Origin: a virus
Length of the DNA stretch: 44,489 nucleotides
Virus record (IMG/VR): IMGVR_UViG_3300037237_000099
Location: 1 to 44,489 of that record
Reading direction: 5' to 3' (one strand)
Made by a program: the position numbers and the translations under genes. The notes under the pieces were generated by a model. It made no database searches and was not told where the DNA came from. It saw only the letters and a list, made by a program, of their open reading frames with translations. Numbering within the stretch: position 1 is the first letter of the stretch; each line of letters starts with the position of its first letter. Below are positions 1 through 44,489 of this stretch, one piece after another.

Positions 1-2
1 GC

Positions 3-833
3 CAGAGCGCATACAACTCGCTCCCGTCGGTCTCCGTCACGGCCAACATGATTTCGACGCCGACGTACCTGACCCGTGTCCGCGCCGAATATGACCACCA
101 CGACACCGCCGCAATGTCCAACTGGGGCGTGTCGATCGTGGATGCTCAGCGCCTCGGCATGCGTCAGGGCATTTTCCAGCAGGCCCGCTCTGCCTTGCTC
201 TACGGCTTCAACCCGACCACGGGTGAGGGCCTGATGAACACGGCGGGCGCCATGACCGTCAACCTGCCGGCGGACATGAACAACAACGACACCGTCGTGA
301 CCTACGATAACGGTGCGATGGCGATCTTCCTGCTCACGCAGATCTCCGGCATCAAGACCCGAACCATGCAGCTGGGTATCGGCCAGCGCATCGTGGTCCT
401 GGGGCCGCAACGCGTTCTGGGTGCCTTCGAATACCAGAACATCGTGCAGCTCACCCAGTTCCAGCGCTCCGGCGCCGGCTCGGCCACCACCGCTGGCGTC
501 GTCAAAGACGTGCTTGAGTGGAATGATGACGAGATCGACTGGGTCTACGACGACACGCTGATCGGTCAAGGCGCCGGGGGCTCGGACGCGGTGATCATCA
601 CCCTGCCGGAAGTCAAGAAGCCGAACGGCGGAAAGGTCAACACCAACGAGTTCGCCAAGCTCGCCCCGGGCCTGGAGGCATGCAACCTCATGCTCTGGGA
701 CATGGCGGCTCCGCGCGAGATCTCGACGCCGCTGGCCGGTGGCGCGATCGATGTGCTCTCCGAGCTGCGCATGACCTCGGGCTGGAACGTCCGCCCCGAG
801 GCCATCGTCATCGTGAGCATGGTCTACCAATAA
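3..833 (+). CDS. Major capsid protein, DUF2184-like (5' partial)
   Basis: Probable major head subunit. The frame is open from base 3, so the gene begins left of the window and the Met at base 48 is internal (residue 16 of the visible part). The visible 276 residues resemble the DUF2184 capsid family: a long conserved stretch with LGIGQRIVVLGPQRVLGAFEY, a V-x-PEVKKPNGGKVNTNEFAKL-type segment, and an end of the type GGAIDVLSELRMTSGWNVRP. Position supports this: it is the first gene of a connector-sheath-tube-tape measure series. DUF2184 capsids have the HK97 fold (family knowledge). The N-terminal arm is outside the window. Confidence 0.8.
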   Translation, partial: QSAYNSLPSVSVTANMISTPTYLTRVRAEYDHHDTAAMSNWGVSIVDAQRLGMRQGIFQQARSALLYGFNPTTGEGLMNTAGAMTVNLPADMNNNDTVVTYDNGAMAIFLLTQISGIKTRTMQLGIGQRIVVLGPQRVLGAFEYQNIVQLTQFQRSGAGSATTAGVVKDVLEWNDDEIDWVYDDTLIGQGAGGSDAVIITLPEVKKPNGGKVNTNEFAKLAPGLEACNLMLWDMAAPREISTPLAGGAIDVLSELRMTSGWNVRPEAIVIVSMVYQ

Positions 834-840
834 GCCGACC

Positions 841-873
841 GAAGAGCGGGGCGCCTAGTGCGCTCCGCTCTTC
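841..873. other. Hairpin just after the capsid gene
   Basis: A 14-bp inverted repeat with one G-U pair (841-854 with 860-873, loop of 5) starts 8 bases after the capsid stop codon. On the + strand it is followed by A-rich sequence, not a T-tract, so it is not a classical terminator. It may protect the 3' end of the capsid mRNA or reduce read-through. Confidence 0.6.
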
Positions 874-915
874 AAAACAAAAAATCGACCGCCGCATAAA
901 AATCGAGGATCAAAG

Positions 916-1425
916 ATGAAGCTCTTTATTGCCAATATGTCGACCAAGCCGCACGACTTCATTTTCCGTGTGCCGGGTAGCACCCGCCTCCATCACCAGC
1001 TCATCCACCCCGGCTCCCAGGTGCAGGTCTACAAAGAGGATCTCAGCGCCGTTCTCCGGGGCATTGTTCAGCAGCACGAGCGCTACGGCTTGAAGCCGGC
1101 CTCCGAAGTGCTGCAGCGCAAGGGCTATACGGGCCTATGCTATTCGTTCGATCAACCTGTCCCGGTCGACACCTTCATGGTGGCCCAGGAGAAGAATGAC
1201 ACCGCGCTGACCGAGGAGGGCATCGAGCGCCGCCGCAACGAGGCCGCCTCGATCCATGACCGCCTGAATGCTCCCGAGGCCGGCGCGCTGGCGAGCGTGG
1301 AGCTTGAAGTGGTCGAGGTCCCTAAGACGCTGGGCGGCGATGTTGGCGTCAATGAGACCATTTCCGTGGGCACCGATCCGGCCCGTACTGCCCCCCAGAA
1401 CCAGGGCCGCCGCGGGCGTCGCTAA
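916..1425 (+). CDS. Conserved virion-module protein downstream of capsid
   Basis: 169 residues, function not recognised. It begins after a GAGGA ribosome site with MKLFIANMSTKPHDFIFRV. It reads as a compact beta-rich N-terminal domain up to about residue 90, then a charged stretch (EEGIERRRNEA) and a Pro/Gly/Arg-rich tail ending GRRGRR. Position directly after the capsid and before the connector genes suggests a head-associated or connector role. The basic tail could contact DNA, but that is a guess. Confidence 0.6.
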   Translation: MKLFIANMSTKPHDFIFRVPGSTRLHHQLIHPGSQVQVYKEDLSAVLRGIVQQHERYGLKPASEVLQRKGYTGLCYSFDQPVPVDTFMVAQEKNDTALTEEGIERRRNEAASIHDRLNAPEAGALASVELEVVEVPKTLGGDVGVNETISVGTDPARTAPQNQGRRGRR

Positions 1426-1441
1426 AATCTAGGAGACCCGA

Positions 1442-1924
1442 ATGTCTGGCACCTCACCCGAGACCACACCGACCCTGGCGGGGTTCCAGGCATTCGTGAC
1501 GACCGCAGTGCAGATCCCGACCTCCGTTCTGCCGGCGAACTCGCCTTATTTCGGCTACGCCTACAACGTCGCGCTCTCGATCGTGAGCAAGCAATTCCTG
1601 CTCGTGGATCCTGGGATCTATGTCCTCGCGGTTTACAATCTCGCAGCCCACAACCTGGTCAGCTTCGCCCAGGACGCGCCTGGCGCTCCGGTGTACCAGG
1701 ATGGTCTTCCGTACTTTGCGTTCCAGCGCCAAAACTTCGGGCTCTCGGGCTTCGTGCCTGGCGTCATCTCGAGCTCCTCGGACCAGGGCACCAGCCAATC
1801 CACGGAGGTCCTTGAGGGCTTTAAGACCATGACTTTGCTCGACCTGAACGCCACGAAGACGCCGTGGGGACAGGTCTACATCATGTTCGCGAGCCAGATC
1901 GGCTCGCTTTGGGGGGCCTCATAG
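1442..1924 (+). CDS. Putative head-tail connector (DUF4054-like)
   Basis: 160 residues. The layout, an N-terminal FQAFVTTAVQIPTS segment followed by a helical YNVALSIVS...VYNLAAHNLVSFAQ region, resembles the helical head-completion/adaptor proteins annotated DUF4054 in phages with DUF2184 capsids. The match is by eye only. The stop codon TAG overlaps the GTG start of the next gene (taGTG), showing translational coupling. A good ribosome site (AGGAG) precedes the ATG. Confidence 0.5.
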   Translation: MSGTSPETTPTLAGFQAFVTTAVQIPTSVLPANSPYFGYAYNVALSIVSKQFLLVDPGIYVLAVYNLAAHNLVSFAQDAPGAPVYQDGLPYFAFQRQNFGLSGFVPGVISSSSDQGTSQSTEVLEGFKTMTLLDLNATKTPWGQVYIMFASQIGSLWGAS

Positions 1925-2166
1925 TGGACATTGACCGGATAAAATTGACCAAGCACATCGGCGAGGCCATAGGCGTCGACCTGCTCAGCCTGAGATCGTT
2001 CGAGTTGAAGGTCGAGAAGAAGCCGATCGGTGGGCTATCGATTAAGCTCCACCTCTTCGACGACACCGCGCCCGACGTTGCCAAGAGGTTAGCGGATGCG
2101 TTCGCTGCCCGCTACTCGCCGGAGAAGGCGCAACCCCCAGCCCCGCCGCCTTTGACCCCACCATGA
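1924..2166 (+). CDS. Small protein of connector module, GTG start
   Basis: 80 residues, starting at the GTG that overlaps the previous stop; a G-rich run (gggggg) lies upstream. A longer frame from 1864 would overlap the previous gene by 60 bases and begin with atypical sequence, so the GTG is preferred. The body is a mixed alpha/beta domain (VDIDRIKLTKHIGEAIG...LSIKLHLFDDTAPDVAKRLADAF) with a Pro-rich tail. Function unknown; sits among head-tail joining genes. Confidence 0.6.
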   Translation: MDIDRIKLTKHIGEAIGVDLLSLRSFELKVEKKPIGGLSIKLHLFDDTAPDVAKRLADAFAARYSPEKAQPPAPPPLTPP

Positions 2167-2663
2167 ACCTAAAGCTGCATCTCGGCGTCTTCGAGTTCCC
2201 TTATTCGGTGCATGTACCAGAGAGCGGCCGCCGTGCTGTGGCCCGCCTGCGCGGAGGTAGCATTGAGAGATTTACAGCAGCACCGGCCGGCGCCGAGACT
2301 ACCGCTGACATCGCCACAATTCTCGAGGCGAAGTACCACGTCATCGAGATATTTTACGAACAAAACGCCCAGGAGATCGCCGACCTGGTGGCAGATTCGA
2401 TGGCTGGCTCGCTTGAGACCCTGATGATGGGCCAAGTGCCACGCGACCCGATGCTCGGCGCCATGAGCGCGATCGAGAAGCTGTTCAAGAATTGGATTCT
2501 CTCCGGCGGCATGGAGAAGCTGGGATACCCCGGCGTGCCGACCCAGGCTGCGCTCGATGGCGTGAATCACGCCCTGAAGCTGAAGAAGGGGCCGCGGCGC
2601 CCGTCGTTCAAGGATACCGGGCTTTACATGAGCGCCTTTCACGCATGGATGAGCAATGGTTAG
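2163..2663 (+). CDS. Putative neck / tail-completion protein
   Basis: 166 residues. The C-terminal signature RRPSFKDTGLYMSAFHAWM resembles the 'DTG-Y-x-SF-x-AW' ending seen in phage neck/virion-morphogenesis proteins, and a helical segment around residues 60-90 (AQEIADLVADSMAGSLETLM) matches that type. Its place between connector genes and the sheath fits a role in closing the neck or tail end. The ATG overlaps the preceding stop by 4 bases. Confidence 0.55.
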   Translation: MNLKLHLGVFEFPYSVHVPESGRRAVARLRGGSIERFTAAPAGAETTADIATILEAKYHVIEIFYEQNAQEIADLVADSMAGSLETLMMGQVPRDPMLGAMSAIEKLFKNWILSGGMEKLGYPGVPTQAALDGVNHALKLKKGPRRPSFKDTGLYMSAFHAWMSNG

Positions 2664-3687
2664 CATCAACGAGGCGCAAAGCTACCCGCACCGGCTCCAG
2701 GCCGGCCTGGACGCGGGCCTGGATACGCTCAGCCAGGAGCAGATCGTCACCTTCACGAAGTACATCCGGGTGGTGCTGCCCCTGGACGGCTTCGTGTTCT
2801 GGGTCCGCGCGGGCCTGGTGAACGCCTCGGCGCTCCCGAACACCGCCTTGCTGGGCCAGTTCCGGCCCGACCAGCCGGCCGCTACGGGCGGGGCCGACAC
2901 CATCACAGTCAAGGGCTCCTTTCACTATAGCGTGCAGCGCCGGCAGCTCGACGATCAAACCCTCGACGTGAACTCCTGCGTGTTTACCTCGCAGTCTTCG
3001 CTTGAGGATTTCAACTACATAAACCCCCAGATCATGTATCTGGGCGAGTTTAAGAATATTCGCTTCTCCTTCTCGCAGCGTGGCAACTTCTACCAGCAGG
3101 CGAGCCTCTGGCATTATGTCGGCGACGCGGTCTACCCGGATATGGAGACGCAGATCGTCGATACCCTGGACGGGTTCGACCTGCAGAACCGGGTGGTCTC
3201 CAACAGCCTGCCGATATGGCTGGCCCTGGATCCGTCAAACCCGCCCTACCCGTTTCCGGGCTCGCAGCGCATTCCGATGTACCCCTCGATGCTGGTACCG
3301 GATGATATCTACCCGCCCTGGTGCTCCGTCGACGTCCAGTCGACCGAAGTGCTGCTCACCGCGCCCTATATCGACTCCGCCACCGGCAGCCATTACCAAC
3401 TCGCGCAGGACGTCGTGCGGCTCACCTTCTACGGGATCCGCAATTTCAGCATTCTGGACTTCGTCGACTACGTGAACATCATGACGCAGGTCCCGGATCC
3501 GCTCTTCGGAATCATGAACCTGCCGGCGGTGCAGGATGAGAAGAAGACCCAGGCCGAGCTCTCGGTGATCGCTCAAAAGAAGTCGATCACCTACGAGATC
3601 ACCTACAACCAAACCCGCATGCGCCAGGTCGCGCAGGCGCTCATCGAGAAAGTCTTAGTCGGCTATCTCATTCAACCAGGAGTGTAA
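2656..3687 (+). CDS. Conserved tail/neck structural protein (unknown fold)
   Basis: 343 residues, overlapping the previous gene by 8 bases. No catalytic motif seen. It is rich in aromatic residues and beta-type sequence (YIRVVLPLDGFVFWVRAGL, FHYSVQRRQLDDQTLDVNS, FKNIRFSFSQRGNFYQQ) and ends with a helical segment (TQAELSVIAQKKSITYEITYNQTRMRQVAQALIEK). Length and location before the sheath suggest a virion structural component, for example a tail terminator or neck protein. Inference from synteny only. Confidence 0.55.
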   Translation: MVSINEAQSYPHRLQAGLDAGLDTLSQEQIVTFTKYIRVVLPLDGFVFWVRAGLVNASALPNTALLGQFRPDQPAATGGADTITVKGSFHYSVQRRQLDDQTLDVNSCVFTSQSSLEDFNYINPQIMYLGEFKNIRFSFSQRGNFYQQASLWHYVGDAVYPDMETQIVDTLDGFDLQNRVVSNSLPIWLALDPSNPPYPFPGSQRIPMYPSMLVPDDIYPPWCSVDVQSTEVLLTAPYIDSATGSHYQLAQDVVRLTFYGIRNFSILDFVDYVNIMTQVPDPLFGIMNLPAVQDEKKTQAELSVIAQKKSITYEITYNQTRMRQVAQALIEKVLVGYLIQPGV

Positions 3688-3690
3688 TCC

Positions 3691-4017
3691 GTGTCCCAGA
3701 CGCCCTTTAATGCCCAGAACTCGATCCTCTCTTCCGCTGGCGGCCAGCACTCGGCGCTTGCTCTCCAGGCCGGCCCGAACTTGGTTAAAGCCTCCCCGGG
3801 CCGCATCTGCAAATTGAGCATCACCACCGCCGGCACCGCCGGCACGCTGGCCGTAAACGATTGCGCGACCACGGGTGCCGTGACTGCCGAAAATCTCATC
3901 TATAATGGGCTCGACACCTCTCCGGCAGGCACCGTCGTGGATCTTGAGTTCCCCTGCCTCTACGGCATCGTCGTGACGGTCCCGACCGGCGGCGTGGTCT
4001 CGGTCTCCTACCTCTAA
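3691..4017 (+). CDS. Small beta-rich virion protein
   Basis: 108 residues, starting at GTG 3691 after AGGAG (3678-3682). Beta-rich, with alternating Gly/Thr/Val stretches such as RICKLSITTAGTAGTLAVND and a closing GIVVTVPTGGVVSVSYL. It looks like a small jelly-roll or Ig-like accessory/decoration protein. The product of 18504-18848 has a comparable plan (short N-arm, beta domain ending in V-S-Y), possibly the same broad family. Confidence 0.6.
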   Translation: MSQTPFNAQNSILSSAGGQHSALALQAGPNLVKASPGRICKLSITTAGTAGTLAVNDCATTGAVTAENLIYNGLDTSPAGTVVDLEFPCLYGIVVTVPTGGVVSVSYL

Positions 4018-4053
4018 TCTTCCCCAACAACGCACGCGCGCGGAGTACCCAGC

Positions 4054-5478
4054 ATGAGCGGCTACACGGGCTATGTGCCCATTACTCGAGTAAATGTTTC
4101 CCAGCAGCTCGCGCCCAAACCGAGCGTGCTGCAACGTACCGGCACCCTGGTCAGCCAGGGGTCCACGAACCTGACGCCAGGCTCCTACTACCTCCTGACC
4201 AGCTTGAGCAGTTTGACGCCGCTCTTGATGGGTCAGGTAGCGATTACGAGCCTGGCCTGGGCTACCGGAATGGTCACCATGGCCGTGCCGGAGGAGAACT
4301 ACACGATCGGCGATACCTTCGAGATCACCGTGACTGGGGCCTCCCCGGCGGGCTACAACGGCGCCTATCTGGCGACCGTCGCCAGTGCCACCACCCTGAC
4401 CTACCCGCTGACCACCAACCCCGGCACGGCCACGACGATGGGGTTTTACACCCTCGAGGACGTGTCCGAGACGACCGAGATGGCGACCACCTATTTCGCC
4501 GCGCCTGGTGCTCCGTCGGTCTACGTGCTCGAGCTCGGCGTCGGGACCGCTGCGATGGGCGTCACCGAGCTGATGGCGTTCATCACCGAGACGCCTGGGT
4601 TCTTCTACTCGTACCTCCTGCCGCACTCCTGGGGCGTGGAGCCTACGTTCTTCACCTTCGCCAACAATTACACGGCGCCAACCGCGAAGGTCTACTTCCA
4701 CCTCACCACGACGCTGGCCTACTGGCAGGCGAACCCGACGGTCTTCACGCCGCTGTTGAAGAGCGTAATCGTCACCATCGAGGCGCCTGCGGTCGCGGCC
4801 GCATGGCTTGCCGGCACACCGTATGAGTTCTCGGCCGCCGCGGGCTTCGCTGTCACGCTGACCTTGAACCCGTCGCCGACCAATCAGGTTACCCAGGCGG
4901 CATACTCGTATCTCTACGGCGTCACGCCCTACCCGACGTTCGGGAATTCCACCCTCTTCACACAGCTCTCAACCGCCAATATCAACATTGTCGGCACCGG
5001 CGCGGAGGGCGGCCTAACGAACGCGGTCTGGATGTTTGGCACCACGCTCGATGGCATGGATTTCAATAAGTATTGGTATTCAGTCGATAACGTGCAGGTC
5101 AACCTGGACCTGTACACCTCGGCCGCTGTCATCAACGGGTCGAACAACCCGCAGGCCCCGCTCAACTACAATCAGCAGGGCATCAACTCCCTGCAGGGCG
5201 TCGGCGGCTCGGTCATGCGGAGCGAGATCGCTTACAGCCTGGCGCTCGGCACTCTGCTCCTGACCCAGATGGACGGCGCGTCCTTCGCAGCAGCGGTCGA
5301 GGCCGGTGCCTTCGCCGGCTACGTGGTGGTCAATGCAGTGCCGTTCATGAGCTACGTGCAGATCAACCCGTCGGACTACCCGGCGCGGATCTACCAGGGC
5401 TTGTCGGTCGCCTACACCGTGCAGAACGGCTTTAAGCAGATCGTCTATAATGTGACCGTCGCTAACTTCGTGGCGTAA
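4054..5478 (+). CDS. Tail sheath protein (DUF3383 type)
   Basis: 474 residues. It forms the contractile sheath around the tail tube. The C-terminal half has the sheath-like signature LDGMDFNKYWYSVDNVQVNL followed by INGSNNPQAPLNYNQQGINSLQ, as in DUF3383 sheath proteins. The last segment (AYTVQNGFKQIVYNVTVANF) gives the extended strand expected for sheath handshaking. The tube gene follows at 12 bases, the usual sheath-tube pair. This defines the phage as a myovirus-type. Confidence 0.85.
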   Translation: MSGYTGYVPITRVNVSQQLAPKPSVLQRTGTLVSQGSTNLTPGSYYLLTSLSSLTPLLMGQVAITSLAWATGMVTMAVPEENYTIGDTFEITVTGASPAGYNGAYLATVASATTLTYPLTTNPGTATTMGFYTLEDVSETTEMATTYFAAPGAPSVYVLELGVGTAAMGVTELMAFITETPGFFYSYLLPHSWGVEPTFFTFANNYTAPTAKVYFHLTTTLAYWQANPTVFTPLLKSVIVTIEAPAVAAAWLAGTPYEFSAAAGFAVTLTLNPSPTNQVTQAAYSYLYGVTPYPTFGNSTLFTQLSTANINIVGTGAEGGLTNAVWMFGTTLDGMDFNKYWYSVDNVQVNLDLYTSAAVINGSNNPQAPLNYNQQGINSLQGVGGSVMRSEIAYSLALGTLLLTQMDGASFAAAVEAGAFAGYVVVNAVPFMSYVQINPSDYPARIYQGLSVAYTVQNGFKQIVYNVTVANFVA

Positions 5479-5489
5479 GGAGAACCCAA

Positions 5490-5951
5490 ATGTCAGGCAT
5501 CACCACGAGCAATCCGCAGATTGCGCAGGGCGTCCTAAACCGGATTCGAGGCAATATCCAAGTCTCCAGTTTCGCGGCGCTGAATATAACCCCGTCGTTC
5601 CTCGGGGTTGCCGGGTTCTCCTTCACCCGTAGCGGCCCTGCCACAACCATGATCGACACGTTGACCGGACGGGTGGGCTCCCCCGAACCCTACCAGCCGG
5701 TTGATGTCGAAATCCACCTGGTAAAATCTCAGGCTTTGGCTACGGCCTGGGAGGCGCAGCTGCAGAACCTGTCGATCATCGGCGACATCACTGTCTTTAC
5801 GGACGCCGCTGCGCAGCCGACGTACAGCTTCACGCAGATGACCATCCAGAACGTCGGGCCGATCGCGGTGAATGGTAAATCCGTGGAATATCTGCTCACG
5901 CTGACTGGCACCTACATCGTCAATAACGGGCTCTGGGCGCTCGTTATCTGA
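5490..5951 (+). CDS. Tail tube protein
   Basis: 153 residues with a clear AAGGAG site (5477-5482). Beta-barrel type sequence beginning with QGVLNRIRGNIQVSSFAALN and containing LTGRVGSPEPYQPVDVEIHL and a C-terminal VEYLLTLTGTYIVNN. Size and position between sheath and tail chaperone are those of contractile-tail tube proteins. The fold resembles Hcp/gp19-type tubes by general pattern only. Confidence 0.75.
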   Translation: MSGITTSNPQIAQGVLNRIRGNIQVSSFAALNITPSFLGVAGFSFTRSGPATTMIDTLTGRVGSPEPYQPVDVEIHLVKSQALATAWEAQLQNLSIIGDITVFTDAAAQPTYSFTQMTIQNVGPIAVNGKSVEYLLTLTGTYIVNNGLWALVI

Positions 5952-5960
5952 GCTTTTTCC

Positions 5961-6090
5961 CGACTGCACACAATCACACGAAAAAGCCCTTATAAATTCT
6001 CTTATGTGAGTTCTAATATATTTAGTAGATATATTATAATAGAAAAGAGGACTTTTTGACCCTCTGTTTTCGTGTGATTGTGTGCAGTCG
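5961..6090. repeat. 24-bp perfect inverted repeat flanking an AT-rich core
   Basis: Bases 5961-5984 and 6067-6090 are exact reverse complements (24 of 24). They enclose 82 bases of AT-rich DNA that contrast strongly with the GC-rich surroundings. The core holds a smaller hairpin (TAATATAT at 6014-6021 with ATATATTA at 6029-6036), a TATAAT at 6035-6040 and a short AGAGG/CCTCT hairpin (6046-6050 with 6061-6065). The left arm is also framed by GCTTTTT/AAAAAGC (5952-5958 with 5981-5987). The whole non-coding gap from 5952 to 6131 holds no gene. It could be a promoter plus processing or termination structure, an insertion remnant, or a protein-binding/replication site. Confidence 0.9.
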
Positions 6091-6131
6091 TCTTCCCCCG
6101 TCGAAAACCCGAAAAATTAGGACGCCGCGTC

Positions 6132-6716
6132 TTGAAAATCGACAGAAATTTAAACCTCACCCAGAAGCTCGAGACCGACTCTGGCGCCTGCTACGTCCAC
6201 TCCACCCCGATCTCGCGTATCGAGTGGGAGGAGTATTTCTACGTCCTCTCGCAGACCTATGCCTCGCTCTTCATGGGCGGCCTTGGCGTCTCTACTGGCC
6301 CCACCATGGCGGCGTTGATGCTGCGTAAGATCGCCAAGGATCAGGGTGTTTGGGAAGGCGACGCGGGCGTCGAAATCGGGCTGATGGGTGCGATCCGCCG
6401 GCTAACCAACGTGGTCGTCGCGACGGATCAGGGCTGGCAAACGCTCCCCTATGAGGTGGCCGTGAACCGGGGCATTCTCGATGAGGAGACCCAGGCGGAG
6501 GTGGAGAACGCCATCGTTTTTTTTATCTGCGTCTCGTCGGTGCTGCGCGGCCCGAAGACGCGTCCGAAGCTCCAAGTGACCCTTGGGATGATGCGTGCCT
6601 TGTGGGATGCGCAAACTACGCCATTGGATGTTATGGCGTTCGCCTCCTCCTTGACGACCTCGACGCCGGTCGCGCCTATTACGCCGAAGCCGCGGGCATC
6701 GTCTCTACCCTCCTAG
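6132..6716 (+). CDS. Tail assembly chaperone (gpG-like, upstream frame)
   Basis: 194 residues from TTG 6132, chosen because AGGA (6119-6122) is well spaced and the sequence becomes protein-like from here (LKIDRNLNLTQKLETDSG). Placed between tail tube and tape measure, the standard slot for tail assembly chaperones, which usually make a short and a frameshifted product. A run of eight T (6517-6524) within ENAIVFF offers a T-TTT-TTT -1 slippery site. The in-frame tail (TTSTPVAPITPKPRASSLPS) looks like a shadow of the other frame. Codon third positions stay G/C-rich in this frame past the T-run to about 6600, so the real switch may be further downstream. Confidence 0.7.
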   Translation: MKIDRNLNLTQKLETDSGACYVHSTPISRIEWEEYFYVLSQTYASLFMGGLGVSTGPTMAALMLRKIAKDQGVWEGDAGVEIGLMGAIRRLTNVVVATDQGWQTLPYEVAVNRGILDEETQAEVENAIVFFICVSSVLRGPKTRPKLQVTLGMMRALWDAQTTPLDVMAFASSLTTSTPVAPITPKPRASSLPS

Positions 6717-6826
6717 ATTTTGCTGCCACGACTGGCTTTGCGGCGTGTGTCGGCCAGCATGGGTTAACCAATTACCCCGACGCCCTTTCCTGGCGCCAAC
6801 GCTACCAAATCGCCCGCAAGCATTGA
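6602..6826 (+). CDS. Downstream (-1) frame of tail assembly chaperone
   Basis: This 74-codon frame has no credible start: only GTG 6602, without a ribosome site. It has strongly coding codon use from about 6640 to the stop (LLDDLDAGRAYYAEAAGIVSTLLDF then TNYPDALSWRQRYQIARKH). It lies in the -1 frame relative to the upstream chaperone and is open back to the T8 run at 6517-6524. The natural reading is a gpG/gpGT-type fusion made by programmed -1 frameshifting. An independent small gene is the alternative. Confidence 0.65.
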   Translation: MGCANYAIGCYGVRLLLDDLDAGRAYYAEAAGIVSTLLDFAATTGFAACVGQHGLTNYPDALSWRQRYQIARKH

Positions 6827-6832
6827 GGTCCT

Positions 6833-8626
6833 ATGGTTAAGTCAATCATTGACGTTGACGTAAACTCGACGGATTTCCAGAAATTCGCCGAAATGTTCAA
6901 AGTCTACCAGGATCAACTCGCCCAGACGAAGGATCTCTGGGGCCAATCCAACGCGGCAATCCAGGAAGCCACGGGCGGTGCCGAGGGCTTCACGAAGGCC
7001 GTAGAGGCGTCGATGGGGGTCTCCGAGGCCCTGGGACCCGTATTGGCCGACATAGCGGCCTCCGTGGCGGCCGTGGCGGCGTCTACGGCTCTGATGGAGG
7101 AATCCATGCGGGCGGTCGAGCCGGCCGCCACACGGGCTTCTGGCGTCTTTGGGACGATTGCCGGCCATAGTCAGACCATCGCCAGCGGTTTGATGGGTGC
7201 GACGACCTCCCTCGCCAAGTGGGCGGTCTTTTCGGCCGGTGCGGGCCTGGCTGGCGGGGGCGCGGGGCTCTTCGGTCTGGATATGCTCGCGAATACTGTC
7301 TCTGGGCAGCGTAAATCCGCCCAGGGGCTTGGCATCACGACCGGCGAGCAGCAGGCGTTTAACGTCAATTTTGGCTCTCGTCTGGTCGGCGCTGACTTCC
7401 TGGCGGGTGTCCAGGGCGCGAAGTCTGACCTTTCGCAGCAGTGGATGTTCCAGCAGCTCGGGATCCCGCTCTCGCAGATCCAGAACGAGGACACCGCGCA
7501 GCTCGGCGTCGACGTGATCGGGCGGGCGCGGTCGCTTTGGCAGCAGGCCGGCCCAGCGGGGCGCAACCAGCAATATATGCAGGCGCACGGGCTCTCGGGC
7601 TTCATGGATTACGCGACCTGGCAACGCATCGGGCAAATGTCCTCGAGCCAGTTCGGGCAATACCAGCAGCAGTACGGCGCCGACGTTGGTACGATGGGCG
7701 CGTCGAATGCGACCCAGATCCAATGGCAGAACTTCTCCGTCCAGATGAAGCGCGTTGGCGACCAGATGGAGAGCGTCTTCGTGAAGGGGCTCACGCCGCT
7801 GATCCCGCAGCTCACCGATCTGTCTAAGGCTGTTGAGGAGGCTCTGGCGGGGTTCCTTGGCAACCCGAACATGAAATCCTGGATCGAGGACCTGGCGGGG
7901 GGCTTTAAGGTGCTCGGCACCTATCTGGGCTCTAAGCAGTTCCAGACCGACGTGGTCAACGTGGCCACCGATATCGGCGCCCTGGGTAGCGCCCTGGGCG
8001 GGGTCTTGCAGCGGCTTGGCATCGTGCCGGCCGGGGATAATGGTAGCGCCGTCCCGGGCGCCCCCGCAGCGGGTGGAGCCGGTGCTCCGGGGCTACCCTC
8101 CATCTACGGCCACGGGATGGACTGGCGGATGCCGTGGACACCCGGTTACGGCATGAACTTCGGGGCCGTCGGCAAAAGGTATGGTCTGACGGCCGCGGAG
8201 ATCCAGGCGGTCGGGATGCAGGAGTCCGGGCTCCAGGCGCATGGCCCTGATTCTGCAAAGGGGGCGCAGGGCATGTTCCAGCAGATGCCGGGGTTTCAGC
8301 AGCAGTTTGGCGTCACGAACCCCTACGACCCGGACCAGGAGGCAAATGCTTTCGGCATGGCGATGCAGTCGTATCTTAAAAAATACCACGGCAACCTGGC
8401 GCAGGCTCTGGCGGCGTATAATGCGGGGCCTGGTACCGTAGACGCGCAGATCGCAGCTGGCGGCTCTAATTGGTATAATACCCGAACAGGCGGGCAGTCT
8501 GCTGCGAATTTCCAGCAAGAGCAGAACTATGTGAAGCAGGTAGGGGGTCGCATGGGGCTTACGGTTAAAGTTATGAATCAGACCGGCGCGCAGGTCGCAA
8601 TCCTCGCAAATGCGACCCAACAATGA
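6833..8626 (+). CDS. Tape measure protein with C-terminal lytic transglycosylase domain
   Basis: 597 residues; short for a tape measure, so the tail should be short. The N-terminal part is helical and Ala/Gln-rich with a hydrophobic segment around residues 120-150 (LAKWAVFSAGAGLAGGGAGLF). A linker rich in Gly/Pro/Ala precedes an SLT/lysozyme-like domain at about residues 430-580: GMQESGLQ with the likely catalytic Glu464, then KGAQGMFQQMPGFQQQFG and AAYNAGPGTV. Such virion transglycosylases locally open peptidoglycan during DNA entry. ATG follows GAGG; the end overlaps the next gene by 4 bases. Confidence 0.85.
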   Translation: MVKSIIDVDVNSTDFQKFAEMFKVYQDQLAQTKDLWGQSNAAIQEATGGAEGFTKAVEASMGVSEALGPVLADIAASVAAVAASTALMEESMRAVEPAATRASGVFGTIAGHSQTIASGLMGATTSLAKWAVFSAGAGLAGGGAGLFGLDMLANTVSGQRKSAQGLGITTGEQQAFNVNFGSRLVGADFLAGVQGAKSDLSQQWMFQQLGIPLSQIQNEDTAQLGVDVIGRARSLWQQAGPAGRNQQYMQAHGLSGFMDYATWQRIGQMSSSQFGQYQQQYGADVGTMGASNATQIQWQNFSVQMKRVGDQMESVFVKGLTPLIPQLTDLSKAVEEALAGFLGNPNMKSWIEDLAGGFKVLGTYLGSKQFQTDVVNVATDIGALGSALGGVLQRLGIVPAGDNGSAVPGAPAAGGAGAPGLPSIYGHGMDWRMPWTPGYGMNFGAVGKRYGLTAAEIQAVGMQESGLQAHGPDSAKGAQGMFQQMPGFQQQFGVTNPYDPDQEANAFGMAMQSYLKKYHGNLAQALAAYNAGPGTVDAQIAAGGSNWYNTRTGGQSAANFQQEQNYVKQVGGRMGLTVKVMNQTGAQVAILANATQQ

Positions 8627-9321
8627 GCGCGTCCATCAGCTCCCAGGTCTTCGGGACGATCTTCAAGCTCGGCTACCAGATCTCGCCGATCATTTTGACC
8701 GGCGGTATCGCGACCGACGTCGGTGGGATCTTGCCGATCGTCGCGCTGACCGAGGGTGTGAGCGCGATCATGGGGCTTCTCGGGGGCAATATCCCGACGA
8801 GCCTGGACGATTTCTTTGCAAACTTCATCGTGCTCCCAGGGGGCACGTTGATCGAGCAGGATCTCGGCCGCTACCCGTTCGCCAACCAGGCGACCGCGGC
8901 GAACGCGGTGATCACCGACCCCCTCACGGTCTCGGTGCGCATGGACTGCCCCGCCAACAACAGCGGCGGGTATGTCTCGAAGCTGGCGACGCTGACCGCC
9001 CTGCAGGCCGCCCTTAGCGCGCACAACGCGGCCGGCGGCCTTTACACCGTGGCGACCCCGGGCTTCATCTATGAGAACCTCCTGATGCGCCGGCTATCGG
9101 ATATCAGCGGGGCCGGGTCCAAGCAGGTCCAGTACCAGTGGCAGTTCGATTTCGAGCAGCCCTTGGTAACGCTCCAGGCGGCGCAGCAGCTCTACAGCTC
9201 GCTGATTAACAAGATCACGGGCGGCACGCAGCTTTCCGGTATCCTCTCGTGGTCGAGCATTTCGAACACGGCCATGGGGATAGGTAACAGCGTGGTGACG
9301 GGTGTTGGGGGTCTTCTATGA
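8623..9321 (+). CDS. Dit-like baseplate/tail protein
   Basis: 232 residues. It resembles the 'Dit-like' phage tail family: GRYPFANQATAANAVITDPL, VSVRMDCPANNSGGYVSKL, SAHNAAGGLYTVATPGFIYE and VQYQWQFDFEQPLVT follow that family's conserved order. Expected to link the tail tube to the hub. The first 60 residues are hydrophobic (FKLGYQISPIILTGGIATDVGG). Coupled to the tape measure and to the next gene by 4-base overlaps. Confidence 0.7.
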   Translation: MSASISSQVFGTIFKLGYQISPIILTGGIATDVGGILPIVALTEGVSAIMGLLGGNIPTSLDDFFANFIVLPGGTLIEQDLGRYPFANQATAANAVITDPLTVSVRMDCPANNSGGYVSKLATLTALQAALSAHNAAGGLYTVATPGFIYENLLMRRLSDISGAGSKQVQYQWQFDFEQPLVTLQAAQQLYSSLINKITGGTQLSGILSWSSISNTAMGIGNSVVTGVGGLL

Positions 9322-9659
9322 GTGGCTCTACGGCGACGACCCTTACTCCGGCCACCATCTCGGGTCCGACCTCGGTGCTCACCAACGTCGGCACCGTTAC
9401 CCCGTTCACGCCGACGAGTGCGACGACCTTCCAGTTTGGCGCCACGCTCGACGGCACAGATTATGTTTGCACGGTGACCTGGAACATCGCCGGCCAGGAC
9501 TGGTACCTGAACGTTTACACGACGTCGGGCGTGCTGGTCCTGACCCGGTTCCTGGCGGCCTCGCCCCCGGGCGTTCCGCTTAATTTGTTGTTCGGGTACT
9601 TCTTCACCTCGACGATGGTCTTCTGGGACCTAACGCAAACCTTTCAGGTGGTTCCTTGA
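9318..9659 (+). CDS. Baseplate plug protein, Pam3 gp18-like
   Basis: 113 residues. The segment FQFGATLDGTDYVCTVTWNIAGQDWYLNVY followed in the gene by TSGVLVLTRFLAAS has the pattern of the small baseplate 'plug' protein described for cyanophage Pam3 (gp18-type domain). It lies between the Dit-like and hub genes, as expected for a compact baseplate. A Thr/Ser-rich arm precedes the domain. The match is from memory of the family, not a search. Confidence 0.65.
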   Translation: MSGSTATTLTPATISGPTSVLTNVGTVTPFTPTSATTFQFGATLDGTDYVCTVTWNIAGQDWYLNVYTTSGVLVLTRFLAASPPGVPLNLLFGYFFTSTMVFWDLTQTFQVVP

Positions 9660-10666
9660 GATATTACCGGATCGATATTTTCCAGCCGGGGGCTGCTGCT
9701 GGGAGCGCGCCATTCCGCTCCTATACGAGCTACCCCAAGGTCGGGAATAGCTACCAGAACGATCCCGGGGCGCTGAATGTCTTGATCGACGCCTACGTGC
9801 AACCCTTCGCTGTCCCGAGCCAGCAGGCGTCGGTCCAGATCTGGGGCGTCCCGATCGCGGATATCTCCCAGGCCAGCAATTTTACCGGCTGCACGATCAA
9901 TGTCTATGCTGGGTTCCAGGCTGGCCTCCCGCTGAACAACCCGGCGCAGGCTGGTTTGATCCTTTCCGGGACGATCTGGCAGCCCTTTGGTAACTGGCAG
10001 GGTACCGACATGACGCTCGACTTCGTCGTGGTGACGAACGGGTCGCTCACTGCGCAGAATTCGAATGTTGTTCTCGCCTGGCTTACCGGCCAGCCCTTGG
10101 CCACCTCCCTGGCTAACATGCTCTCCGTGGCATTTCCCAACGTCAAGCAGAGCATCAATATCAGCCCTAAGCTGGTCATCAATCACACCGAGGTAGGGGC
10201 GTACCCCTCGCTCATCTCCTTCGCGCAGCAGATTAAGGCGATCACGCAGGAGATCGTCGGCGGAAATTACCCCGGCGTGGATATCGTTCTGACCCCGACG
10301 GGGTTCCGAATTTTCGACGCATCTTCACCGACGACTCCTGTTCAAATTCTCTTCCAGGAGCTGATCGGGCAGGCAACCTGGATCCTGCCGAACACCATTC
10401 AGTTTTCCTGCCCGATGCGCGCGGATCTCAGTGTTGGCGATTATATCCAGATGCCGAAAAATCTTCTTGGTGTGCCTGGTGCCGTGGTGACGACCTCGGC
10501 CTCGCAACCCCAGGCGCGGCAGCAGAGCATCTTCAACGGGTCGTTCATGCTTAACTCGGTCCACCACATGGGTGAGTTCCGGCAGGCAAATGGTCAATCC
10601 TGGGTGACGGTCTTCGAGGCCGTGGCTTCGGGCTCCGTCACGACAACCCCTCCGGCGGCGACATGA
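9656..10666 (+). CDS. Baseplate hub protein (gp27/gp44-type)
   Basis: 336 residues from TTG 9656, which overlaps the previous stop (TTGA). Begins RYYRIDIFQPG. Beta-rich domains resemble baseplate hubs: an N-terminal domain ending near LTAQNSNVVLAWLTGQP, a helix-containing middle (SLISFAQQIKAITQEIVGG) and a C-terminal domain with IQFSCPMRADLSVGDYIQMP and a conserved ending FMLNSVHHMGEFR-x-W-x-TVFEA. It should form the trimeric hub that carries the spike encoded next. Confidence 0.7.
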   Translation: MRYYRIDIFQPGAAAGSAPFRSYTSYPKVGNSYQNDPGALNVLIDAYVQPFAVPSQQASVQIWGVPIADISQASNFTGCTINVYAGFQAGLPLNNPAQAGLILSGTIWQPFGNWQGTDMTLDFVVVTNGSLTAQNSNVVLAWLTGQPLATSLANMLSVAFPNVKQSINISPKLVINHTEVGAYPSLISFAQQIKAITQEIVGGNYPGVDIVLTPTGFRIFDASSPTTPVQILFQELIGQATWILPNTIQFSCPMRADLSVGDYIQMPKNLLGVPGAVVTTSASQPQARQQSIFNGSFMLNSVHHMGEFRQANGQSWVTVFEAVASGSVTTTPPAAT

Positions 10667-11292
10667 ACAGAGGCAATTACCAAAAGACGCCGGTCGGTCC
10701 TTCGCTCTCCCGTATCGGGATGCAGGCCGCGGCGACTGCGATACAGCAATTCGGGCGGGCGTTGCCCTGCACCGTTACGGCTGTCTCGGGCCAGATGGTG
10801 ACGGTCAAGTTCGAGGTTAACACTCCTTTCACGCTGTACCCGATCACCATCCCAATTATCGGGAGCCAATGGCTCCGCATCCCAGTCCAGAAGGACGACC
10901 AGGGGATGACGGTGGCCTGCGACACGTATCTCGGGGGGATTAGCGGGCTGGGCGGAGGCGTGGCCACGATGACGCCGCGGCTCAATATGACCTCGCTCGC
11001 CTTCGCCCATATCAGCCAGACTACCTGGCCAGCGTCGCCGAACCCGAACGCGGCATGGATCAATGGGCCAGATGGCGCGATCCTGTCCGATACGGCGATG
11101 ACCACCTCTGTTGTGGTGGACCCGACCGCCGGGACCATCACATTCAAGGCCGGCGGGAAGACCTGGACCATGAGTTCAGCCGGCTTCACGATGGCCGACG
11201 GCGTAGTGGCCGAGTACCACGACCACGACTACTACCCCGGCACGGGCACCGAGACCACGACTGGCCCGCCGCTTCAAGGCCCCGGGGCTTAA
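10663..11292 (+). CDS. Baseplate central spike (Gp138/gp45-like, HxH tip)
   Basis: 209 residues. An N-terminal OB-type domain (LPCTVTAVSGQMVTVKFEV, GMTVACDTYLGGISGLGGG) is followed by a beta-helical stem (ITFKAGGKTWTMSSAGFTMADG) and a terminal EYHDHDYYPGTG. The H-x-H motif near the C-terminus is typical of spike tips that bind an iron ion with six His from three chains (known from P2 gpV and phi92 gp138). It would be the membrane-piercing tip. Confidence 0.75.
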   Translation: MNRGNYQKTPVGPSLSRIGMQAAATAIQQFGRALPCTVTAVSGQMVTVKFEVNTPFTLYPITIPIIGSQWLRIPVQKDDQGMTVACDTYLGGISGLGGGVATMTPRLNMTSLAFAHISQTTWPASPNPNAAWINGPDGAILSDTAMTTSVVVDPTAGTITFKAGGKTWTMSSAGFTMADGVVAEYHDHDYYPGTGTETTTGPPLQGPGA

Positions 11293-11304
11293 AGGAGTTA
11301 AACC

Positions 11305-11649
11305 ATGCGAATTTGGGGTCGCACCTACAACGAGCTCGGCGTCGCCACTTGGGTGATGGTGCAGACCGATGCGAACGGCTTTAACGATTATGTTTATGCC
11401 ACGAACCTGATCCAGGTGCTGAAGCTGAACCTGAACGAGAGCCCGTTCTACTCGAACTACGGGATTCCGGCGCAGCAGTCGGTGATGACGCAGCTCTTCC
11501 CAGATTATTATACCTACCAAACCCAGCAGCAATTTCGGCAGTATTTTGTGAGCCTCGCGGTTCAGAAGGTCGCGTCGCCGACGCCAACTTATGACATCAC
11601 CGCAGTCACTCATGCCGGCACTATCATCGAGGAAAGCATCGCAGTATGA
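11305..11649 (+). CDS. Baseplate wedge / sheath-initiator type protein
   Basis: 114 residues after AAGGAG (11292-11296 region). The core LIQVLKLNLNESPFYSNYGIPAQQSV resembles small phage baseplate proteins found between spike and J-like genes, which take the place of gp25/gpW. Ends VTHAGTIIEESIAV. It may start sheath assembly at the baseplate. Assigned by position and pattern. The stop overlaps the next ATG. Confidence 0.6.
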   Translation: MRIWGRTYNELGVATWVMVQTDANGFNDYVYATNLIQVLKLNLNESPFYSNYGIPAQQSVMTQLFPDYYTYQTQQQFRQYFVSLAVQKVASPTPTYDITAVTHAGTIIEESIAV

Positions 11650-12869
11650 GCGGCTCCACCACCGTCCCGAACCCCACTGTCCCGCTAAACATGACGGTCG
11701 CTGGCCCGATCCCGACGCCGCCGGCCACCCTGAACGCGCAGCTCATCGCTAACGCCACGGCCCTGGCGCCCGGTCTCACGGCCAATCTGCCGGGGTCTCT
11801 GATCGAGGATCTCAGCTCGACGGCTACCGGCGCTCTGATGGTGCTCGATGCTGCTCGGGTGGATTATATCAACGCCCTGGCGCCAGGTGCGGCGAATGCT
11901 TCCGTCCTCTATCTGCTCGGCCAGCAGGCCGGTATCCCGCAGGGCCTCGAAACCAACACCTCCGTCTATGTCGTCTTCTCCGGGCCGGCCGGATATGTCA
12001 TCGCGGCCGGCTTCACGGTCTCGGATGGCTCCCATCAGTACGTGGTGCAGGACGGGGGCATCATCCTCTCGACCGGCATGTCCGCCCCGCTCTACACTGT
12101 GGCGACTGTGGCGGGCTCCTGGACGCCGATCCTGGGGACGGTCGACCAGATCGTCACCTCCGTGCCGGCGCCCTACGTGCTCACCGTCACGAACCCCGCC
12201 GCGGGCTATGCTGGCGGTTCCCCCGAGACCATCGCCATGTACCGCTCGCGTGTGGTGCAGGCTGGCCTGGCGTCCGCTGTGGGGCAGATTCCGTTCCTGA
12301 AGACGCAGCTTATGGCGATCCCCGGCGTGGTGCCGCGTCTCGTGTCCGTGTTGCAGACTACTGCAGGCTGGGAGGTGCTCTGTGGGGGCGGTGGCGACCC
12401 CTACGCGATCGCGTATGCCATCTATATCTCCTGCCTGAACCTGGCCTCTCTCTACGGCTCGGCGACGGCCGGCCGCACGATGACAACCTCGATTACCGAC
12501 GCCCCCGACACCTACACGGTGCTTTACGTGAATTCGCCGATGCAGACGGTGACGGTGACCGCGACCTGGAATACCACGCAGCTCAACTTCACGGCTGGCG
12601 CGTCGGTCAATCAGCTGGCAGCCCCGGCCGTCGTCAGCTACATCAACAGCATCCCAGTCGGGCAGCCGATTAATTTGTTGGCGATGTCGGCCGCGTTCCA
12701 GCTCGCTGTGGCCTCGGTGCTATCGGCAGAGTACCTGACCACTCTGACTTTCGCGGTGTACATCAATGGTACGCTCACCATGCCGAATGCTGGGACGAGC
12801 ATCATTCTCGGAGACCCAGAGAGCTACTTTGAAAGCGCCGCGACGGGGGCCACGGTGATGCAGGGATGA
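11646..12869 (+). CDS. Baseplate J-like protein (wedge)
   Basis: 407 residues, the standard size and place for gpJ/gp47 baseplate wedge proteins. Typical features are an N-terminal segment with LPGSLIEDLSSTATGALMVLDAARVDYINAL (split here by domain), an Ig-like beta domain (VYVVFSGPAGYVIAAGF), then GGSPETIAMYRSRVVQAG, the usual 'E-T-x-x-R-x-R' motif at the start of the wedge domain. A helical-beta end has VVSYINSIPVGQPI. Forms the arms of the baseplate. Confidence 0.8.
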   Translation: MSGSTTVPNPTVPLNMTVAGPIPTPPATLNAQLIANATALAPGLTANLPGSLIEDLSSTATGALMVLDAARVDYINALAPGAANASVLYLLGQQAGIPQGLETNTSVYVVFSGPAGYVIAAGFTVSDGSHQYVVQDGGIILSTGMSAPLYTVATVAGSWTPILGTVDQIVTSVPAPYVLTVTNPAAGYAGGSPETIAMYRSRVVQAGLASAVGQIPFLKTQLMAIPGVVPRLVSVLQTTAGWEVLCGGGGDPYAIAYAIYISCLNLASLYGSATAGRTMTTSITDAPDTYTVLYVNSPMQTVTVTATWNTTQLNFTAGASVNQLAAPAVVSYINSIPVGQPINLLAMSAAFQLAVASVLSAEYLTTLTFAVYINGTLTMPNAGTSIILGDPESYFESAATGATVMQG

Positions 12870-13612
12870 GCCAGACAATCCAGAACGTCGGGCCTGGCGC
12901 GGTGTACGCTGGGATGCCGACTCCGTCCTCGCTGCAACAGATTCTGCCGGCCTATGTTTATCAGCAGTATGCCGACGACGATAATGTGCAGGCGTTCTTT
13001 CTGGCCTACAACCAAATGGCGCAGAGCTATCTGGAATGGTTCAACGCCACGCCGCTCGCGGTCTATACGCTGCCCGGGATCTCCGGCCCGCTCTTGGACT
13101 GGGTGGGGGTCAACCTCTACGATATCCCTCGCCCGGTGCTCTCGACTTTCACCGAGCAGATCTCCGGCGCGCTTAGCACTCAGCCTCTAAATACTTTGGC
13201 GCTGGATGTTCAGAATGTTGTGATTAGCGGTACCGCTTCGTTGGCGACCGACGACGTCTATAAACGAGTGATGACGTGGTGGCTCTACAAGGGCGACGGC
13301 AAGCAGATGTCTATCCCCTGGATCAAGCGCCGGGTGGCTCGCTTTTTATACGGCGTCGGCGGCACGGATATCGCCTACCCGCTGGCGGATGGGTTGCAGC
13401 CGAGCGTGAAGCTCTCCTACGGCGACTTCGTCGGCGCGCTGAATACCTTCCCACTTAACACCGAGCCCGTGGACGAAAACGAGTCGACGGTGGCTGGCAT
13501 TTTGACCATCACGATCCCGCTTTCCCCCATCGCCCAGACCTTCGCGCTTCTCGTGCAGGACGGGCTGCTTAACCTCCCCTTTCAAAACCCATTTAAGGTG
13601 GCCTTCTCATGA
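12866..13612 (+). CDS. Baseplate protein, gpI/gp48-like
   Basis: 248 residues directly after the J-like gene, as gpI follows gpJ in P2- and Mu-type baseplates. The N-terminus has helical sequence (LPAYVYQQYADDDNVQAFFLAY, LEWFNATPLAVYTLPG) and ISGPLLDWVGVNLYDIPRP, typical of proteins that connect wedge to fiber. The middle has DVYKRVMTWWLYKGDGKQM and WIKRRVARFLYGVGG. Coupled to both neighbours by 4-base overlaps. Confidence 0.7.
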   Translation: MSQTIQNVGPGAVYAGMPTPSSLQQILPAYVYQQYADDDNVQAFFLAYNQMAQSYLEWFNATPLAVYTLPGISGPLLDWVGVNLYDIPRPVLSTFTEQISGALSTQPLNTLALDVQNVVISGTASLATDDVYKRVMTWWLYKGDGKQMSIPWIKRRVARFLYGVGGTDIAYPLADGLQPSVKLSYGDFVGALNTFPLNTEPVDENESTVAGILTITIPLSPIAQTFALLVQDGLLNLPFQNPFKVAFS

Positions 13613-15078
13613 CCGATTTTGTTTACGCTAATAATGTCAGCACCACGCTGGCGGCCGCTGCTACCTCGGGCATGACCACGCTTACCTTGGCCAGCTCGAC
13701 CAACCTGCCCATGCTCCCCCCCGGCTACGTGATGGCGCTCACGTTGAACGACGCGGCCACGCGCATGGTGTACGAAATCGTCTACGTGATCGCGATCACC
13801 GGCACGACCCTGACCGTGATGCGCGCCCAGGAGGGTACCACCGCCCAGAATTGGGCGATCGGCGATTATGCTTTTTCGACGGTGACGGCGGGGCAGCTCA
13901 CCGATCTGCAAACCCCGATCATCTGGTCTGACACGCTCTGGATGGATACCGGCGCCGTCAATGCGCTGGCTATCACTCTGACCCCGGCACCGACCGCGCT
14001 GACGCAGCTGATTGGCGTGCCGCTGCGCATCTCTCCGAAGTACACCGTGACCGGGGCGGCCACTCTCACGATCAATGCGTTCGCCCCCGTTCCGCTGCAG
14101 AACCCGAACGGGATGCCTCTGGTCCCGAACCAGATGATGCTCGCCGACGATTATGTCGTGATGTACAACGGCACGGCTGCGATCCTGCAATCGATCAGCG
14201 GAAGCACGGGCATTGAGCCTGTAGTCATGCTGACGGCTGCTGGCACTCTGACCGTTGCGCAGACCGGCGCGCTGGTCGAGCTGAACGCTCCGGCCACCGA
14301 GACCACCATGCTACCTTCCCCGCTCGGTAATGCTGGCACGAAATATCGCCTTTACGCGATGCAGGCCATCCAGGACGCCGCGACCCCGGCGGGCGAGTTC
14401 ACGGGGCCGAACGGCTCCCTCACGTCGACCTTGGCTATTCCGATGGGCGCGACGGTGCTGGTGGAGTCGGACGGTACAAACTGGGTAACAACCAGCTTGA
14501 TTACGGCGGGCGGCTTCGTTCCGGCAGGAATCTCAAACCGGACCGCAATGTTCACCGCAAACGCGGCATGGACCGCACCGGCTGGCGTCACGAAAATTTA
14601 CGCTGATGCGGCGGCAGGTGGTGGTGGCGGCTCGTATTCCGTTGGAACGGCTGGCGGCGGTGGTGCCGCGGCCCTTGAGAGTTCCCCTTACACCGTTGTT
14701 CCAGGCACCGTTTACACCATCACCATCGGTGCCTCCGGTGCGGGGGGCACATCTTCCAGCGTCAACGGCACGGCTGGTGGCACAACGTCGATGAGTAGTC
14801 TGTTCACCTTGGCTGGCGGAGGCGGGGCTGCCGTAAACGTCCCTGGCGCAGCAGGAGGGACAGGAGGAAGCCCCGGCGGCGTAGGTGCGGCTTTTACCAG
14901 TTCGATTTGGGGCGGTGGCGTAGGTGGAAATTCTCTATGGGGCGCTGGCGGGGGCTATCAGGCAAGCAACGCAGCATTCGCGGGCCTCGCCGGGAGTGGA
15001 TTCGGAGCTGGTGGTGCAGCCGGAAATAACGGTATCGGCGGCGCTGGGTCTCCCGGCTTCGTCCGCATTTACTGGTAA
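13609..15078 (+). CDS. Tail fiber / adhesin with glycine-rich tip domain
   Basis: 489 residues. The N-terminal ~100 residues (TDFVYANNVSTTLAAAATSG ... LTVMRAQEGTTAQNWAIGDY) form the attachment domain and are paralogous to the start of the 15661-16203 product. A Thr/Ala/Pro-rich shaft follows. From about residue 305 comes a glycine-rich receptor-binding domain opening with FTANAAWTAPAGVTKIYADA and continuing with many G-G-G runs until FVRIYW. Glycine-rich tips of this sort are used as host adhesins with hypervariable loops. Confidence 0.8.
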   Translation: MTDFVYANNVSTTLAAAATSGMTTLTLASSTNLPMLPPGYVMALTLNDAATRMVYEIVYVIAITGTTLTVMRAQEGTTAQNWAIGDYAFSTVTAGQLTDLQTPIIWSDTLWMDTGAVNALAITLTPAPTALTQLIGVPLRISPKYTVTGAATLTINAFAPVPLQNPNGMPLVPNQMMLADDYVVMYNGTAAILQSISGSTGIEPVVMLTAAGTLTVAQTGALVELNAPATETTMLPSPLGNAGTKYRLYAMQAIQDAATPAGEFTGPNGSLTSTLAIPMGATVLVESDGTNWVTTSLITAGGFVPAGISNRTAMFTANAAWTAPAGVTKIYADAAAGGGGGSYSVGTAGGGGAAALESSPYTVVPGTVYTITIGASGAGGTSSSVNGTAGGTTSMSSLFTLAGGGGAAVNVPGAAGGTGGSPGGVGAAFTSSIWGGGVGGNSLWGAGGGYQASNAAFAGLAGSGFGAGGAAGNNGIGGAGSPGFVRIYW

Positions 15079-15090
15079 GGAGTTCATAGC

Positions 15091-15651
15091 GTGACGCAAC
15101 AAGTTTTATATTCGACCGCGAACGGCGAGATTATCCAGTGGCAGGACACTTCCCTTTTTTCATTCGCCGAACCGCTCACCGGTACCGCAACGCTTGCTGT
15201 CACGGCAGCACAATGGGAAACGCAGGGCACCGCGCAGTATGTTAGCAATGACGCGCTGGTCCCAGGCTCCGCGCCGGCTATAGCCCCCGTTCTGACACTC
15301 GCGCAGCAGGCCGCCGCGGCATCCATCGCTGGCTTGACCATTGCCACCGCTGCCGGCAGCGTCACGCTGACGATGGCGGCCACCAAGTTCCCGACTGACG
15401 CGGAGACGCAGGGCATCCTGAACACCGTCGTCAATGGGCTGAACACGAACGGGACCTTCCCAGAGGGCGCGGCGACCTTCCCGATGATCGACGCCGCAAC
15501 TCCGCCTGTCTGGCACACCTTCACCGTGGCGCAATATAAGGCTGTCGCCACGGCGATCTTCAACTACGTCTCGGCGAACGACCTGATTGCCGCCGGCAAC
15601 CCGCTAGGCGCCACGACGCTGCCGGCGAACAGCGTGACAATCTCAGTCTAA
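15091..15651 (+). CDS. Putative tail fiber assembly / DUF4376-like protein
   Basis: 186 residues from GTG 15091 after AAGGAG (15077-15082). The C-terminal ~90 residues (FPTDAETQGILNTVVNGL, WHTFTVAQYKAVATAIFNYV) have the layout of DUF4376-type domains found in proteins beside tail fibers. Ala/Thr-rich N-terminus. Probably fiber chaperone or accessory fiber protein; assigned by layout and context. Confidence 0.6.
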   Translation: MTQQVLYSTANGEIIQWQDTSLFSFAEPLTGTATLAVTAAQWETQGTAQYVSNDALVPGSAPAIAPVLTLAQQAAAASIAGLTIATAAGSVTLTMAATKFPTDAETQGILNTVVNGLNTNGTFPEGAATFPMIDAATPPVWHTFTVAQYKAVATAIFNYVSANDLIAAGNPLGATTLPANSVTISV

Positions 15652-15660
15652 GGAGCCGAA

Positions 15661-16203
15661 ATGGTCAACGAGTTCCTCTTCGCGAACAATGCCTCCTCGA
15701 CCCTGGCGGAGCCACTCACCGTGGCTTCGACCACGGCGACCGTGGCGCCCGGTACCGGGATCCTCTTCCCCCAGCCCACCGGCGGTCAGCTCTTCGCTCT
15801 GACCTTCGTGAGTGCCCTGACCCCGGCGCTCACCGAGGTCGTCTACGTGACGGAGATGGCCGGCGACACCATCGTCTCGATGATGCGAGCCCAGGAGGGC
15901 ACCGCCGCCCTGGCGTGGGGCATCGGCGACCTGGCTATGGCGATGCTCACCGCCGGGGCGCTAAGCGCGATCGTCGCGGACCTGAATGCGGTGACGGCAG
16001 AGCCGTTACCCGTGGCGTCCTACTCATATTCCGAGCTCCCGGCCGCCACGGGCTTCGCGCCCGGTACCCAGGCGTTCTGCGACAATGGGTTGAACCCAAA
16101 CGAGACAGCTGGCCAAGGTACGGGCTGCCCGGTCTTTGTCAAGAGGATCGGGGCGACTCTGACCTGGTGCGCGGTCTGGTCCGGCGTCGCGGTTGCGGAC
16201 TAA
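15661..16203 (+). CDS. Second, short fiber protein (paralogue of fiber N-terminus)
   Basis: 180 residues after AAGGAG. The first ~100 residues mirror the main fiber: NEFLFANNASSTLAEPLTV, VYVTEM-x-MMRAQEGTAALAWGIGDLAMAMLTAGAL. A different C-terminal ~65 residues (SYSELPAATGFAPGTQAFC ... FVKRIGATLTWCAVWSG) may be a small tip. It could be an alternative or minor fiber. The last 65 bases overlap, on the other strand, the end of the gene at 16139-16405. Confidence 0.7.
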   Translation: MVNEFLFANNASSTLAEPLTVASTTATVAPGTGILFPQPTGGQLFALTFVSALTPALTEVVYVTEMAGDTIVSMMRAQEGTAALAWGIGDLAMAMLTAGALSAIVADLNAVTAEPLPVASYSYSELPAATGFAPGTQAFCDNGLNPNETAGQGTGCPVFVKRIGATLTWCAVWSGVAVAD

Positions 16204-16405
16204 TAGAATCGGCCACCCCGGCCAGGATAGTATCCGCCCCGTAGCCGCATCCACCATACCCACCATACCCACCGTAGCCATACCCTCCGCCAAAAAATCC
16301 CGGCCGCGCGAGGGCCAGGAACAGCAGAGGCGACGGGCCTGCGCAGGGCGCGCAGCAGTTCGACGATGCGAGGAGCGCGAGGAGGGCGAAGTTATATCCG
16401 TACAT
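16139..16405 (-). CDS. Small Gly/Tyr-rich protein with hydrophobic N-terminus
   Basis: 88 residues from the ATG at 16405, chosen because GGAGG (16415-16411) lies 5 bases upstream. The N-terminus is hydrophobic (YGYNFALLALLASSNCC), then a second hydrophobic stretch, a Gly/Tyr repeat (GFFGGGYGYGGYGGYGGCGYG) and an Arg/Ser-rich tail. It looks exported or membrane-associated. The tail is encoded antisense to the end of the fiber gene. Function unknown. The strong ribosome site is the main reason to believe it. Confidence 0.55.
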   Translation of the reverse strand: MYGYNFALLALLASSNCCAPCAGPSPLLFLALARPGFFGGGYGYGGYGGYGGCGYGADTILAGVADSISPQPRRRTRPRTRSESPRSS

Positions 16406-16412
16406 TTTAACC

Positions 16413-16452
16413 TCCAAAAAATAGGCCCCTGACACTTGCGCGCCAGGGGCCT
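16413..16452 (-). terminator. Hairpin-T6 terminator fused to a ribosome site
   Basis: On the - strand AGGCCCCTG (paired 16444-16452 with 16424-16431 region, 9 bp, 12-base loop) is followed by ATTTTTTGG. This is a good intrinsic terminator for the 16481-16918 gene. The T-tract runs directly into the GGAGG ribosome site of the next gene (start 16405), so the hairpin could both stop transcription and control the downstream gene. Confidence 0.75.
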
Positions 16453-16480
16453 GGGGCAGCCGGCTTGGTGGCGCCTATCG

Positions 16481-16918
16481 CTATTTAACGCCAACGATCG
16501 TGATGCGGGCTGTACCGGGGGCCGGGGCCGGGGCGACGAATAGGACGGTCGTAACATCGTCACTCGTATGGAGAAACGACACGTTCCCAGCCGCGATGCC
16601 CTGCACGTATTGCGTTCCGGTAATCGGGTTAAAGGCTGCTTCAAGCGTATTGCGTGTTCCGAGGTTATGGACGATCGGGAACGCCAGTGTGACACCGTCA
16701 GTTGGGATTTGGCCATCGTACCCGACCACCGGGTCGACAGGTGCGGGTCGCCCAGGATCAGCGGGGTCGCCCGGGTCGCCGATATCACCGTGGTGACGGC
16801 CTCCGATCGACCCGCCCTCGTTGGACGAGTTATTATCCCCGTGAATTGAGCCGCCGACGTTGGACGCGTTGTTGTCGCCGTGGATCGACCCGCCCTCATT
16901 TTCAGCATTATTGGACAT
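16481..16918 (-). CDS. Repeat-containing protein with collagen-like linker
   Basis: 145 residues, ATG at 16918 after GAGGT. Residues 7-45 are three copies of a 13-residue unit, N-x-GGSIHGDNN-x-S, the last one degenerate. A collagen-like linker (GDIGDPGDPADPGRPAPVDP) leads to a beta-type C-terminal domain of about 80 residues (VTLAFPIVHNLGTRNTLEAA, YVQGIAAGNVSFLHTSDDVT). The architecture, repeat stalk then globular head, suits a surface or virion-attached protein. It is on the strand opposite to the late genes. Function not recognised. Confidence 0.65.
   Translation of the reverse strand: MSNNAENEGGSIHGDNNASNVGGSIHGDNNSSNEGGSIGGRHHGDIGDPGDPADPGRPAPVDPVVGYDGQIPTDGVTLAFPIVHNLGTRNTLEAAFNPITGTQYVQGIAAGNVSFLHTSDDVTTVLFVAPAPAPGTARITIVGVK
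16784..16900 (-). repeat. Three 39-base coding repeats
   Basis: Three tandem 39-base units encode NEGGSIHGDNNAS, NVGGSIHGDNNSS and the shortened NEGGSIGGRHHGD in the 16481-16918 product. Unit number could vary by slippage or recombination. Confidence 0.8.
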
Positions 16919-17001
16919 GATAGTACCTCGTTTCTTTGGGCTTTGATTTCGGCTTGCGGCCCCGGATCTCCCCAGGGCCGCTACTTCTACCTTATCCGCG
17001 C

Positions 17002-17850
17002 TTACGTGCGGATGTTCGTCGGGTTCGAGGTCTGCGCGCCAGTCTGCACCGCCCCGGTATTGCCGGCGATGACATTCTGGTTGGTCGCATGGGCTACCTG
17101 GGTCAGCCCTTCAAGACGCCCGAGGATCGCTCCCAGGGTGGCCTGCTGCTGTTGCTGTTGCTGTTGCTGGTTCACGTTCTGATTCACCTTGACTTCGGTG
17201 TCGTGGTGGCGGGAGATCGAGGCCCGGTCGCCGCGGAGCTCGATGATCTCATTCTGGGCCGTCGCCAGCTGACGGTTCAGGGTCTCGATGTTGTTCTGGT
17301 TGATCAGCGCACGGGTCTTGTCGCCATCGGAGATGATCGCAGCAGCCAGCACGCCGGCATTCACCGCCGCTTGGGTCTGCACGGCCCCAAAATCACGCGC
17401 GTTGGCCATGCCGTTATTGGCCACCAGCGTGAAGTTCTCGCGGGCCTGCTGGTTGATATTCTCGCGGGCCGTGGCGATGGCGTTGAGCGTGTTGCCGTAG
17501 TTGTTCGCGGCCTGGAGCTGGGTCTGGGCATTGCCGTTGGCGCTCGCAAGCTCGAACTGGGAGAGCTCGTTCGCGGCGTTCAACGCATAGGCGCCGGCCT
17601 GGGTATTGACCGCGTTCTGCGCCGCAGAGATCGCAACCTGGGTAAGACCCTGGTTCGCCGCAATGTCGGCCTGGATCTGCGCCTCGCGGTTCAGGACGTG
17701 GTGGAAACCTTCGGTCTGCGAGTTCTGCAGAATGAGGGCCTCCAAGAGCTTGTCGCCGTTGTTGTTGCCGTAGCCCATGCCGTAGCCGCTCATCGGCGGG
17801 TAGGTGACAGAAGTGCCGTTTGCATCCGAGGTAACAGTCGCGCCGCTCAT
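17002..17850 (-). CDS. Coiled-coil protein with poly-Gln tract
   Basis: 282 residues. The ATG at 17850 is preferred over upstream in-frame codons because AAGGAG (17863-17858) is well placed. After a short Gly/Tyr region (SGYGMGYGNNNGDKL) the protein is a long Ala/Asn/Gln-rich helix (about residues 35-215), then EVKVNQNVNQ followed by nine Gln, and a last helix with ILGRLEGLTQVAHATNQNV. The first part of the NQNVNQ motif is shared with the product of 27420-28022. Likely an elongated oligomer. It was read on the - strand because codon bias fits there; the + strand frame over it is a shadow. Function unknown. Confidence 0.7.
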   Translation of the reverse strand: MSGATVTSDANGTSVTYPPMSGYGMGYGNNNGDKLLEALILQNSQTEGFHHVLNREAQIQADIAANQGLTQVAISAAQNAVNTQAGAYALNAANELSQFELASANGNAQTQLQAANNYGNTLNAIATARENINQQARENFTLVANNGMANARDFGAVQTQAAVNAGVLAAAIISDGDKTRALINQNNIETLNRQLATAQNEIIELRGDRASISRHHDTEVKVNQNVNQQQQQQQQQATLGAILGRLEGLTQVAHATNQNVIAGNTGAVQTGAQTSNPTNIRT

Positions 17851-17870
17851 AGACGTTCTCCTTACTGAGT

Positions 17871-17882
17871 GTTTCATGAAAC
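17871..17882. promoter_or_regulatory. 12-bp perfect palindrome upstream of the poly-Gln gene
   Basis: GTTTCATGAAAC is a perfect palindrome, 8 bases upstream of the ribosome site of the 17002-17850 gene. It might be an operator for the minus-strand island. No proven regulator. Confidence 0.4.
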
Positions 17883-17948
17883 GACTGATTTTACGACCGC
17901 CTGACTTGATAGGATACCGCATGCCGTAACACGAAAGTATTACCCCCA

Positions 17949-18143
17949 ATGGAGCAAGACCGTGATGAACACTGGCAAGATGGCCCACAAGAAGCCCATC
18001 AACGAGACTCTATGGATGTTTACACCATGCGCCTTACTTCCTGGCACGCGCGCATGGCTCGCCGACTTGGCCAGGGCAACTTAAGCCGAGGCGTTCGTCT
18101 CGCGATCGAGCGATTTTTGAAGATCAAAGAGCCGCACGAATAG
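17949..18143 (+). CDS. Ribbon-helix-helix-like small protein (start uncertain)
   Basis: The 3' part is clear: YTMRLTSWHARMARRLGQGN followed by LSRGVRLAIERFLK resembles short RHH/Arc-type DNA-binding regulators. The 5' part is doubtful. Codons before about 18010 look non-coding in this frame, while a +1-shifted frame starting at GTG 17962/ATG 17965, with GGAG upstream, reads MNTGKMAHKKPINETLWMF with good codon use and stops at 18084. Either translation starts at an internal ATG (18012 or 18027) or a frameshift joins the two frames. Confidence 0.55.
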   Translation: MEQDRDEHWQDGPQEAHQRDSMDVYTMRLTSWHARMARRLGQGNLSRGVRLAIERFLKIKEPHE

Positions 18144-18160
18144 CATAGAGGGCCCCCACC

Positions 18161-18502
18161 ATGCGCCGATTAAATGAGACTATCGCCACCTGGCTCAGTG
18201 CGAAGTTCTCGACCATGGCCTGCTTCTGGGCCTTTAACGCGCTGGCCCTGCTTCCCGTGGCATGGCCGGCCTCGCTCCAGACCGCGCAGTTCATCTCTTC
18301 CGGCTGGCTACAGCTTATCTCCCTGCCGCTTCTGGCCGTCGGCCAGGAGATCTCGGGGCGCCGCGCGGAGACCCGCGCGCAACAAGACCATGTCGCCATC
18401 ATGTCCGATGTCGCCATGCTTAAGGCCATCCAGGCAGAGCAGCACCAGATTTTGACGATGCTCAAAGAGCAGGCATCACCCCTTCCACTTCAGGAGACCT
18501 AA
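18161..18502 (+). CDS. Two-TM membrane protein with cytoplasmic helix
   Basis: 113 residues. Two hydrophobic segments (about residues 17-38, FSTMACFWAFNALALLPVAW, and 48-62, WLQLISLPLLAVGQ) are followed by a charged helical tail (EISGRRAETRAQQDHVAIMS). The plan resembles small membrane proteins near DUF1003, like the gene at 21201-21584. In a lysis/host-interface region a holin-related or membrane-regulatory role is possible. Not recognised with certainty. Confidence 0.6.
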   Translation: MRRLNETIATWLSAKFSTMACFWAFNALALLPVAWPASLQTAQFISSGWLQLISLPLLAVGQEISGRRAETRAQQDHVAIMSDVAMLKAIQAEQHQILTMLKEQASPLPLQET

Positions 18503-18503
18503 A

Positions 18504-18848
18504 ATGTCCGCCGCCCTTCCGCCTCTCCCCAATAACCAGAACAACCCGGCCGGCGCGATTCCGGTCTACAATACGCACTACGCCGCCACGCCCGTGGCGC
18601 TGAGCCAGATGGGCCTCGCGGTCACCGCGGCCGCCGAGTATCTGACCGTGCCGATGGGGGCCCGCTTTGCGTTCATCACCGTCGAGGGCGGCCCGGTCCG
18701 CTGGCGCGACGATGGCACGCCGCCGACGATCGCGCTGGGCCAATACGTCGCCCCCGGCTCCTTCTGGTATTACGGAGACCTGGCCATGATTCAGTTCATC
18801 CTGGCGACCGCCACCGCCGCGACGATCGACGTCAGCTACTATAAATGA
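18504..18848 (+). CDS. Small beta-rich virion-type protein
   Basis: 114 residues, ATG after AGGAG. The core ARFAFITVEGGPVRWRDDGT with PPTIALGQYVAPG and a closing ATIDVSYYK resembles a common small phage protein annotated as structural or decoration protein. The N-terminal arm is Pro/Asn-rich. Compare 3691-4017, which has a similar overall plan. Confidence 0.6.
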   Translation: MSAALPPLPNNQNNPAGAIPVYNTHYAATPVALSQMGLAVTAAAEYLTVPMGARFAFITVEGGPVRWRDDGTPPTIALGQYVAPGSFWYYGDLAMIQFILATATAATIDVSYYK

Positions 18849-18863
18849 TCGGAATGCCTGCCC

Positions 18864-19334
18864 ATGTTTGCCTTTCTTAAATTCTACCTCACCCAGAACC
18901 TGCGCCAGATCAACGCCCTGGGCATCGAGTTCGACAAGACCGTCAACGTCCTGTCGGGCGGGATCTTCGGGCAGACAGTGAGCTACCGCGCTGCCTGGGG
19001 CGCCGGTTGGCGCTACGACGCCGACACCGGCGGGTCTGCTCAGATCGGGGCCCGTGAGCCTGGCTGGTGCCTATTCTGCTGGTTCCTCGGGACCTTCGTA
19101 CAGAAGGGGCATTGTATGCTGCAATTCGTCAAGGGTCCGAGCAATTGGTTGACCTGGGTCCGCGCCGGCATCGCGTTCGGCGCTGGGCTCTGGGGGCTCT
19201 ATGTCTTCGCCCGCTGGCTCCTGCACCTCCTGTTCGCCCACCCCGAGGCCGGCGTGCTCGTTATCGTCGTGCTCGGTCTCGCGGCCTTCCAGATCGTCCT
19301 GGTCCTCGACCAAACCCGAAAGGATTTAAAGTGA
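18864..19334 (+). CDS. Membrane protein with phage lysis-region N-terminal domain
   Basis: 156 residues. Residues 1-84 follow a pattern common beside phage lysis genes: INALGIEFDKTVNVLSGGIF, VSYRAAWGAGWRY, then CLFCWFLGTFVQKGHC. From Met85 come two transmembrane segments (WVRAGIAFGAGLWGLYVFAR and AGVLVIVVLGLAAFQIVLVL). AAGGGG (19104-19109) precedes that Met at 19116, so a second, shorter product by internal initiation is possible. The stop overlaps the GTG of the next gene. Confidence 0.6.
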   Translation: MFAFLKFYLTQNLRQINALGIEFDKTVNVLSGGIFGQTVSYRAAWGAGWRYDADTGGSAQIGAREPGWCLFCWFLGTFVQKGHCMLQFVKGPSNWLTWVRAGIAFGAGLWGLYVFARWLLHLLFAHPEAGVLVIVVLGLAAFQIVLVLDQTRKDLK

Positions 19335-19567
19335 AATACCTCCTTGAACGGCTCCGCGAGCCGTCGACTTATTCCGGTATCGGCATCGCCCTCGGCGCCG
19401 CGGGCATCGCTGTCCCGAAAGGATATCTGCACGATGCCGCGTTGGTCGGTATGGTTGCGGCCGGCGCTGCCGCTGTCGTGATTAAGGAGGGCTGGCGGCG
19501 CGCCATCGCATCGGGCGATGCCGCCTCGGCCATCGAAAACGCTGTCATCACCGCTCCGAAGGGTTAA
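19331..19567 (+). CDS. Putative holin
   Basis: 78 residues from GTG 19331 (overlap GTGA with the previous stop). KYLLERLREPSTYSGIGIAL is the typical opening of a family of small phage holin-like proteins, followed by one or two hydrophobic segments (GIGIALGAAGIAVP; AALVGMVAAGAAAVVI) and a charged end. A longer upstream frame would cover the previous gene and is rejected. Would permeabilise the inner membrane at lysis. Confidence 0.6.
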   Translation: MKYLLERLREPSTYSGIGIALGAAGIAVPKGYLHDAALVGMVAAGAAAVVIKEGWRRAIASGDAASAIENAVITAPKG

Positions 19568-19571
19568 GCCT

Positions 19572-20138
19572 ATGAAATTCTCCCGCCGTCATATTCTCCG
19601 CACCACCGCGCTCGCTGCCCCGGCCCTCGGCCTGGCTGGCTGCGCTTCGCTCTTCACGACCACCACGGTCGCGGGGGTGACCACGGTCACGGTGGACCTG
19701 ACCAAACTCTCGCAATACGCCACCGCCCTGAAGAACGGCGTCGCCATGCTGTTCTCCGTGCCGGTCATCACTGCCGCGTTGGGTGCCGCTACCGTGGCCT
19801 TGGTCACCGCCGTGGTGGACGACACCGCCACCCAGGTCGCGGCCTTGTCCAAGGCGGACAACGGCTCGACGAGCCTGGTCTTCACCACCGCCAGCGTGCC
19901 AGCGGCCGTGGTCGCCTTCCAGACCGACGCGGTGACGATCGCCTCCAACACCGCGACCGTGTTCTCCACGCTCGGAAGCTCGATCGGCTCGGACATTCAG
20001 ACCACGATCGACGCCTTTAACACCATCGTTTCTTTGGCCGAGGCCGTGCTGCCGACGGCCGCTGCAAGGTTGACGGCCGCTGCGCCGCTCAAGATGCCCG
20101 AGGCCGCTGCACTCCTGATCCTGGGGGTGACTAGCTAA
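19572..20138 (+). CDS. Tat-type lipoprotein of the lysis region
   Basis: 188 residues from ATG 19572. The N-terminus has a twin-arginine-like motif (SRRHILRTT), a hydrophobic stretch (ALAAPALGLAG) and a lipobox LAGC with Cys22, so it should be exported and lipid-anchored. The rest is an Ala/Thr/Val-rich helical domain (VTVDLTKLSQYATALKNGVA to LPTAAARLTAAAP). Stop and next start overlap (TAATG). A lipoprotein between holin and peptidase could serve in the outer membrane step of lysis or in superinfection exclusion. Confidence 0.65.
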   Translation: MKFSRRHILRTTALAAPALGLAGCASLFTTTTVAGVTTVTVDLTKLSQYATALKNGVAMLFSVPVITAALGAATVALVTAVVDDTATQVAALSKADNGSTSLVFTTASVPAAVVAFQTDAVTIASNTATVFSTLGSSIGSDIQTTIDAFNTIVSLAEAVLPTAAARLTAAAPLKMPEAAALLILGVTS

Positions 20139-20866
20139 TGTCGCAGCTCCCAGCCCCCGCGGCCTTCGCTGACTGGACGAAGTCCGTCGCCTCCTGGCCG
20201 GCCCTGCTGAACAACACGGATGGCGACTGCGTGGAGGCGGCCGCTCTCCACCAGGTTCAGCTCTGGACCGCCTATACTTCGATCCAGGAGACACCGGACG
20301 ACGCCAGCGTCCTGGCCGATTATTCGGACTCCACCGGGTTCGTGCCGGCGACCGCCTCCGAGCCCGCCCTGAACGACAACGGGACAAATATCCTAGAATT
20401 CCTGCAACGCTGGCAGACCGACGGCATCGAGATCGAGGTGGGCCAGCCCCGGCACAAGCTCGATGACTTCGCGCCGATCGCCCCCAGCAACATCGACAGC
20501 ATCAAACTGGCGGTTGAGCTCTTTGGTGGCTGCATGGCCGGCGTGGACCTCCCGTTAAGCGCCAAGGCCGAGGTCGCGGCCGGCATGCCCTGGGCGCTGA
20601 CCACCGACGCACCTGGCGGCTGGGGCGGGCATTGCCCGCTGCTGGTCCGCTACGACGCGGATCCCGACACCTACGTGTGGTGCGTCACCTGGGGCGGCCT
20701 GCAGGCGCTGACATGGGAATGGTGGCGGGCATACGGGTCCGAGGCATATGCCCTGCTCAGCCGCTCTTGGATTAAGGCATCTGGGATTTCGCCGAGCGGG
20801 CTGACCTATGAGCAGCTTGCGGATATCCTCGCCGAGATGAAGGCCCCCGACATCGGGGCAGGTTAA
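20138..20866 (+). CDS. Papain-like (C1/C39-type) cysteine peptidase family protein
   Basis: 242 residues. NNTDGDCVEAAALHQVQLW contains the candidate catalytic Cys31; GGWGGHCPLLVRYD has the candidate His165, followed by YVWCVTWGG. The order Cys...His...(T/N)WG is the papain-like layout of a phage/bacterial family of unknown substrate. No signal peptide. Its place in the lysis cassette suggests a peptidoglycan cross-link or protein peptidase. Confidence 0.6.
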   Translation: MSQLPAPAAFADWTKSVASWPALLNNTDGDCVEAAALHQVQLWTAYTSIQETPDDASVLADYSDSTGFVPATASEPALNDNGTNILEFLQRWQTDGIEIEVGQPRHKLDDFAPIAPSNIDSIKLAVELFGGCMAGVDLPLSAKAEVAAGMPWALTTDAPGGWGGHCPLLVRYDADPDTYVWCVTWGGLQALTWEWWRAYGSEAYALLSRSWIKASGISPSGLTYEQLADILAEMKAPDIGAG

Positions 20867-20897
20867 AATAAAATTGCTAGGATAAAGGATAAGCGGC

Positions 20898-21194
20898 ATG
20901 TTGGATATCCCCGAGTGGCTCAGGATTGACATGGAAAACCTCAAACAAGCCGATCAGCGCCACGAGCTCCGGCTGGGCGAACAGGACCGGCGCATCGAGG
21001 GCCACCAGCATCGTATCACGCAGCTCGAGCGGGACATGGGCGACATTAGGACGATGCTCGCGAAGACGGCCACGAAGGACGATATTAACCTCATTCTCCG
21101 GGACGCCCTTAACTCGGTCCCGGGGCGCCAGACGATGCTCTGGTCCGCCGCGCTGGTGATGATCACCGCTCTTGCGCTCTTCATCCACAAGTAG
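20898..21194 (+). CDS. XhlA-like coiled-coil tail-anchored protein
   Basis: 98 residues. A long charged coiled coil (QRHELRLGEQDRRIEGHQHR, TQLERDMGDIRTMLAKTATK) is followed by one C-terminal transmembrane segment (WSAALVMITALALFI) and HK. This is the plan of haemolysin XhlA/holin-associated proteins. Probably at the inner membrane with the lysis machinery. Confidence 0.6.
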   Translation: MLDIPEWLRIDMENLKQADQRHELRLGEQDRRIEGHQHRITQLERDMGDIRTMLAKTATKDDINLILRDALNSVPGRQTMLWSAALVMITALALFIHK

Positions 21195-21200
21195 GCTATT

Positions 21201-21584
21201 GTGGATCTCGGCCGGCTTTACGCCAAGGTCCGCGTCGGTCGCCTCTTCCTAGTCCTTCTTTGCGGTTTCTGCGCCGTATGGATCATCTGGAACTTGCTCC
21301 CCTGGACACCCCATTTTGACGATGGGGTGTTTGGGCGCCTCACGATGATCCTCTCGATCGAGGCGTCGATTGGCACTTCGGTGCTGATGGCGGCCAACGA
21401 GAAGCAGGACGAGCTCCAGCGCCAGCAGCTTATCTTCCTCCTTCACCTGATGGAGGCTGTTCATGCCCAGCTCACAAAACCCACCGGGGCTGATGGCGCG
21501 CTTCGAGGCGCGGCTCCTTCGGATGGGGCTCCTGGTGGAGCTCCTTCGGCAGCGTCGCCCCCGGGGCCAACCGAAGGAGCCTGA
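21201..21584 (+). CDS. DUF1003-like membrane protein
   Basis: 127 residues from GTG 21201. Two hydrophobic segments (LFLVLLCGFCAVWIIWNLLP and LTMILSIEASIGTSVLMAA) separated by a short loop PWTPHFDDGVFG, then NEKQDELQRQQL. The loop-membrane-'N-x-x-Q-x-x-x-x-R-Q' order is that of DUF1003 proteins. The last ~45 residues are Gly/Ala/Pro-rich and overlap the next gene in another frame. Confidence 0.6.
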   Translation: MDLGRLYAKVRVGRLFLVLLCGFCAVWIIWNLLPWTPHFDDGVFGRLTMILSIEASIGTSVLMAANEKQDELQRQQLIFLLHLMEAVHAQLTKPTGADGALRGAAPSDGAPGGAPSAASPPGPTEGA

Positions 21585-21681
21585 TTCCGAGCCTATGCCC
21601 TTTGGCGAGCCGATACCGATCCCACCCGCCAAGAACCCACCTGCCGGACCCACTTCCAGAAGGCTTAACAAGTGGTGGTGA
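21463..21681 (+). CDS. Proline-rich small protein overlapping the DUF1003-like gene
   Basis: 72 residues, starting inside the upstream gene and sharing 122 bases in a different frame. It has a basic helix (LMARFEARLLRMGLLVELLR) then a Pro-rich stretch (EPMPFGEPIPIPPAKNPPAG). G/C-rich third codon positions continue beyond the upstream stop, supporting real coding. No lipobox, so it is not a typical Rz1. Function unknown. Confidence 0.5.
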   Translation: MPSSQNPPGLMARFEARLLRMGLLVELLRQRRPRGQPKEPDSEPMPFGEPIPIPPAKNPPAGPTSRRLNKWW

Positions 21682-21718
21682 CAATGCTATTCTCCCCCTA
21701 CGGAAAGGAGATTTCAGC

Positions 21719-22375
21719 ATGCCCAGTAAAGGCGCTATTAAGCAGATCTAGGTCGGCACCCGCTTCGGGCGTCTTATTACGACCGGCCCTCTTGAGCAGC
21801 AGACAAAGGGGCACCCCCGCGCCTCAGTTTTGTGTGACTGCGGGGCGACCGCATATGTGTCTTCGACCCATCTTCGGAGCGGCCACACCCAGTCGTGCGG
21901 CTGCCTACACAGGGAGATTACGGGGGAGATAAACCGAACTCATGGCCTCCGGCACACCGCGACCTTTCGGGCATGGTCCGGGATGCGGCAGAGGTGCAGC
22001 AACCCCAAAAATACCCGTTACACGGATTATGGGGGGCGCGGTATCCGGGTCTGCTCTAGGTGGCAGGAGTCCTTCGAGGCGTTTGTGTCGGACATGGGCG
22101 TCGCTCTGCCGGGCTACTCTATTGAGAGAAACGACAACCATGGGGATTACGAGCCTGGAAATTGCAAATGGATACCTATGTCGGAGCAGGCGCGCAATAA
22201 ACGAACGAACCGTCGTGTGATCCTTAACGGGAAGGAGATGTGTCTAGCGGAGGCGCTCCGAGCGCTCGGCGCTCCGCGCGATGCCTATAGCAATATGTCC
22301 CGCCGTAAGCGGGTGACTCCTCAGCAAGTAGTGGACTTTTACTTATGCCAGATGCCTCAAATTACCCAGAAATGA
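21719..22375 (+). pseudogene. HNH/zinc endonuclease gene with in-frame amber codon
   Basis: A strong AAAGGAG and ATG 21719 open a frame that meets TAG at 21749-21751 (codon 11), then continues in the same frame for 207 codons. Downstream the protein is intact: VGTRFGRLITTG, CDCG...SCGCL zinc ligands, THG...FRAWSGMRQRCSNP, YGGRGIRVCSRW, and IERNDNHGDYEPGNCKWIP, the HNH-like core of a common phage endonuclease family. The stop sits just before the conserved GxRFGRL. It may be a nonsense mutation, a sequencing error, or read-through. Reinitiation at TTG 21830 would lose the FGRL segment. Confidence 0.7.
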
Positions 22376-22806
22376 CTGATGAACTCCCGCGCGGGGTTCG
22401 CAACAATAACCCGGGAAATATAGACCGGGACGGCACTCCTTGGGAGGGCTTATCCCCCCAGCAAACAGACCCCAGATTTTGCATCTTCTCCTCCGCCGAA
22501 TACGGCATTCGGGCGCTGGCGTTGACGCTGGAGACCTATGAGGACGTCCACAAGCTCACCACTCTCAGGGGGTGGATCGACCGCTGGGCGCCCCCGGTGG
22601 AGAACGATAGCGCGGCTTATCTGGTCGATGTTGTCGCGCGTAGTGGCGTCGGGTCGGACACACCGATCAGTATCCACGATCTCTCGCTCGCCGCCAGAGT
22701 TATCTCTGCCATCATCGCTCACGAAAATAGCAACTACGCCTATGCGCCTGCTATTTTGAATTCAGGAATTAGTCTTGCGGATTTAGGTACACCCAGTTTG
22801 GCCTGA
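22345..22806 (+). CDS. P5-like virion/muralytic protein
   Basis: 153 residues (or 144 from ATG 22372, which overlaps the previous stop as ATGA). LPRGVRNNNPGNI opens a family often annotated 'structural protein P5', with FSSAEYGIRALALTLETYED and IDRWAPPVENDSAAYLVDVV. These are lysozyme/transglycosylase-like proteins used as endolysins or virion hydrolases. As the last gene of the late operon next to holin-like genes, it is the best endolysin candidate here. Confidence 0.65.
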   Translation: MPDASNYPEMTDELPRGVRNNNPGNIDRDGTPWEGLSPQQTDPRFCIFSSAEYGIRALALTLETYEDVHKLTTLRGWIDRWAPPVENDSAAYLVDVVARSGVGSDTPISIHDLSLAARVISAIIAHENSNYAYAPAILNSGISLADLGTPSLA

Positions 22807-22844
22807 TCTGCCCCACGCGCCCGGGGTTGCGGTACCCCGTGGCA

Positions 22845-22892
22845 GGCGGCCTGCTGGCGGAGTGATTGATCCTCCTCCGCCAGCAGGCCGCC
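22845..22892. other. 18-bp perfect hairpin after the late operon
   Basis: GGCGGCCTGCTGGCGGAG (22845-22862) pairs perfectly with 22875-22892 around a 12-base loop. No T-tract follows. It lies 38 bases after the last late gene, in front of a classical terminator, and may block read-through in either direction or serve as an RNase III site. Confidence 0.8.
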
Positions 22893-22911
22893 CTGTTGCA
22901 TGTTGCCTTGA

Positions 22912-22951
22912 ACCCTGCCCGGCGTAAGCTAGGCGGGGTCTTTTTGTTTTT
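22912..22951 (+). terminator. Intrinsic terminator of the late operon
   Basis: ACCCTGCC (22912-22919) pairs with GGCGGGGT (22932-22939), with one G-U pair, followed by CTTTTTGTTTTT. Marks the end of the + strand late transcription unit before the convergent gene at 22967-23164. Confidence 0.85.
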
Positions 22952-22966
22952 GGGAGGTTAGTGGGC

Positions 22967-23164
22967 TCAGACTTGATTAGGGTCTGTCTCGTTGCCTGGA
23001 ACATTGGAGCACCCATTCTCCTGGATCTGTACCACCTTCCACCCAGCGCGTTCCAGGGACGCGACAATAAGTTCAGCGCGAGCATGTAGGACGGTTGGCA
23101 TCCCCACATCCCATGCATACAAGGCACCTGCAATTACAGTTTCCGGCTTTGTTTGTTCAGACAT
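22967..23164 (-). CDS. Small hypothetical protein divergent from the switch gene
   Basis: 65 residues from ATG 23164, set by AGGAGAAG at spacing 7. EQTKPETVIAGALYAWDVGM then a helix (LHARAELIVASLERAGWKVV). Transcribed away from the recombinase-like gene; its promoter has TTGACA at 23273-23268 inside the operator region. Function unknown, but its regulation suggests a role in the control switch. Confidence 0.6.
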   Translation of the reverse strand: MSEQTKPETVIAGALYAWDVGMPTVLHARAELIVASLERAGWKVVQIQENGCSNVPGNETDPNQV

Positions 23165-23243
23165 ATCGGCTTCTCCTGGGAAATCGGCAGTTGTTGAATG
23201 AACCAACCGAAAGCGCCGGGCGGCCCGTAAATCTATGTCTTGT

Positions 23244-23293
23244 AATCTATCACCTGTTGTGTCAGTCTGTCAACGTAATAACAGGTAATAGAT
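23244..23293. promoter_or_regulatory. Palindromic operator over a divergent promoter
   Basis: Half-sites ATCTATCACCTGTT (23245-23258) and AACAGGTAATAGAT (23280-23293) are inverted repeats with one mismatch, separated by 21 bases. The right half-site ends one base before the GTG start of the 23295 gene. On the - strand a perfect TTGACA (23273-23268) sits in the spacer and a TAGATT -10-like box (23249-23244) falls in the left half-site, so a bound dimer would block transcription of the 22967-23164 gene and could control its own. Confidence 0.7.
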
Positions 23294-23294
23294 A

Positions 23295-23906
23295 GTGCGA
23301 TTAGGATATATGAGAGAAGCTCCCGGTCTGCCGAGCCGTAAGATTCAGGAGGACGCGCTGCGCGCCGCCGGCATCGAGGACTTTGGCGACGAGGGGCCAG
23401 TTTGGCGCGACCTTCCTCTCAAGCGGCGGAAGACCGGCACTGGAGATGCGCAGCCTCAACTGTCCGAAGCGCTGCGGGCTATGCGTCCGGGCGACGAGCT
23501 CGTGGTGGCGAACCCCGCCGTACTGGGCGGCTCGCGCAACACAGCCTTCTTGTGGTTGCAGGTCATCGGCAAGCGTGAGGGCGCGGTATTCGATGCCAGC
23601 ACTGGCCAGCGTATCGCCTGGAATCCCGAGGCGCTTGCCCTGCTGGTTTTCTGCAACCGGGCCGAGACGATCACCCGCAGCTTCGCCTTGGCCAAAGCCC
23701 GCGTCCGCCGGGCTGAGCTGGGGAACAAGGGCGGCACGAAGACTAAGTTGGTCGGGAAGACCAAGGAGGATGCGTTCACGATATGGCTGAACCCAGAACT
23801 GACGGGGGACCAGGCGGCGGAGAAGATCGGCATTTCACCCAGCACGGCATACCGGAAACTCGGGCCGCGCGATCAACCTATTTTTGGAAGGAAGCCTAAG
23901 AAATGA
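23295..23906 (+). CDS. Degenerate serine-recombinase-like protein with HTH (putative regulator)
   Basis: 203 residues from GTG 23295. The N-terminus RLGYMREAP...QEDALRAAGI and DELVVANPAVLGGSRNTAFL follow the resolvase fold, but the catalytic Ser after GY-x-R is absent (REAP in place of RVST) and the usual LDRLxRS arginine is missing. The C-terminus has a recombinase-type HTH (GDQAAEKIGISPSTAYRKLG). A DNA-binding regulator derived from a recombinase is the best reading. It heads a five-gene ATGA-coupled operon and faces a palindromic operator. Confidence 0.6.
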   Translation: MRLGYMREAPGLPSRKIQEDALRAAGIEDFGDEGPVWRDLPLKRRKTGTGDAQPQLSEALRAMRPGDELVVANPAVLGGSRNTAFLWLQVIGKREGAVFDASTGQRIAWNPEALALLVFCNRAETITRSFALAKARVRRAELGNKGGTKTKLVGKTKEDAFTIWLNPELTGDQAAEKIGISPSTAYRKLGPRDQPIFGRKPKK

Positions 23907-24130
23907 GCCAGATCGTGCAAAATCTGCACCAACTGAATGAGCCGGAGCCTACCCCGCTGCAACGGTCCGCGTGCTATTTTGTGGCCGCTCTGGCGCAAGA
24001 TATCGACGCAAAGCGGGGCATCGTCACACAGAATGGTACCAAGGAGACCCAGGCTCGCGTCATCGCCTCGGTGCAGAAGAATTGCTTCGGGGATGACGCC
24101 GCCGGCAAAGACACAAAGGACATCACATGA
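23903..24130 (+). CDS. Small hypothetical protein, switch operon gene 2
   Basis: 75 residues, ATGA overlap with the previous gene. SQIVQNLHQLNEPEPTPLQR then a helix (SACYFVAALAQDIDAKRG) and a polar tail. No motif recognised. Confidence 0.55.
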   Translation: MSQIVQNLHQLNEPEPTPLQRSACYFVAALAQDIDAKRGIVTQNGTKETQARVIASVQKNCFGDDAAGKDTKDIT

Positions 24131-24258
24131 GCATTCCGCTATGGCTGTTTCTAGTTTCGTTGTTTTGCGCGTTCATCGCGGGTGCGTGCTCCCAGATTTA
24201 TACTGACAGTTTTTGGCTAGAGCGCGCCCGTAAAATTGAGAGGACGTCCGTGCCATGA
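24127..24258 (+). CDS. 43-residue membrane peptide, switch operon gene 3
   Basis: MSIPLWLFLVSLFCAFIAGA followed by CSQIYTDSFWLERARK and ending TSVP. One N-terminal transmembrane segment, or a lipoprotein-like signal ending at AGAC. The start overlaps the previous stop (ATGA) and the stop overlaps the next start in the same way, so it fits exactly into the operon although it is very short. Confidence 0.6.
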   Translation: MSIPLWLFLVSLFCAFIAGACSQIYTDSFWLERARKIERTSVP

Positions 24259-24506
24259 GCGCCTTACAGGAACGTGTCGCCCGCAAGATTTGGGAGTGCG
24301 ACCCCATGCGTGCCGACAGCTTTGAGGAAGAAAATGCTGGCACGAGAGCTATGTTCATGGACATGGCCGAAGCGGCGCTCAACGAGTCAAAGACAGAAGA
24401 TCGCGGCCGGATGGCGCCATGTCCATCTGCTTCCAAGGCTCTTTCGCCAGGTACGGAGTGCGGTGCAGACCTGGCACAAATTTCTGACAAAAACGACAAA
24501 CCATGA
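24255..24506 (+). CDS. Small hypothetical protein, switch operon gene 4
   Basis: 83 residues. A helical N-terminal half (ALQERVARKIWECDPMRADS, AGTRAMFMDMAEAALNESK) resembles short phage proteins of unknown role; the C-terminal half is polar and low in structure. ATGA overlaps on both sides. Confidence 0.55.
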   Translation: MSALQERVARKIWECDPMRADSFEEENAGTRAMFMDMAEAALNESKTEDRGRMAPCPSASKALSPGTECGADLAQISDKNDKP

Positions 24507-24733
24507 GCCAGATCGAGGCTCTAACTCAACGCATCAGGGCGCAGCCAATCCAGGACATGCTCTGGTGCAGCATCGCGCCGGCCAGCGGGCTTTGCAGCCT
24601 ATGCCGGGGTTCGGGCCATCTCATGTGCTATCAGGACGGAGAGCGTGAGTTTTGGGAATGCCCGGCCTGCGGCGGCATCGGCGCCCGAGCGCTGTTTGGC
24701 AAGCCGACTGTCAAAATGAAGGAAATCAAATGA
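24503..24733 (+). CDS. Small DnaJ-type zinc-finger protein, switch operon gene 5
   Basis: 76 residues. Two CxxC pairs, CSLCRGSG and CPACGGIG, separated by 24 residues form a DnaJ central-domain-like zinc finger. No J-domain. Could act as a chaperone-like or nucleic-acid-binding accessory protein. Last gene before a large hairpin. Confidence 0.6.
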   Translation: MSQIEALTQRIRAQPIQDMLWCSIAPASGLCSLCRGSGHLMCYQDGEREFWECPACGGIGARALFGKPTVKMKEIK

Positions 24734-24735
24734 GG

Positions 24736-24764
24736 ACGGGCCCCGGAGACTATCCGGGGCCCGT
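24736..24764. terminator. 12-bp perfect hairpin between convergent operons
   Basis: ACGGGCCCCGGA (24736-24747) pairs perfectly with 24753-24764 around a 5-base loop, directly between the end of the + operon (24733) and the end of the - operon (24771). No T-tract on either side. Position makes a bidirectional termination or insulating role likely. Confidence 0.65.
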
Positions 24765-24770
24765 GCCGGC

Positions 24771-25052
24771 TCATCGCTTCCCTTTCTTCTTGATGTGTTT
24801 CCGCCCGATCTGAAGGCCCGAGATACGGTCGGCCCGATCGCGCGGCGCCTCGATCTCGGCTGTCGGCACGGGCCAGTCGTCGAAGAACCGGGCGGGGTCC
24901 GGCGGATCGATTCGGGTGCCCTCGGGCAGCACGACGACCTTCATCCCCCCGGCTGCCGCCATGCGGCGCGCTACGGCCGACGCGAAGCCTATTCTGTTTC
25001 CCCCGATGACAAGCACCCGGGGCCTGGGGCGTGGGGCTTCGTCCTCAGACAT
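24771..25052 (-). CDS. Small hypothetical protein, nucleotide-binding-like start
   Basis: 93 residues from ATG 25052. RPRPRVLVIGGNRIGFASAV reads like the first strand and glycine loop of a Rossmann-type fold, followed by ARRMAAAGGMKVVVLPEGTR; the protein then stops short, ending in a Lys-rich IGRKHIKKKGKR. It may be a minimal nucleotide-binding protein or a toxin-like/regulatory peptide. The ATG overlaps the end of the previous gene. Confidence 0.55.
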   Translation of the reverse strand: MSEDEAPRPRPRVLVIGGNRIGFASAVARRMAAAGGMKVVVLPEGTRIDPPDPARFFDDWPVPTAEIEAPRDRADRISGLQIGRKHIKKKGKR

Positions 25053-25224
25053 CTTTGCGGCTCCCGTCCACGTTGGGGAGACGGACGCAGTCGATGACCG
25101 TCCAGTATTCTGCGAACTCTCCGCCCGGACCCCAGGCTGCCGGTGTGTGCCTGAAGATGCACCCGTCCTCTTGCATACCATACCAGGCGCCTTCCTCGCG
25201 CCAGATGTGCTTAAAGTCGTCCAT
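25045..25224 (-). CDS. 59-residue hypothetical protein
   Basis: ATG 25224 lies 6 bases after AAGGAGAA. Sequence: DDFKHIWREEGAWYGMQEDG, then a Trp/Gly-rich middle (AAWGPGGEFAEYWTVIDCVR). The strong ribosome site and 8-base overlap with the next gene support it. No family recognised. Confidence 0.55.
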   Translation of the reverse strand: MDDFKHIWREEGAWYGMQEDGCIFRHTPAAWGPGGEFAEYWTVIDCVRLPNVDGSRKDV

Positions 25225-25227
25225 GGC

Positions 25228-25698
25228 TCATTCTCCTTCCGTTGTGCAAAGTAATCCGCCGCCTATCTTCGTCCAGCACTCCGGCCCGATACCGCGCTGT
25301 ATCGACTCCGGCGTGGTCAGCGGCCGCGCGCATCGCCCGCACCGGCCCTCGTGCCGGACGATCATGTCCTCTGGCAGCCGACCGTGGCGCAAATGGTTAA
25401 GCAGGTAGGTCAACCCGAGGGCGGGCTTGGCGGTCGCTGTCATGCGCGACGCCTGCGTGGTGCGAAATGTCAGGCCCCCGAATGGGAAGTTCTCAAGGGT
25501 GCCGATGTAGGTGAAATCGCGCGTGTTATCCGGGCCGGTCAGCAGGTCCACGAAGAAGTGGTGGCGCAAGGGCAGGCCGCCTGGCCGGCGGAGCGCCTGG
25601 CGGATCCGGTAGGTGTAGTGACCCCCTGTCTTTTTGGACTCGAGGGTCAGCACCGCGCGCCCCGCTGCCATGTAGGTTTTGACTTCGTCGTGGGTCAT
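25228..25698 (-). CDS. DUF6011-like zinc-finger protein
   Basis: 156 residues. The C-terminal RHEGRCGRCARPLTTPESIQ and GIGPECW form the treble-cleft-like CxxC...C zinc motif of DUF6011, common in phages and actinobacteria. The N-terminal part (VLTLESKKTGGHYTYRIRQA, FVDLLTGPDNTRDFTYIGTL) is a beta domain often found with it. Probably binds nucleic acid; function not known. Confidence 0.65.
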   Translation of the reverse strand: MTHDEVKTYMAAGRAVLTLESKKTGGHYTYRIRQALRRPGGLPLRHHFFVDLLTGPDNTRDFTYIGTLENFPFGGLTFRTTQASRMTATAKPALGLTYLLNHLRHGRLPEDMIVRHEGRCGRCARPLTTPESIQRGIGPECWTKIGGGLLCTTEGE

Positions 25699-25916
25699 GG
25701 GGGCACCGCGATCTCGACGACCCCGGACACCCCGGTCTTCCGCACCTCGGCGCGCACCCAGGTCCGGGCGGCGTCGATCGTCATGGCGGGGGAGAACACC
25801 GTGCGGATTCTATCGCTGATCTCGATCTCGAAGGCCCAGGCGCCGCGCCCCTTGGGCGTCGTGCCGTGCGAGTTCAGGTAGGGGCCGTAGTTAAAGTGGA
25901 TGATCGCTTTGGCCAT
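25695..25916 (-). CDS. Small hypothetical protein under repeated promoter A
   Basis: 73 residues from ATG 25916, after GAGGAGC in the conserved leader. AKAIIHFNYGPYLNSHGTTP, then WAFEIEISDRIRTVFSPAMT. Small beta-rich protein; no motif known. Its own promoter (25951-25979) and terminator just upstream make it a separate transcription start. Confidence 0.6.
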   Translation of the reverse strand: MAKAIIHFNYGPYLNSHGTTPKGRGAWAFEIEISDRIRTVFSPAMTIDAARTWVRAEVRKTGVSGVVEIAVPP

Positions 25917-25950
25917 GTCTCTAAGCTCCTCGGCTTGTATGTCTGAATGT

Positions 25951-25979
25951 GTATTAAATGGTTTTATTTTCCGTGTAAA
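25951..25979 (-). promoter_or_regulatory. Repeated early promoter A (TTTACA-17-TAATAC)
   Basis: On the - strand TTTACA (25979-25974), 17 AT-rich bases and TAATAC (25956-25951). The leader then has GCCGAGGAGCTTA before the ATG. Nearly identical to promoter B and close to C. Confidence 0.75.
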
Positions 25980-25989
25980 CCCCTCACGT

Positions 25990-26013
25990 AAAAACGGCGC
26001 CACTAGGGCGCCG
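25990..26013 (-). terminator. Terminator of the superinfection-immunity gene
   Basis: CGGCGCC/GGCGCCG stem (25995-26001 with 26007-26013), 5-base loop, then TTTTT on the - strand. It lies between the gene ending at 26036 and promoter A. Confidence 0.8.
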
Positions 26014-26035
26014 CTCGGTGTTCGCCTGGTGCCGC

Positions 26036-26389
26036 TTAGATGCTCGGCTCGCGGCGCCGGTCCCGCACAAACGCCTCGAAGCGGCTCGGTGGATTCGCCG
26101 GCATGACTGTCGCCATGATCAGGGCCGCCGCCCAGCCGAGGAAGCACCAGCCGGTCAGAAGGTTGACCAGGAGGACCGCTGTGATGTTCTCCACGTTCCG
26201 GTGGCGGGCGATCGCGTAGGGTAGGAAGTAAAAAAGAATCGCAAAGATGATTCCGGCGATGATGGCGAGCCCGAAGAAGATATCGAATGACCCCTGGTTC
26301 TCCCCAGTGCTCGATGCCGCAAAGGCTCCCGTGATTAGCACGATTTCGGCAGCTAAGCTGGCGAAGATCCAAGTCAAATATTTACGCAT
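26036..26389 (-). CDS. Superinfection immunity protein (T4 Imm-like)
   Basis: 117 residues. The second half, FYFLPYAIARHRNVENITAV then LLVNLLTGWCFLGWAAALIM, has the core of the Imm superinfection family, including the conserved N-x-x-x-GW-x-x-x-GW spacing. Three transmembrane segments: about residues 5-25, 38-58 and 72-95. Known members block DNA entry of a second phage at the inner membrane. ATG follows GAGGT. A good superinfection-exclusion gene. Confidence 0.75.
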   Translation of the reverse strand: MRKYLTWIFASLAAEIVLITGAFAASSTGENQGSFDIFFGLAIIAGIIFAILFYFLPYAIARHRNVENITAVLLVNLLTGWCFLGWAAALIMATVMPANPPSRFEAFVRDRRREPSI

Positions 26390-26419
26390 GGTGTACCTCT
26401 TTTTTGGTTGTGGAAAAGT

Positions 26420-26647
26420 TCAGGATCTTGCGGCTGCACCCACGGGCTTGGGGTGTGACGCTGCGCGCCAGGCGTCGGCGGCGGCCACGTAGGCCCGACC
26501 GAGCTCGGCGATCTCCGGGGGTAGGTCTTTGGTCCGGTACCGCATGTCGCCGGCCTGGCGCCCGTAGGCAGCGGTGAGGGCATTGCTGTACGCGGTGTCC
26601 GCCTGGAGCATCTTGGTGTATGCGGCGGCGAAGTCTGGTGAAGACAT
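26420..26647 (-). CDS. Small hypothetical helical protein
   Basis: 75 residues, mostly helical: SPDFAAAYTKMLQADTAYSN, LTAAYGRQAGDMRYRTKDLP, ELGRAYVAAADAWRAA. No motif recognised; lies between the immunity gene and promoter B cassette. Confidence 0.55.
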   Translation of the reverse strand: MSSPDFAAAYTKMLQADTAYSNALTAAYGRQAGDMRYRTKDLPPEIAELGRAYVAAADAWRAASHPKPVGAAARS

Positions 26648-26693
26648 AAGCTGGTCTCTCTAGTTATAGGCGGTTGCGGGAAGGTTTGGGGGC

Positions 26694-26897
26694 TTACGCC
26701 CCCGTCGGCCGCTCGCCGCACTTCGTGAAGACCACCAGGTCCTCCTCGAGCTGGTAGGCTGCGCGCCACTCATCTTCGAAGTCGTCGCTATTGCCGTACT
26801 TCTTGGCGGCGGCCTGTTCGCGCTGCCGGGCGGCACCCAGGAGGCGGGCGGCCTGGGTCTGGGTGATCGTCTTCCAGTCGATGGTGTCGAGGGTCAT
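26694..26897 (-). CDS. Small hypothetical protein under repeated promoter B
   Basis: 67 residues. TLDTIDWKTITQTQAARLLG then REQAAAKKYGNSDDFEDEWR. Helical and charged; small early proteins of this sort often bind host factors, but nothing specific is visible. Preceded by GCCAAGGAGCTTA leader and promoter B. Confidence 0.6.
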   Translation of the reverse strand: MTLDTIDWKTITQTQAARLLGAARQREQAAAKKYGNSDDFEDEWRAAYQLEEDLVVFTKCGERPTGA

Positions 26898-26930
26898 GCT
26901 ATAAGCTCCTTGGCTTGTGTATCTGAACCC

Positions 26931-26959
26931 GTATTAAACACTTTTATTTTGTTTGTAAA
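26931..26959 (-). promoter_or_regulatory. Repeated early promoter B (TTTACA-17-TAATAC)
   Basis: TTTACA (26959-26954), 17 bases, TAATAC (26936-26931) on the - strand. The -35 box directly follows the hairpin at 26958-26983, so terminator and promoter overlap. Confidence 0.75.
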
Positions 26960-26983
26960 CCCCGGCACTTTCGCGCCGGGGTT
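26958..26983 (-). terminator. Hairpin overlapping promoter B
   Basis: A 9-bp stem (26958-26966 with 26975-26983, loop of 8) just past the stop of the 26992-27270 gene; only three T follow (TTTACA), which also form the -35 of promoter B. Confidence 0.6.
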
Positions 26984-26991
26984 CGTGGCGC

Positions 26992-27270
26992 TTAGTGCCC
27001 GAAGTCGAGGATGACGCACCCGATCTCGTTGCCGTCCTTGCTGCCGATCGTCGCGTAGCTGCCGTCGATGAAATGCCAGCGGCGGGTGGACTCGCCGTGC
27101 GCGTCGGCCTCCGTCGTCTCTGCGAGCTTGGCGCCCAGGGTCTTCGCCGTGACGTTGGCGCCCTGCCATGCATTGTAGTCGAAACCTTCCGTCGTCCCCC
27201 AAACGTTGCGCATGATGGTCTCGAAAAGCTCTGCGGTGTTCTGGGTGCTCTGGGTGTTTTGGGTCGTCAT
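26992..27270 (-). CDS. Small hypothetical protein under repeated promoter C
   Basis: 92 residues from ATG 27270 (after GGAGCTTAA). N-terminus is Gln/Thr/Asn-rich (TTQNTQSTQNTAELFETIMR), then a beta region (STRRWHFIDGSYATIGSKDG, EIGCVILDFGH). No known family. Confidence 0.6.
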   Translation of the reverse strand: MTTQNTQSTQNTAELFETIMRNVWGTTEGFDYNAWQGANVTAKTLGAKLAETTEADAHGESTRRWHFIDGSYATIGSKDGNEIGCVILDFGH

Positions 27271-27321
27271 GTTCTTAAGCTCCGTGGCTCTTGTGTCCGG
27301 CACCCGTTGGTGCCTGGACGC

Positions 27322-27350
27322 TGATTAAATTGTTTTATTTTCTTTGTAAA
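27322..27350 (-). promoter_or_regulatory. Repeated early promoter C (TTTACA-17-TAATCA)
   Basis: TTTACA (27350-27345), 17 bases, TAATCA (27327-27322). The transcript leader contains a GGCACC-CGTT-GGTGCC hairpin (27299-27314) before GGAGCTTA. Confidence 0.7.
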
Positions 27351-27366
27351 CTGTCTTCGCGCAAAT

Positions 27367-27394
27367 AAAAAAGGGCGGTCCCGAAGAACCGCCC
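27367..27394 (-). terminator. Intrinsic terminator of the acidic Gln/Glu-rich gene
   Basis: GGGCGGT/ACCGCCC stem (27373-27379 with 27388-27394) and TTTTTT on the - strand; 25 bases past the stop of the 27420-28022 gene and just before promoter C. Confidence 0.85.
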
Positions 27395-27419
27395 CAGTCT
27401 ACGCCTCCGCCCTTATTGG

Positions 27420-28022
27420 CTAGGCGGCCAGCATCTTCTTCAAAATTGCGCCGAGCCCGCTGGGTGCGTCGCCCTTGGTCGTCGCCTCGAATGTGACCAC
27501 GCCGGTCTCGGGGTCGAGCGTCCCGTTGAAGTCGGCCTGTGAAAGCCCGGCGGCCGCGTAGACCTCCTCCCAGATCGCTCTGGACGCGTCGCGGCTGGCG
27601 ACGACCCGGTCGCGCATCTCGTCGATGAACGCCTTCTGGAGCGCCTCAAGGGCCCGGCCCTCTTCGCCGCGCGCGTCGAACTTCGCGCGAAGCTCCGCGG
27701 AAATCGTGAAGGGTTCCGGGACCTTCGGGGCCTCGGGCTCGGCGGGGGTTGCCGGCTCATCCACCGGGGCGTCGGCGGGCTGCGGGTCCGGGCCGGCGGG
27801 GATCTCGGCCTTCAGTGCCTGCTCCTGGGTCTGCTCCTGGCCGTCTTCCTTCCCGTCCTCGGCGCCTTCCTCGGCCGGGTGCTGCTCCTGGGTCTGCTCC
27901 TGGGTCTGCTCCTGCTCCGCCGGCTCGACGATGGCGGGTTCCGCCGGCAGGGTCACGACCTGGTCCTGCTGTTGTTCTTGGCTCTGGTTCACGTTCTGGT
28001 TGATCTTGATCTCATCGGTCAT
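27420..28022 (-). CDS. Acidic Gln/Glu-rich low-complexity protein
   Basis: 200 residues. Starts TDEIKINQNVNQSQEQQQDQ, a motif shared with the poly-Gln protein at 17002-17850. Residues 24-110 are acidic with Q-E-Q-T and P-A-E repeats. The last ~90 residues are a folded-looking helical domain (SAELRAKFDARGEEGRALEA, FIDEMRDRVVASRDASRAIW) and a beta hairpin (FNGTLDPETGVVTFEATTKG). Possibly a DNA-mimic or scaffold-like protein; inference only. Confidence 0.6.
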   Translation of the reverse strand: MTDEIKINQNVNQSQEQQQDQVVTLPAEPAIVEPAEQEQTQEQTQEQHPAEEGAEDGKEDGQEQTQEQALKAEIPAGPDPQPADAPVDEPATPAEPEAPKVPEPFTISAELRAKFDARGEEGRALEALQKAFIDEMRDRVVASRDASRAIWEEVYAAAGLSQADFNGTLDPETGVVTFEATTKGDAPSGLGAILKKMLAA

Positions 28023-28052
28023 GTTGCATGTCCTTCGTTGGTTGCGGTTACG

Positions 28053-28574
28053 TTATTTAGCGGGGGCCCTCCGCTTCGCCCATATCTTGGCCGAGGCGGA
28101 TTCTCGTTTTGGCCCGTAAGTCTCGACCCCTTTTGCTACTCTTGGGTCGGCTTTGGTTAGGCCCTTATTCCATGGGGTTTTTCCTGTTAGCCAAGCAGTA
28201 GACTTACCCTGCAAGGCGATAGACAATTTTGCCTTAGTCTCGTCCGAGGCGGGGATACCTCTCGGTCTTCCACCTACTCCAACTAGCCCCGTATTCCAAG
28301 GCACTAAGCCCCCGCCTGATGCAAATTTAGCCTTATTCCGTATCGGCTTATGCTCCGCGATCTCCAGCGCTTCCCGGGCTAGGGCCTCCGCCCGTGTCAG
28401 CCCTTCGGCGACAACTAGAACGGTAGGCTTCGGGGTGGCGCCCAGGGTCTTTAGGTAAACATTCGGACGCCGCCACGATACCGCTCTGCTAGGTGCCCCT
28501 TGGCCTACGTAGACCACGGCGCCCCTGTCGATCACGTGGTACACCACTAGGTCAGATCTCGGGCGCTCGGTCAT
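28053..28574 (-). CDS. GIY-YIG-like endonuclease with NUMOD3 motifs
   Basis: 173 residues from ATG 28574. DLVVYHVIDRGAVVYVGQGA is a GIY-YIG-like start with Arg in PSRAVSW and Glu/Asn further on (EALEIAEHKPIRNKA). The C-terminal half has NUMOD3-like DNA-binding repeats (SDETKAKLSIALQGKS; PWNKGLTK). Codon use is less GC-rich than in the neighbours, which suggests a mobile homing-type gene. Confidence 0.65.
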   Translation of the reverse strand: MTERPRSDLVVYHVIDRGAVVYVGQGAPSRAVSWRRPNVYLKTLGATPKPTVLVVAEGLTRAEALAREALEIAEHKPIRNKAKFASGGGLVPWNTGLVGVGGRPRGIPASDETKAKLSIALQGKSTAWLTGKTPWNKGLTKADPRVAKGVETYGPKRESASAKIWAKRRAPAK

Positions 28575-28807
28575 AGGATCGACCTCTTTCCCTCGATCAT
28601 GGCGGCGTAAGCGCTGCGCTCGAGGACGACATAGGAGGATCCCCCGGTGTGGACTTCTCGGGGGTACGTCCGGGCCGAGTAGTTCGCCCGGCCCACCCAT
28701 CGCTCCCGCTCGGCATTTCGACCGAACTGGTACCCGGCACCGGCTGCCACCCGTAGCAGGATGGCCCCTACCACTGTGAACCCTGCGATTTGAACGAGGG
28801 CGCTCAC
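28571..28807 (-). CDS. Single-TM small protein, GTG start
   Basis: 78 residues from GTG 28807, which overlaps the previous stop (GTGA). A transmembrane segment (VQIAGFTVVGAILLRVAAGA) followed by a soluble part (FGRNAERERWVGRANYSART). No family recognised. Confidence 0.55.
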   Translation of the reverse strand: MSALVQIAGFTVVGAILLRVAAGAGYQFGRNAERERWVGRANYSARTYPREVHTGGSSYVVLERSAYAAMIEGKRSIL

Positions 28808-29013
28808 CAGGGCCTCCGCCTGATCTCGACCGTGTGGTTGGACGAATACTGCAAGTACGCTCCCCAAGTATGGAGGCAAAGCCCGAGGAGGAAGACGAGC
28901 AGGGCGTGCCACCAGGGGGCCAGGACCAGCACCACAAGGGCGATGATGTAGATCAGCCGGGCCAGGACACGCATCAATCCGCCGAGCTCGTTGCATAGAA
29001 ATAAATCAAGCAT
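28804..29013 (-). CDS. Small two-TM membrane protein
   Basis: 69 residues (56 from ATG 28974). RVLARLIYIIALVVLVLAPW and WHALLVFLLGLCLHTWGAYL are two hydrophobic segments, followed by a polar tail HTVEIRRRPW. Sits in a run of four small membrane genes linked by overlapping stops and starts. Confidence 0.55.
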   Translation of the reverse strand: MLDLFLCNELGGLMRVLARLIYIIALVVLVLAPWWHALLVFLLGLCLHTWGAYLQYSSNHTVEIRRRPW

Positions 29014-29080
29014 TGGCCACCACCAGCGCCATGAAGCCGTGGGAAAGCCACGAAAGGATGCAGAGAAAGGCGTTAAACAT
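29006..29080 (-). CDS. 24-residue membrane micropeptide
   Basis: MFNAFLCILSWLSHGFMALV followed by VANA. AAGGAG lies 9 bases upstream. The ATG overlaps the DHH gene stop (TGATG) and its TGA overlaps the next ATG region. Single hydrophobic helix. Possible small regulatory peptide or coupling leader. Confidence 0.45.
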   Translation of the reverse strand: MFNAFLCILSWLSHGFMALVVANA

Positions 29081-29970
29081 CAGAATGCGTCTCCTTCCCA
29101 GCCTGGCGGGGCCTTGAACCCGGCGGCGTGGACGTGGCCCCCACCCCCGTAGAGCTTCGCCACTTCGTTGACGTCCATCCCGTCATGGTCCGATCGGAGC
29201 GAGAAGACCCGACCTTCGGCGGTGTCATAGTAGGTTGCCGCGAACTCCGCCCCCTCCGCCATAAGGTGCCCAGCATCGCTGGCCATGAGGCGTGGCACGT
29301 TGGCGACCTGCACCCGGTGACCCCCGATGATCATCGTCCGCAGGGTCATGGCGACGACTTCGGCGACGTCTTTGTTGTGCTTGCGCAGGATGGCCACGCC
29401 CTCGGCCTCTAGGGCTGCAGGGGCGAACTCCGTGAGCTTATCCCAGGTCACGAAGTCGAACGGGCGCGACATAACCGCTGCATGGATCTCGCGTGTGCCT
29501 GGCAGCTTGAACCGCCAGAGGTCCCGATCCTCGATGTAGTTGATGAGCGGCGGGCGTTCGTCGCCCGGGTTGAAGAAGTCCCAGGCCAGCCCGGCGCCGC
29601 TACGCTCCATGTCGAACAGGGCGGCGATCGGGACGATCCGATCCTCGAGGCTCGGGAGCTCCTTGCCATCCTCGTCGAGCCCCCATTCCCGGAACTGTAG
29701 CGGCCCCGGCAGGCCGACGAGGCCCTCGGCTGCTTTCTTGTGGTGGTCGAGGACCAGGATGGTCTTGGCGCGCACCGCCATCGCCTGGAGCTCCGGTCGC
29801 TTGTAGCTGAAGTCGACGATGAGGACGTGGCGCCCGGTGACGTCCGGCGGGGCGTCGCCGTAGTCGGAGGCGTGGAACTCCACATCATCGCTCCCGAGCG
29901 TATTGTGGATAACCCAGGCCGCCGCAAATCCGTCAGCGCAGTTCTTGTGGTAGATGCAAAGGAGTTTCAT
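29080..29970 (-). CDS. DHH-family phosphoesterase
   Basis: 296 residues. HKNCADGFAAAWV (Asp13), LIVDFSYK (Asp53) and LVLDHHKKAA (Asp75-His76-His77) are DHH motifs I-III; the C-terminal GGGGHVHAAGFK is the DHHA1 motif. Resembles the NrnA/NrnB-RecJ group that degrade short RNA/DNA oligonucleotides or cyclic dinucleotides. In a phage it could recycle nano-oligonucleotides or remove signalling nucleotides. Full length, cytoplasmic. Confidence 0.8.
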   Translation of the reverse strand: MKLLCIYHKNCADGFAAAWVIHNTLGSDDVEFHASDYGDAPPDVTGRHVLIVDFSYKRPELQAMAVRAKTILVLDHHKKAAEGLVGLPGPLQFREWGLDEDGKELPSLEDRIVPIAALFDMERSGAGLAWDFFNPGDERPPLINYIEDRDLWRFKLPGTREIHAAVMSRPFDFVTWDKLTEFAPAALEAEGVAILRKHNKDVAEVVAMTLRTMIIGGHRVQVANVPRLMASDAGHLMAEGAEFAATYYDTAEGRVFSLRSDHDGMDVNEVAKLYGGGGHVHAAGFKAPPGWEGDAF

Positions 29971-29997
29971 TTTATACCTTGTGGATAACGTTGTGGG

Positions 29998-30258
29998 TTA
30001 CTTCTCAGCCGGGCCCCAGGTGCCTGGCACGCGGGCGGGTCGGACCGGACCAGGCTTAGCCTGGCCCCGACTGCGCTGCTCGGCGCGACGTGCTTCGAGC
30101 ATGGCCTTGCGGGCCGGCTTGCTGATCGTGGAGAACCGGCGCCAGGTGATGAGCACGTCGTGGCCTTCGACGGTGCGGAACTCCGCCTCATTGCGGACGG
30201 TGGCGGGCATCTTGCCCAGGGTGGCGGCCCGTAGAGCCTTCGTTTTGTGTTTAGCCAT
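29998..30258 (-). CDS. Small basic protein
   Basis: 86 residues from ATG 30258 after AAGGAAG. Lys/Arg-rich (AKHKTKALRAATLGKMPATV; SKPARKAMLEARRAEQRSRG). Likely binds nucleic acid. A longer upstream frame overlaps the next gene and is rejected. Confidence 0.55.
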   Translation of the reverse strand: MAKHKTKALRAATLGKMPATVRNEAEFRTVEGHDVLITWRRFSTISKPARKAMLEARRAEQRSRGQAKPGPVRPARVPGTWGPAEK

Positions 30259-30280
30259 TTCGAGTCTTCCTTCTCGGGGT

Positions 30281-31006
30281 TTAATTGCTCGCGCCGGCCA
30301 GCTGGCGCCGGACTCGGGCGATCTGTGTGCGACCTTGTTCGGGCAGCCCGAACTCGGCCTTGACGGTGGACCATGTGGTCTCGTCATCTTTTCCGGCGCT
30401 AAGCAGCTGCCGGATTCGTCCCGCCACGCTCGTCTCGCGTGGCTCGGTCTCTTGCACCGGCGCTGGGGTAGCGTCCCGGGTGTCGGCCTTGGTGCGGCGT
30501 GCGGGCTTCCTGGCGGCTTGCACCAGGGCCTGGTGCTCGGCTGCCGGCACTCCGCCCTCAAAGGGTGGCGCCTCGGCCTTGGCGGCCTTCCTGGGCGACG
30601 GCTTGGGGGCGGGCGTCACGGTCGGCGGCACCCGGGGGGCCGGTGGCGCCATCGCCAACACCACCTCGGGTAGCTCTCTGATCGGCGGGCTCGCGTAGTT
30701 CGCCGGCAGGCACATTTGAAGCCAGCGCCACGCCTCGGCGGTGATCCCGCATTCCCGTGCCAAGTGCCAGACGCGCTTCGCGGCGACCGTCAGGGGCTCA
30801 GTGCTGGTCTGCCACCGTCCGGCCTCGGCGCTCGGGATTTCATTGATGAATACCGGGCCGTCGAGCAACACCTTAATTGCGATGGCGCCCCAGGGCTGCG
30901 GCGGGTCTAATACAATGATCGGACCCTTTCCTGCCTCCACGCCCTTGGGGTGGGGCTCGAGGACGAGGAACTTCTGATTCTGTTGTGCTGTGGGTTTCTT
31001 GGCCAT
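30281..31006 (-). CDS. Hypothetical protein with C-terminal winged-helix-like region
   Basis: 241 residues. N-terminal domain (about 1-110) with FLVLEPHPKGVEAGKGPIIV and VWHLARECGITAEAWRWLQM; a Pro/Ala/Lys-rich linker (about 115-190); and a C-terminal helical domain (VAGRIRQLLSAGKDDETTWS, KAEFGLPEQGRTQIARVRRQ) that looks like a winged helix. May be a DNA-binding early regulator. Not recognised by name. Confidence 0.6.
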   Translation of the reverse strand: MAKKPTAQQNQKFLVLEPHPKGVEAGKGPIIVLDPPQPWGAIAIKVLLDGPVFINEIPSAEAGRWQTSTEPLTVAAKRVWHLARECGITAEAWRWLQMCLPANYASPPIRELPEVVLAMAPPAPRVPPTVTPAPKPSPRKAAKAEAPPFEGGVPAAEHQALVQAARKPARRTKADTRDATPAPVQETEPRETSVAGRIRQLLSAGKDDETTWSTVKAEFGLPEQGRTQIARVRRQLAGASN

Positions 31007-31027
31007 GTCGGCCCCTTCCTTGTTTGG

Positions 31028-31054
31028 AAAAAAGGCGGGACTCTCGCCCCGCCT
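31028..31054 (-). terminator. Intrinsic terminator after the Cys-rich gene
   Basis: AGGCGGG/CCCGCCT stem (31033-31039 with 31048-31054) and TTTTTTCC on the - strand, about 40 bases past the stop of the 31094-31369 gene. Confidence 0.8.
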
Positions 31055-31093
31055 GATCTCGTTTAAACAGTCTGATCGACTTCGTAAAGATGC

Positions 31094-31369
31094 TTAATTC
31101 GGGTTGTCGCTATAAGTCATCGTCGGCGCCGGCAGGCCGAGCCGAATCCTGAACTTCTGCCACCAGGTAAGGCGCTGGACCCAGTGCTTCCCGCCTGGTC
31201 CGCAGTCGCCATTGTAGCTCCTGACCGCCAGGCAACGATTTAGCGCCGCATCGGTGAGGCCGTTGACCGCGTACTCTGTCGGGTCGACAGATATCCTACA
31301 CTTTGACCAGTCTCCTTTCCCGCTCTGGTACGCGCAAGTGCTGCAAGTCTTAGCCTGGGTGATGAGCAT
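31094..31369 (-). CDS. Small Cys-rich (zinc-binding) protein
   Basis: 91 residues after AAGGAG. TCSTCAYQSGKGDWSKCRIS gives CxxC...C, with further Cys in LNRCLAVRSYNGDCGPGG. Likely one zinc site. Ends in a basic-aromatic tail (WWQKFRIRLGLP). No family name. Confidence 0.6.
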   Translation of the reverse strand: MLITQAKTCSTCAYQSGKGDWSKCRISVDPTEYAVNGLTDAALNRCLAVRSYNGDCGPGGKHWVQRLTWWQKFRIRLGLPAPTMTYSDNPN

Positions 31370-31387
31370 CTATATTCTCCTTCTGGG

Positions 31388-32863
31388 TTATCCGCGACGG
31401 CGCTGCTTGACCCCGCCGAGGGCGTCGAACAACGCCTGCTGCCCCCGGGCCTTGTGCTTGAGCCGGTAAAACATATCCGTGTCGAGCGTGTCCTTCGCCA
31501 TGATGTGGTGGACGAACACGCGGGCCGACTTGTTGCCCTGGCGCCAGACCCGGCGGATGAACTGGTCGTACAGCTCGTAGTCCCAGGTCATCGTGTGCCA
31601 GCAGACGTGCTGTCCGCACTTCTGGAGGTTAAGCCCATGGCCGATCGACGCCGGGTGGCCGATGAGGATGGGCAGCTTTCCGGCGTTCCATTGGTCCTCG
31701 AGCTCGGCGCCGCGCTTCGCGGAGACGCCCCCGCCGATGTACGGCACGTCCTCTCCGAGCACTTTGCGCAGCCGGTCAAGGTCATGCTTGAAGTCGTAGG
31801 CCACCAGGAGCGGGGAGCCCTGGAGCTCCTCCACCAGATCCCTGACCGCCTCGGCCTTCAGCATGTGGACGTTGGTCCAGGACTTCTTGGCTGTCCGGGC
31901 CGAGGTCCCGTCCTCCGTCTCCACGACGTGGTCCTCGTGGTAGAGCCCGCCCGCGATGAGCTGCCGGCATTTGATCGACGCAGCACCTGCGTTGGCGGCC
32001 GTGATGACCTCCTGGTCGAGTTTGGTAATCAGCTCCTCCTCAAGCTGATCGTACTGGCGGCGGACCTTGGCCGGCAGTTCGATCTCGATCTTGTTTTCGA
32101 CCAGCTCGGGCATGTCGACGTAATCCTCGGCGGCCCCTCGGATGACTAGCGGCGCGATGCGCTCATAGATCTTCTTCTCGGCGTCCGCCTTAAGATGCAG
32201 GCTGAACCCGTCATACCCGACTTCAAAGTACGTGCTCTTAAAGTGGGTGATGTACTGCCCAAGGCTCCGCCCCTGGTCGAGCATGTAGCACTCGCCGAAG
32301 AGGTCAATCAGACCGTTGGCGGAGGGCGAGCCGGTCAACCCCCAGCGCCTGGCGAACGTGCCAATCACCGCCTTCATCGACTTAAAGCGGTTCGAGGTCG
32401 AATGCTTGAACTTCGAGAGCTCGTCGATAACCAGCGTGTCGAAGCCCAGCTTCTTAAACCGCGCCACGTCCACTTCCATCTTCGTCCGGCCGGACGCTGA
32501 CACCATCTTCGTCGACTGGAGGAGCCAGTCTAAACCCTCCGGGTTGATGATGTAGACGTCGTAATCGCCGGCCAGGTTCCGGTCCTTCGCCGGTCCGTGG
32601 AGAATGGTAAAGCGGAGGTGGTTGAAGTCCTTCCACTTCTTAATCTCATCTGGCCACACCTTGTAGCATGGCCGCAGAGGGGCGATGAGAAGCATCTTGT
32701 TGGCGACGCCTTTCTTTTTCAGAAAGGTGAACGCCGCGAGCGTGGTGCTGGTCTTGCCCACGCCGGGGTCAAAGAATAAGCCCGCGGCGCCGTGCTCAAC
32801 GAGGAACTTGACGCCCTTTCGCTGGCCGGCGTGCGGTGTCCAGGGGATACCCATTGTGGTCAT
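31388..32863 (-). CDS. SNF2-type helicase/translocase
   Basis: 491 residues, a complete two-domain superfamily II ATPase. Walker A DPGVGKTSTT (Lys37), DEAD-equivalent VIDELSKF (Asp147-Glu148), motif III GLTGSP (about 175-180), then a C-terminal lobe with ILIGHPASIGHGLNLQKCGQ (motif V) and QFIRRVWRQGN (motif VI). Phage SNF2 proteins occur with VRR-NUC nucleases and PolA, as here, and act in DNA remodelling or replication. Stop codons and starts overlap with the VRR-NUC gene. Confidence 0.85.
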   Translation of the reverse strand: MTTMGIPWTPHAGQRKGVKFLVEHGAAGLFFDPGVGKTSTTLAAFTFLKKKGVANKMLLIAPLRPCYKVWPDEIKKWKDFNHLRFTILHGPAKDRNLAGDYDVYIINPEGLDWLLQSTKMVSASGRTKMEVDVARFKKLGFDTLVIDELSKFKHSTSNRFKSMKAVIGTFARRWGLTGSPSANGLIDLFGECYMLDQGRSLGQYITHFKSTYFEVGYDGFSLHLKADAEKKIYERIAPLVIRGAAEDYVDMPELVENKIEIELPAKVRRQYDQLEEELITKLDQEVITAANAGAASIKCRQLIAGGLYHEDHVVETEDGTSARTAKKSWTNVHMLKAEAVRDLVEELQGSPLLVAYDFKHDLDRLRKVLGEDVPYIGGGVSAKRGAELEDQWNAGKLPILIGHPASIGHGLNLQKCGQHVCWHTMTWDYELYDQFIRRVWRQGNKSARVFVHHIMAKDTLDTDMFYRLKHKARGQQALFDALGGVKQRRRG

Positions 32864-33171
32864 AGTCCTTTTGCCTTTCTCATTGCATCTTTGATGGCCT
32901 GCACGGCAGGCTTCACTTCGTCATGTGCCTCAGCGTCGTACCCGAGACCCTGGAGGGTTTCTTTGCGGTGCTGCTGAAGCGGGCGGAGGTCATCGCCTGG
33001 TCGCTTAAACTCGATGAACAAGGGTCTGCCGCCTGGCACCAGGAAGAGCCGATCGGGCCACCCCCGGTTGCCGGTCAGGTTCAGCTTGAGGCTTGGCACC
33101 CCCATCGCTTTCGCGATGGAGGCCACCTTGTTTTCGATCGGATTCTCTAAGGCGTAGCGAGCTGTAGCCAT
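32860..33171 (-). CDS. VRR-NUC domain nuclease
   Basis: 103 residues. GNRGWPDRLFLVPGGRPLFI then EFKRPGDDLRPLQ: the PD...E-x-K core of VRR-NUC nucleases. Near-minimal domain length. Next to an SNF2 helicase, a typical phage pairing for processing branched DNA. Confidence 0.85.
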   Translation of the reverse strand: MATARYALENPIENKVASIAKAMGVPSLKLNLTGNRGWPDRLFLVPGGRPLFIEFKRPGDDLRPLQQHRKETLQGLGYDAEAHDEVKPAVQAIKDAMRKAKGL

Positions 33172-33330
33172 TTAGTCGTCGGAGTCCTTTTTCGGAAATA
33201 GGACACGTTGTCCGGTGATGCTCTCGTTGCAGTCGCGCACGCCGTCTAGTGCTCGGCTGGTGACCCATACCAAGAATCCGAGGAGCGCCGCGACTGGCGC
33301 GGCAATCACCAGGGCCTCAAGTATCGGCAT
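33172..33330 (-). CDS. 52-residue membrane peptide
   Basis: From ATG 33330: PILEALVIAAPVAALLGFLV then WVTSRALDGVRDCNESITGQ. One transmembrane segment with a cytoplasmic tail ending KKDSDD. Start overlaps the previous gene's end. Confidence 0.55.
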   Translation of the reverse strand: MPILEALVIAAPVAALLGFLVWVTSRALDGVRDCNESITGQRVLFPKKDSDD

Positions 33331-33658
33331 CAGCCGGAGTCTCCTCGCTCGGGTGGGTGTTGAACTTCTCGGGGTAGGGTGCCCCCTCGATGAAGGCCCC
33401 CGGCACGTACCACCCGAAGGTAGGAGACCAGTCGTAATAGCCCCCGTCGGCTCTGCATTTGTAGGTGACGTATCCAGGATTCCGATCTTCCAGCTCGGCG
33501 TCGAGGAAGACCGTAATGCCGCCCTTAGTGAGCTTAAATGCTGGCCGAGCTTGTGGCAGGAAGTCCGGCATGACGAACTGTCCAGCCACCCTGAAGATGT
33601 AGCCACCCATCGTTGCTTCGCGTGTAATCATGAACCAGTCCTCTAAAGTTAGGGCCAT
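33317..33658 (-). CDS. Hypothetical early protein
   Basis: 113 residues. Aromatic-rich beta sequence: MGGYIFRVAGQFVMPDFLPQ, GYVTYKCRADGGYYDWSPTF, GWYVPGAFIEGAPYPEKFN. No family recognised. Confidence 0.55.
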   Translation of the reverse strand: MALTLEDWFMITREATMGGYIFRVAGQFVMPDFLPQARPAFKLTKGGITVFLDAELEDRNPGYVTYKCRADGGYYDWSPTFGWYVPGAFIEGAPYPEKFNTHPSEETPADADT

Positions 33659-34063
33659 CTATTTCCGTCTCCGCGCCTTGCCCGCTGCGACGGCGACGGC
33701 CGCGCAGCTTCTGTGGTAGTGGACGGTGGGGCGCGACGTCACCACCGACATAGCTTCCACGTGATCCCACTTGTGGCAGTACCCGCATTTCCGCTTATCC
33801 GGGTCTCCGCTCTCTGCTAGGGCTCTCTGCCGGGTATGCAGTAGTTTGTGATACTTCTTATTCGGGCAAATCACCAAGTTTCCCGGTGCGTTATTAGCCT
33901 TATTCTCGTCGAAGTGGTGGACCTCAACTTCCGCTGGAAGTGGGCGCCCTAGCGCCTTTTCTGCAAGGGTTCGATGCTCGTAAGTGCCAGCATTCTTCCC
34001 AAAGGTTCTGTAGCCGTGAGAGGTGATGTGACCTAAACCATGCTTGCCCATCAGTATTGGCAC
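33659..34063 (-). CDS. HNH endonuclease with zinc-finger tail
   Basis: 134 residues. YEHRTLAEKALGRPLPAEVE followed by VHHFDENKANNAPGNLVICP is an HNH core (His-His...Asn...His in KYHKLLH). A C-terminal CGYCHKWDHVEAM ... YHRSC looks like a second zinc site. The gene overlaps the RecB-like gene by 13 bases. Homing-type gene inserted between replication genes. Confidence 0.75.
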   Translation of the reverse strand: MPILMGKHGLGHITSHGYRTFGKNAGTYEHRTLAEKALGRPLPAEVEVHHFDENKANNAPGNLVICPNKKYHKLLHTRQRALAESGDPDKRKCGYCHKWDHVEAMSVVTSRPTVHYHRSCAAVAVAAGKARRRK

Positions 34064-34800
34064 CGACCGCCGCCTGTAATAGCCTGAGCAACGTTATCCT
34101 TTCTGAAATGACAAAATCCGCAAAAACGATTAGGCTTGGGGGCGAACTTCTTATCCGCCAGCATCGCCTTCGTCCGCGCGACCCATTCTTTCTTAAGGCG
34201 AGGCAGGTCCGCCATCGTGTAAGTGCGAAGCTGCGGGCTGCCGATCTCCGGGTACGAGAGCCCGGCGTCGACGTAGTGGAGCTGGGGGATGACCTGGATG
34301 TCCGGGATCTGCCCCCCGAACTGGATTAGCGCTGCCGTCGCGTAAAGGTCGAGCTGCTCGATGTAGTCTTGCAGGTTGTCTGGGCGGAACTTGCCGGACT
34401 TCCAGTCTCCGATGTTGACCACGTTGCCGGTGCGCTCGGCGACATCGACCTTGATGCGGACCCAGGCGCCGTTCCAGTCGTTCCAGACGGTCGGCGTCCA
34501 GTCCTTCTTGAAGACCCACATGTCCTCGACGATGACCGAGGCTGGATCCTTCTTGCGCTTGTCGCGCAGGCGCTTCGCCAGGACCTTAAATTTCGCCATC
34601 TCCTTCGACAGCGTCTTTGCCTCGCCTTTCAGGTACTTCTCGGCGCCGTCGTGGATCTGGGTGCCACGCTCCATGGCTGCGTTCTTCGGCTCCTGCAGCT
34701 TCTCGAGGATGGTCAGCTTCGCTTTGAACGGGCAGGAGGAGTACGTGCCGAACCGGCTAAACGACCAGCTCGTGATTTGGGTTGCTTGTTCAAAGGCCAT
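34051..34800 (-). CDS. PD-(D/E)XK nuclease, RecB/Cas4-like
   Basis: 249 residues. SWSFSRFGTYSSCPFKAKLT is the N-terminal Cys-containing segment of Cas4/RecB exonucleases; GTQIHDGAEKYL, VRIKVDVAERTGN and NIGDWKSGK give the His, Asp and DxK catalytic motifs; the C-terminal FCGFCHFRKD plus GGGRCQY supplies the remaining Cys for an iron-sulfur cluster. A single-strand 5'/3' exonuclease for recombination is expected. Confidence 0.8.
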   Translation of the reverse strand: MAFEQATQITSWSFSRFGTYSSCPFKAKLTILEKLQEPKNAAMERGTQIHDGAEKYLKGEAKTLSKEMAKFKVLAKRLRDKRKKDPASVIVEDMWVFKKDWTPTVWNDWNGAWVRIKVDVAERTGNVVNIGDWKSGKFRPDNLQDYIEQLDLYATAALIQFGGQIPDIQVIPQLHYVDAGLSYPEIGSPQLRTYTMADLPRLKKEWVARTKAMLADKKFAPKPNRFCGFCHFRKDNVAQAITGGGRCQY

Positions 34801-34867
34801 GGTTAATTCCTTGATTCAGTTTTAAGTTTTTAGGTTTAAGGTTTTATGTTTTCGCTCTACGTGTTTA

Positions 34868-36808
34868 CTAGATCCCAGCCCCGACGCGAACCCCTTTCTT
34901 ATCTGTATCGAACATTTCAGCCCAATTTTTATCCGACATCGCACCTTCCGAGAGGATCTGGACGTCAAACTCGACGCTCTCCATGCAGGCCCGCAAAGTC
35001 TCCATGGCCTCCGCTGCTTCGCCCCTCGGTGCGGAGATCACGACCTCGTCGTGAACCTGGAGGATAAGATTCCAGGAGGCTCGTTTCTTCCCAAAGAAGC
35101 GGATCATTGCTTCTTTCGTGCAATCTGCTGCACTCGATTGAATTAAAGAATTAACCATTTTATACTCGAAACTAATTGTTCGACCGTCAATGATCATCGG
35201 GGGCTCACAATAATATTCTCTGCCGCCCCAGGTGCGAAGCGGGAGGCCCAACTTCGCACGGGCCTTCATATCCTTGTTCATCTCCTTCAGACCAGCATAA
35301 AGCCCGTAGATCGTGGCCTTGATCTGCCTCACCTCTTCGACGGTGGAGCCAGTCTGCTCGGCCATCTTCCCCTCGCCCATTCCGTAAATTAAGCCCAGAT
35401 TAATCCCCTTGACCTTCTTACGCGGCACGTTCGTACCCATGAGTTTGTCGAGGTGGAATTTGGCGTTGTCGTGGTAGTCGATCCAGGGGTTATCGATGTA
35501 CTGCTGCTTGAGGTCGCCGTCCTCGAAGTGCGCCAGGATGCGTGGCTCCTGCTGGCTATAGTCGCGGCCGAGCAGGACGTGGCCGGGCTTGAACGGGACG
35601 ATGTAGGACCGGCACAAGGGCAGCGCCGGCAGCTTGATCGGCATCTTCGGCAGGCGCAGCTTCTTAATGGTCTCCGCGTCTGCCTCCTCCGCAAACAAGG
35701 GTTCAAACTCTTTAGGCATGTTCTGGAAGTTCGGCGTACTGGAGAGCCGCCCCGTCCTGGTCCCGCCGTCCGGCGACTTGGTCTGGTTCCAGGTCGTGAA
35801 GATCAACCCGCCCGACGCCTCGGCCGTCGCCAGCCAGGGCCGCATGAACGTGCCCAGGCAAGTCTTGAGGGCGACCCGGTAGCGGAGGGCCTGGCAGACC
35901 TGGCGGTTGGTCACGGCGCCGTCGAGGGCGACCTTGTTGGTGCTGACGTTGCCCTTGGCTGTAACGCCCAGGGCTGCCACGTCGACCATCTTCGCGGAGT
36001 CCAGGGCGGCGACGAGCTCGGCGGCGGAATCGAAGTTCAGGAGCGGGGCCTGGATCTTCTTGCGCAGCCACGCCTCAAGCTCGACGAGCACCGCCCCGTA
36101 CATCGCCACATCGGCGCGTAGGCGATCGACGTCGACGCGGACGCCCTGGCGCTCCATCTCGCGCAGGACGATCATCAGCTGGCGCTCCCGATCGTAAGCA
36201 GCACCCATGTCCCGCTCCAGAACCGTGGCGTGGATCTTGTTGAAGATCAGCTCCGTGCGCTCGACGTCGCCGTCGGCGTACTTGCCCACGAGCTCGCCTG
36301 GCGCCCAGGCTAGGAACTTCATGAACGTGTTCTTTGACTTCGGGCCGGACGTGATTCTCACGCATGGCACCGGCTGCCGTCGGACGATCCAGTCAGCCAC
36401 CGCGTCGCGTTCATCTTCCGGCATTTCGAGCAAGCGCTTGGCGGCCGGCTTGAGGCCCATGTTCTTCTGGTTCGGGTCGTCCAGGAAGAGGAGTAGCATC
36501 GTATCATGGAGCCGATCCCAGGGCAGCGGCGGCATGCCCATGTGGATCTCGGCCAGCTCCATATCGAACTTTGCGTGATGCATGAGCACGCCGGCTGGGT
36601 GGTTCCACGCCTCCGCCAAGGCACGCTGCGCCTCAGCAAAGATACTGTTGTTTCCTTCGATGTGGCCCCAGGAGTAGTGCCTGCTCTTTTTGCCGGAGTA
36701 CTTGATGGAGACGCCGGTCGGCGGCGGCGGATAAAATGGGGCGGCGTCGATCGCGACGCTCTCGAAATCGACTGTTACGGGCTTCGGCGCTTTGGGTTTC
36801 TTAGCCAT
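34868..36808 (-). CDS. DNA polymerase I, family A
   Basis: 646 residues. An N-terminal 3'-5' exonuclease domain starts at VTVDFESVAI (Asp14, Glu16) with LMHHAKFDME (Asp82). The polymerase domain has motif A LGRDYSQQEPRI (Asp416), the O-helix RKKVKGINLGLIYG with Leu471 at the position of E. coli Phe762, and motif C LQVHDEVVIS (Asp587). No 5'-3' exonuclease domain. It is the replicative polymerase of the phage. An HNH gene lies upstream with an 8-base overlap. Confidence 0.9.
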   Translation of the reverse strand: MAKKPKAPKPVTVDFESVAIDAAPFYPPPPTGVSIKYSGKKSRHYSWGHIEGNNSIFAEAQRALAEAWNHPAGVLMHHAKFDMELAEIHMGMPPLPWDRLHDTMLLLFLDDPNQKNMGLKPAAKRLLEMPEDERDAVADWIVRRQPVPCVRITSGPKSKNTFMKFLAWAPGELVGKYADGDVERTELIFNKIHATVLERDMGAAYDRERQLMIVLREMERQGVRVDVDRLRADVAMYGAVLVELEAWLRKKIQAPLLNFDSAAELVAALDSAKMVDVAALGVTAKGNVSTNKVALDGAVTNRQVCQALRYRVALKTCLGTFMRPWLATAEASGGLIFTTWNQTKSPDGGTRTGRLSSTPNFQNMPKEFEPLFAEEADAETIKKLRLPKMPIKLPALPLCRSYIVPFKPGHVLLGRDYSQQEPRILAHFEDGDLKQQYIDNPWIDYHDNAKFHLDKLMGTNVPRKKVKGINLGLIYGMGEGKMAEQTGSTVEEVRQIKATIYGLYAGLKEMNKDMKARAKLGLPLRTWGGREYYCEPPMIIDGRTISFEYKMVNSLIQSSAADCTKEAMIRFFGKKRASWNLILQVHDEVVISAPRGEAAEAMETLRACMESVEFDVQILSEGAMSDKNWAEMFDTDKKGVRVGAGI

Positions 36809-37136
36809 GAAGTCTCGCTTCTTTTGGAGCGGGGGCGAAGAGCACAGCCTCTCCGCGGTGGGTGTTTTCTTTGACGGTCACCGGCTCAGTGTGCCAGGGA
36901 TTCACGCAGTATCTCCGCCGGCAGAGGTGATCGAGGATCAAACCCTCCGGTATCGGGCCGATAAACTCTTCGTAGAGGATTCGGTGGACCTGGCGCTCTT
37001 TCTTCCCGTCCCAGGCTCGGCCGTAGCCATTCCGGGACCACCTGGACCCCACCCAGCACCAGCATGAAAGCGGGAGCTGGGTGGGGTCTGGGCTGGCTAC
37101 TGCGATGACCGACTTTAGCAGTCGGTCGCGCAGCAT
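36801..37136 (-). CDS. HNH endonuclease (HNH_3-like)
   Basis: 111 residues. CWCWVGSRWSRNGYGRAWDG, VHRILYEEFIGPIPEGLILD, HLCRRRYCVNPWHTEPVTVK and EN-x-HRG are the standard order of this phage HNH family, with the H...C-x-N-P-x-H core complete. Located directly before the polymerase gene, a common site for homing endonucleases. Confidence 0.8.
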   Translation of the reverse strand: MLRDRLLKSVIAVASPDPTQLPLSCWCWVGSRWSRNGYGRAWDGKKERQVHRILYEEFIGPIPEGLILDHLCRRRYCVNPWHTEPVTVKENTHRGEAVLFAPAPKEARLHG

Positions 37137-37140
37137 CGGC

Positions 37141-37974
37141 TCAGTATTTGCGCTTCTTCACTTCCGGGCGCTTGGGTGCCGCGCCCCGAGCTCCACGCCC
37201 TGCGGGCGCTGCCTTCTCCTCGACTTCGAGGTTGTAGGGCTGCTCGATGATGGTCTTGGCCTCCAGATTGCGCTTCATCACCGCTGGCATGAGGTGGTCC
37301 GGGATGGGGCCCAGTGCTTCAAAGATCACTTTAAACTGGGTTTTGGGATCCGGGATCACCTTTACCTTGGTAAAGATGCCATGCGGCGGGCGCTGCAGCA
37401 CGCCGGCCACCTGCTTGACGAATGCCGCGTACCCCTTGATGGAGGTCACCGGCAGTTTCATCATGCCCATGGCGCCGATGCTCTCGTAATGCTCGACGTC
37501 TTCGAGCATGCGGAAGCGGCCCTGGTCGTCAAACCCGCCGGCCGACATCATCGCCAGGCGCCGAGTATTGCGGCAGGCTTTACCCTTGCCGATGTTGGCC
37601 GTACCGAATTCGTTCATCGGGCAGCCCTTGCACTTGTCAAATTGCTCGGTGCCGTTTTTGATGGCGTTTTCGTGCGGCTTCATCAGCGCTTCGTCCCGCC
37701 CGAAGGCAAAGCAAAGCGGCGGGGATGCCACGTCGGGATTGTAGGTGCCCTCGTAGAACACGTTCTCCATGACGGCGTCGAGGATGATTACCGCCATTTC
37801 GTTGTTCTTCAGGGGCGCGTCGTTGAACGCCAGGATGCCGCCCTTGGTGGAGAAGAATTGCCCACCGCCTGCGTTCTGCTCCATGTCTGCCGCGGCCGCC
37901 GCATCGCGTGCGAGCTGCTCCTGCCAGGGGATCAGGGCGTTCTCGGACTTGGTCGTCTTAGGTGCTCGTGCCAT
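37141..37974 (-). CDS. Putative ssDNA-binding/replication accessory protein
   Basis: 277 residues. KCKGCPMNEFGTANIGKGKA with CRNTRRLAMM is a Cys-rich zinc-like segment, conserved in phage proteins encoded near PolA. The N-terminal half is beta-rich (GQFFSTKGGILAFNDAPLKN) and the C-terminal tail is basic (APAGRGARGAAPKRPEVKKR). Gene order and tail suggest single-strand DNA binding; this is not certain. Confidence 0.5.
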   Translation of the reverse strand: MARAPKTTKSENALIPWQEQLARDAAAAADMEQNAGGGQFFSTKGGILAFNDAPLKNNEMAVIILDAVMENVFYEGTYNPDVASPPLCFAFGRDEALMKPHENAIKNGTEQFDKCKGCPMNEFGTANIGKGKACRNTRRLAMMSAGGFDDQGRFRMLEDVEHYESIGAMGMMKLPVTSIKGYAAFVKQVAGVLQRPPHGIFTKVKVIPDPKTQFKVIFEALGPIPDHLMPAVMKRNLEAKTIIEQPYNLEVEEKAAPAGRGARGAAPKRPEVKKRKY

Positions 37975-38117
37975 TGTCTTTAGTCTTTCAGGTTCAGGTT
38001 ACTAGGTGGTCCTTCCAGGTAGCGCAGGGCGAGGTCGAAGGGTTCCTGCACTAGTGTGCTCGGCCTCCGACCTCTGCTCAACCAGCCCAGTGGAAGGTCT
38101 GGGATGATTCCTGCTCC

Positions 38118-38157
38118 GCTGCGCCTCACGCTTACCCGAGGGGAGGAGGCGCGCAGC
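38118..38157 (-). other. Structured leader upstream of the 37141-37974 gene
   Basis: The 185-base gap between 37975 and 38159 has no convincing gene. It contains a 10-bp stem with a 2-base bulge (38118-38127 with 38146-38157). It may be a 5' leader structure or terminator without T-tract. Confidence 0.4.
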
Positions 38158-38159
38158 TC

Positions 38160-38702
38160 TTAGATCTTGTTCAGGCTCACGGTGACAACCGCGAAGTGCT
38201 CGACGCCGGGTACTTCTTTTCCGGCGTCCCAGATCTCTTTGATCATCGCCTCTCCGACTCGTTTTTGCAAGAAGGAGAAGTTCTTCGTCTTCAATACGTG
38301 CTTGTAGAAGGCTTCCCAATCTTTGACCTGGGGCACTTCCTTACTACCCAGGGAGACGCGGGCGACCTTGCCAATGCCCCCGGTGTCATCCTTCGGCATG
38401 GTGGCGATGAGGTGGGCCTTGAGGGCCTTCTCCTCCTCCTCGATCGCGTCGGCGATCTTCTGCTGCGCGAGGCGGCCCTTGTTCAGCTCATAGAGCCGGT
38501 CGGCGATGCCGCCGAAGGTGGCCGGGAATTTGTAAACGATACCGTTCTTCCCCTCCTTCTCGATCATCGGTTCAGAGGTCTTCTTGGAGACCTTCTTGGA
38601 GACCTTCTTGGCCGGCGCCGGAGCTAGCGCGAGGTCCTCCGCCAACGTGGGCGGGAGCGAGGTTTCGAGCTTGTTGCTGGTAGCAGCTGGTTTTTTAGCC
38701 AT
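38160..38702 (-). CDS. Conserved phage early protein with Lys-rich N-terminus
   Basis: 180 residues from ATG 38702. An N-terminal histone-like basic region (KKVSKKVSKKTSEP) is followed by a helix (YELNKGRLAQQKIADAIEEE) and a domain common in phage replication regions, QVKDWEAFYKHVLKTKNFSF, LLQKR-like, then EVPGVEHFAVVTVSLNKI. The family has no named function that I can place; proximity to polymerase and nucleases suggests a DNA-related role. Confidence 0.6.
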   Translation of the reverse strand: MAKKPAATSNKLETSLPPTLAEDLALAPAPAKKVSKKVSKKTSEPMIEKEGKNGIVYKFPATFGGIADRLYELNKGRLAQQKIADAIEEEEKALKAHLIATMPKDDTGGIGKVARVSLGSKEVPQVKDWEAFYKHVLKTKNFSFLQKRVGEAMIKEIWDAGKEVPGVEHFAVVTVSLNKI

Positions 38703-38734
38703 GAGATACTTGTTCCTAGTTTGTAGTGATTTTT

Positions 38735-38773
38735 CTATACTGCGGGGATGCCCCGGCTGTAAACTCCCGGGGC
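38735..38773 (-). promoter_or_regulatory. TTTACA promoter inside a hairpin
   Basis: TTTACA (38763-38758) and TATAGA at 18 bases spacing form a promoter for the 38160-38702 gene. The -35 lies in the loop of a GCCCCGG/CCGGGGC hairpin (38750-38756 with 38767-38773), which may also end the upstream transcript. Confidence 0.45.
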
Positions 38774-38781
38774 CTGGGCGG

Positions 38782-39393
38782 TCATTTTCCGCCGATGCAC
38801 TGGGCGATGTAGGGGCGGTCTTCCTTCTTGGTCGGGTCGAGGGTGGCGCAGAAGGCGTCATGGCTGCTCACCGCGCGCGGTGTCGTTGCGGCCTGCAGGA
38901 TCTTTGGCGTGCCGTCAGCATTCAGGAAGCCTGCGGCGATCTGGTCTTTCTCCGCCTGCGCCTGCTGATCCTTCGGGTAGGTGCGGTAATTGCAGGGCTT
39001 GCCGAGGATGGCATTAGCGGTCCGGTAATCAGGATCGTTTAGGCACCATTCCGTGCGGGCGACGTCCGGCTGCCTGGTGTTATAGGCCATCGACACCTTA
39101 CCCTCCCAGGTGCAGACCTGGTCTCGGCTGCTCCACATGATCTGACCGCCGGCACCGGGGCCGACGCCGCTGATGCCGTTGGAACTCATGCAGCTCGCGG
39201 TCGGTGTCGCGTACATCGCGCCGAGGCCCGGGGTGTTATTCGGGATGTTGGACCCGTAGGAGTATTGGTTGATCGCGGCCTGGCCGAGAGACTCCGATCC
39301 TGATTGCGCGGTCTGGGCAGTTTGTGCGAAGACTGGGGTTGCGGCGATCGATGCGATCGAGGCGGCCAGCATTAGTTTGCGAAAATTTACCAT
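38782..39393 (-). CDS. Secreted protein with cleavable signal peptide
   Basis: 203 residues. Signal peptide of about 23 residues (NFRKLMLAASIASIAATPVF then AQ). The mature part has six Cys (for example ASCMSSNG, QVCTWEG, EWCLNDPD, KPCNYRTY, AFCATL, AQCIGG), probably three disulfides. Exported proteins are rare in phage early regions; a role in periplasm modification, host surface or superinfection control is possible. Function unknown. Confidence 0.7.
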   Translation of the reverse strand: MVNFRKLMLAASIASIAATPVFAQTAQTAQSGSESLGQAAINQYSYGSNIPNNTPGLGAMYATPTASCMSSNGISGVGPGAGGQIMWSSRDQVCTWEGKVSMAYNTRQPDVARTEWCLNDPDYRTANAILGKPCNYRTYPKDQQAQAEKDQIAAGFLNADGTPKILQAATTPRAVSSHDAFCATLDPTKKEDRPYIAQCIGGK

Positions 39394-39405
39394 TTCTTTG
39401 TCCTT

Positions 39406-39444
39406 AAAACTTAGCCGGAGGGGCGACCTCCTCCGGCTAAGTTT
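39406..39444 (-). terminator. 15-bp hairpin-T4 before the secreted protein gene
   Basis: A perfect 15-bp inverted repeat (39407-39421 with 39430-39444, loop of 8) followed by TTTTAAGGAC on the - strand. It terminates or attenuates transcription from 39457-39888, and the AAGGA after the T-run is the ribosome site of the 38782-39393 gene. Confidence 0.75.
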
Positions 39445-39456
39445 GCAGCGTGGTTT

Positions 39457-39888
39457 TTAGTTCGAGAAGGAGGTGAATCCGTTCTCGCCCGACAGGGTCA
39501 GGTTGGTGTCGAAGGTGGCGATCGCCTGGCCGTAGGAGTTGCCGTTCTCGTTGATCAACCCGCCGGAGGCCAGACCGCCGCCGACGTTAAAGCTCGTGGA
39601 GACGCTGCCGGCGTTCAGGCCGTCCGGGCTGCTGGAAATCGTCGTGGTGCCGATACCAGCGTTGCCGCTGATTGCGAAGGCCGTGGTGCCGAGCGGGGCA
39701 GTGGCCTCGCCGGAAGAGATGCTCTGCGAGCCGCTGCCGATCGTGTCCGTGGTGCTGGATGTGATCGAGAAGGGCGTGCCGGTGGAGCTGGACCCCGAGG
39801 AGCCGCTACCCGAGGAGCCGTTGCTGCCGTTGGCCAGGGCCAGGGCCGGCAGAGCGAAGAGGGCAGTCGCAAGAAGAAGTTTACGCAT
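39457..39888 (-). CDS. Secreted Ser/Gly/Thr-rich protein
   Basis: 143 residues from ATG 39888. Signal peptide RKLLLATALFALPALALA, cleavage near ALA-NG. A Ser/Gly linker (GSNGSSGSGSSGSSSTGTPF) precedes a repetitive beta-type region (SITSSTTDTIGSGSQSISSG ... FNVGGGLASGGLINENGNSY) like bacterial adhesin or curli-type sequence. Paired with the other secreted protein at 38782-39393. Confidence 0.65.
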   Translation of the reverse strand: MRKLLLATALFALPALALANGSNGSSGSGSSGSSSTGTPFSITSSTTDTIGSGSQSISSGEATAPLGTTAFAISGNAGIGTTTISSSPDGLNAGSVSTSFNVGGGLASGGLINENGNSYGQAIATFDTNLTLSGENGFTSFSN

Positions 39889-39900
39889 GTTCAAAGTTCC

Positions 39901-40176
39901 TTAAATGTCCGCGTCAACCGTTGGCCCAGCGTGCGGAGAAGCGCTGGCGGAATCTTGGGGCTCGGTCTCCTGGATGGTGGAGACCAGCTTGTCTTTGGCA
40001 GTGCTCAGGGATCCGAGCTGCGCCTGCGCGGCGTTAACCTGGCCGGGGGCTGGCGAGTACACGCCGCGCTCCATGCCTCGGCGCAGTTTGCGCACCATCC
40101 CGTTGGCGGCCGTGATAAGTACCAGGGCCTCCCCTCGGTTTAATGTGATCGGGGGCATCGTATCGTCGAAAGGCAT
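39901..40176 (-). CDS. Small hypothetical protein
   Basis: 91 residues from ATG 40176 after AAGGA. PPITLNRGEALVLITAANGM and VRKLRRGMERGVYSPAPGQV: one helix pair, polar tail. No family known. Confidence 0.55.
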   Translation of the reverse strand: MPFDDTMPPITLNRGEALVLITAANGMVRKLRRGMERGVYSPAPGQVNAAQAQLGSLSTAKDKLVSTIQETEPQDSASASPHAGPTVDADI

Positions 40177-40202
40177 AGGCGAGTCCTTCTGGTCTAGGGG
40201 CA

Positions 40203-40790
40203 TCATCGCCCACCTTGGGCGTTGATCTTGGGGGTCCGAACGCTGACCGCGATGGCTACGTGGATCTCGCAATACCGGACGTGGTTCTTGAGGCCCCGGT
40301 TGCAGAAGTGAAATCCGTGCTTCCCTGGCTCCCCTACGGGCCAGCAGCAGAAGCTCCCGGGCTTCGGGGCGGCGATGTGCCGGATCTTCGCCCCAGGCCA
40401 CGCCTCGATCGCTTCGTCCGAAAGGTCGTCGTATTTGGGGTTAGGCGAACGGGCGGGGGCCGGCATGTTATCCCGCCTTTCGACCGGCGCTTCCTCTTGC
40501 ACCGGCTGGCCCTCCGCCTTCGCCGCCCGGGCGGCGTTGGCAGCTTTGAGACTCTTGTCCTGGGAGTGCTGGCGCCCTCGGAGGCTGGGATGCGCGGCGC
40601 TTATCATCTGGCGCCGGTAGTCAAACTGGCCCTTCGAGATCCCGATCGCTGCGACAATGTCGGCGCGCGGGGTTTTCTCCCGGAGTTCGGACATGATGTA
40701 CTCGTCGAGCTCCTGGACCTGTTGCGGCGTCATCACCTTGTAGTCGATGAGATTGTACTTCACCCAGGAGGGGGGTTCATTCTTGACCAT
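40203..40790 (-). CDS. GcrA-like transcription regulator
   Basis: 195 residues. The C-terminus FCCWPVGEPGKHGFHFCNRG with VRYCEIHVAIAV matches the C-terminal signature of the alphaproteobacterial cell-cycle regulator GcrA (C-x-W-P-x-G-x-P...F-x-FC...YC-x-x-H), Cys148/149, Cys163, Cys174, His177. An N-terminal HTH-like region (VQELDEYIMSELREKTPRAD, VAAIGISKGQF) fits too. GcrA binds RNA polymerase sigma70 and activates methylated promoters, so the phage copy probably redirects host transcription. Confidence 0.75.
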   Translation of the reverse strand: MVKNEPPSWVKYNLIDYKVMTPQQVQELDEYIMSELREKTPRADIVAAIGISKGQFDYRRQMISAAHPSLRGRQHSQDKSLKAANAARAAKAEGQPVQEEAPVERRDNMPAPARSPNPKYDDLSDEAIEAWPGAKIRHIAAPKPGSFCCWPVGEPGKHGFHFCNRGLKNHVRYCEIHVAIAVSVRTPKINAQGGR

Positions 40791-40793
40791 CGT

Positions 40794-41480
40794 CTAGGAT
40801 CCAATCTTCGCTTGTTCGGCGGCGCTGCCAGTCATCGGCTGGTAGATGCTCTCCTTCTCGCCGGCCTGCCACCCCTCGGAGATTCCGAGCTGGGTGCTCT
40901 CCGTCTTCTTGGCTTCGGCGAACTTGGGGGCGGGGCCGAGGTTCTTCGCGATGAATGCTTCGCGGGCCTTCGCCTCCTCGGGACCGATCGCCAGGTCGGT
41001 GACCTTTTTTCGGATGGCAAGGATCCAGCCCTTGCAGAACCCGTTCGCAGAGTTCTCGGCGAGGTTATCAGGGAGGAAGAAGGGCAGGGCGGCGACGTAA
41101 TCCTCGCGAGCCCGCATCAGCCGGCGACCCAGCGTCATGGCTGCATACTCAGCCATCTGGACCCGATGCTGCATGCCGATGATCTTGTACTCTCCTCTGG
41201 CGCCATTTTCTCCGGCGTACCAGGCGAGCTCGCACCCAAATGCGTCGGAGACGGTGCGGAGGAGAAATGCCTCCCAGTCCGTCGGCGCCCTACCCCGGAG
41301 CTGACTCTTGACCGAGCCGATCCCAATTTCGGAGAGCTGGATCTGCATGCTGGTGACGTCATGCTCGATCATGAGCGCCTGGGCTTTCGCCAAGGCAGAT
41401 GCAGATTCGTGCTCGTTTTGGGATTCGGAGAGGGCGAGGAGTTTTTTGATCTTCTCGAGAACTTTAAGGTCGGCAGTCAC
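40794..41480 (-). CDS. DUF2786-domain protein
   Basis: 228 residues from GTG 41480 after AAGGAG. DLKVLEKIKKLLALSESQNE with HESASALAKAQALMIEHDVT is the DUF2786 signature; the rest (WEAFLLRTVSDAFGCELAWY, IIGMQHRVQMAEYAAMTLGR) is the usual downstream domain. Function unknown; common in phages. Uses the same AGCC-AAGGAGCTTA leader as the promoter A-C genes. Confidence 0.8.
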   Translation of the reverse strand: MTADLKVLEKIKKLLALSESQNEHESASALAKAQALMIEHDVTSMQIQLSEIGIGSVKSQLRGRAPTDWEAFLLRTVSDAFGCELAWYAGENGARGEYKIIGMQHRVQMAEYAAMTLGRRLMRAREDYVAALPFFLPDNLAENSANGFCKGWILAIRKKVTDLAIGPEEAKAREAFIAKNLGPAPKFAEAKKTESTQLGISEGWQAGEKESIYQPMTGSAAEQAKIGS

Positions 41481-41512
41481 GTTTAAGCTCCTTGGCTCGT
41501 GTCAACTATGTT

Positions 41513-41541
41513 TCTATGTCGTACTCTTGCAGTTCTGTAAA
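41513..41541 (-). promoter_or_regulatory. Candidate early promoter for the DUF2786 gene
   Basis: TTTACA (41541-41536), 17 bases, CATAGA (41518-41513), then the leader AGCCAAGGAGCTTAA. Weak -10 box, but -35 and leader match the A-C family. Confidence 0.5.
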
Positions 41542-41545
41542 GACC

Positions 41546-41794
41546 TTAGAATGCTGCAAAGAGGAAAATCGGCAGGCCCATCAGAATGAGTGCGACGGTA
41601 AAAACCCCGATGCGCTCGACCCACCCCAGGGCCTGCCCGCGGTGCGGCCCATGCAGGATGGCGAGGATGGATCCGCAAATGATGAGGAATCCGCGCTCTA
41701 GGAGCCAAGCACCGAGCACGAGGCCGACGGCGTCAAGATAAGGGTGCGCGGTGATAAGGAGGAGGGTCGGGGTGTAAACCATGGTATTTTCCAT
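41546..41794 (-). CDS. Small membrane protein
   Basis: 82 residues (78 from ATG 41782). Two or three hydrophobic segments: VYTPTLLLITAHPYLDAVGL, ERGFLIICGSILAILH and VERIGVFTVALILMGLPIFL. No family recognised. Confidence 0.55.
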   Translation of the reverse strand: MENTMVYTPTLLLITAHPYLDAVGLVLGAWLLERGFLIICGSILAILHGPHRGQALGWVERIGVFTVALILMGLPIFLFAAF

Positions 41795-41845
41795 AAGGTT
41801 AGAGGTCGGTCTGTTCGATCTTGTAAAGTAGGGCCGAACCCTTAG

Positions 41846-42124
41846 TCAATACTTCTTACCTATCCCGGAGCAGGGTAGGCACGGGGTGACGAGCACGCTG
41901 AAGCCGCGCTGTGTGTGGATCACGCCACGCCCCTTGCACGTCGGGCAGGGTGTTGCGGCCGCGAGGGCAAGGGCTGCGCGGTTCGCCTCCTGGAGCGCGT
42001 TGAACGCCTCGGGGGTGCCGCCGGCATCAGGGTGCGCTGTCTTGGCGAGCTCCCAATAAGCGCGCCGGATCTCGGTCGGTGACGCGGTCTCGGGAAGGTT
42101 TAGGATCTCAAAAGGGGTAGGCAT
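41846..42124 (-). CDS. DnaJ-domain protein with zinc finger
   Basis: 92 residues. PTPFEILNLPETASPTEIRR, AYWELAKTAHPDAGGTPEAF gives a J-domain with the HPD motif; CPTCKGRGVI...CLPCSGIG is a DnaJ-type zinc finger. Could bring host DnaK to phage replication or assembly complexes. Full, though minimal. Confidence 0.8.
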   Translation of the reverse strand: MPTPFEILNLPETASPTEIRRAYWELAKTAHPDAGGTPEAFNALQEANRAALALAAATPCPTCKGRGVIHTQRGFSVLVTPCLPCSGIGKKY

Positions 42125-42143
42125 TAGTCAGTGCTCCGTCAAA

Positions 42144-42166
42144 GAAAAAGGGCCGGGGGCAGGCCC
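42144..42166 (-). terminator. Short intrinsic terminator
   Basis: GGGCC/GGCCC stem (42150-42154 with 42162-42166) then TTTTTC on the - strand, after the DUF3310 gene. Confidence 0.65.
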
Positions 42167-42194
42167 GACCCTTCGAGTCTAAATTCTCTGCGTC

Positions 42195-42506
42195 TTACGC
42201 GGCGTAGAGGTTGAGGTGTTTCTGAAGGTGCAGTGCCAGGCGCTTGGCGTAGAACTCCGCCTTCGCGGCATCTTCCGGCGCGTTGCCCTTCAGAGCTAGG
42301 CGCCAGCTGTACTTGATGACCTGGCCGCGCAGGTAGTCGGCGAACCCTCGGGCGCCGAGTGCTGCCTCGATGGCGTCGAGGCACTCAATTGACCCGGCGG
42401 TGTAGTGCGCAGGGTGGTTCACCATGTCGACCAGCTTCGGAGGCAGTTGAACGATGGGGGTCCTCGGGCGAGAGGTTACCCCGATGATCTTCATCTTCCG
42501 TGCCAT
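42195..42506 (-). CDS. DUF3310 (SaV-like) protein
   Basis: 103 residues. VNHPAHYTAGSIECLDAIEA then FADYLRGQVIKYSWRLALKG and NAPEDAAKAEFYAKRL: the DUF3310 signature, widespread in phages and sometimes called nucleotide kinase-like. Role not known. Confidence 0.8.
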   Translation of the reverse strand: MARKMKIIGVTSRPRTPIVQLPPKLVDMVNHPAHYTAGSIECLDAIEAALGARGFADYLRGQVIKYSWRLALKGNAPEDAAKAEFYAKRLALHLQKHLNLYAA

Positions 42507-42721
42507 CAGCTCTCGCCCATCTTCTTGTCAGCGGTCGTCGCCAGTTTGTTCAGGAACTCGAGCAGCTCGGTCTTGGACGTCGGGACCTCGATCTCCTCGG
42601 TCGTGACCTGGGCACGCTTGATGCCGTACTTGGCAACGAGTTCAGCCTTGTGTTTCGAGGAGTCGGACATCGACCCCGCGAAGCGGAACGCCCCAGGCGC
42701 TCCGATCCGGTAGGCCCGCAT
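42506..42721 (-). CDS. Small hypothetical protein
   Basis: 71 residues. RAYRIGAPGAFRFAGSMSDS, then a helical SKTELLEFLNKLATTADKKM. The ATG overlaps the neighbour's stop; the first 17 residues may be a leader, with an alternative start at the internal Met18. Confidence 0.5.
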   Translation of the reverse strand: MRAYRIGAPGAFRFAGSMSDSSKHKAELVAKYGIKRAQVTTEEIEVPTSKTELLEFLNKLATTADKKMGES

Positions 42722-42969
42722 TAAGCGGCGAGGGCCGCGAGCACCGCTTTGTGGTGGCTCTTGGTGGCGATGGCGGCGGGCGACTTGTCAGCAGCCGGCG
42801 GGACCTCGATTGCCTTCACCGCGGCGATCAGGTTCTTCTTCTGGGTGGTGAGCTCTTTGGCATGAGCTGCGTGGAGCTTCGCGACATGCTTCTGGTGCTC
42901 GGCGCCCAGCTTCTCGGCGTGGGCATCGATGGCGTTCTGGATGGCGGGGTCGAGCAGTTTCTTAGCCAT
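42721..42969 (-). CDS. Small coiled-coil protein
   Basis: 82 residues, Ala/Lys/His-rich helix: AIQNAIDAHAEKLGAEHQKH, AKLHAAHAKELTTQKKNLIA. Likely an oligomerising helical protein. No family known. Confidence 0.55.
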   Translation of the reverse strand: MAKKLLDPAIQNAIDAHAEKLGAEHQKHVAKLHAAHAKELTTQKKNLIAAVKAIEVPPAADKSPAAIATKSHHKAVLAALAA

Positions 42970-43027
42970 GTTTTTGATCCTCTTTGGATGTTGTTGAAAA
43001 GGCAGTGAAGTATTCGCCGCTACGTTT

Positions 43028-43056
43028 TTACTAATGATAAAAATTTATTTTGTAAA
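43028..43056 (-). promoter_or_regulatory. Candidate early promoter in an AT-rich gap
   Basis: TTTACA (43056-43051), 17 AT-rich bases, TAGTAA (43033-43028), upstream of the 42969 start. AT-rich surroundings resemble promoters A-C; the -10 is poor. Confidence 0.4.
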
Positions 43057-43092
43057 CGGTGGGGGTTCGTTTTTATACTAGAAAATAGAGAT

Positions 43093-43266
43093 TTATTCGA
43101 GGGCGTCTGAGTTCTTCAGATAAAGCTCGATCCAACGGTTGCGTGTCGATTGTGGGATGGGGCAGCGCCTCTTCGAGCAAAGTCCCTTGGCGTCTGGATC
43201 TTCACGGAATTCGCATGTCTTGCTCGGACACTCGACCTTATCGGGGAAGGCGTTGATGGCGGTCAT
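43093..43266 (-). CDS. Small Cys-rich protein
   Basis: 57 residues from ATG 43266, overlapping the stop of the previous gene by 4 bases. VECPSKTCEFREDPDAKGLC then SKRRCPIPQ: four Cys for one zinc site. Confidence 0.6.
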   Translation of the reverse strand: MTAINAFPDKVECPSKTCEFREDPDAKGLCSKRRCPIPQSTRNRWIELYLKNSDALE

Positions 43267-43625
43267 ATGTTCTGGTCTCGCTCCAGGCTCCGATACTCGA
43301 CGGGCAGCCCTGCCTTCTTGGCGACCAGGACCCCGTACTGCATGCCGGCGGTGATGCCCCGGTCGGTGTAGATCACCGAGGCGTGCGCTACGCGGCGCCA
43401 CTCCAGCCCCGCGTCCATCCCACGTTTCCGCTCCGCCGGGATCTTGTCGTCCAAGATGCCGGGTTGCGTGTAGAGGAGGTGCGACGCGATCGGCGCTTCG
43501 CCGCGCAGCAAGCTATCGCGGACACACGCTCGGGCGTACTCGACGTTCTTCGAGATCTCCTCGGCTGTCTCTGCTGCGTAGGGGCTCTCGAGGATAACGA
43601 GGCGTAGCGGTCGATCGGACACCAT
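43263..43625 (-). CDS. Nucleoside 2-deoxyribosyltransferase-like protein (DUF7768)
   Basis: 120 residues from ATG 43625. LRLVILESPYAAETAEEISK, NVEYARACVRDSLLRGEAPI and VIYTDRGITAGMQYGVLVAK show the P-loop-less Rossmann layout of deoxyribosyltransferase-like DUF4406/DUF7768 proteins common in phages. May salvage nucleotides or act on nucleotide signals. Upstream frame extension is rejected as low quality. Confidence 0.75.
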   Translation of the reverse strand: MVSDRPLRLVILESPYAAETAEEISKNVEYARACVRDSLLRGEAPIASHLLYTQPGILDDKIPAERKRGMDAGLEWRRVAHASVIYTDRGITAGMQYGVLVAKKAGLPVEYRSLERDQNI

Positions 43626-43855
43626 CACGCTGCGCCCTTCGTGTCGATGTCCGCCAGCACCACGCGCACGGAGGGCTCGCCGACGACCTGGATCTTCGCC
43701 GAGCTCGGATCGCAGTTGATGAGGGTCTTGACGATGCCAAGGGCCTCCTCGGCCGCCTCGTTGTGGACCTGGGAGACGGAGCACTCTCCGCCCCAGGTCA
43801 AGCCCACGGTCACCTCGACCGTGAGCGTGACGCGGGCTGCTGCTGTGACTTTCAT
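43625..43855 (-). CDS. Small hypothetical beta-rich protein
   Basis: 76 residues from ATG 43855. KVTAAARVTLTVEVTVGLTW then VHNEAAEEALGIVKTLINCD and a final IQVVGEPSVRVVLADID. Stop and next start overlap (TGATG). Not recognised. Confidence 0.55.
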   Translation of the reverse strand: MKVTAAARVTLTVEVTVGLTWGGECSVSQVHNEAAEEALGIVKTLINCDPSSAKIQVVGEPSVRVVLADIDTKGAA

Positions 43856-44424
43856 AGGTCGATCGCCCCATCCGGGAGGCTCGAGATCTGCTGCCACTTG
43901 TGCTCGTCCCAGGGGAGCATCCACATCGTCCCGTCCTCCGCTACTGCAGCGTAGAAGCCCTTCGTGACTTCGTTCGGCGAGTAGGCGGTGAGCTGCATCG
44001 CGCGGCGGTAGGGTAGTTCCTCGACGATGGTTTCACCGGAGCCGTTCGAGCATGTCCCGCCGACATCAGGCTCCGGCAGATCGGTGACGACGGTCTTACC
44101 ACCCTCGTAGTTCAGCAGCCAGGATGCGGCGCCGTCGTGCTGGCCTCCTGTATAGTTCAGCAGCTGTCGGATTAAATTCTCCGCCTGGCGCACTCGATTT
44201 AACCCGCTCTGCACTTCGTGCTTGTCGAGCACGATGCACTTCCCGGTGGCGGGGGCTTCGCGCGGCGCCGGCAGGCCGAGGGTGAGGACGCCCTGAACGG
44301 CTTCGAACAAGGACGCGTGCTCCATACTAAGGGCCTGGGCGTGGTATAACTTTCGGTAGGCGTCGTGCAGCGCCTTCAGCGCCTGGATCTGGATCTGGGT
44401 CTGCTCTTTCGCTTCGATACTCAT
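43852..44424 (-). CDS. Hypothetical early protein
   Basis: 190 residues after GGAG. N-terminal coiled helix (KEQTQIQIQALKALHDAYRK), then a segment SLFEAVQGVLTLGLPAPREA, and a beta-type C-terminal half (ETIVEELPYRRAMQLTAYSP, YAAVAEDGTMWMLPWDEHKW). No family recognised. The bases 44425-44489 hold its upstream region only. Confidence 0.55.
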   Translation of the reverse strand: MSIEAKEQTQIQIQALKALHDAYRKLYHAQALSMEHASLFEAVQGVLTLGLPAPREAPATGKCIVLDKHEVQSGLNRVRQAENLIRQLLNYTGGQHDGAASWLLNYEGGKTVVTDLPEPDVGGTCSNGSGETIVEELPYRRAMQLTAYSPNEVTKGFYAAVAEDGTMWMLPWDEHKWQQISSLPDGAIDL

Positions 44425-44489
44425 GTCGTGGGTCTCCGTTCTTTGGTTGTATCTGCCGGGGCTCTCGTGAAGAGCAGTCCCAGCAGATA

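Follow-up and report, generated by a model that had tools for sequence, protein, structure and literature searches.

Can a serine recombinase that has lost its active site be kept by a phage as a regulator of transcription? This question is raised by a module of small genes (22967-24733) in a linear IMG/VR virus record of 44.5 kb, which was analysed at its full length and is referred to as the window. Matches to a tail sheath and a baseplate wedge point to a contractile-tailed phage. The structural and lysis genes form a rightward block up to 22806, and the genes for DNA polymerase, helicase and exonuclease lie in leftward orientation in the right half; the module occupies the junction of these blocks. 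It is flanked by two strong hairpins, and a terminator-like stem, separate from the first of them, follows 3' of it.

22845-22892, directly 3' of the lysis genes: perfect hairpin of 18 bp (fold -51 kcal/mol, z -7.7)
22912-22939, + strand: terminator-like stem, then a T run, in the interval that separates the lysis genes from the divergent gene (z only -1.6)
22967-23164, - strand: divergent gene, 65 aa, predicted target of repression (ORF with an AGGAGA ribosome site)
23295-23906, + strand: putative catalytically dead serine resolvase, 203 aa, GTG start (profile, AF2/Foldseek, residue table and tree)
24736-24764, no strand assigned: perfect hairpin of 12 bp, separating the module from the leftward replication genes

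Family searches with the product of the divergent gene 22967-23164 yielded no convincing match.

Family and fold of the regulator protein

The product of 23295-23906 consists of an N-terminal domain that was formerly catalytic, a long helix E and a C-terminal helix-turn-helix of the resolvase type. The GTG start is correct, as the homologues share the beginning M-[RKN]-x-G-Y. The Pfam match to Resolvase was weak (E 0.046), and PHROG 125 (DNA invertase) was matched with 6e-8. A PDB search with the single sequence gave no match and only the family profile succeeded: a profile of ten members aligned over nearly the whole length with Gin (5e-17, the best match) and gamma-delta resolvase (2e-12). 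The AlphaFold2 model (mean pLDDT 77, pTM 0.57) resembles the gamma-delta, Tn3 and Sin resolvases, and its best 32 Foldseek matches were all serine recombinases; the resolvase-like fold and C-terminal helix-turn-helix, which the initial annotation had read from the letters, were thus recovered by structure prediction. Profile, tree and predicted fold show that the protein belongs to the serine resolvase/invertase family by descent.

Relatives with 30-41% identity were detected in a Brucella genome, in a Rhodospirillales MAG, in the viral contigs L002, L007, L064, L068 and L008, and on plasmids from Xanthobacter, Bosea, Agrobacterium and Paracoccus, the last with two copies. The database label of these dead resolvases is misleading because they are annotated as 'recombinase family protein'. 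No relative was found by tblastn against named phages or in the initial single-sequence scan of genome contigs. In strict searches the clade was rare, with 1-3 matches per sample of 385-399 genomes, and the statistics given below are therefore based on about 12 members.

Two other loci carrying resolvase-type domains were encountered. In a relative at L069:3439-4174 the C-terminal half of a resolvase is seemingly joined to an unrelated N-terminal stretch, which might reflect a gene fusion or else an error in the frame. Furthermore, the Paracoccus plasmid NZ_CP098363.1, which also bears two dead resolvases, encodes a hypothetical protein of 418 aa (44423-45679, corresponding to L073:1424-2680) in which a helix-turn-helix like that of resolvases (Pfam HTH_7 and HTH_24) is repeated about six times in tandem; a type IV secretion gene (DotI/IcmL) is located nearby.

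Loss of the active site and selection

In comparison to gamma-delta resolvase, S10 is replaced by Ala, D67 by Ala, R68 by Val and R71 by Gly in the window protein, and R45 is gone. The absence of the catalytic serine and of key arginines, proposed at first sight of the sequence, therefore holds at the aligned positions, where only R8 is kept; R8 is lost in L064. R45, D67 and R71 are replaced in all full-length members aligned, whereas active outgroup resolvases, where read in the correct frame, retain them. Two alignments disagreed around helix E, and no claim is based on those columns. The replacements suggest that the resolvase is unable to cut DNA.

In the tree, ten members form one clade (support 100/99), which is distinct among the active resolvases and originates from alphaproteobacterial plasmids and phages. 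Most matches of the genome search at 1e-16 to 1e-26 were active resolvases and served as outgroup controls; four of these (L044, L046, L050, L056) entered the tree in a wrong frame, which left the dead clade unaffected. Most plasmid members retain S10; it is replaced by Ala in the window, L007 and L064 (the phage subclade) as well as in L006, and by Asp in L068. It was thus lost more than once in the clade. S10A is also the exchange used as standard to inactivate Tn3 resolvase (PMC9943657).

The missing active-site residues, with S10 lost repeatedly, could be taken as signs of a decaying remnant without function. Such decay is already contradicted by selection and operator data and is regarded as extremely unlikely: the frames are open in all members of the dead clade, the pN/pS values among phage members (0.22-0.40) indicate purifying selection, and the former active-site loop PAVLGGSR is conserved, as is the operator described below. 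At these pN/pS values, the gene 23295-23906 is not decaying as judged from its sequence.

Operator and divergent promoter

The predicted binding site is located between the divergent genes and, at the sequence level, overlaps a promoter.

23230-23243, + strand: incomplete copy, in direct orientation, of the left arm (79%), absent as a conserved element in L064
23244-23249, - strand: -10 TAGATT of the divergent promoter, TG-extended, 18-nt spacer from the -35
23245-23258, + strand: left operator arm ATCTATCACCTGTT, overlapping the divergent -10 (shuffle test; kept in L064)
23268-23273, - strand: divergent promoter, -35 element TTGACA, occupying positions 10-15 in the gap of 21 nt
23280-23293, + strand: right operator arm AACAGGTAATAGAT, stopping one base 5' of the GTG (shuffle test; L064)

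The palindrome adjoining the start of the regulator gene was confirmed at exactly these coordinates. Its arms of 14 nt are 93% complementary and separated by a gap of 21 nt, and none of 300 dinucleotide shuffles of the upstream region (133 bp) reached its score. A probable ribosome site (AGG) lies within the right arm. That the palindrome covers a good divergent TTGACA promoter was likewise found to be correct, with the minus-strand -35 inside the gap and the left arm covering the -10. No other sigma-70-like site was present within 2.6 kb, where 0.7 are expected by chance. Two points weigh against a repressor: the promoter match taken alone is near chance, and the operator, with its 49 bp, exceeds to our knowledge every res subsite known.

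A DNA-bound protein of this kind might also be a non-cutting architectural partner that aids or blocks an active resolvase encoded elsewhere, transcription not being its main role. S10A domains at the accessory sites II and III still support Tn3 recombination (PMC9943657), and contig L002 carries an intact serine resolvase (1761-2396) about 1.4 kb downstream of the dead one. However, no second resolvase was seen by eye among the window ORFs. Only two inverted arms and one partial direct copy were detected, which do not look like a canonical multi-site res, and the conserved DNA falls on a divergent promoter whose TTGACA keeps a constant offset. A role as partner is therefore considered improbable.

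The initial annotation had also proposed a search for the operator elsewhere in the genome. Within the window nothing was found beyond the 23240-23295 region, that is, a single occurrence upstream of 23295-23906; the operator did recur in a further contig, L064. The same pattern was sought in viral contigs, where it occurred in L064's own contig and at AT-rich sites in L071 and L072, which were judged to be chance matches and rejected.

The position of the gene between the late and the replication blocks, and a tyrosine-integrase-like gene just downstream of the relative in L068 (by eye), could suggest the main lysogeny or lysis repressor of the phage instead of a local switch. This is very unlikely, since the operator faces only the 65-aa gene toward the lysis end and has no other copy in the window, and on the plasmids there is no phage programme for the regulator to control.

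Operator layout among the relatives

A common layout was observed among several of the relatives, in which inverted arms enclose a gap of 21 nt with TTGACA on the opposite strand at gap positions 10-15; the arm sequences themselves are unrelated. Defined strictly (TGTCAA at offset 9, arms at least 8/13), it is present in 5/12 members (the window, L064, the first L003 copy, L004 and L009) vs 0/32 active resolvases, a comparison which is not fully independent because the layout was first spotted in three members and then checked in the others. L064, a strict fit, was fetched before the full definition and was not used in finding the layout. The search used for the shuffle test also detected the arms of L004 (15 bp) and L009 (16 bp), which enclose a gap of the same 21 nt within unrelated sequence. 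In the second L003 copy TGCCAG stands in place of the -35, the layout of L007 is weak (TGTCAA at the offset, arms only 7/13), and in L068 the arrangement overlaps the start codon (by eye). The absence of the 21-nt layout from L005, L006, L008 and L010 counts against a repressor function, as does the lack of a clear divergent neighbour in L010. L075, a further member, is nearly identical to L006 and likewise lacks the layout.

Relative to the start codon, window and L064 share 80% identity over positions -52 to -1 and 26%, which is about chance, over -130 to -52. The conserved block starts at the left arm, because identity falls just beyond the operator. The divergent genes show no relationship to each other (an orphan of 65 aa in the window, DUF4258 and DUF2283 in L064, DUF5983 in L004). 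The conserved unit is the regulator with its operator, while the neighbours differ. The layout of an autoregulated switch, which had been recognised in the window alone, is shared by relatives whose arm sequences and neighbours differ.

In plasmid members, a possible promoter of the regulator itself was made out by eye; its -35 would coincide with the beginning of the gap, and its -10 (GATAAT in the second L003 copy) would fall within the right arm. Such a promoter would put both promoters beneath the operator.

Neighbouring small genes

Downstream of the regulator, four small genes follow.

23903-24130, + strand: small gene 1, 75 aa, ATGA-coupled, exchangeable neighbour (ORF list)
24127-24258, + strand: small gene 2, 43 aa, ATGA-coupled, a single 19-residue hydrophobic stretch with a mean hydropathy of 2.3
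24255-24506, + strand: small gene 3, 83 aa, ATGA-coupled (ORF list)
24503-24733, + strand: small gene 4, 76 aa, ATGA-coupled, CxxC pairs, zinc-finger-like

The ATGA coupling noted previously was verified by overlaps at 23903, 24127, 24255 and 24503, and the proposed membrane peptide of 43 residues is indeed an ORF of this length with a single hydrophobic stretch. Small gene 4 showed a weak match to the Q-like PHROG 6060. The other loci of the clade contain no relatives of the downstream genes, and the idea of a conserved defence operon at this place was therefore dropped; all four look like exchangeable neighbours.

The junction GACACAAAGGACATCACATGAGC is identical in the window (24105-24132) and in L064 (5690-5714), with differing flanking genes, and GGCAGTCC-N5-ATGAG is repeated at several junctions of L064. 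This recurring gene junction may be a seam for the swapping of small genes.

In L064, a DUF4258/DUF2283 pair (3510-3943, - strand) is divergent to the dead resolvase and the conserved operator. We take this pair to be toxin-antitoxin-like, and it might indicate that the regulator is a component of an anti-phage or toxin-antitoxin defence module. PADLOC detected nothing convincing among the window genes, and the neighbours differ in every relative; the probability of such a module is minimal, and the earlier suggestion of a defence module in the window was not supported. Whether resolvase binding controls neighbouring toxin-antitoxin genes is an open question (PMC7157771), for which L064 represents a natural test.

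Proposed mechanism and comparison with known systems

The product of 23295-23906 is very probably an autoregulated repressor that has lost recombination and only binds DNA. Its C-terminal helix-turn-helix would bind both inverted arms, presumably as a dimer or larger assembly. Occupancy of the left arm would cover the divergent -10, with the -35 sitting between the arms, and occupancy of the right arm would reach the protein's own start codon. Binding would thereby shut off, rather than activate, the divergent small gene 22967-23164 until some trigger releases it, and would also limit the synthesis of the regulator itself, as TnpR does at res in Tn3, here without recombination. For the conversion of a bifunctional resolvase into a pure repressor, loss of catalysis alone would suffice.

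On balance, it also appears probable that these proteins constitute a lineage of serine-recombinase pseudoenzymes, not described so far, which is spread over phages and plasmids of alphaproteobacteria and serves transcription control only, and that the regulator and its 21-nt-spaced, un-res-like operator form a portable cassette with changing accessory genes. A published description of such a repressor was not found in the open-access literature. Repression by resolvases is familiar as a side activity. In this clade of plasmids and phages it is seemingly the sole remaining role, which would make it a clean case of an enzyme converted into a transcription factor.

ParA of RK2/RP4 is an active multimer resolvase, unlike the window protein. 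The predicted resemblance lies in the autoregulated divergent promoters of this plasmid resolvase in parCBA (PMC7314908). Vaccinia F16, a predicted inactive serine recombinase, is likewise a viral pseudoenzyme, but nucleolar targeting is listed for it and no operator or repressor role is given in PMC11980589. The DNA invertases Gin of phage Mu and Hin are close by the profile match to Gin and by PHROG 125, but are active and flip a segment, whereas the window protein has no active site. Similar in arrangement is TnpR of Tn3/gamma-delta, with the same fold and helix-turn-helix and a site between divergent promoters, where its binding autoregulates tnpR and tnpA (PMC7157771). TnpR, however, cuts and recombines at a res of three subsites, whereas the window protein, without S10, R45, D67, R68 and R71, faces an operator of two arms 21 nt apart.

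Follow-up and report, generated by a model that had tools for sequence, protein, structure and literature searches.

The minus-strand gene at 40203-40790 raises the question of whether this virus carries GcrA itself or a protein that shares only the sigma-interacting part of GcrA. The window, i.e., the whole stretch of DNA analysed, is a 44,489-base virus contig of the IMG/VR type, with 61% GC and genes for a tail sheath and a baseplate. GcrA copies in phages are already established. Homologues are described in five of six phiCbK-like phages (PMC3556154), in Agrobacterium phage Atu_ph08 (PMC6630229) and in further phages; what they do has been a matter of discussion and not of experiment, at least in the accessible parts of the literature (e.g., PMC9437464). 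The unusual and new element in the window protein is its replaced N-terminus; the open-licence phage GcrA literature, in the portions available, contains no description of an N-terminal swap on the GcrA sigma-interacting domain (SID).

Gene organisation and surroundings

The gene is a real open reading frame (ORF) of 195 amino acids with an ATG start, and its codon-position GC (0.63/0.45/0.82) is of the coding type, like that of other genes in the record. The ATG lies 3 bases past the stop of the upstream DUF2786/DUF7168 gene, and with this spacing the two genes are probably co-transcribed. The features are as follows.

40203..40790, minus strand: gene for the SID protein with a non-GcrA N-terminus, 195 aa; its ATG is 3 bases past the stop of the upstream gene
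40794..41480, minus strand: DUF2786/DUF7168 gene (phrog_421) upstream of the SID gene, from the family match and the 3-base spacing
40593..40727, minus strand: residues 22-66, predicted three-helix, HTH-like domain (AlphaFold2 model), without recognisable homology to the GcrA DNA-binding domain (DBD)
40362..40592, minus strand: residues 67-143, Ala/Pro-rich linker with a predicted helix at 68-92, from composition, length and model
40221..40361, minus strand: residues 144-190, GcrA-type SID by sequence and model (C148, W150, P151, G153, P155, F160, C163, Y173, C174, H177)

A 423-aa plus-strand ORF running across both genes was rejected as an antisense artefact, because the SID gene adjoins a same-strand gene with a clear DUF7168 match and both minus-strand genes have family matches. 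Other members of the minus-strand gene run containing the SID gene encode a family A DNA polymerase and a helicase of the SNF2 type, and an A/T-rich gap within the run (42970-43092) may contain its promoter, from which the SID gene would also be transcribed. Shortly downstream of the SID gene, the same run encodes a small Gly/Ser/Thr-rich protein with an apparent signal peptide (MRKLLLATALFALPALALA; 39457-39888, minus strand). A 92-aa protein at 41846-42124 (minus strand) combines a DnaJ J-domain with a zinc motif of the DnaJ type and weakly matches Anti-TRAP. HNH_3 endonuclease genes at 33659-34063 and 36801-37136 (minus strand) flank the polymerase and PD-(D/E)XK nuclease genes, and these two genes beside the polymerase are possible homing endonucleases.

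Homology of the C-terminal region to GcrA

Sequence comparison and structure prediction together place a GcrA-type SID at residues ca. 144-190. The Pfam GcrA profile (PF07750) matched the whole protein with an E-value of 1.1e-5 and 26.3 bits, just below the curated cut-off of 26.9, and the alignment was confined to residues 70-182, corresponding to profile positions 45-145. The profile search proposed in the initial annotation thus recovered the SID region but fell short of the family threshold. The top phmmer matches were the GcrA chains 5yix_B (E 1.2e-4) and 7ye1_G (E 0.007). Separate DBD and SID HMMs were built from 16 GcrA-like proteins of viral contigs; with the latter, the window protein scored 52.4 bits (E 2.3e-15), far above chance and within the 45-91 bits spanned by held-out phage GcrAs. 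All ten invariant SID columns (C, W, P, G, P, F, C, Y, C and H) were kept in a 16-sequence alignment that included the window protein. The C-terminal Cys/Trp-Pro/Phe-Cys/Tyr-Cys/His signature noted at the outset was therefore well founded, given the HMM score and the phmmer match to 5yix_B.

In the AlphaFold2 model, built with a 25-sequence alignment, the mean pLDDT in blocks of 10 residues was 87-96 between residues 141 and 180. Foldseek matched the predicted SID to 5yix_B, the GcrA SID in complex with sigma70 domain 2, with a probability of 1.00, an E-value of 0.023 and an rmsd of 1.2 A over 36 columns, and a VIA superposition of the SID model on the same chain gave Z 3.5 with rmsd 2.4 over 39 residues. 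When the full model was used in the fold search, only the SID was matched. A relation to GcrA is thus present for the SID in profile and structure searches alike.

Linker and N-terminal half

In C. crescentus GcrA, the DBD spans residues 1-45, the linker 46-107 and the SID 108-173, according to PMC7403470. In the window protein, the stretch up to the SID comprises ca. 81 residues, against a median of 71 and a range of 10-278 among the 65 viral homologues whose linker was measurable by a simple pattern. The Ala/Pro-rich middle, earlier described as longer than usual, is not unusually long.

The initial annotation had also read the N-terminus as HTH-like and matching GcrA. Residues 1-78 scored -1.4 bits against the GcrA DBD HMM, a value equalled or bettered by 338 of 1000 shuffles, and searches of Pfam, PHROGs and NCBIfam with residues 1-80 gave no match at E-values of 10 or less. 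The test has power, because 13 held-out phage GcrAs used as positive controls, phiCbK gp222 included, scored 14.9-96.8 bits and the 16 training sequences scored 38-87 bits in leave-one-out runs. Moreover, the Pfam match begins only at profile position 45, and the W-T-x-E start and the TRNAVIGKxHR helix of the alignment consensus are missing. A scan of all six frames of the window yielded no canonical DBD at any other position (best score 6.8 bits, E 0.33), so nothing indicates that a frameshift or gene split conceals one. Weak matches of the N-terminus to bromodomain proteins (best E 0.14) were taken as chance. On this sequence evidence, residues 1-80 are no recognisable GcrA DBD, and of the proposed GcrA-like regulator, the sigma-interacting half is homologous to GcrA but the DNA-reading half is not.

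The alignment-based AlphaFold2 model predicted helices at residues 22-38, 43-49 and 53-66 with middling pLDDT (ca. 65-81). The HTH-like plan is regarded as a lead rather than a result, because the model was poor without an alignment (single-sequence pLDDT of the protein only 38.7). With tblastn, the whole protein had no close relative among phages (E up to 0.01) or in viral or genome contigs; a plasmid search with it matched alphaproteobacterial GcrA genes, but at the level of the SID only.

Compared with C. crescentus GcrA (PF07750; 5yix, 7ye1), the window protein has a SID with all invariant residues and the same order of parts (N-terminal helical domain, linker, SID; 173 aa in GcrA vs. 195 aa here). 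It differs in having no recognisable GcrA DBD and in scoring only 30.1 bits with the NCBIfam GcrA orthologue model NF050816, against an equivalog cut-off of 280. The phage GcrA homologues, phiCbK gp222 among them (PMC3556154; PMC6630229), are likewise phage-borne SID proteins for which a redirection of host transcription has been proposed; unlike the window protein, however, gp222 has a canonical GcrA DBD (44 bits), and its Pfam match (89 bits) is nearly full-length. The window protein is best classified as GcrA-related and SID-bearing rather than as GcrA itself, because it has no detectable GcrA DBD and scores below the curated cut-offs.

SID architectures among viral contigs

At least 96 distinct ORFs of viral contigs had a SID, of which 88 had a canonical DBD and eight lacked one, a rough proportion obtained from four pattern-based scans with thresholds of >20 bits for the SID and ≥10 bits for the DBD. 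Among the latter, L118 and L119 were discarded as ORFs cut by contig ends, and L141 as having a canonical DBD in another frame. Five ORFs were apparently intact: L127 and L147, with N-termini other than the GcrA DBD; L145 (94 aa) and L084 (99 aa), which are hardly more than a SID; and the second SID gene of L038. The architecture of a SID without a canonical DBD is therefore rare but recurrent. These IMG/VR proteins share it with the window protein, whereas phmmer detected no relationship between their N-termini and its own. The polymerase relatives (L007-L009, L020-L022) and DUF7168 relatives (L010-L019) of the window contained no SID above 11.3 bits, and thus no orthologue was detected at the corresponding position.

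Other features of SID-bearing contigs were observed. The second SID gene of L038 (4159-5637) encodes 492 aa, with a SID score of 35.5 bits and a Pfam GcrA E-value of 2.3e-8, and it overlaps the end of a canonical GcrA gene by four bases, so that the two form tandem SID proteins. In L031 and L032 (3386-4144), a viral GcrA-like protein has CPEC instead of C..H at the last SID ligand position. The Pfam GcrA model also exceeded its cut-off in a control genome, that of the archaeon Sulfolobus acidocaldarius.

GANTC composition and putative host

GANTC occurred 74 times against 104 expected from a maximal-order Markov estimate (ratio 0.71), and it was the most under-represented of the 16 XYNY'X' palindromes; the Poisson P of 0.001 ignores the error of the expected-count estimate. 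The pooled ratio was 0.53 in contigs carrying viral GcrA SIDs, pools of six further SID contigs had a median ratio of 0.58 (5-95%: 0.39-0.76), and the ratio was 0.79-0.95 in L020-L022, which are parts of three phages with related polymerases. Such depletion suits an alphaproteobacterial host with CcrM, and the SID homologues in named phages were mostly from Caulobacter, Brevundimonas and Rhizobium phages.

The closest relatives of other genes lie elsewhere. The DNA polymerase (34868-36808, minus strand) was closest to those of an environmental phage and of Pseudoxanthomonas and Stenotrophomonas phages (52-55% identity), and a tail-region protein (2656-3687, plus strand) was closest to those of Klebsiella, Yersinia and Pantoea phages. 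Judged by these affinities, the genome is a mosaic of a Xanthomonadaceae-phage-like polymerase and a Klebsiella/Yersinia/Pantoea-phage-like tail-region protein. A search for prophage relatives with the tail-region protein returned nothing in genome or viral contigs. Canonical GcrA was also found in two phages labelled Synechococcus, L002 (PP438432.1) and OM868079.1; these two have been given the wrong host, or else GcrA also moves beyond alphaproteobacteria. The alphaproteobacterial host proposed initially is thus favoured by the SID homologues and the GANTC depletion but not by the Synechococcus-labelled carriers or by the polymerase and tail affinities, and it appears plausible.

The initial annotation further envisaged a takeover of methylated host promoters. 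This idea depends on the DNA-reading half, where homology to GcrA fails, and is therefore unsupported. Of the 74 GANTC sites, eight were intergenic against 5.5 expected, which is no clear enrichment between genes, and a search of the record for N6/N4 methyltransferases (PF01555) was negative; for these reasons, nothing ties the SID protein to methylated promoters.

Possible role of the SID protein

The explanation that we favour, at about even chances, is that the protein is a retargeted phage sigma70 cofactor, in which a sigma70-recruiting SID is mounted on a non-GcrA, HTH-like domain and directed away from methylated GANTC. By analogy with C. crescentus GcrA, the SID would bind the housekeeping sigma factor of the host at its region 2. 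The N-terminal HTH-like domain may recognise a different DNA signal, which probably lies close to phage promoters. The linker would allow both domains to cooperate in bringing host RNA polymerase there or stabilising it. With the SID on the host sigma factor and the N-terminus on a different signal, GcrA's grip on the polymerase would thus be used without dependence on CcrM-methylated GANTC. This explanation is supported by the conserved SID, the DBD HMM score of -1.4 bits, the HTH-like prediction and the similar architectures in L127, L147, L145, L084 and L038.

Alternatively, the SID could serve as a decoy or competitor that occupies sigma70 region 2, displaces host GcrA and lowers the methylation-dependent cell-cycle regulon, with the N-terminus having another purpose or contributing only stability. 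Short SID-only viral proteins such as those of L145 and L084 could act only by sigma binding, but the long linker and the predicted folded N-terminus of the window protein exceed the needs of a decoy, and we consider this role unlikely here.

It is also rather improbable that the protein is an ordinary phage GcrA with a very divergent DBD that still reads methylated GANTC. Although the domain order and three-helix plan are those of GcrA itself, and GANTC is depleted as in contigs with canonical phage GcrA, the N-terminus scored at shuffle level, whereas every held-out phage GcrA reached ca. 15 bits or more; the lowest of these, the named phage GcrA RHph_X2_24 (14.9 bits), indicates that a weak DBD does occur in this group. 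The missing consensus motifs and the lack of clear intergenic GANTC enrichment also argue against a methylation-reading DBD. A SID that has drifted to another role, e.g., binding another protein, with its likeness to GcrA reflecting ancestry only, would fit the scores below the Pfam and far below the NCBIfam cut-offs and the lack of close tblastn relatives, but is very unlikely given that every invariant SID column is kept, beyond the Cys and His ones.

The retargeting explanation predicts sigma70 binding without methylation dependence. More tentatively, and with somewhat less than even confidence, phages may use the GcrA SID as a movable part that recruits sigma70 and combine it with various DNA-binding domains, which would yield a class of retargeted polymerase-recruitment factors independent of CcrM methylation. 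On that view, the window protein would be one independent instance, and others would be L127, L147 and the second of the SID genes in L038. Phage GcrA homologues have hitherto been described, in the texts available, as host-like cell-cycle regulators. If the SID has been separated from the reader of methylated GANTC, GcrA's grip on sigma70 would represent a general phage route to the host polymerase.
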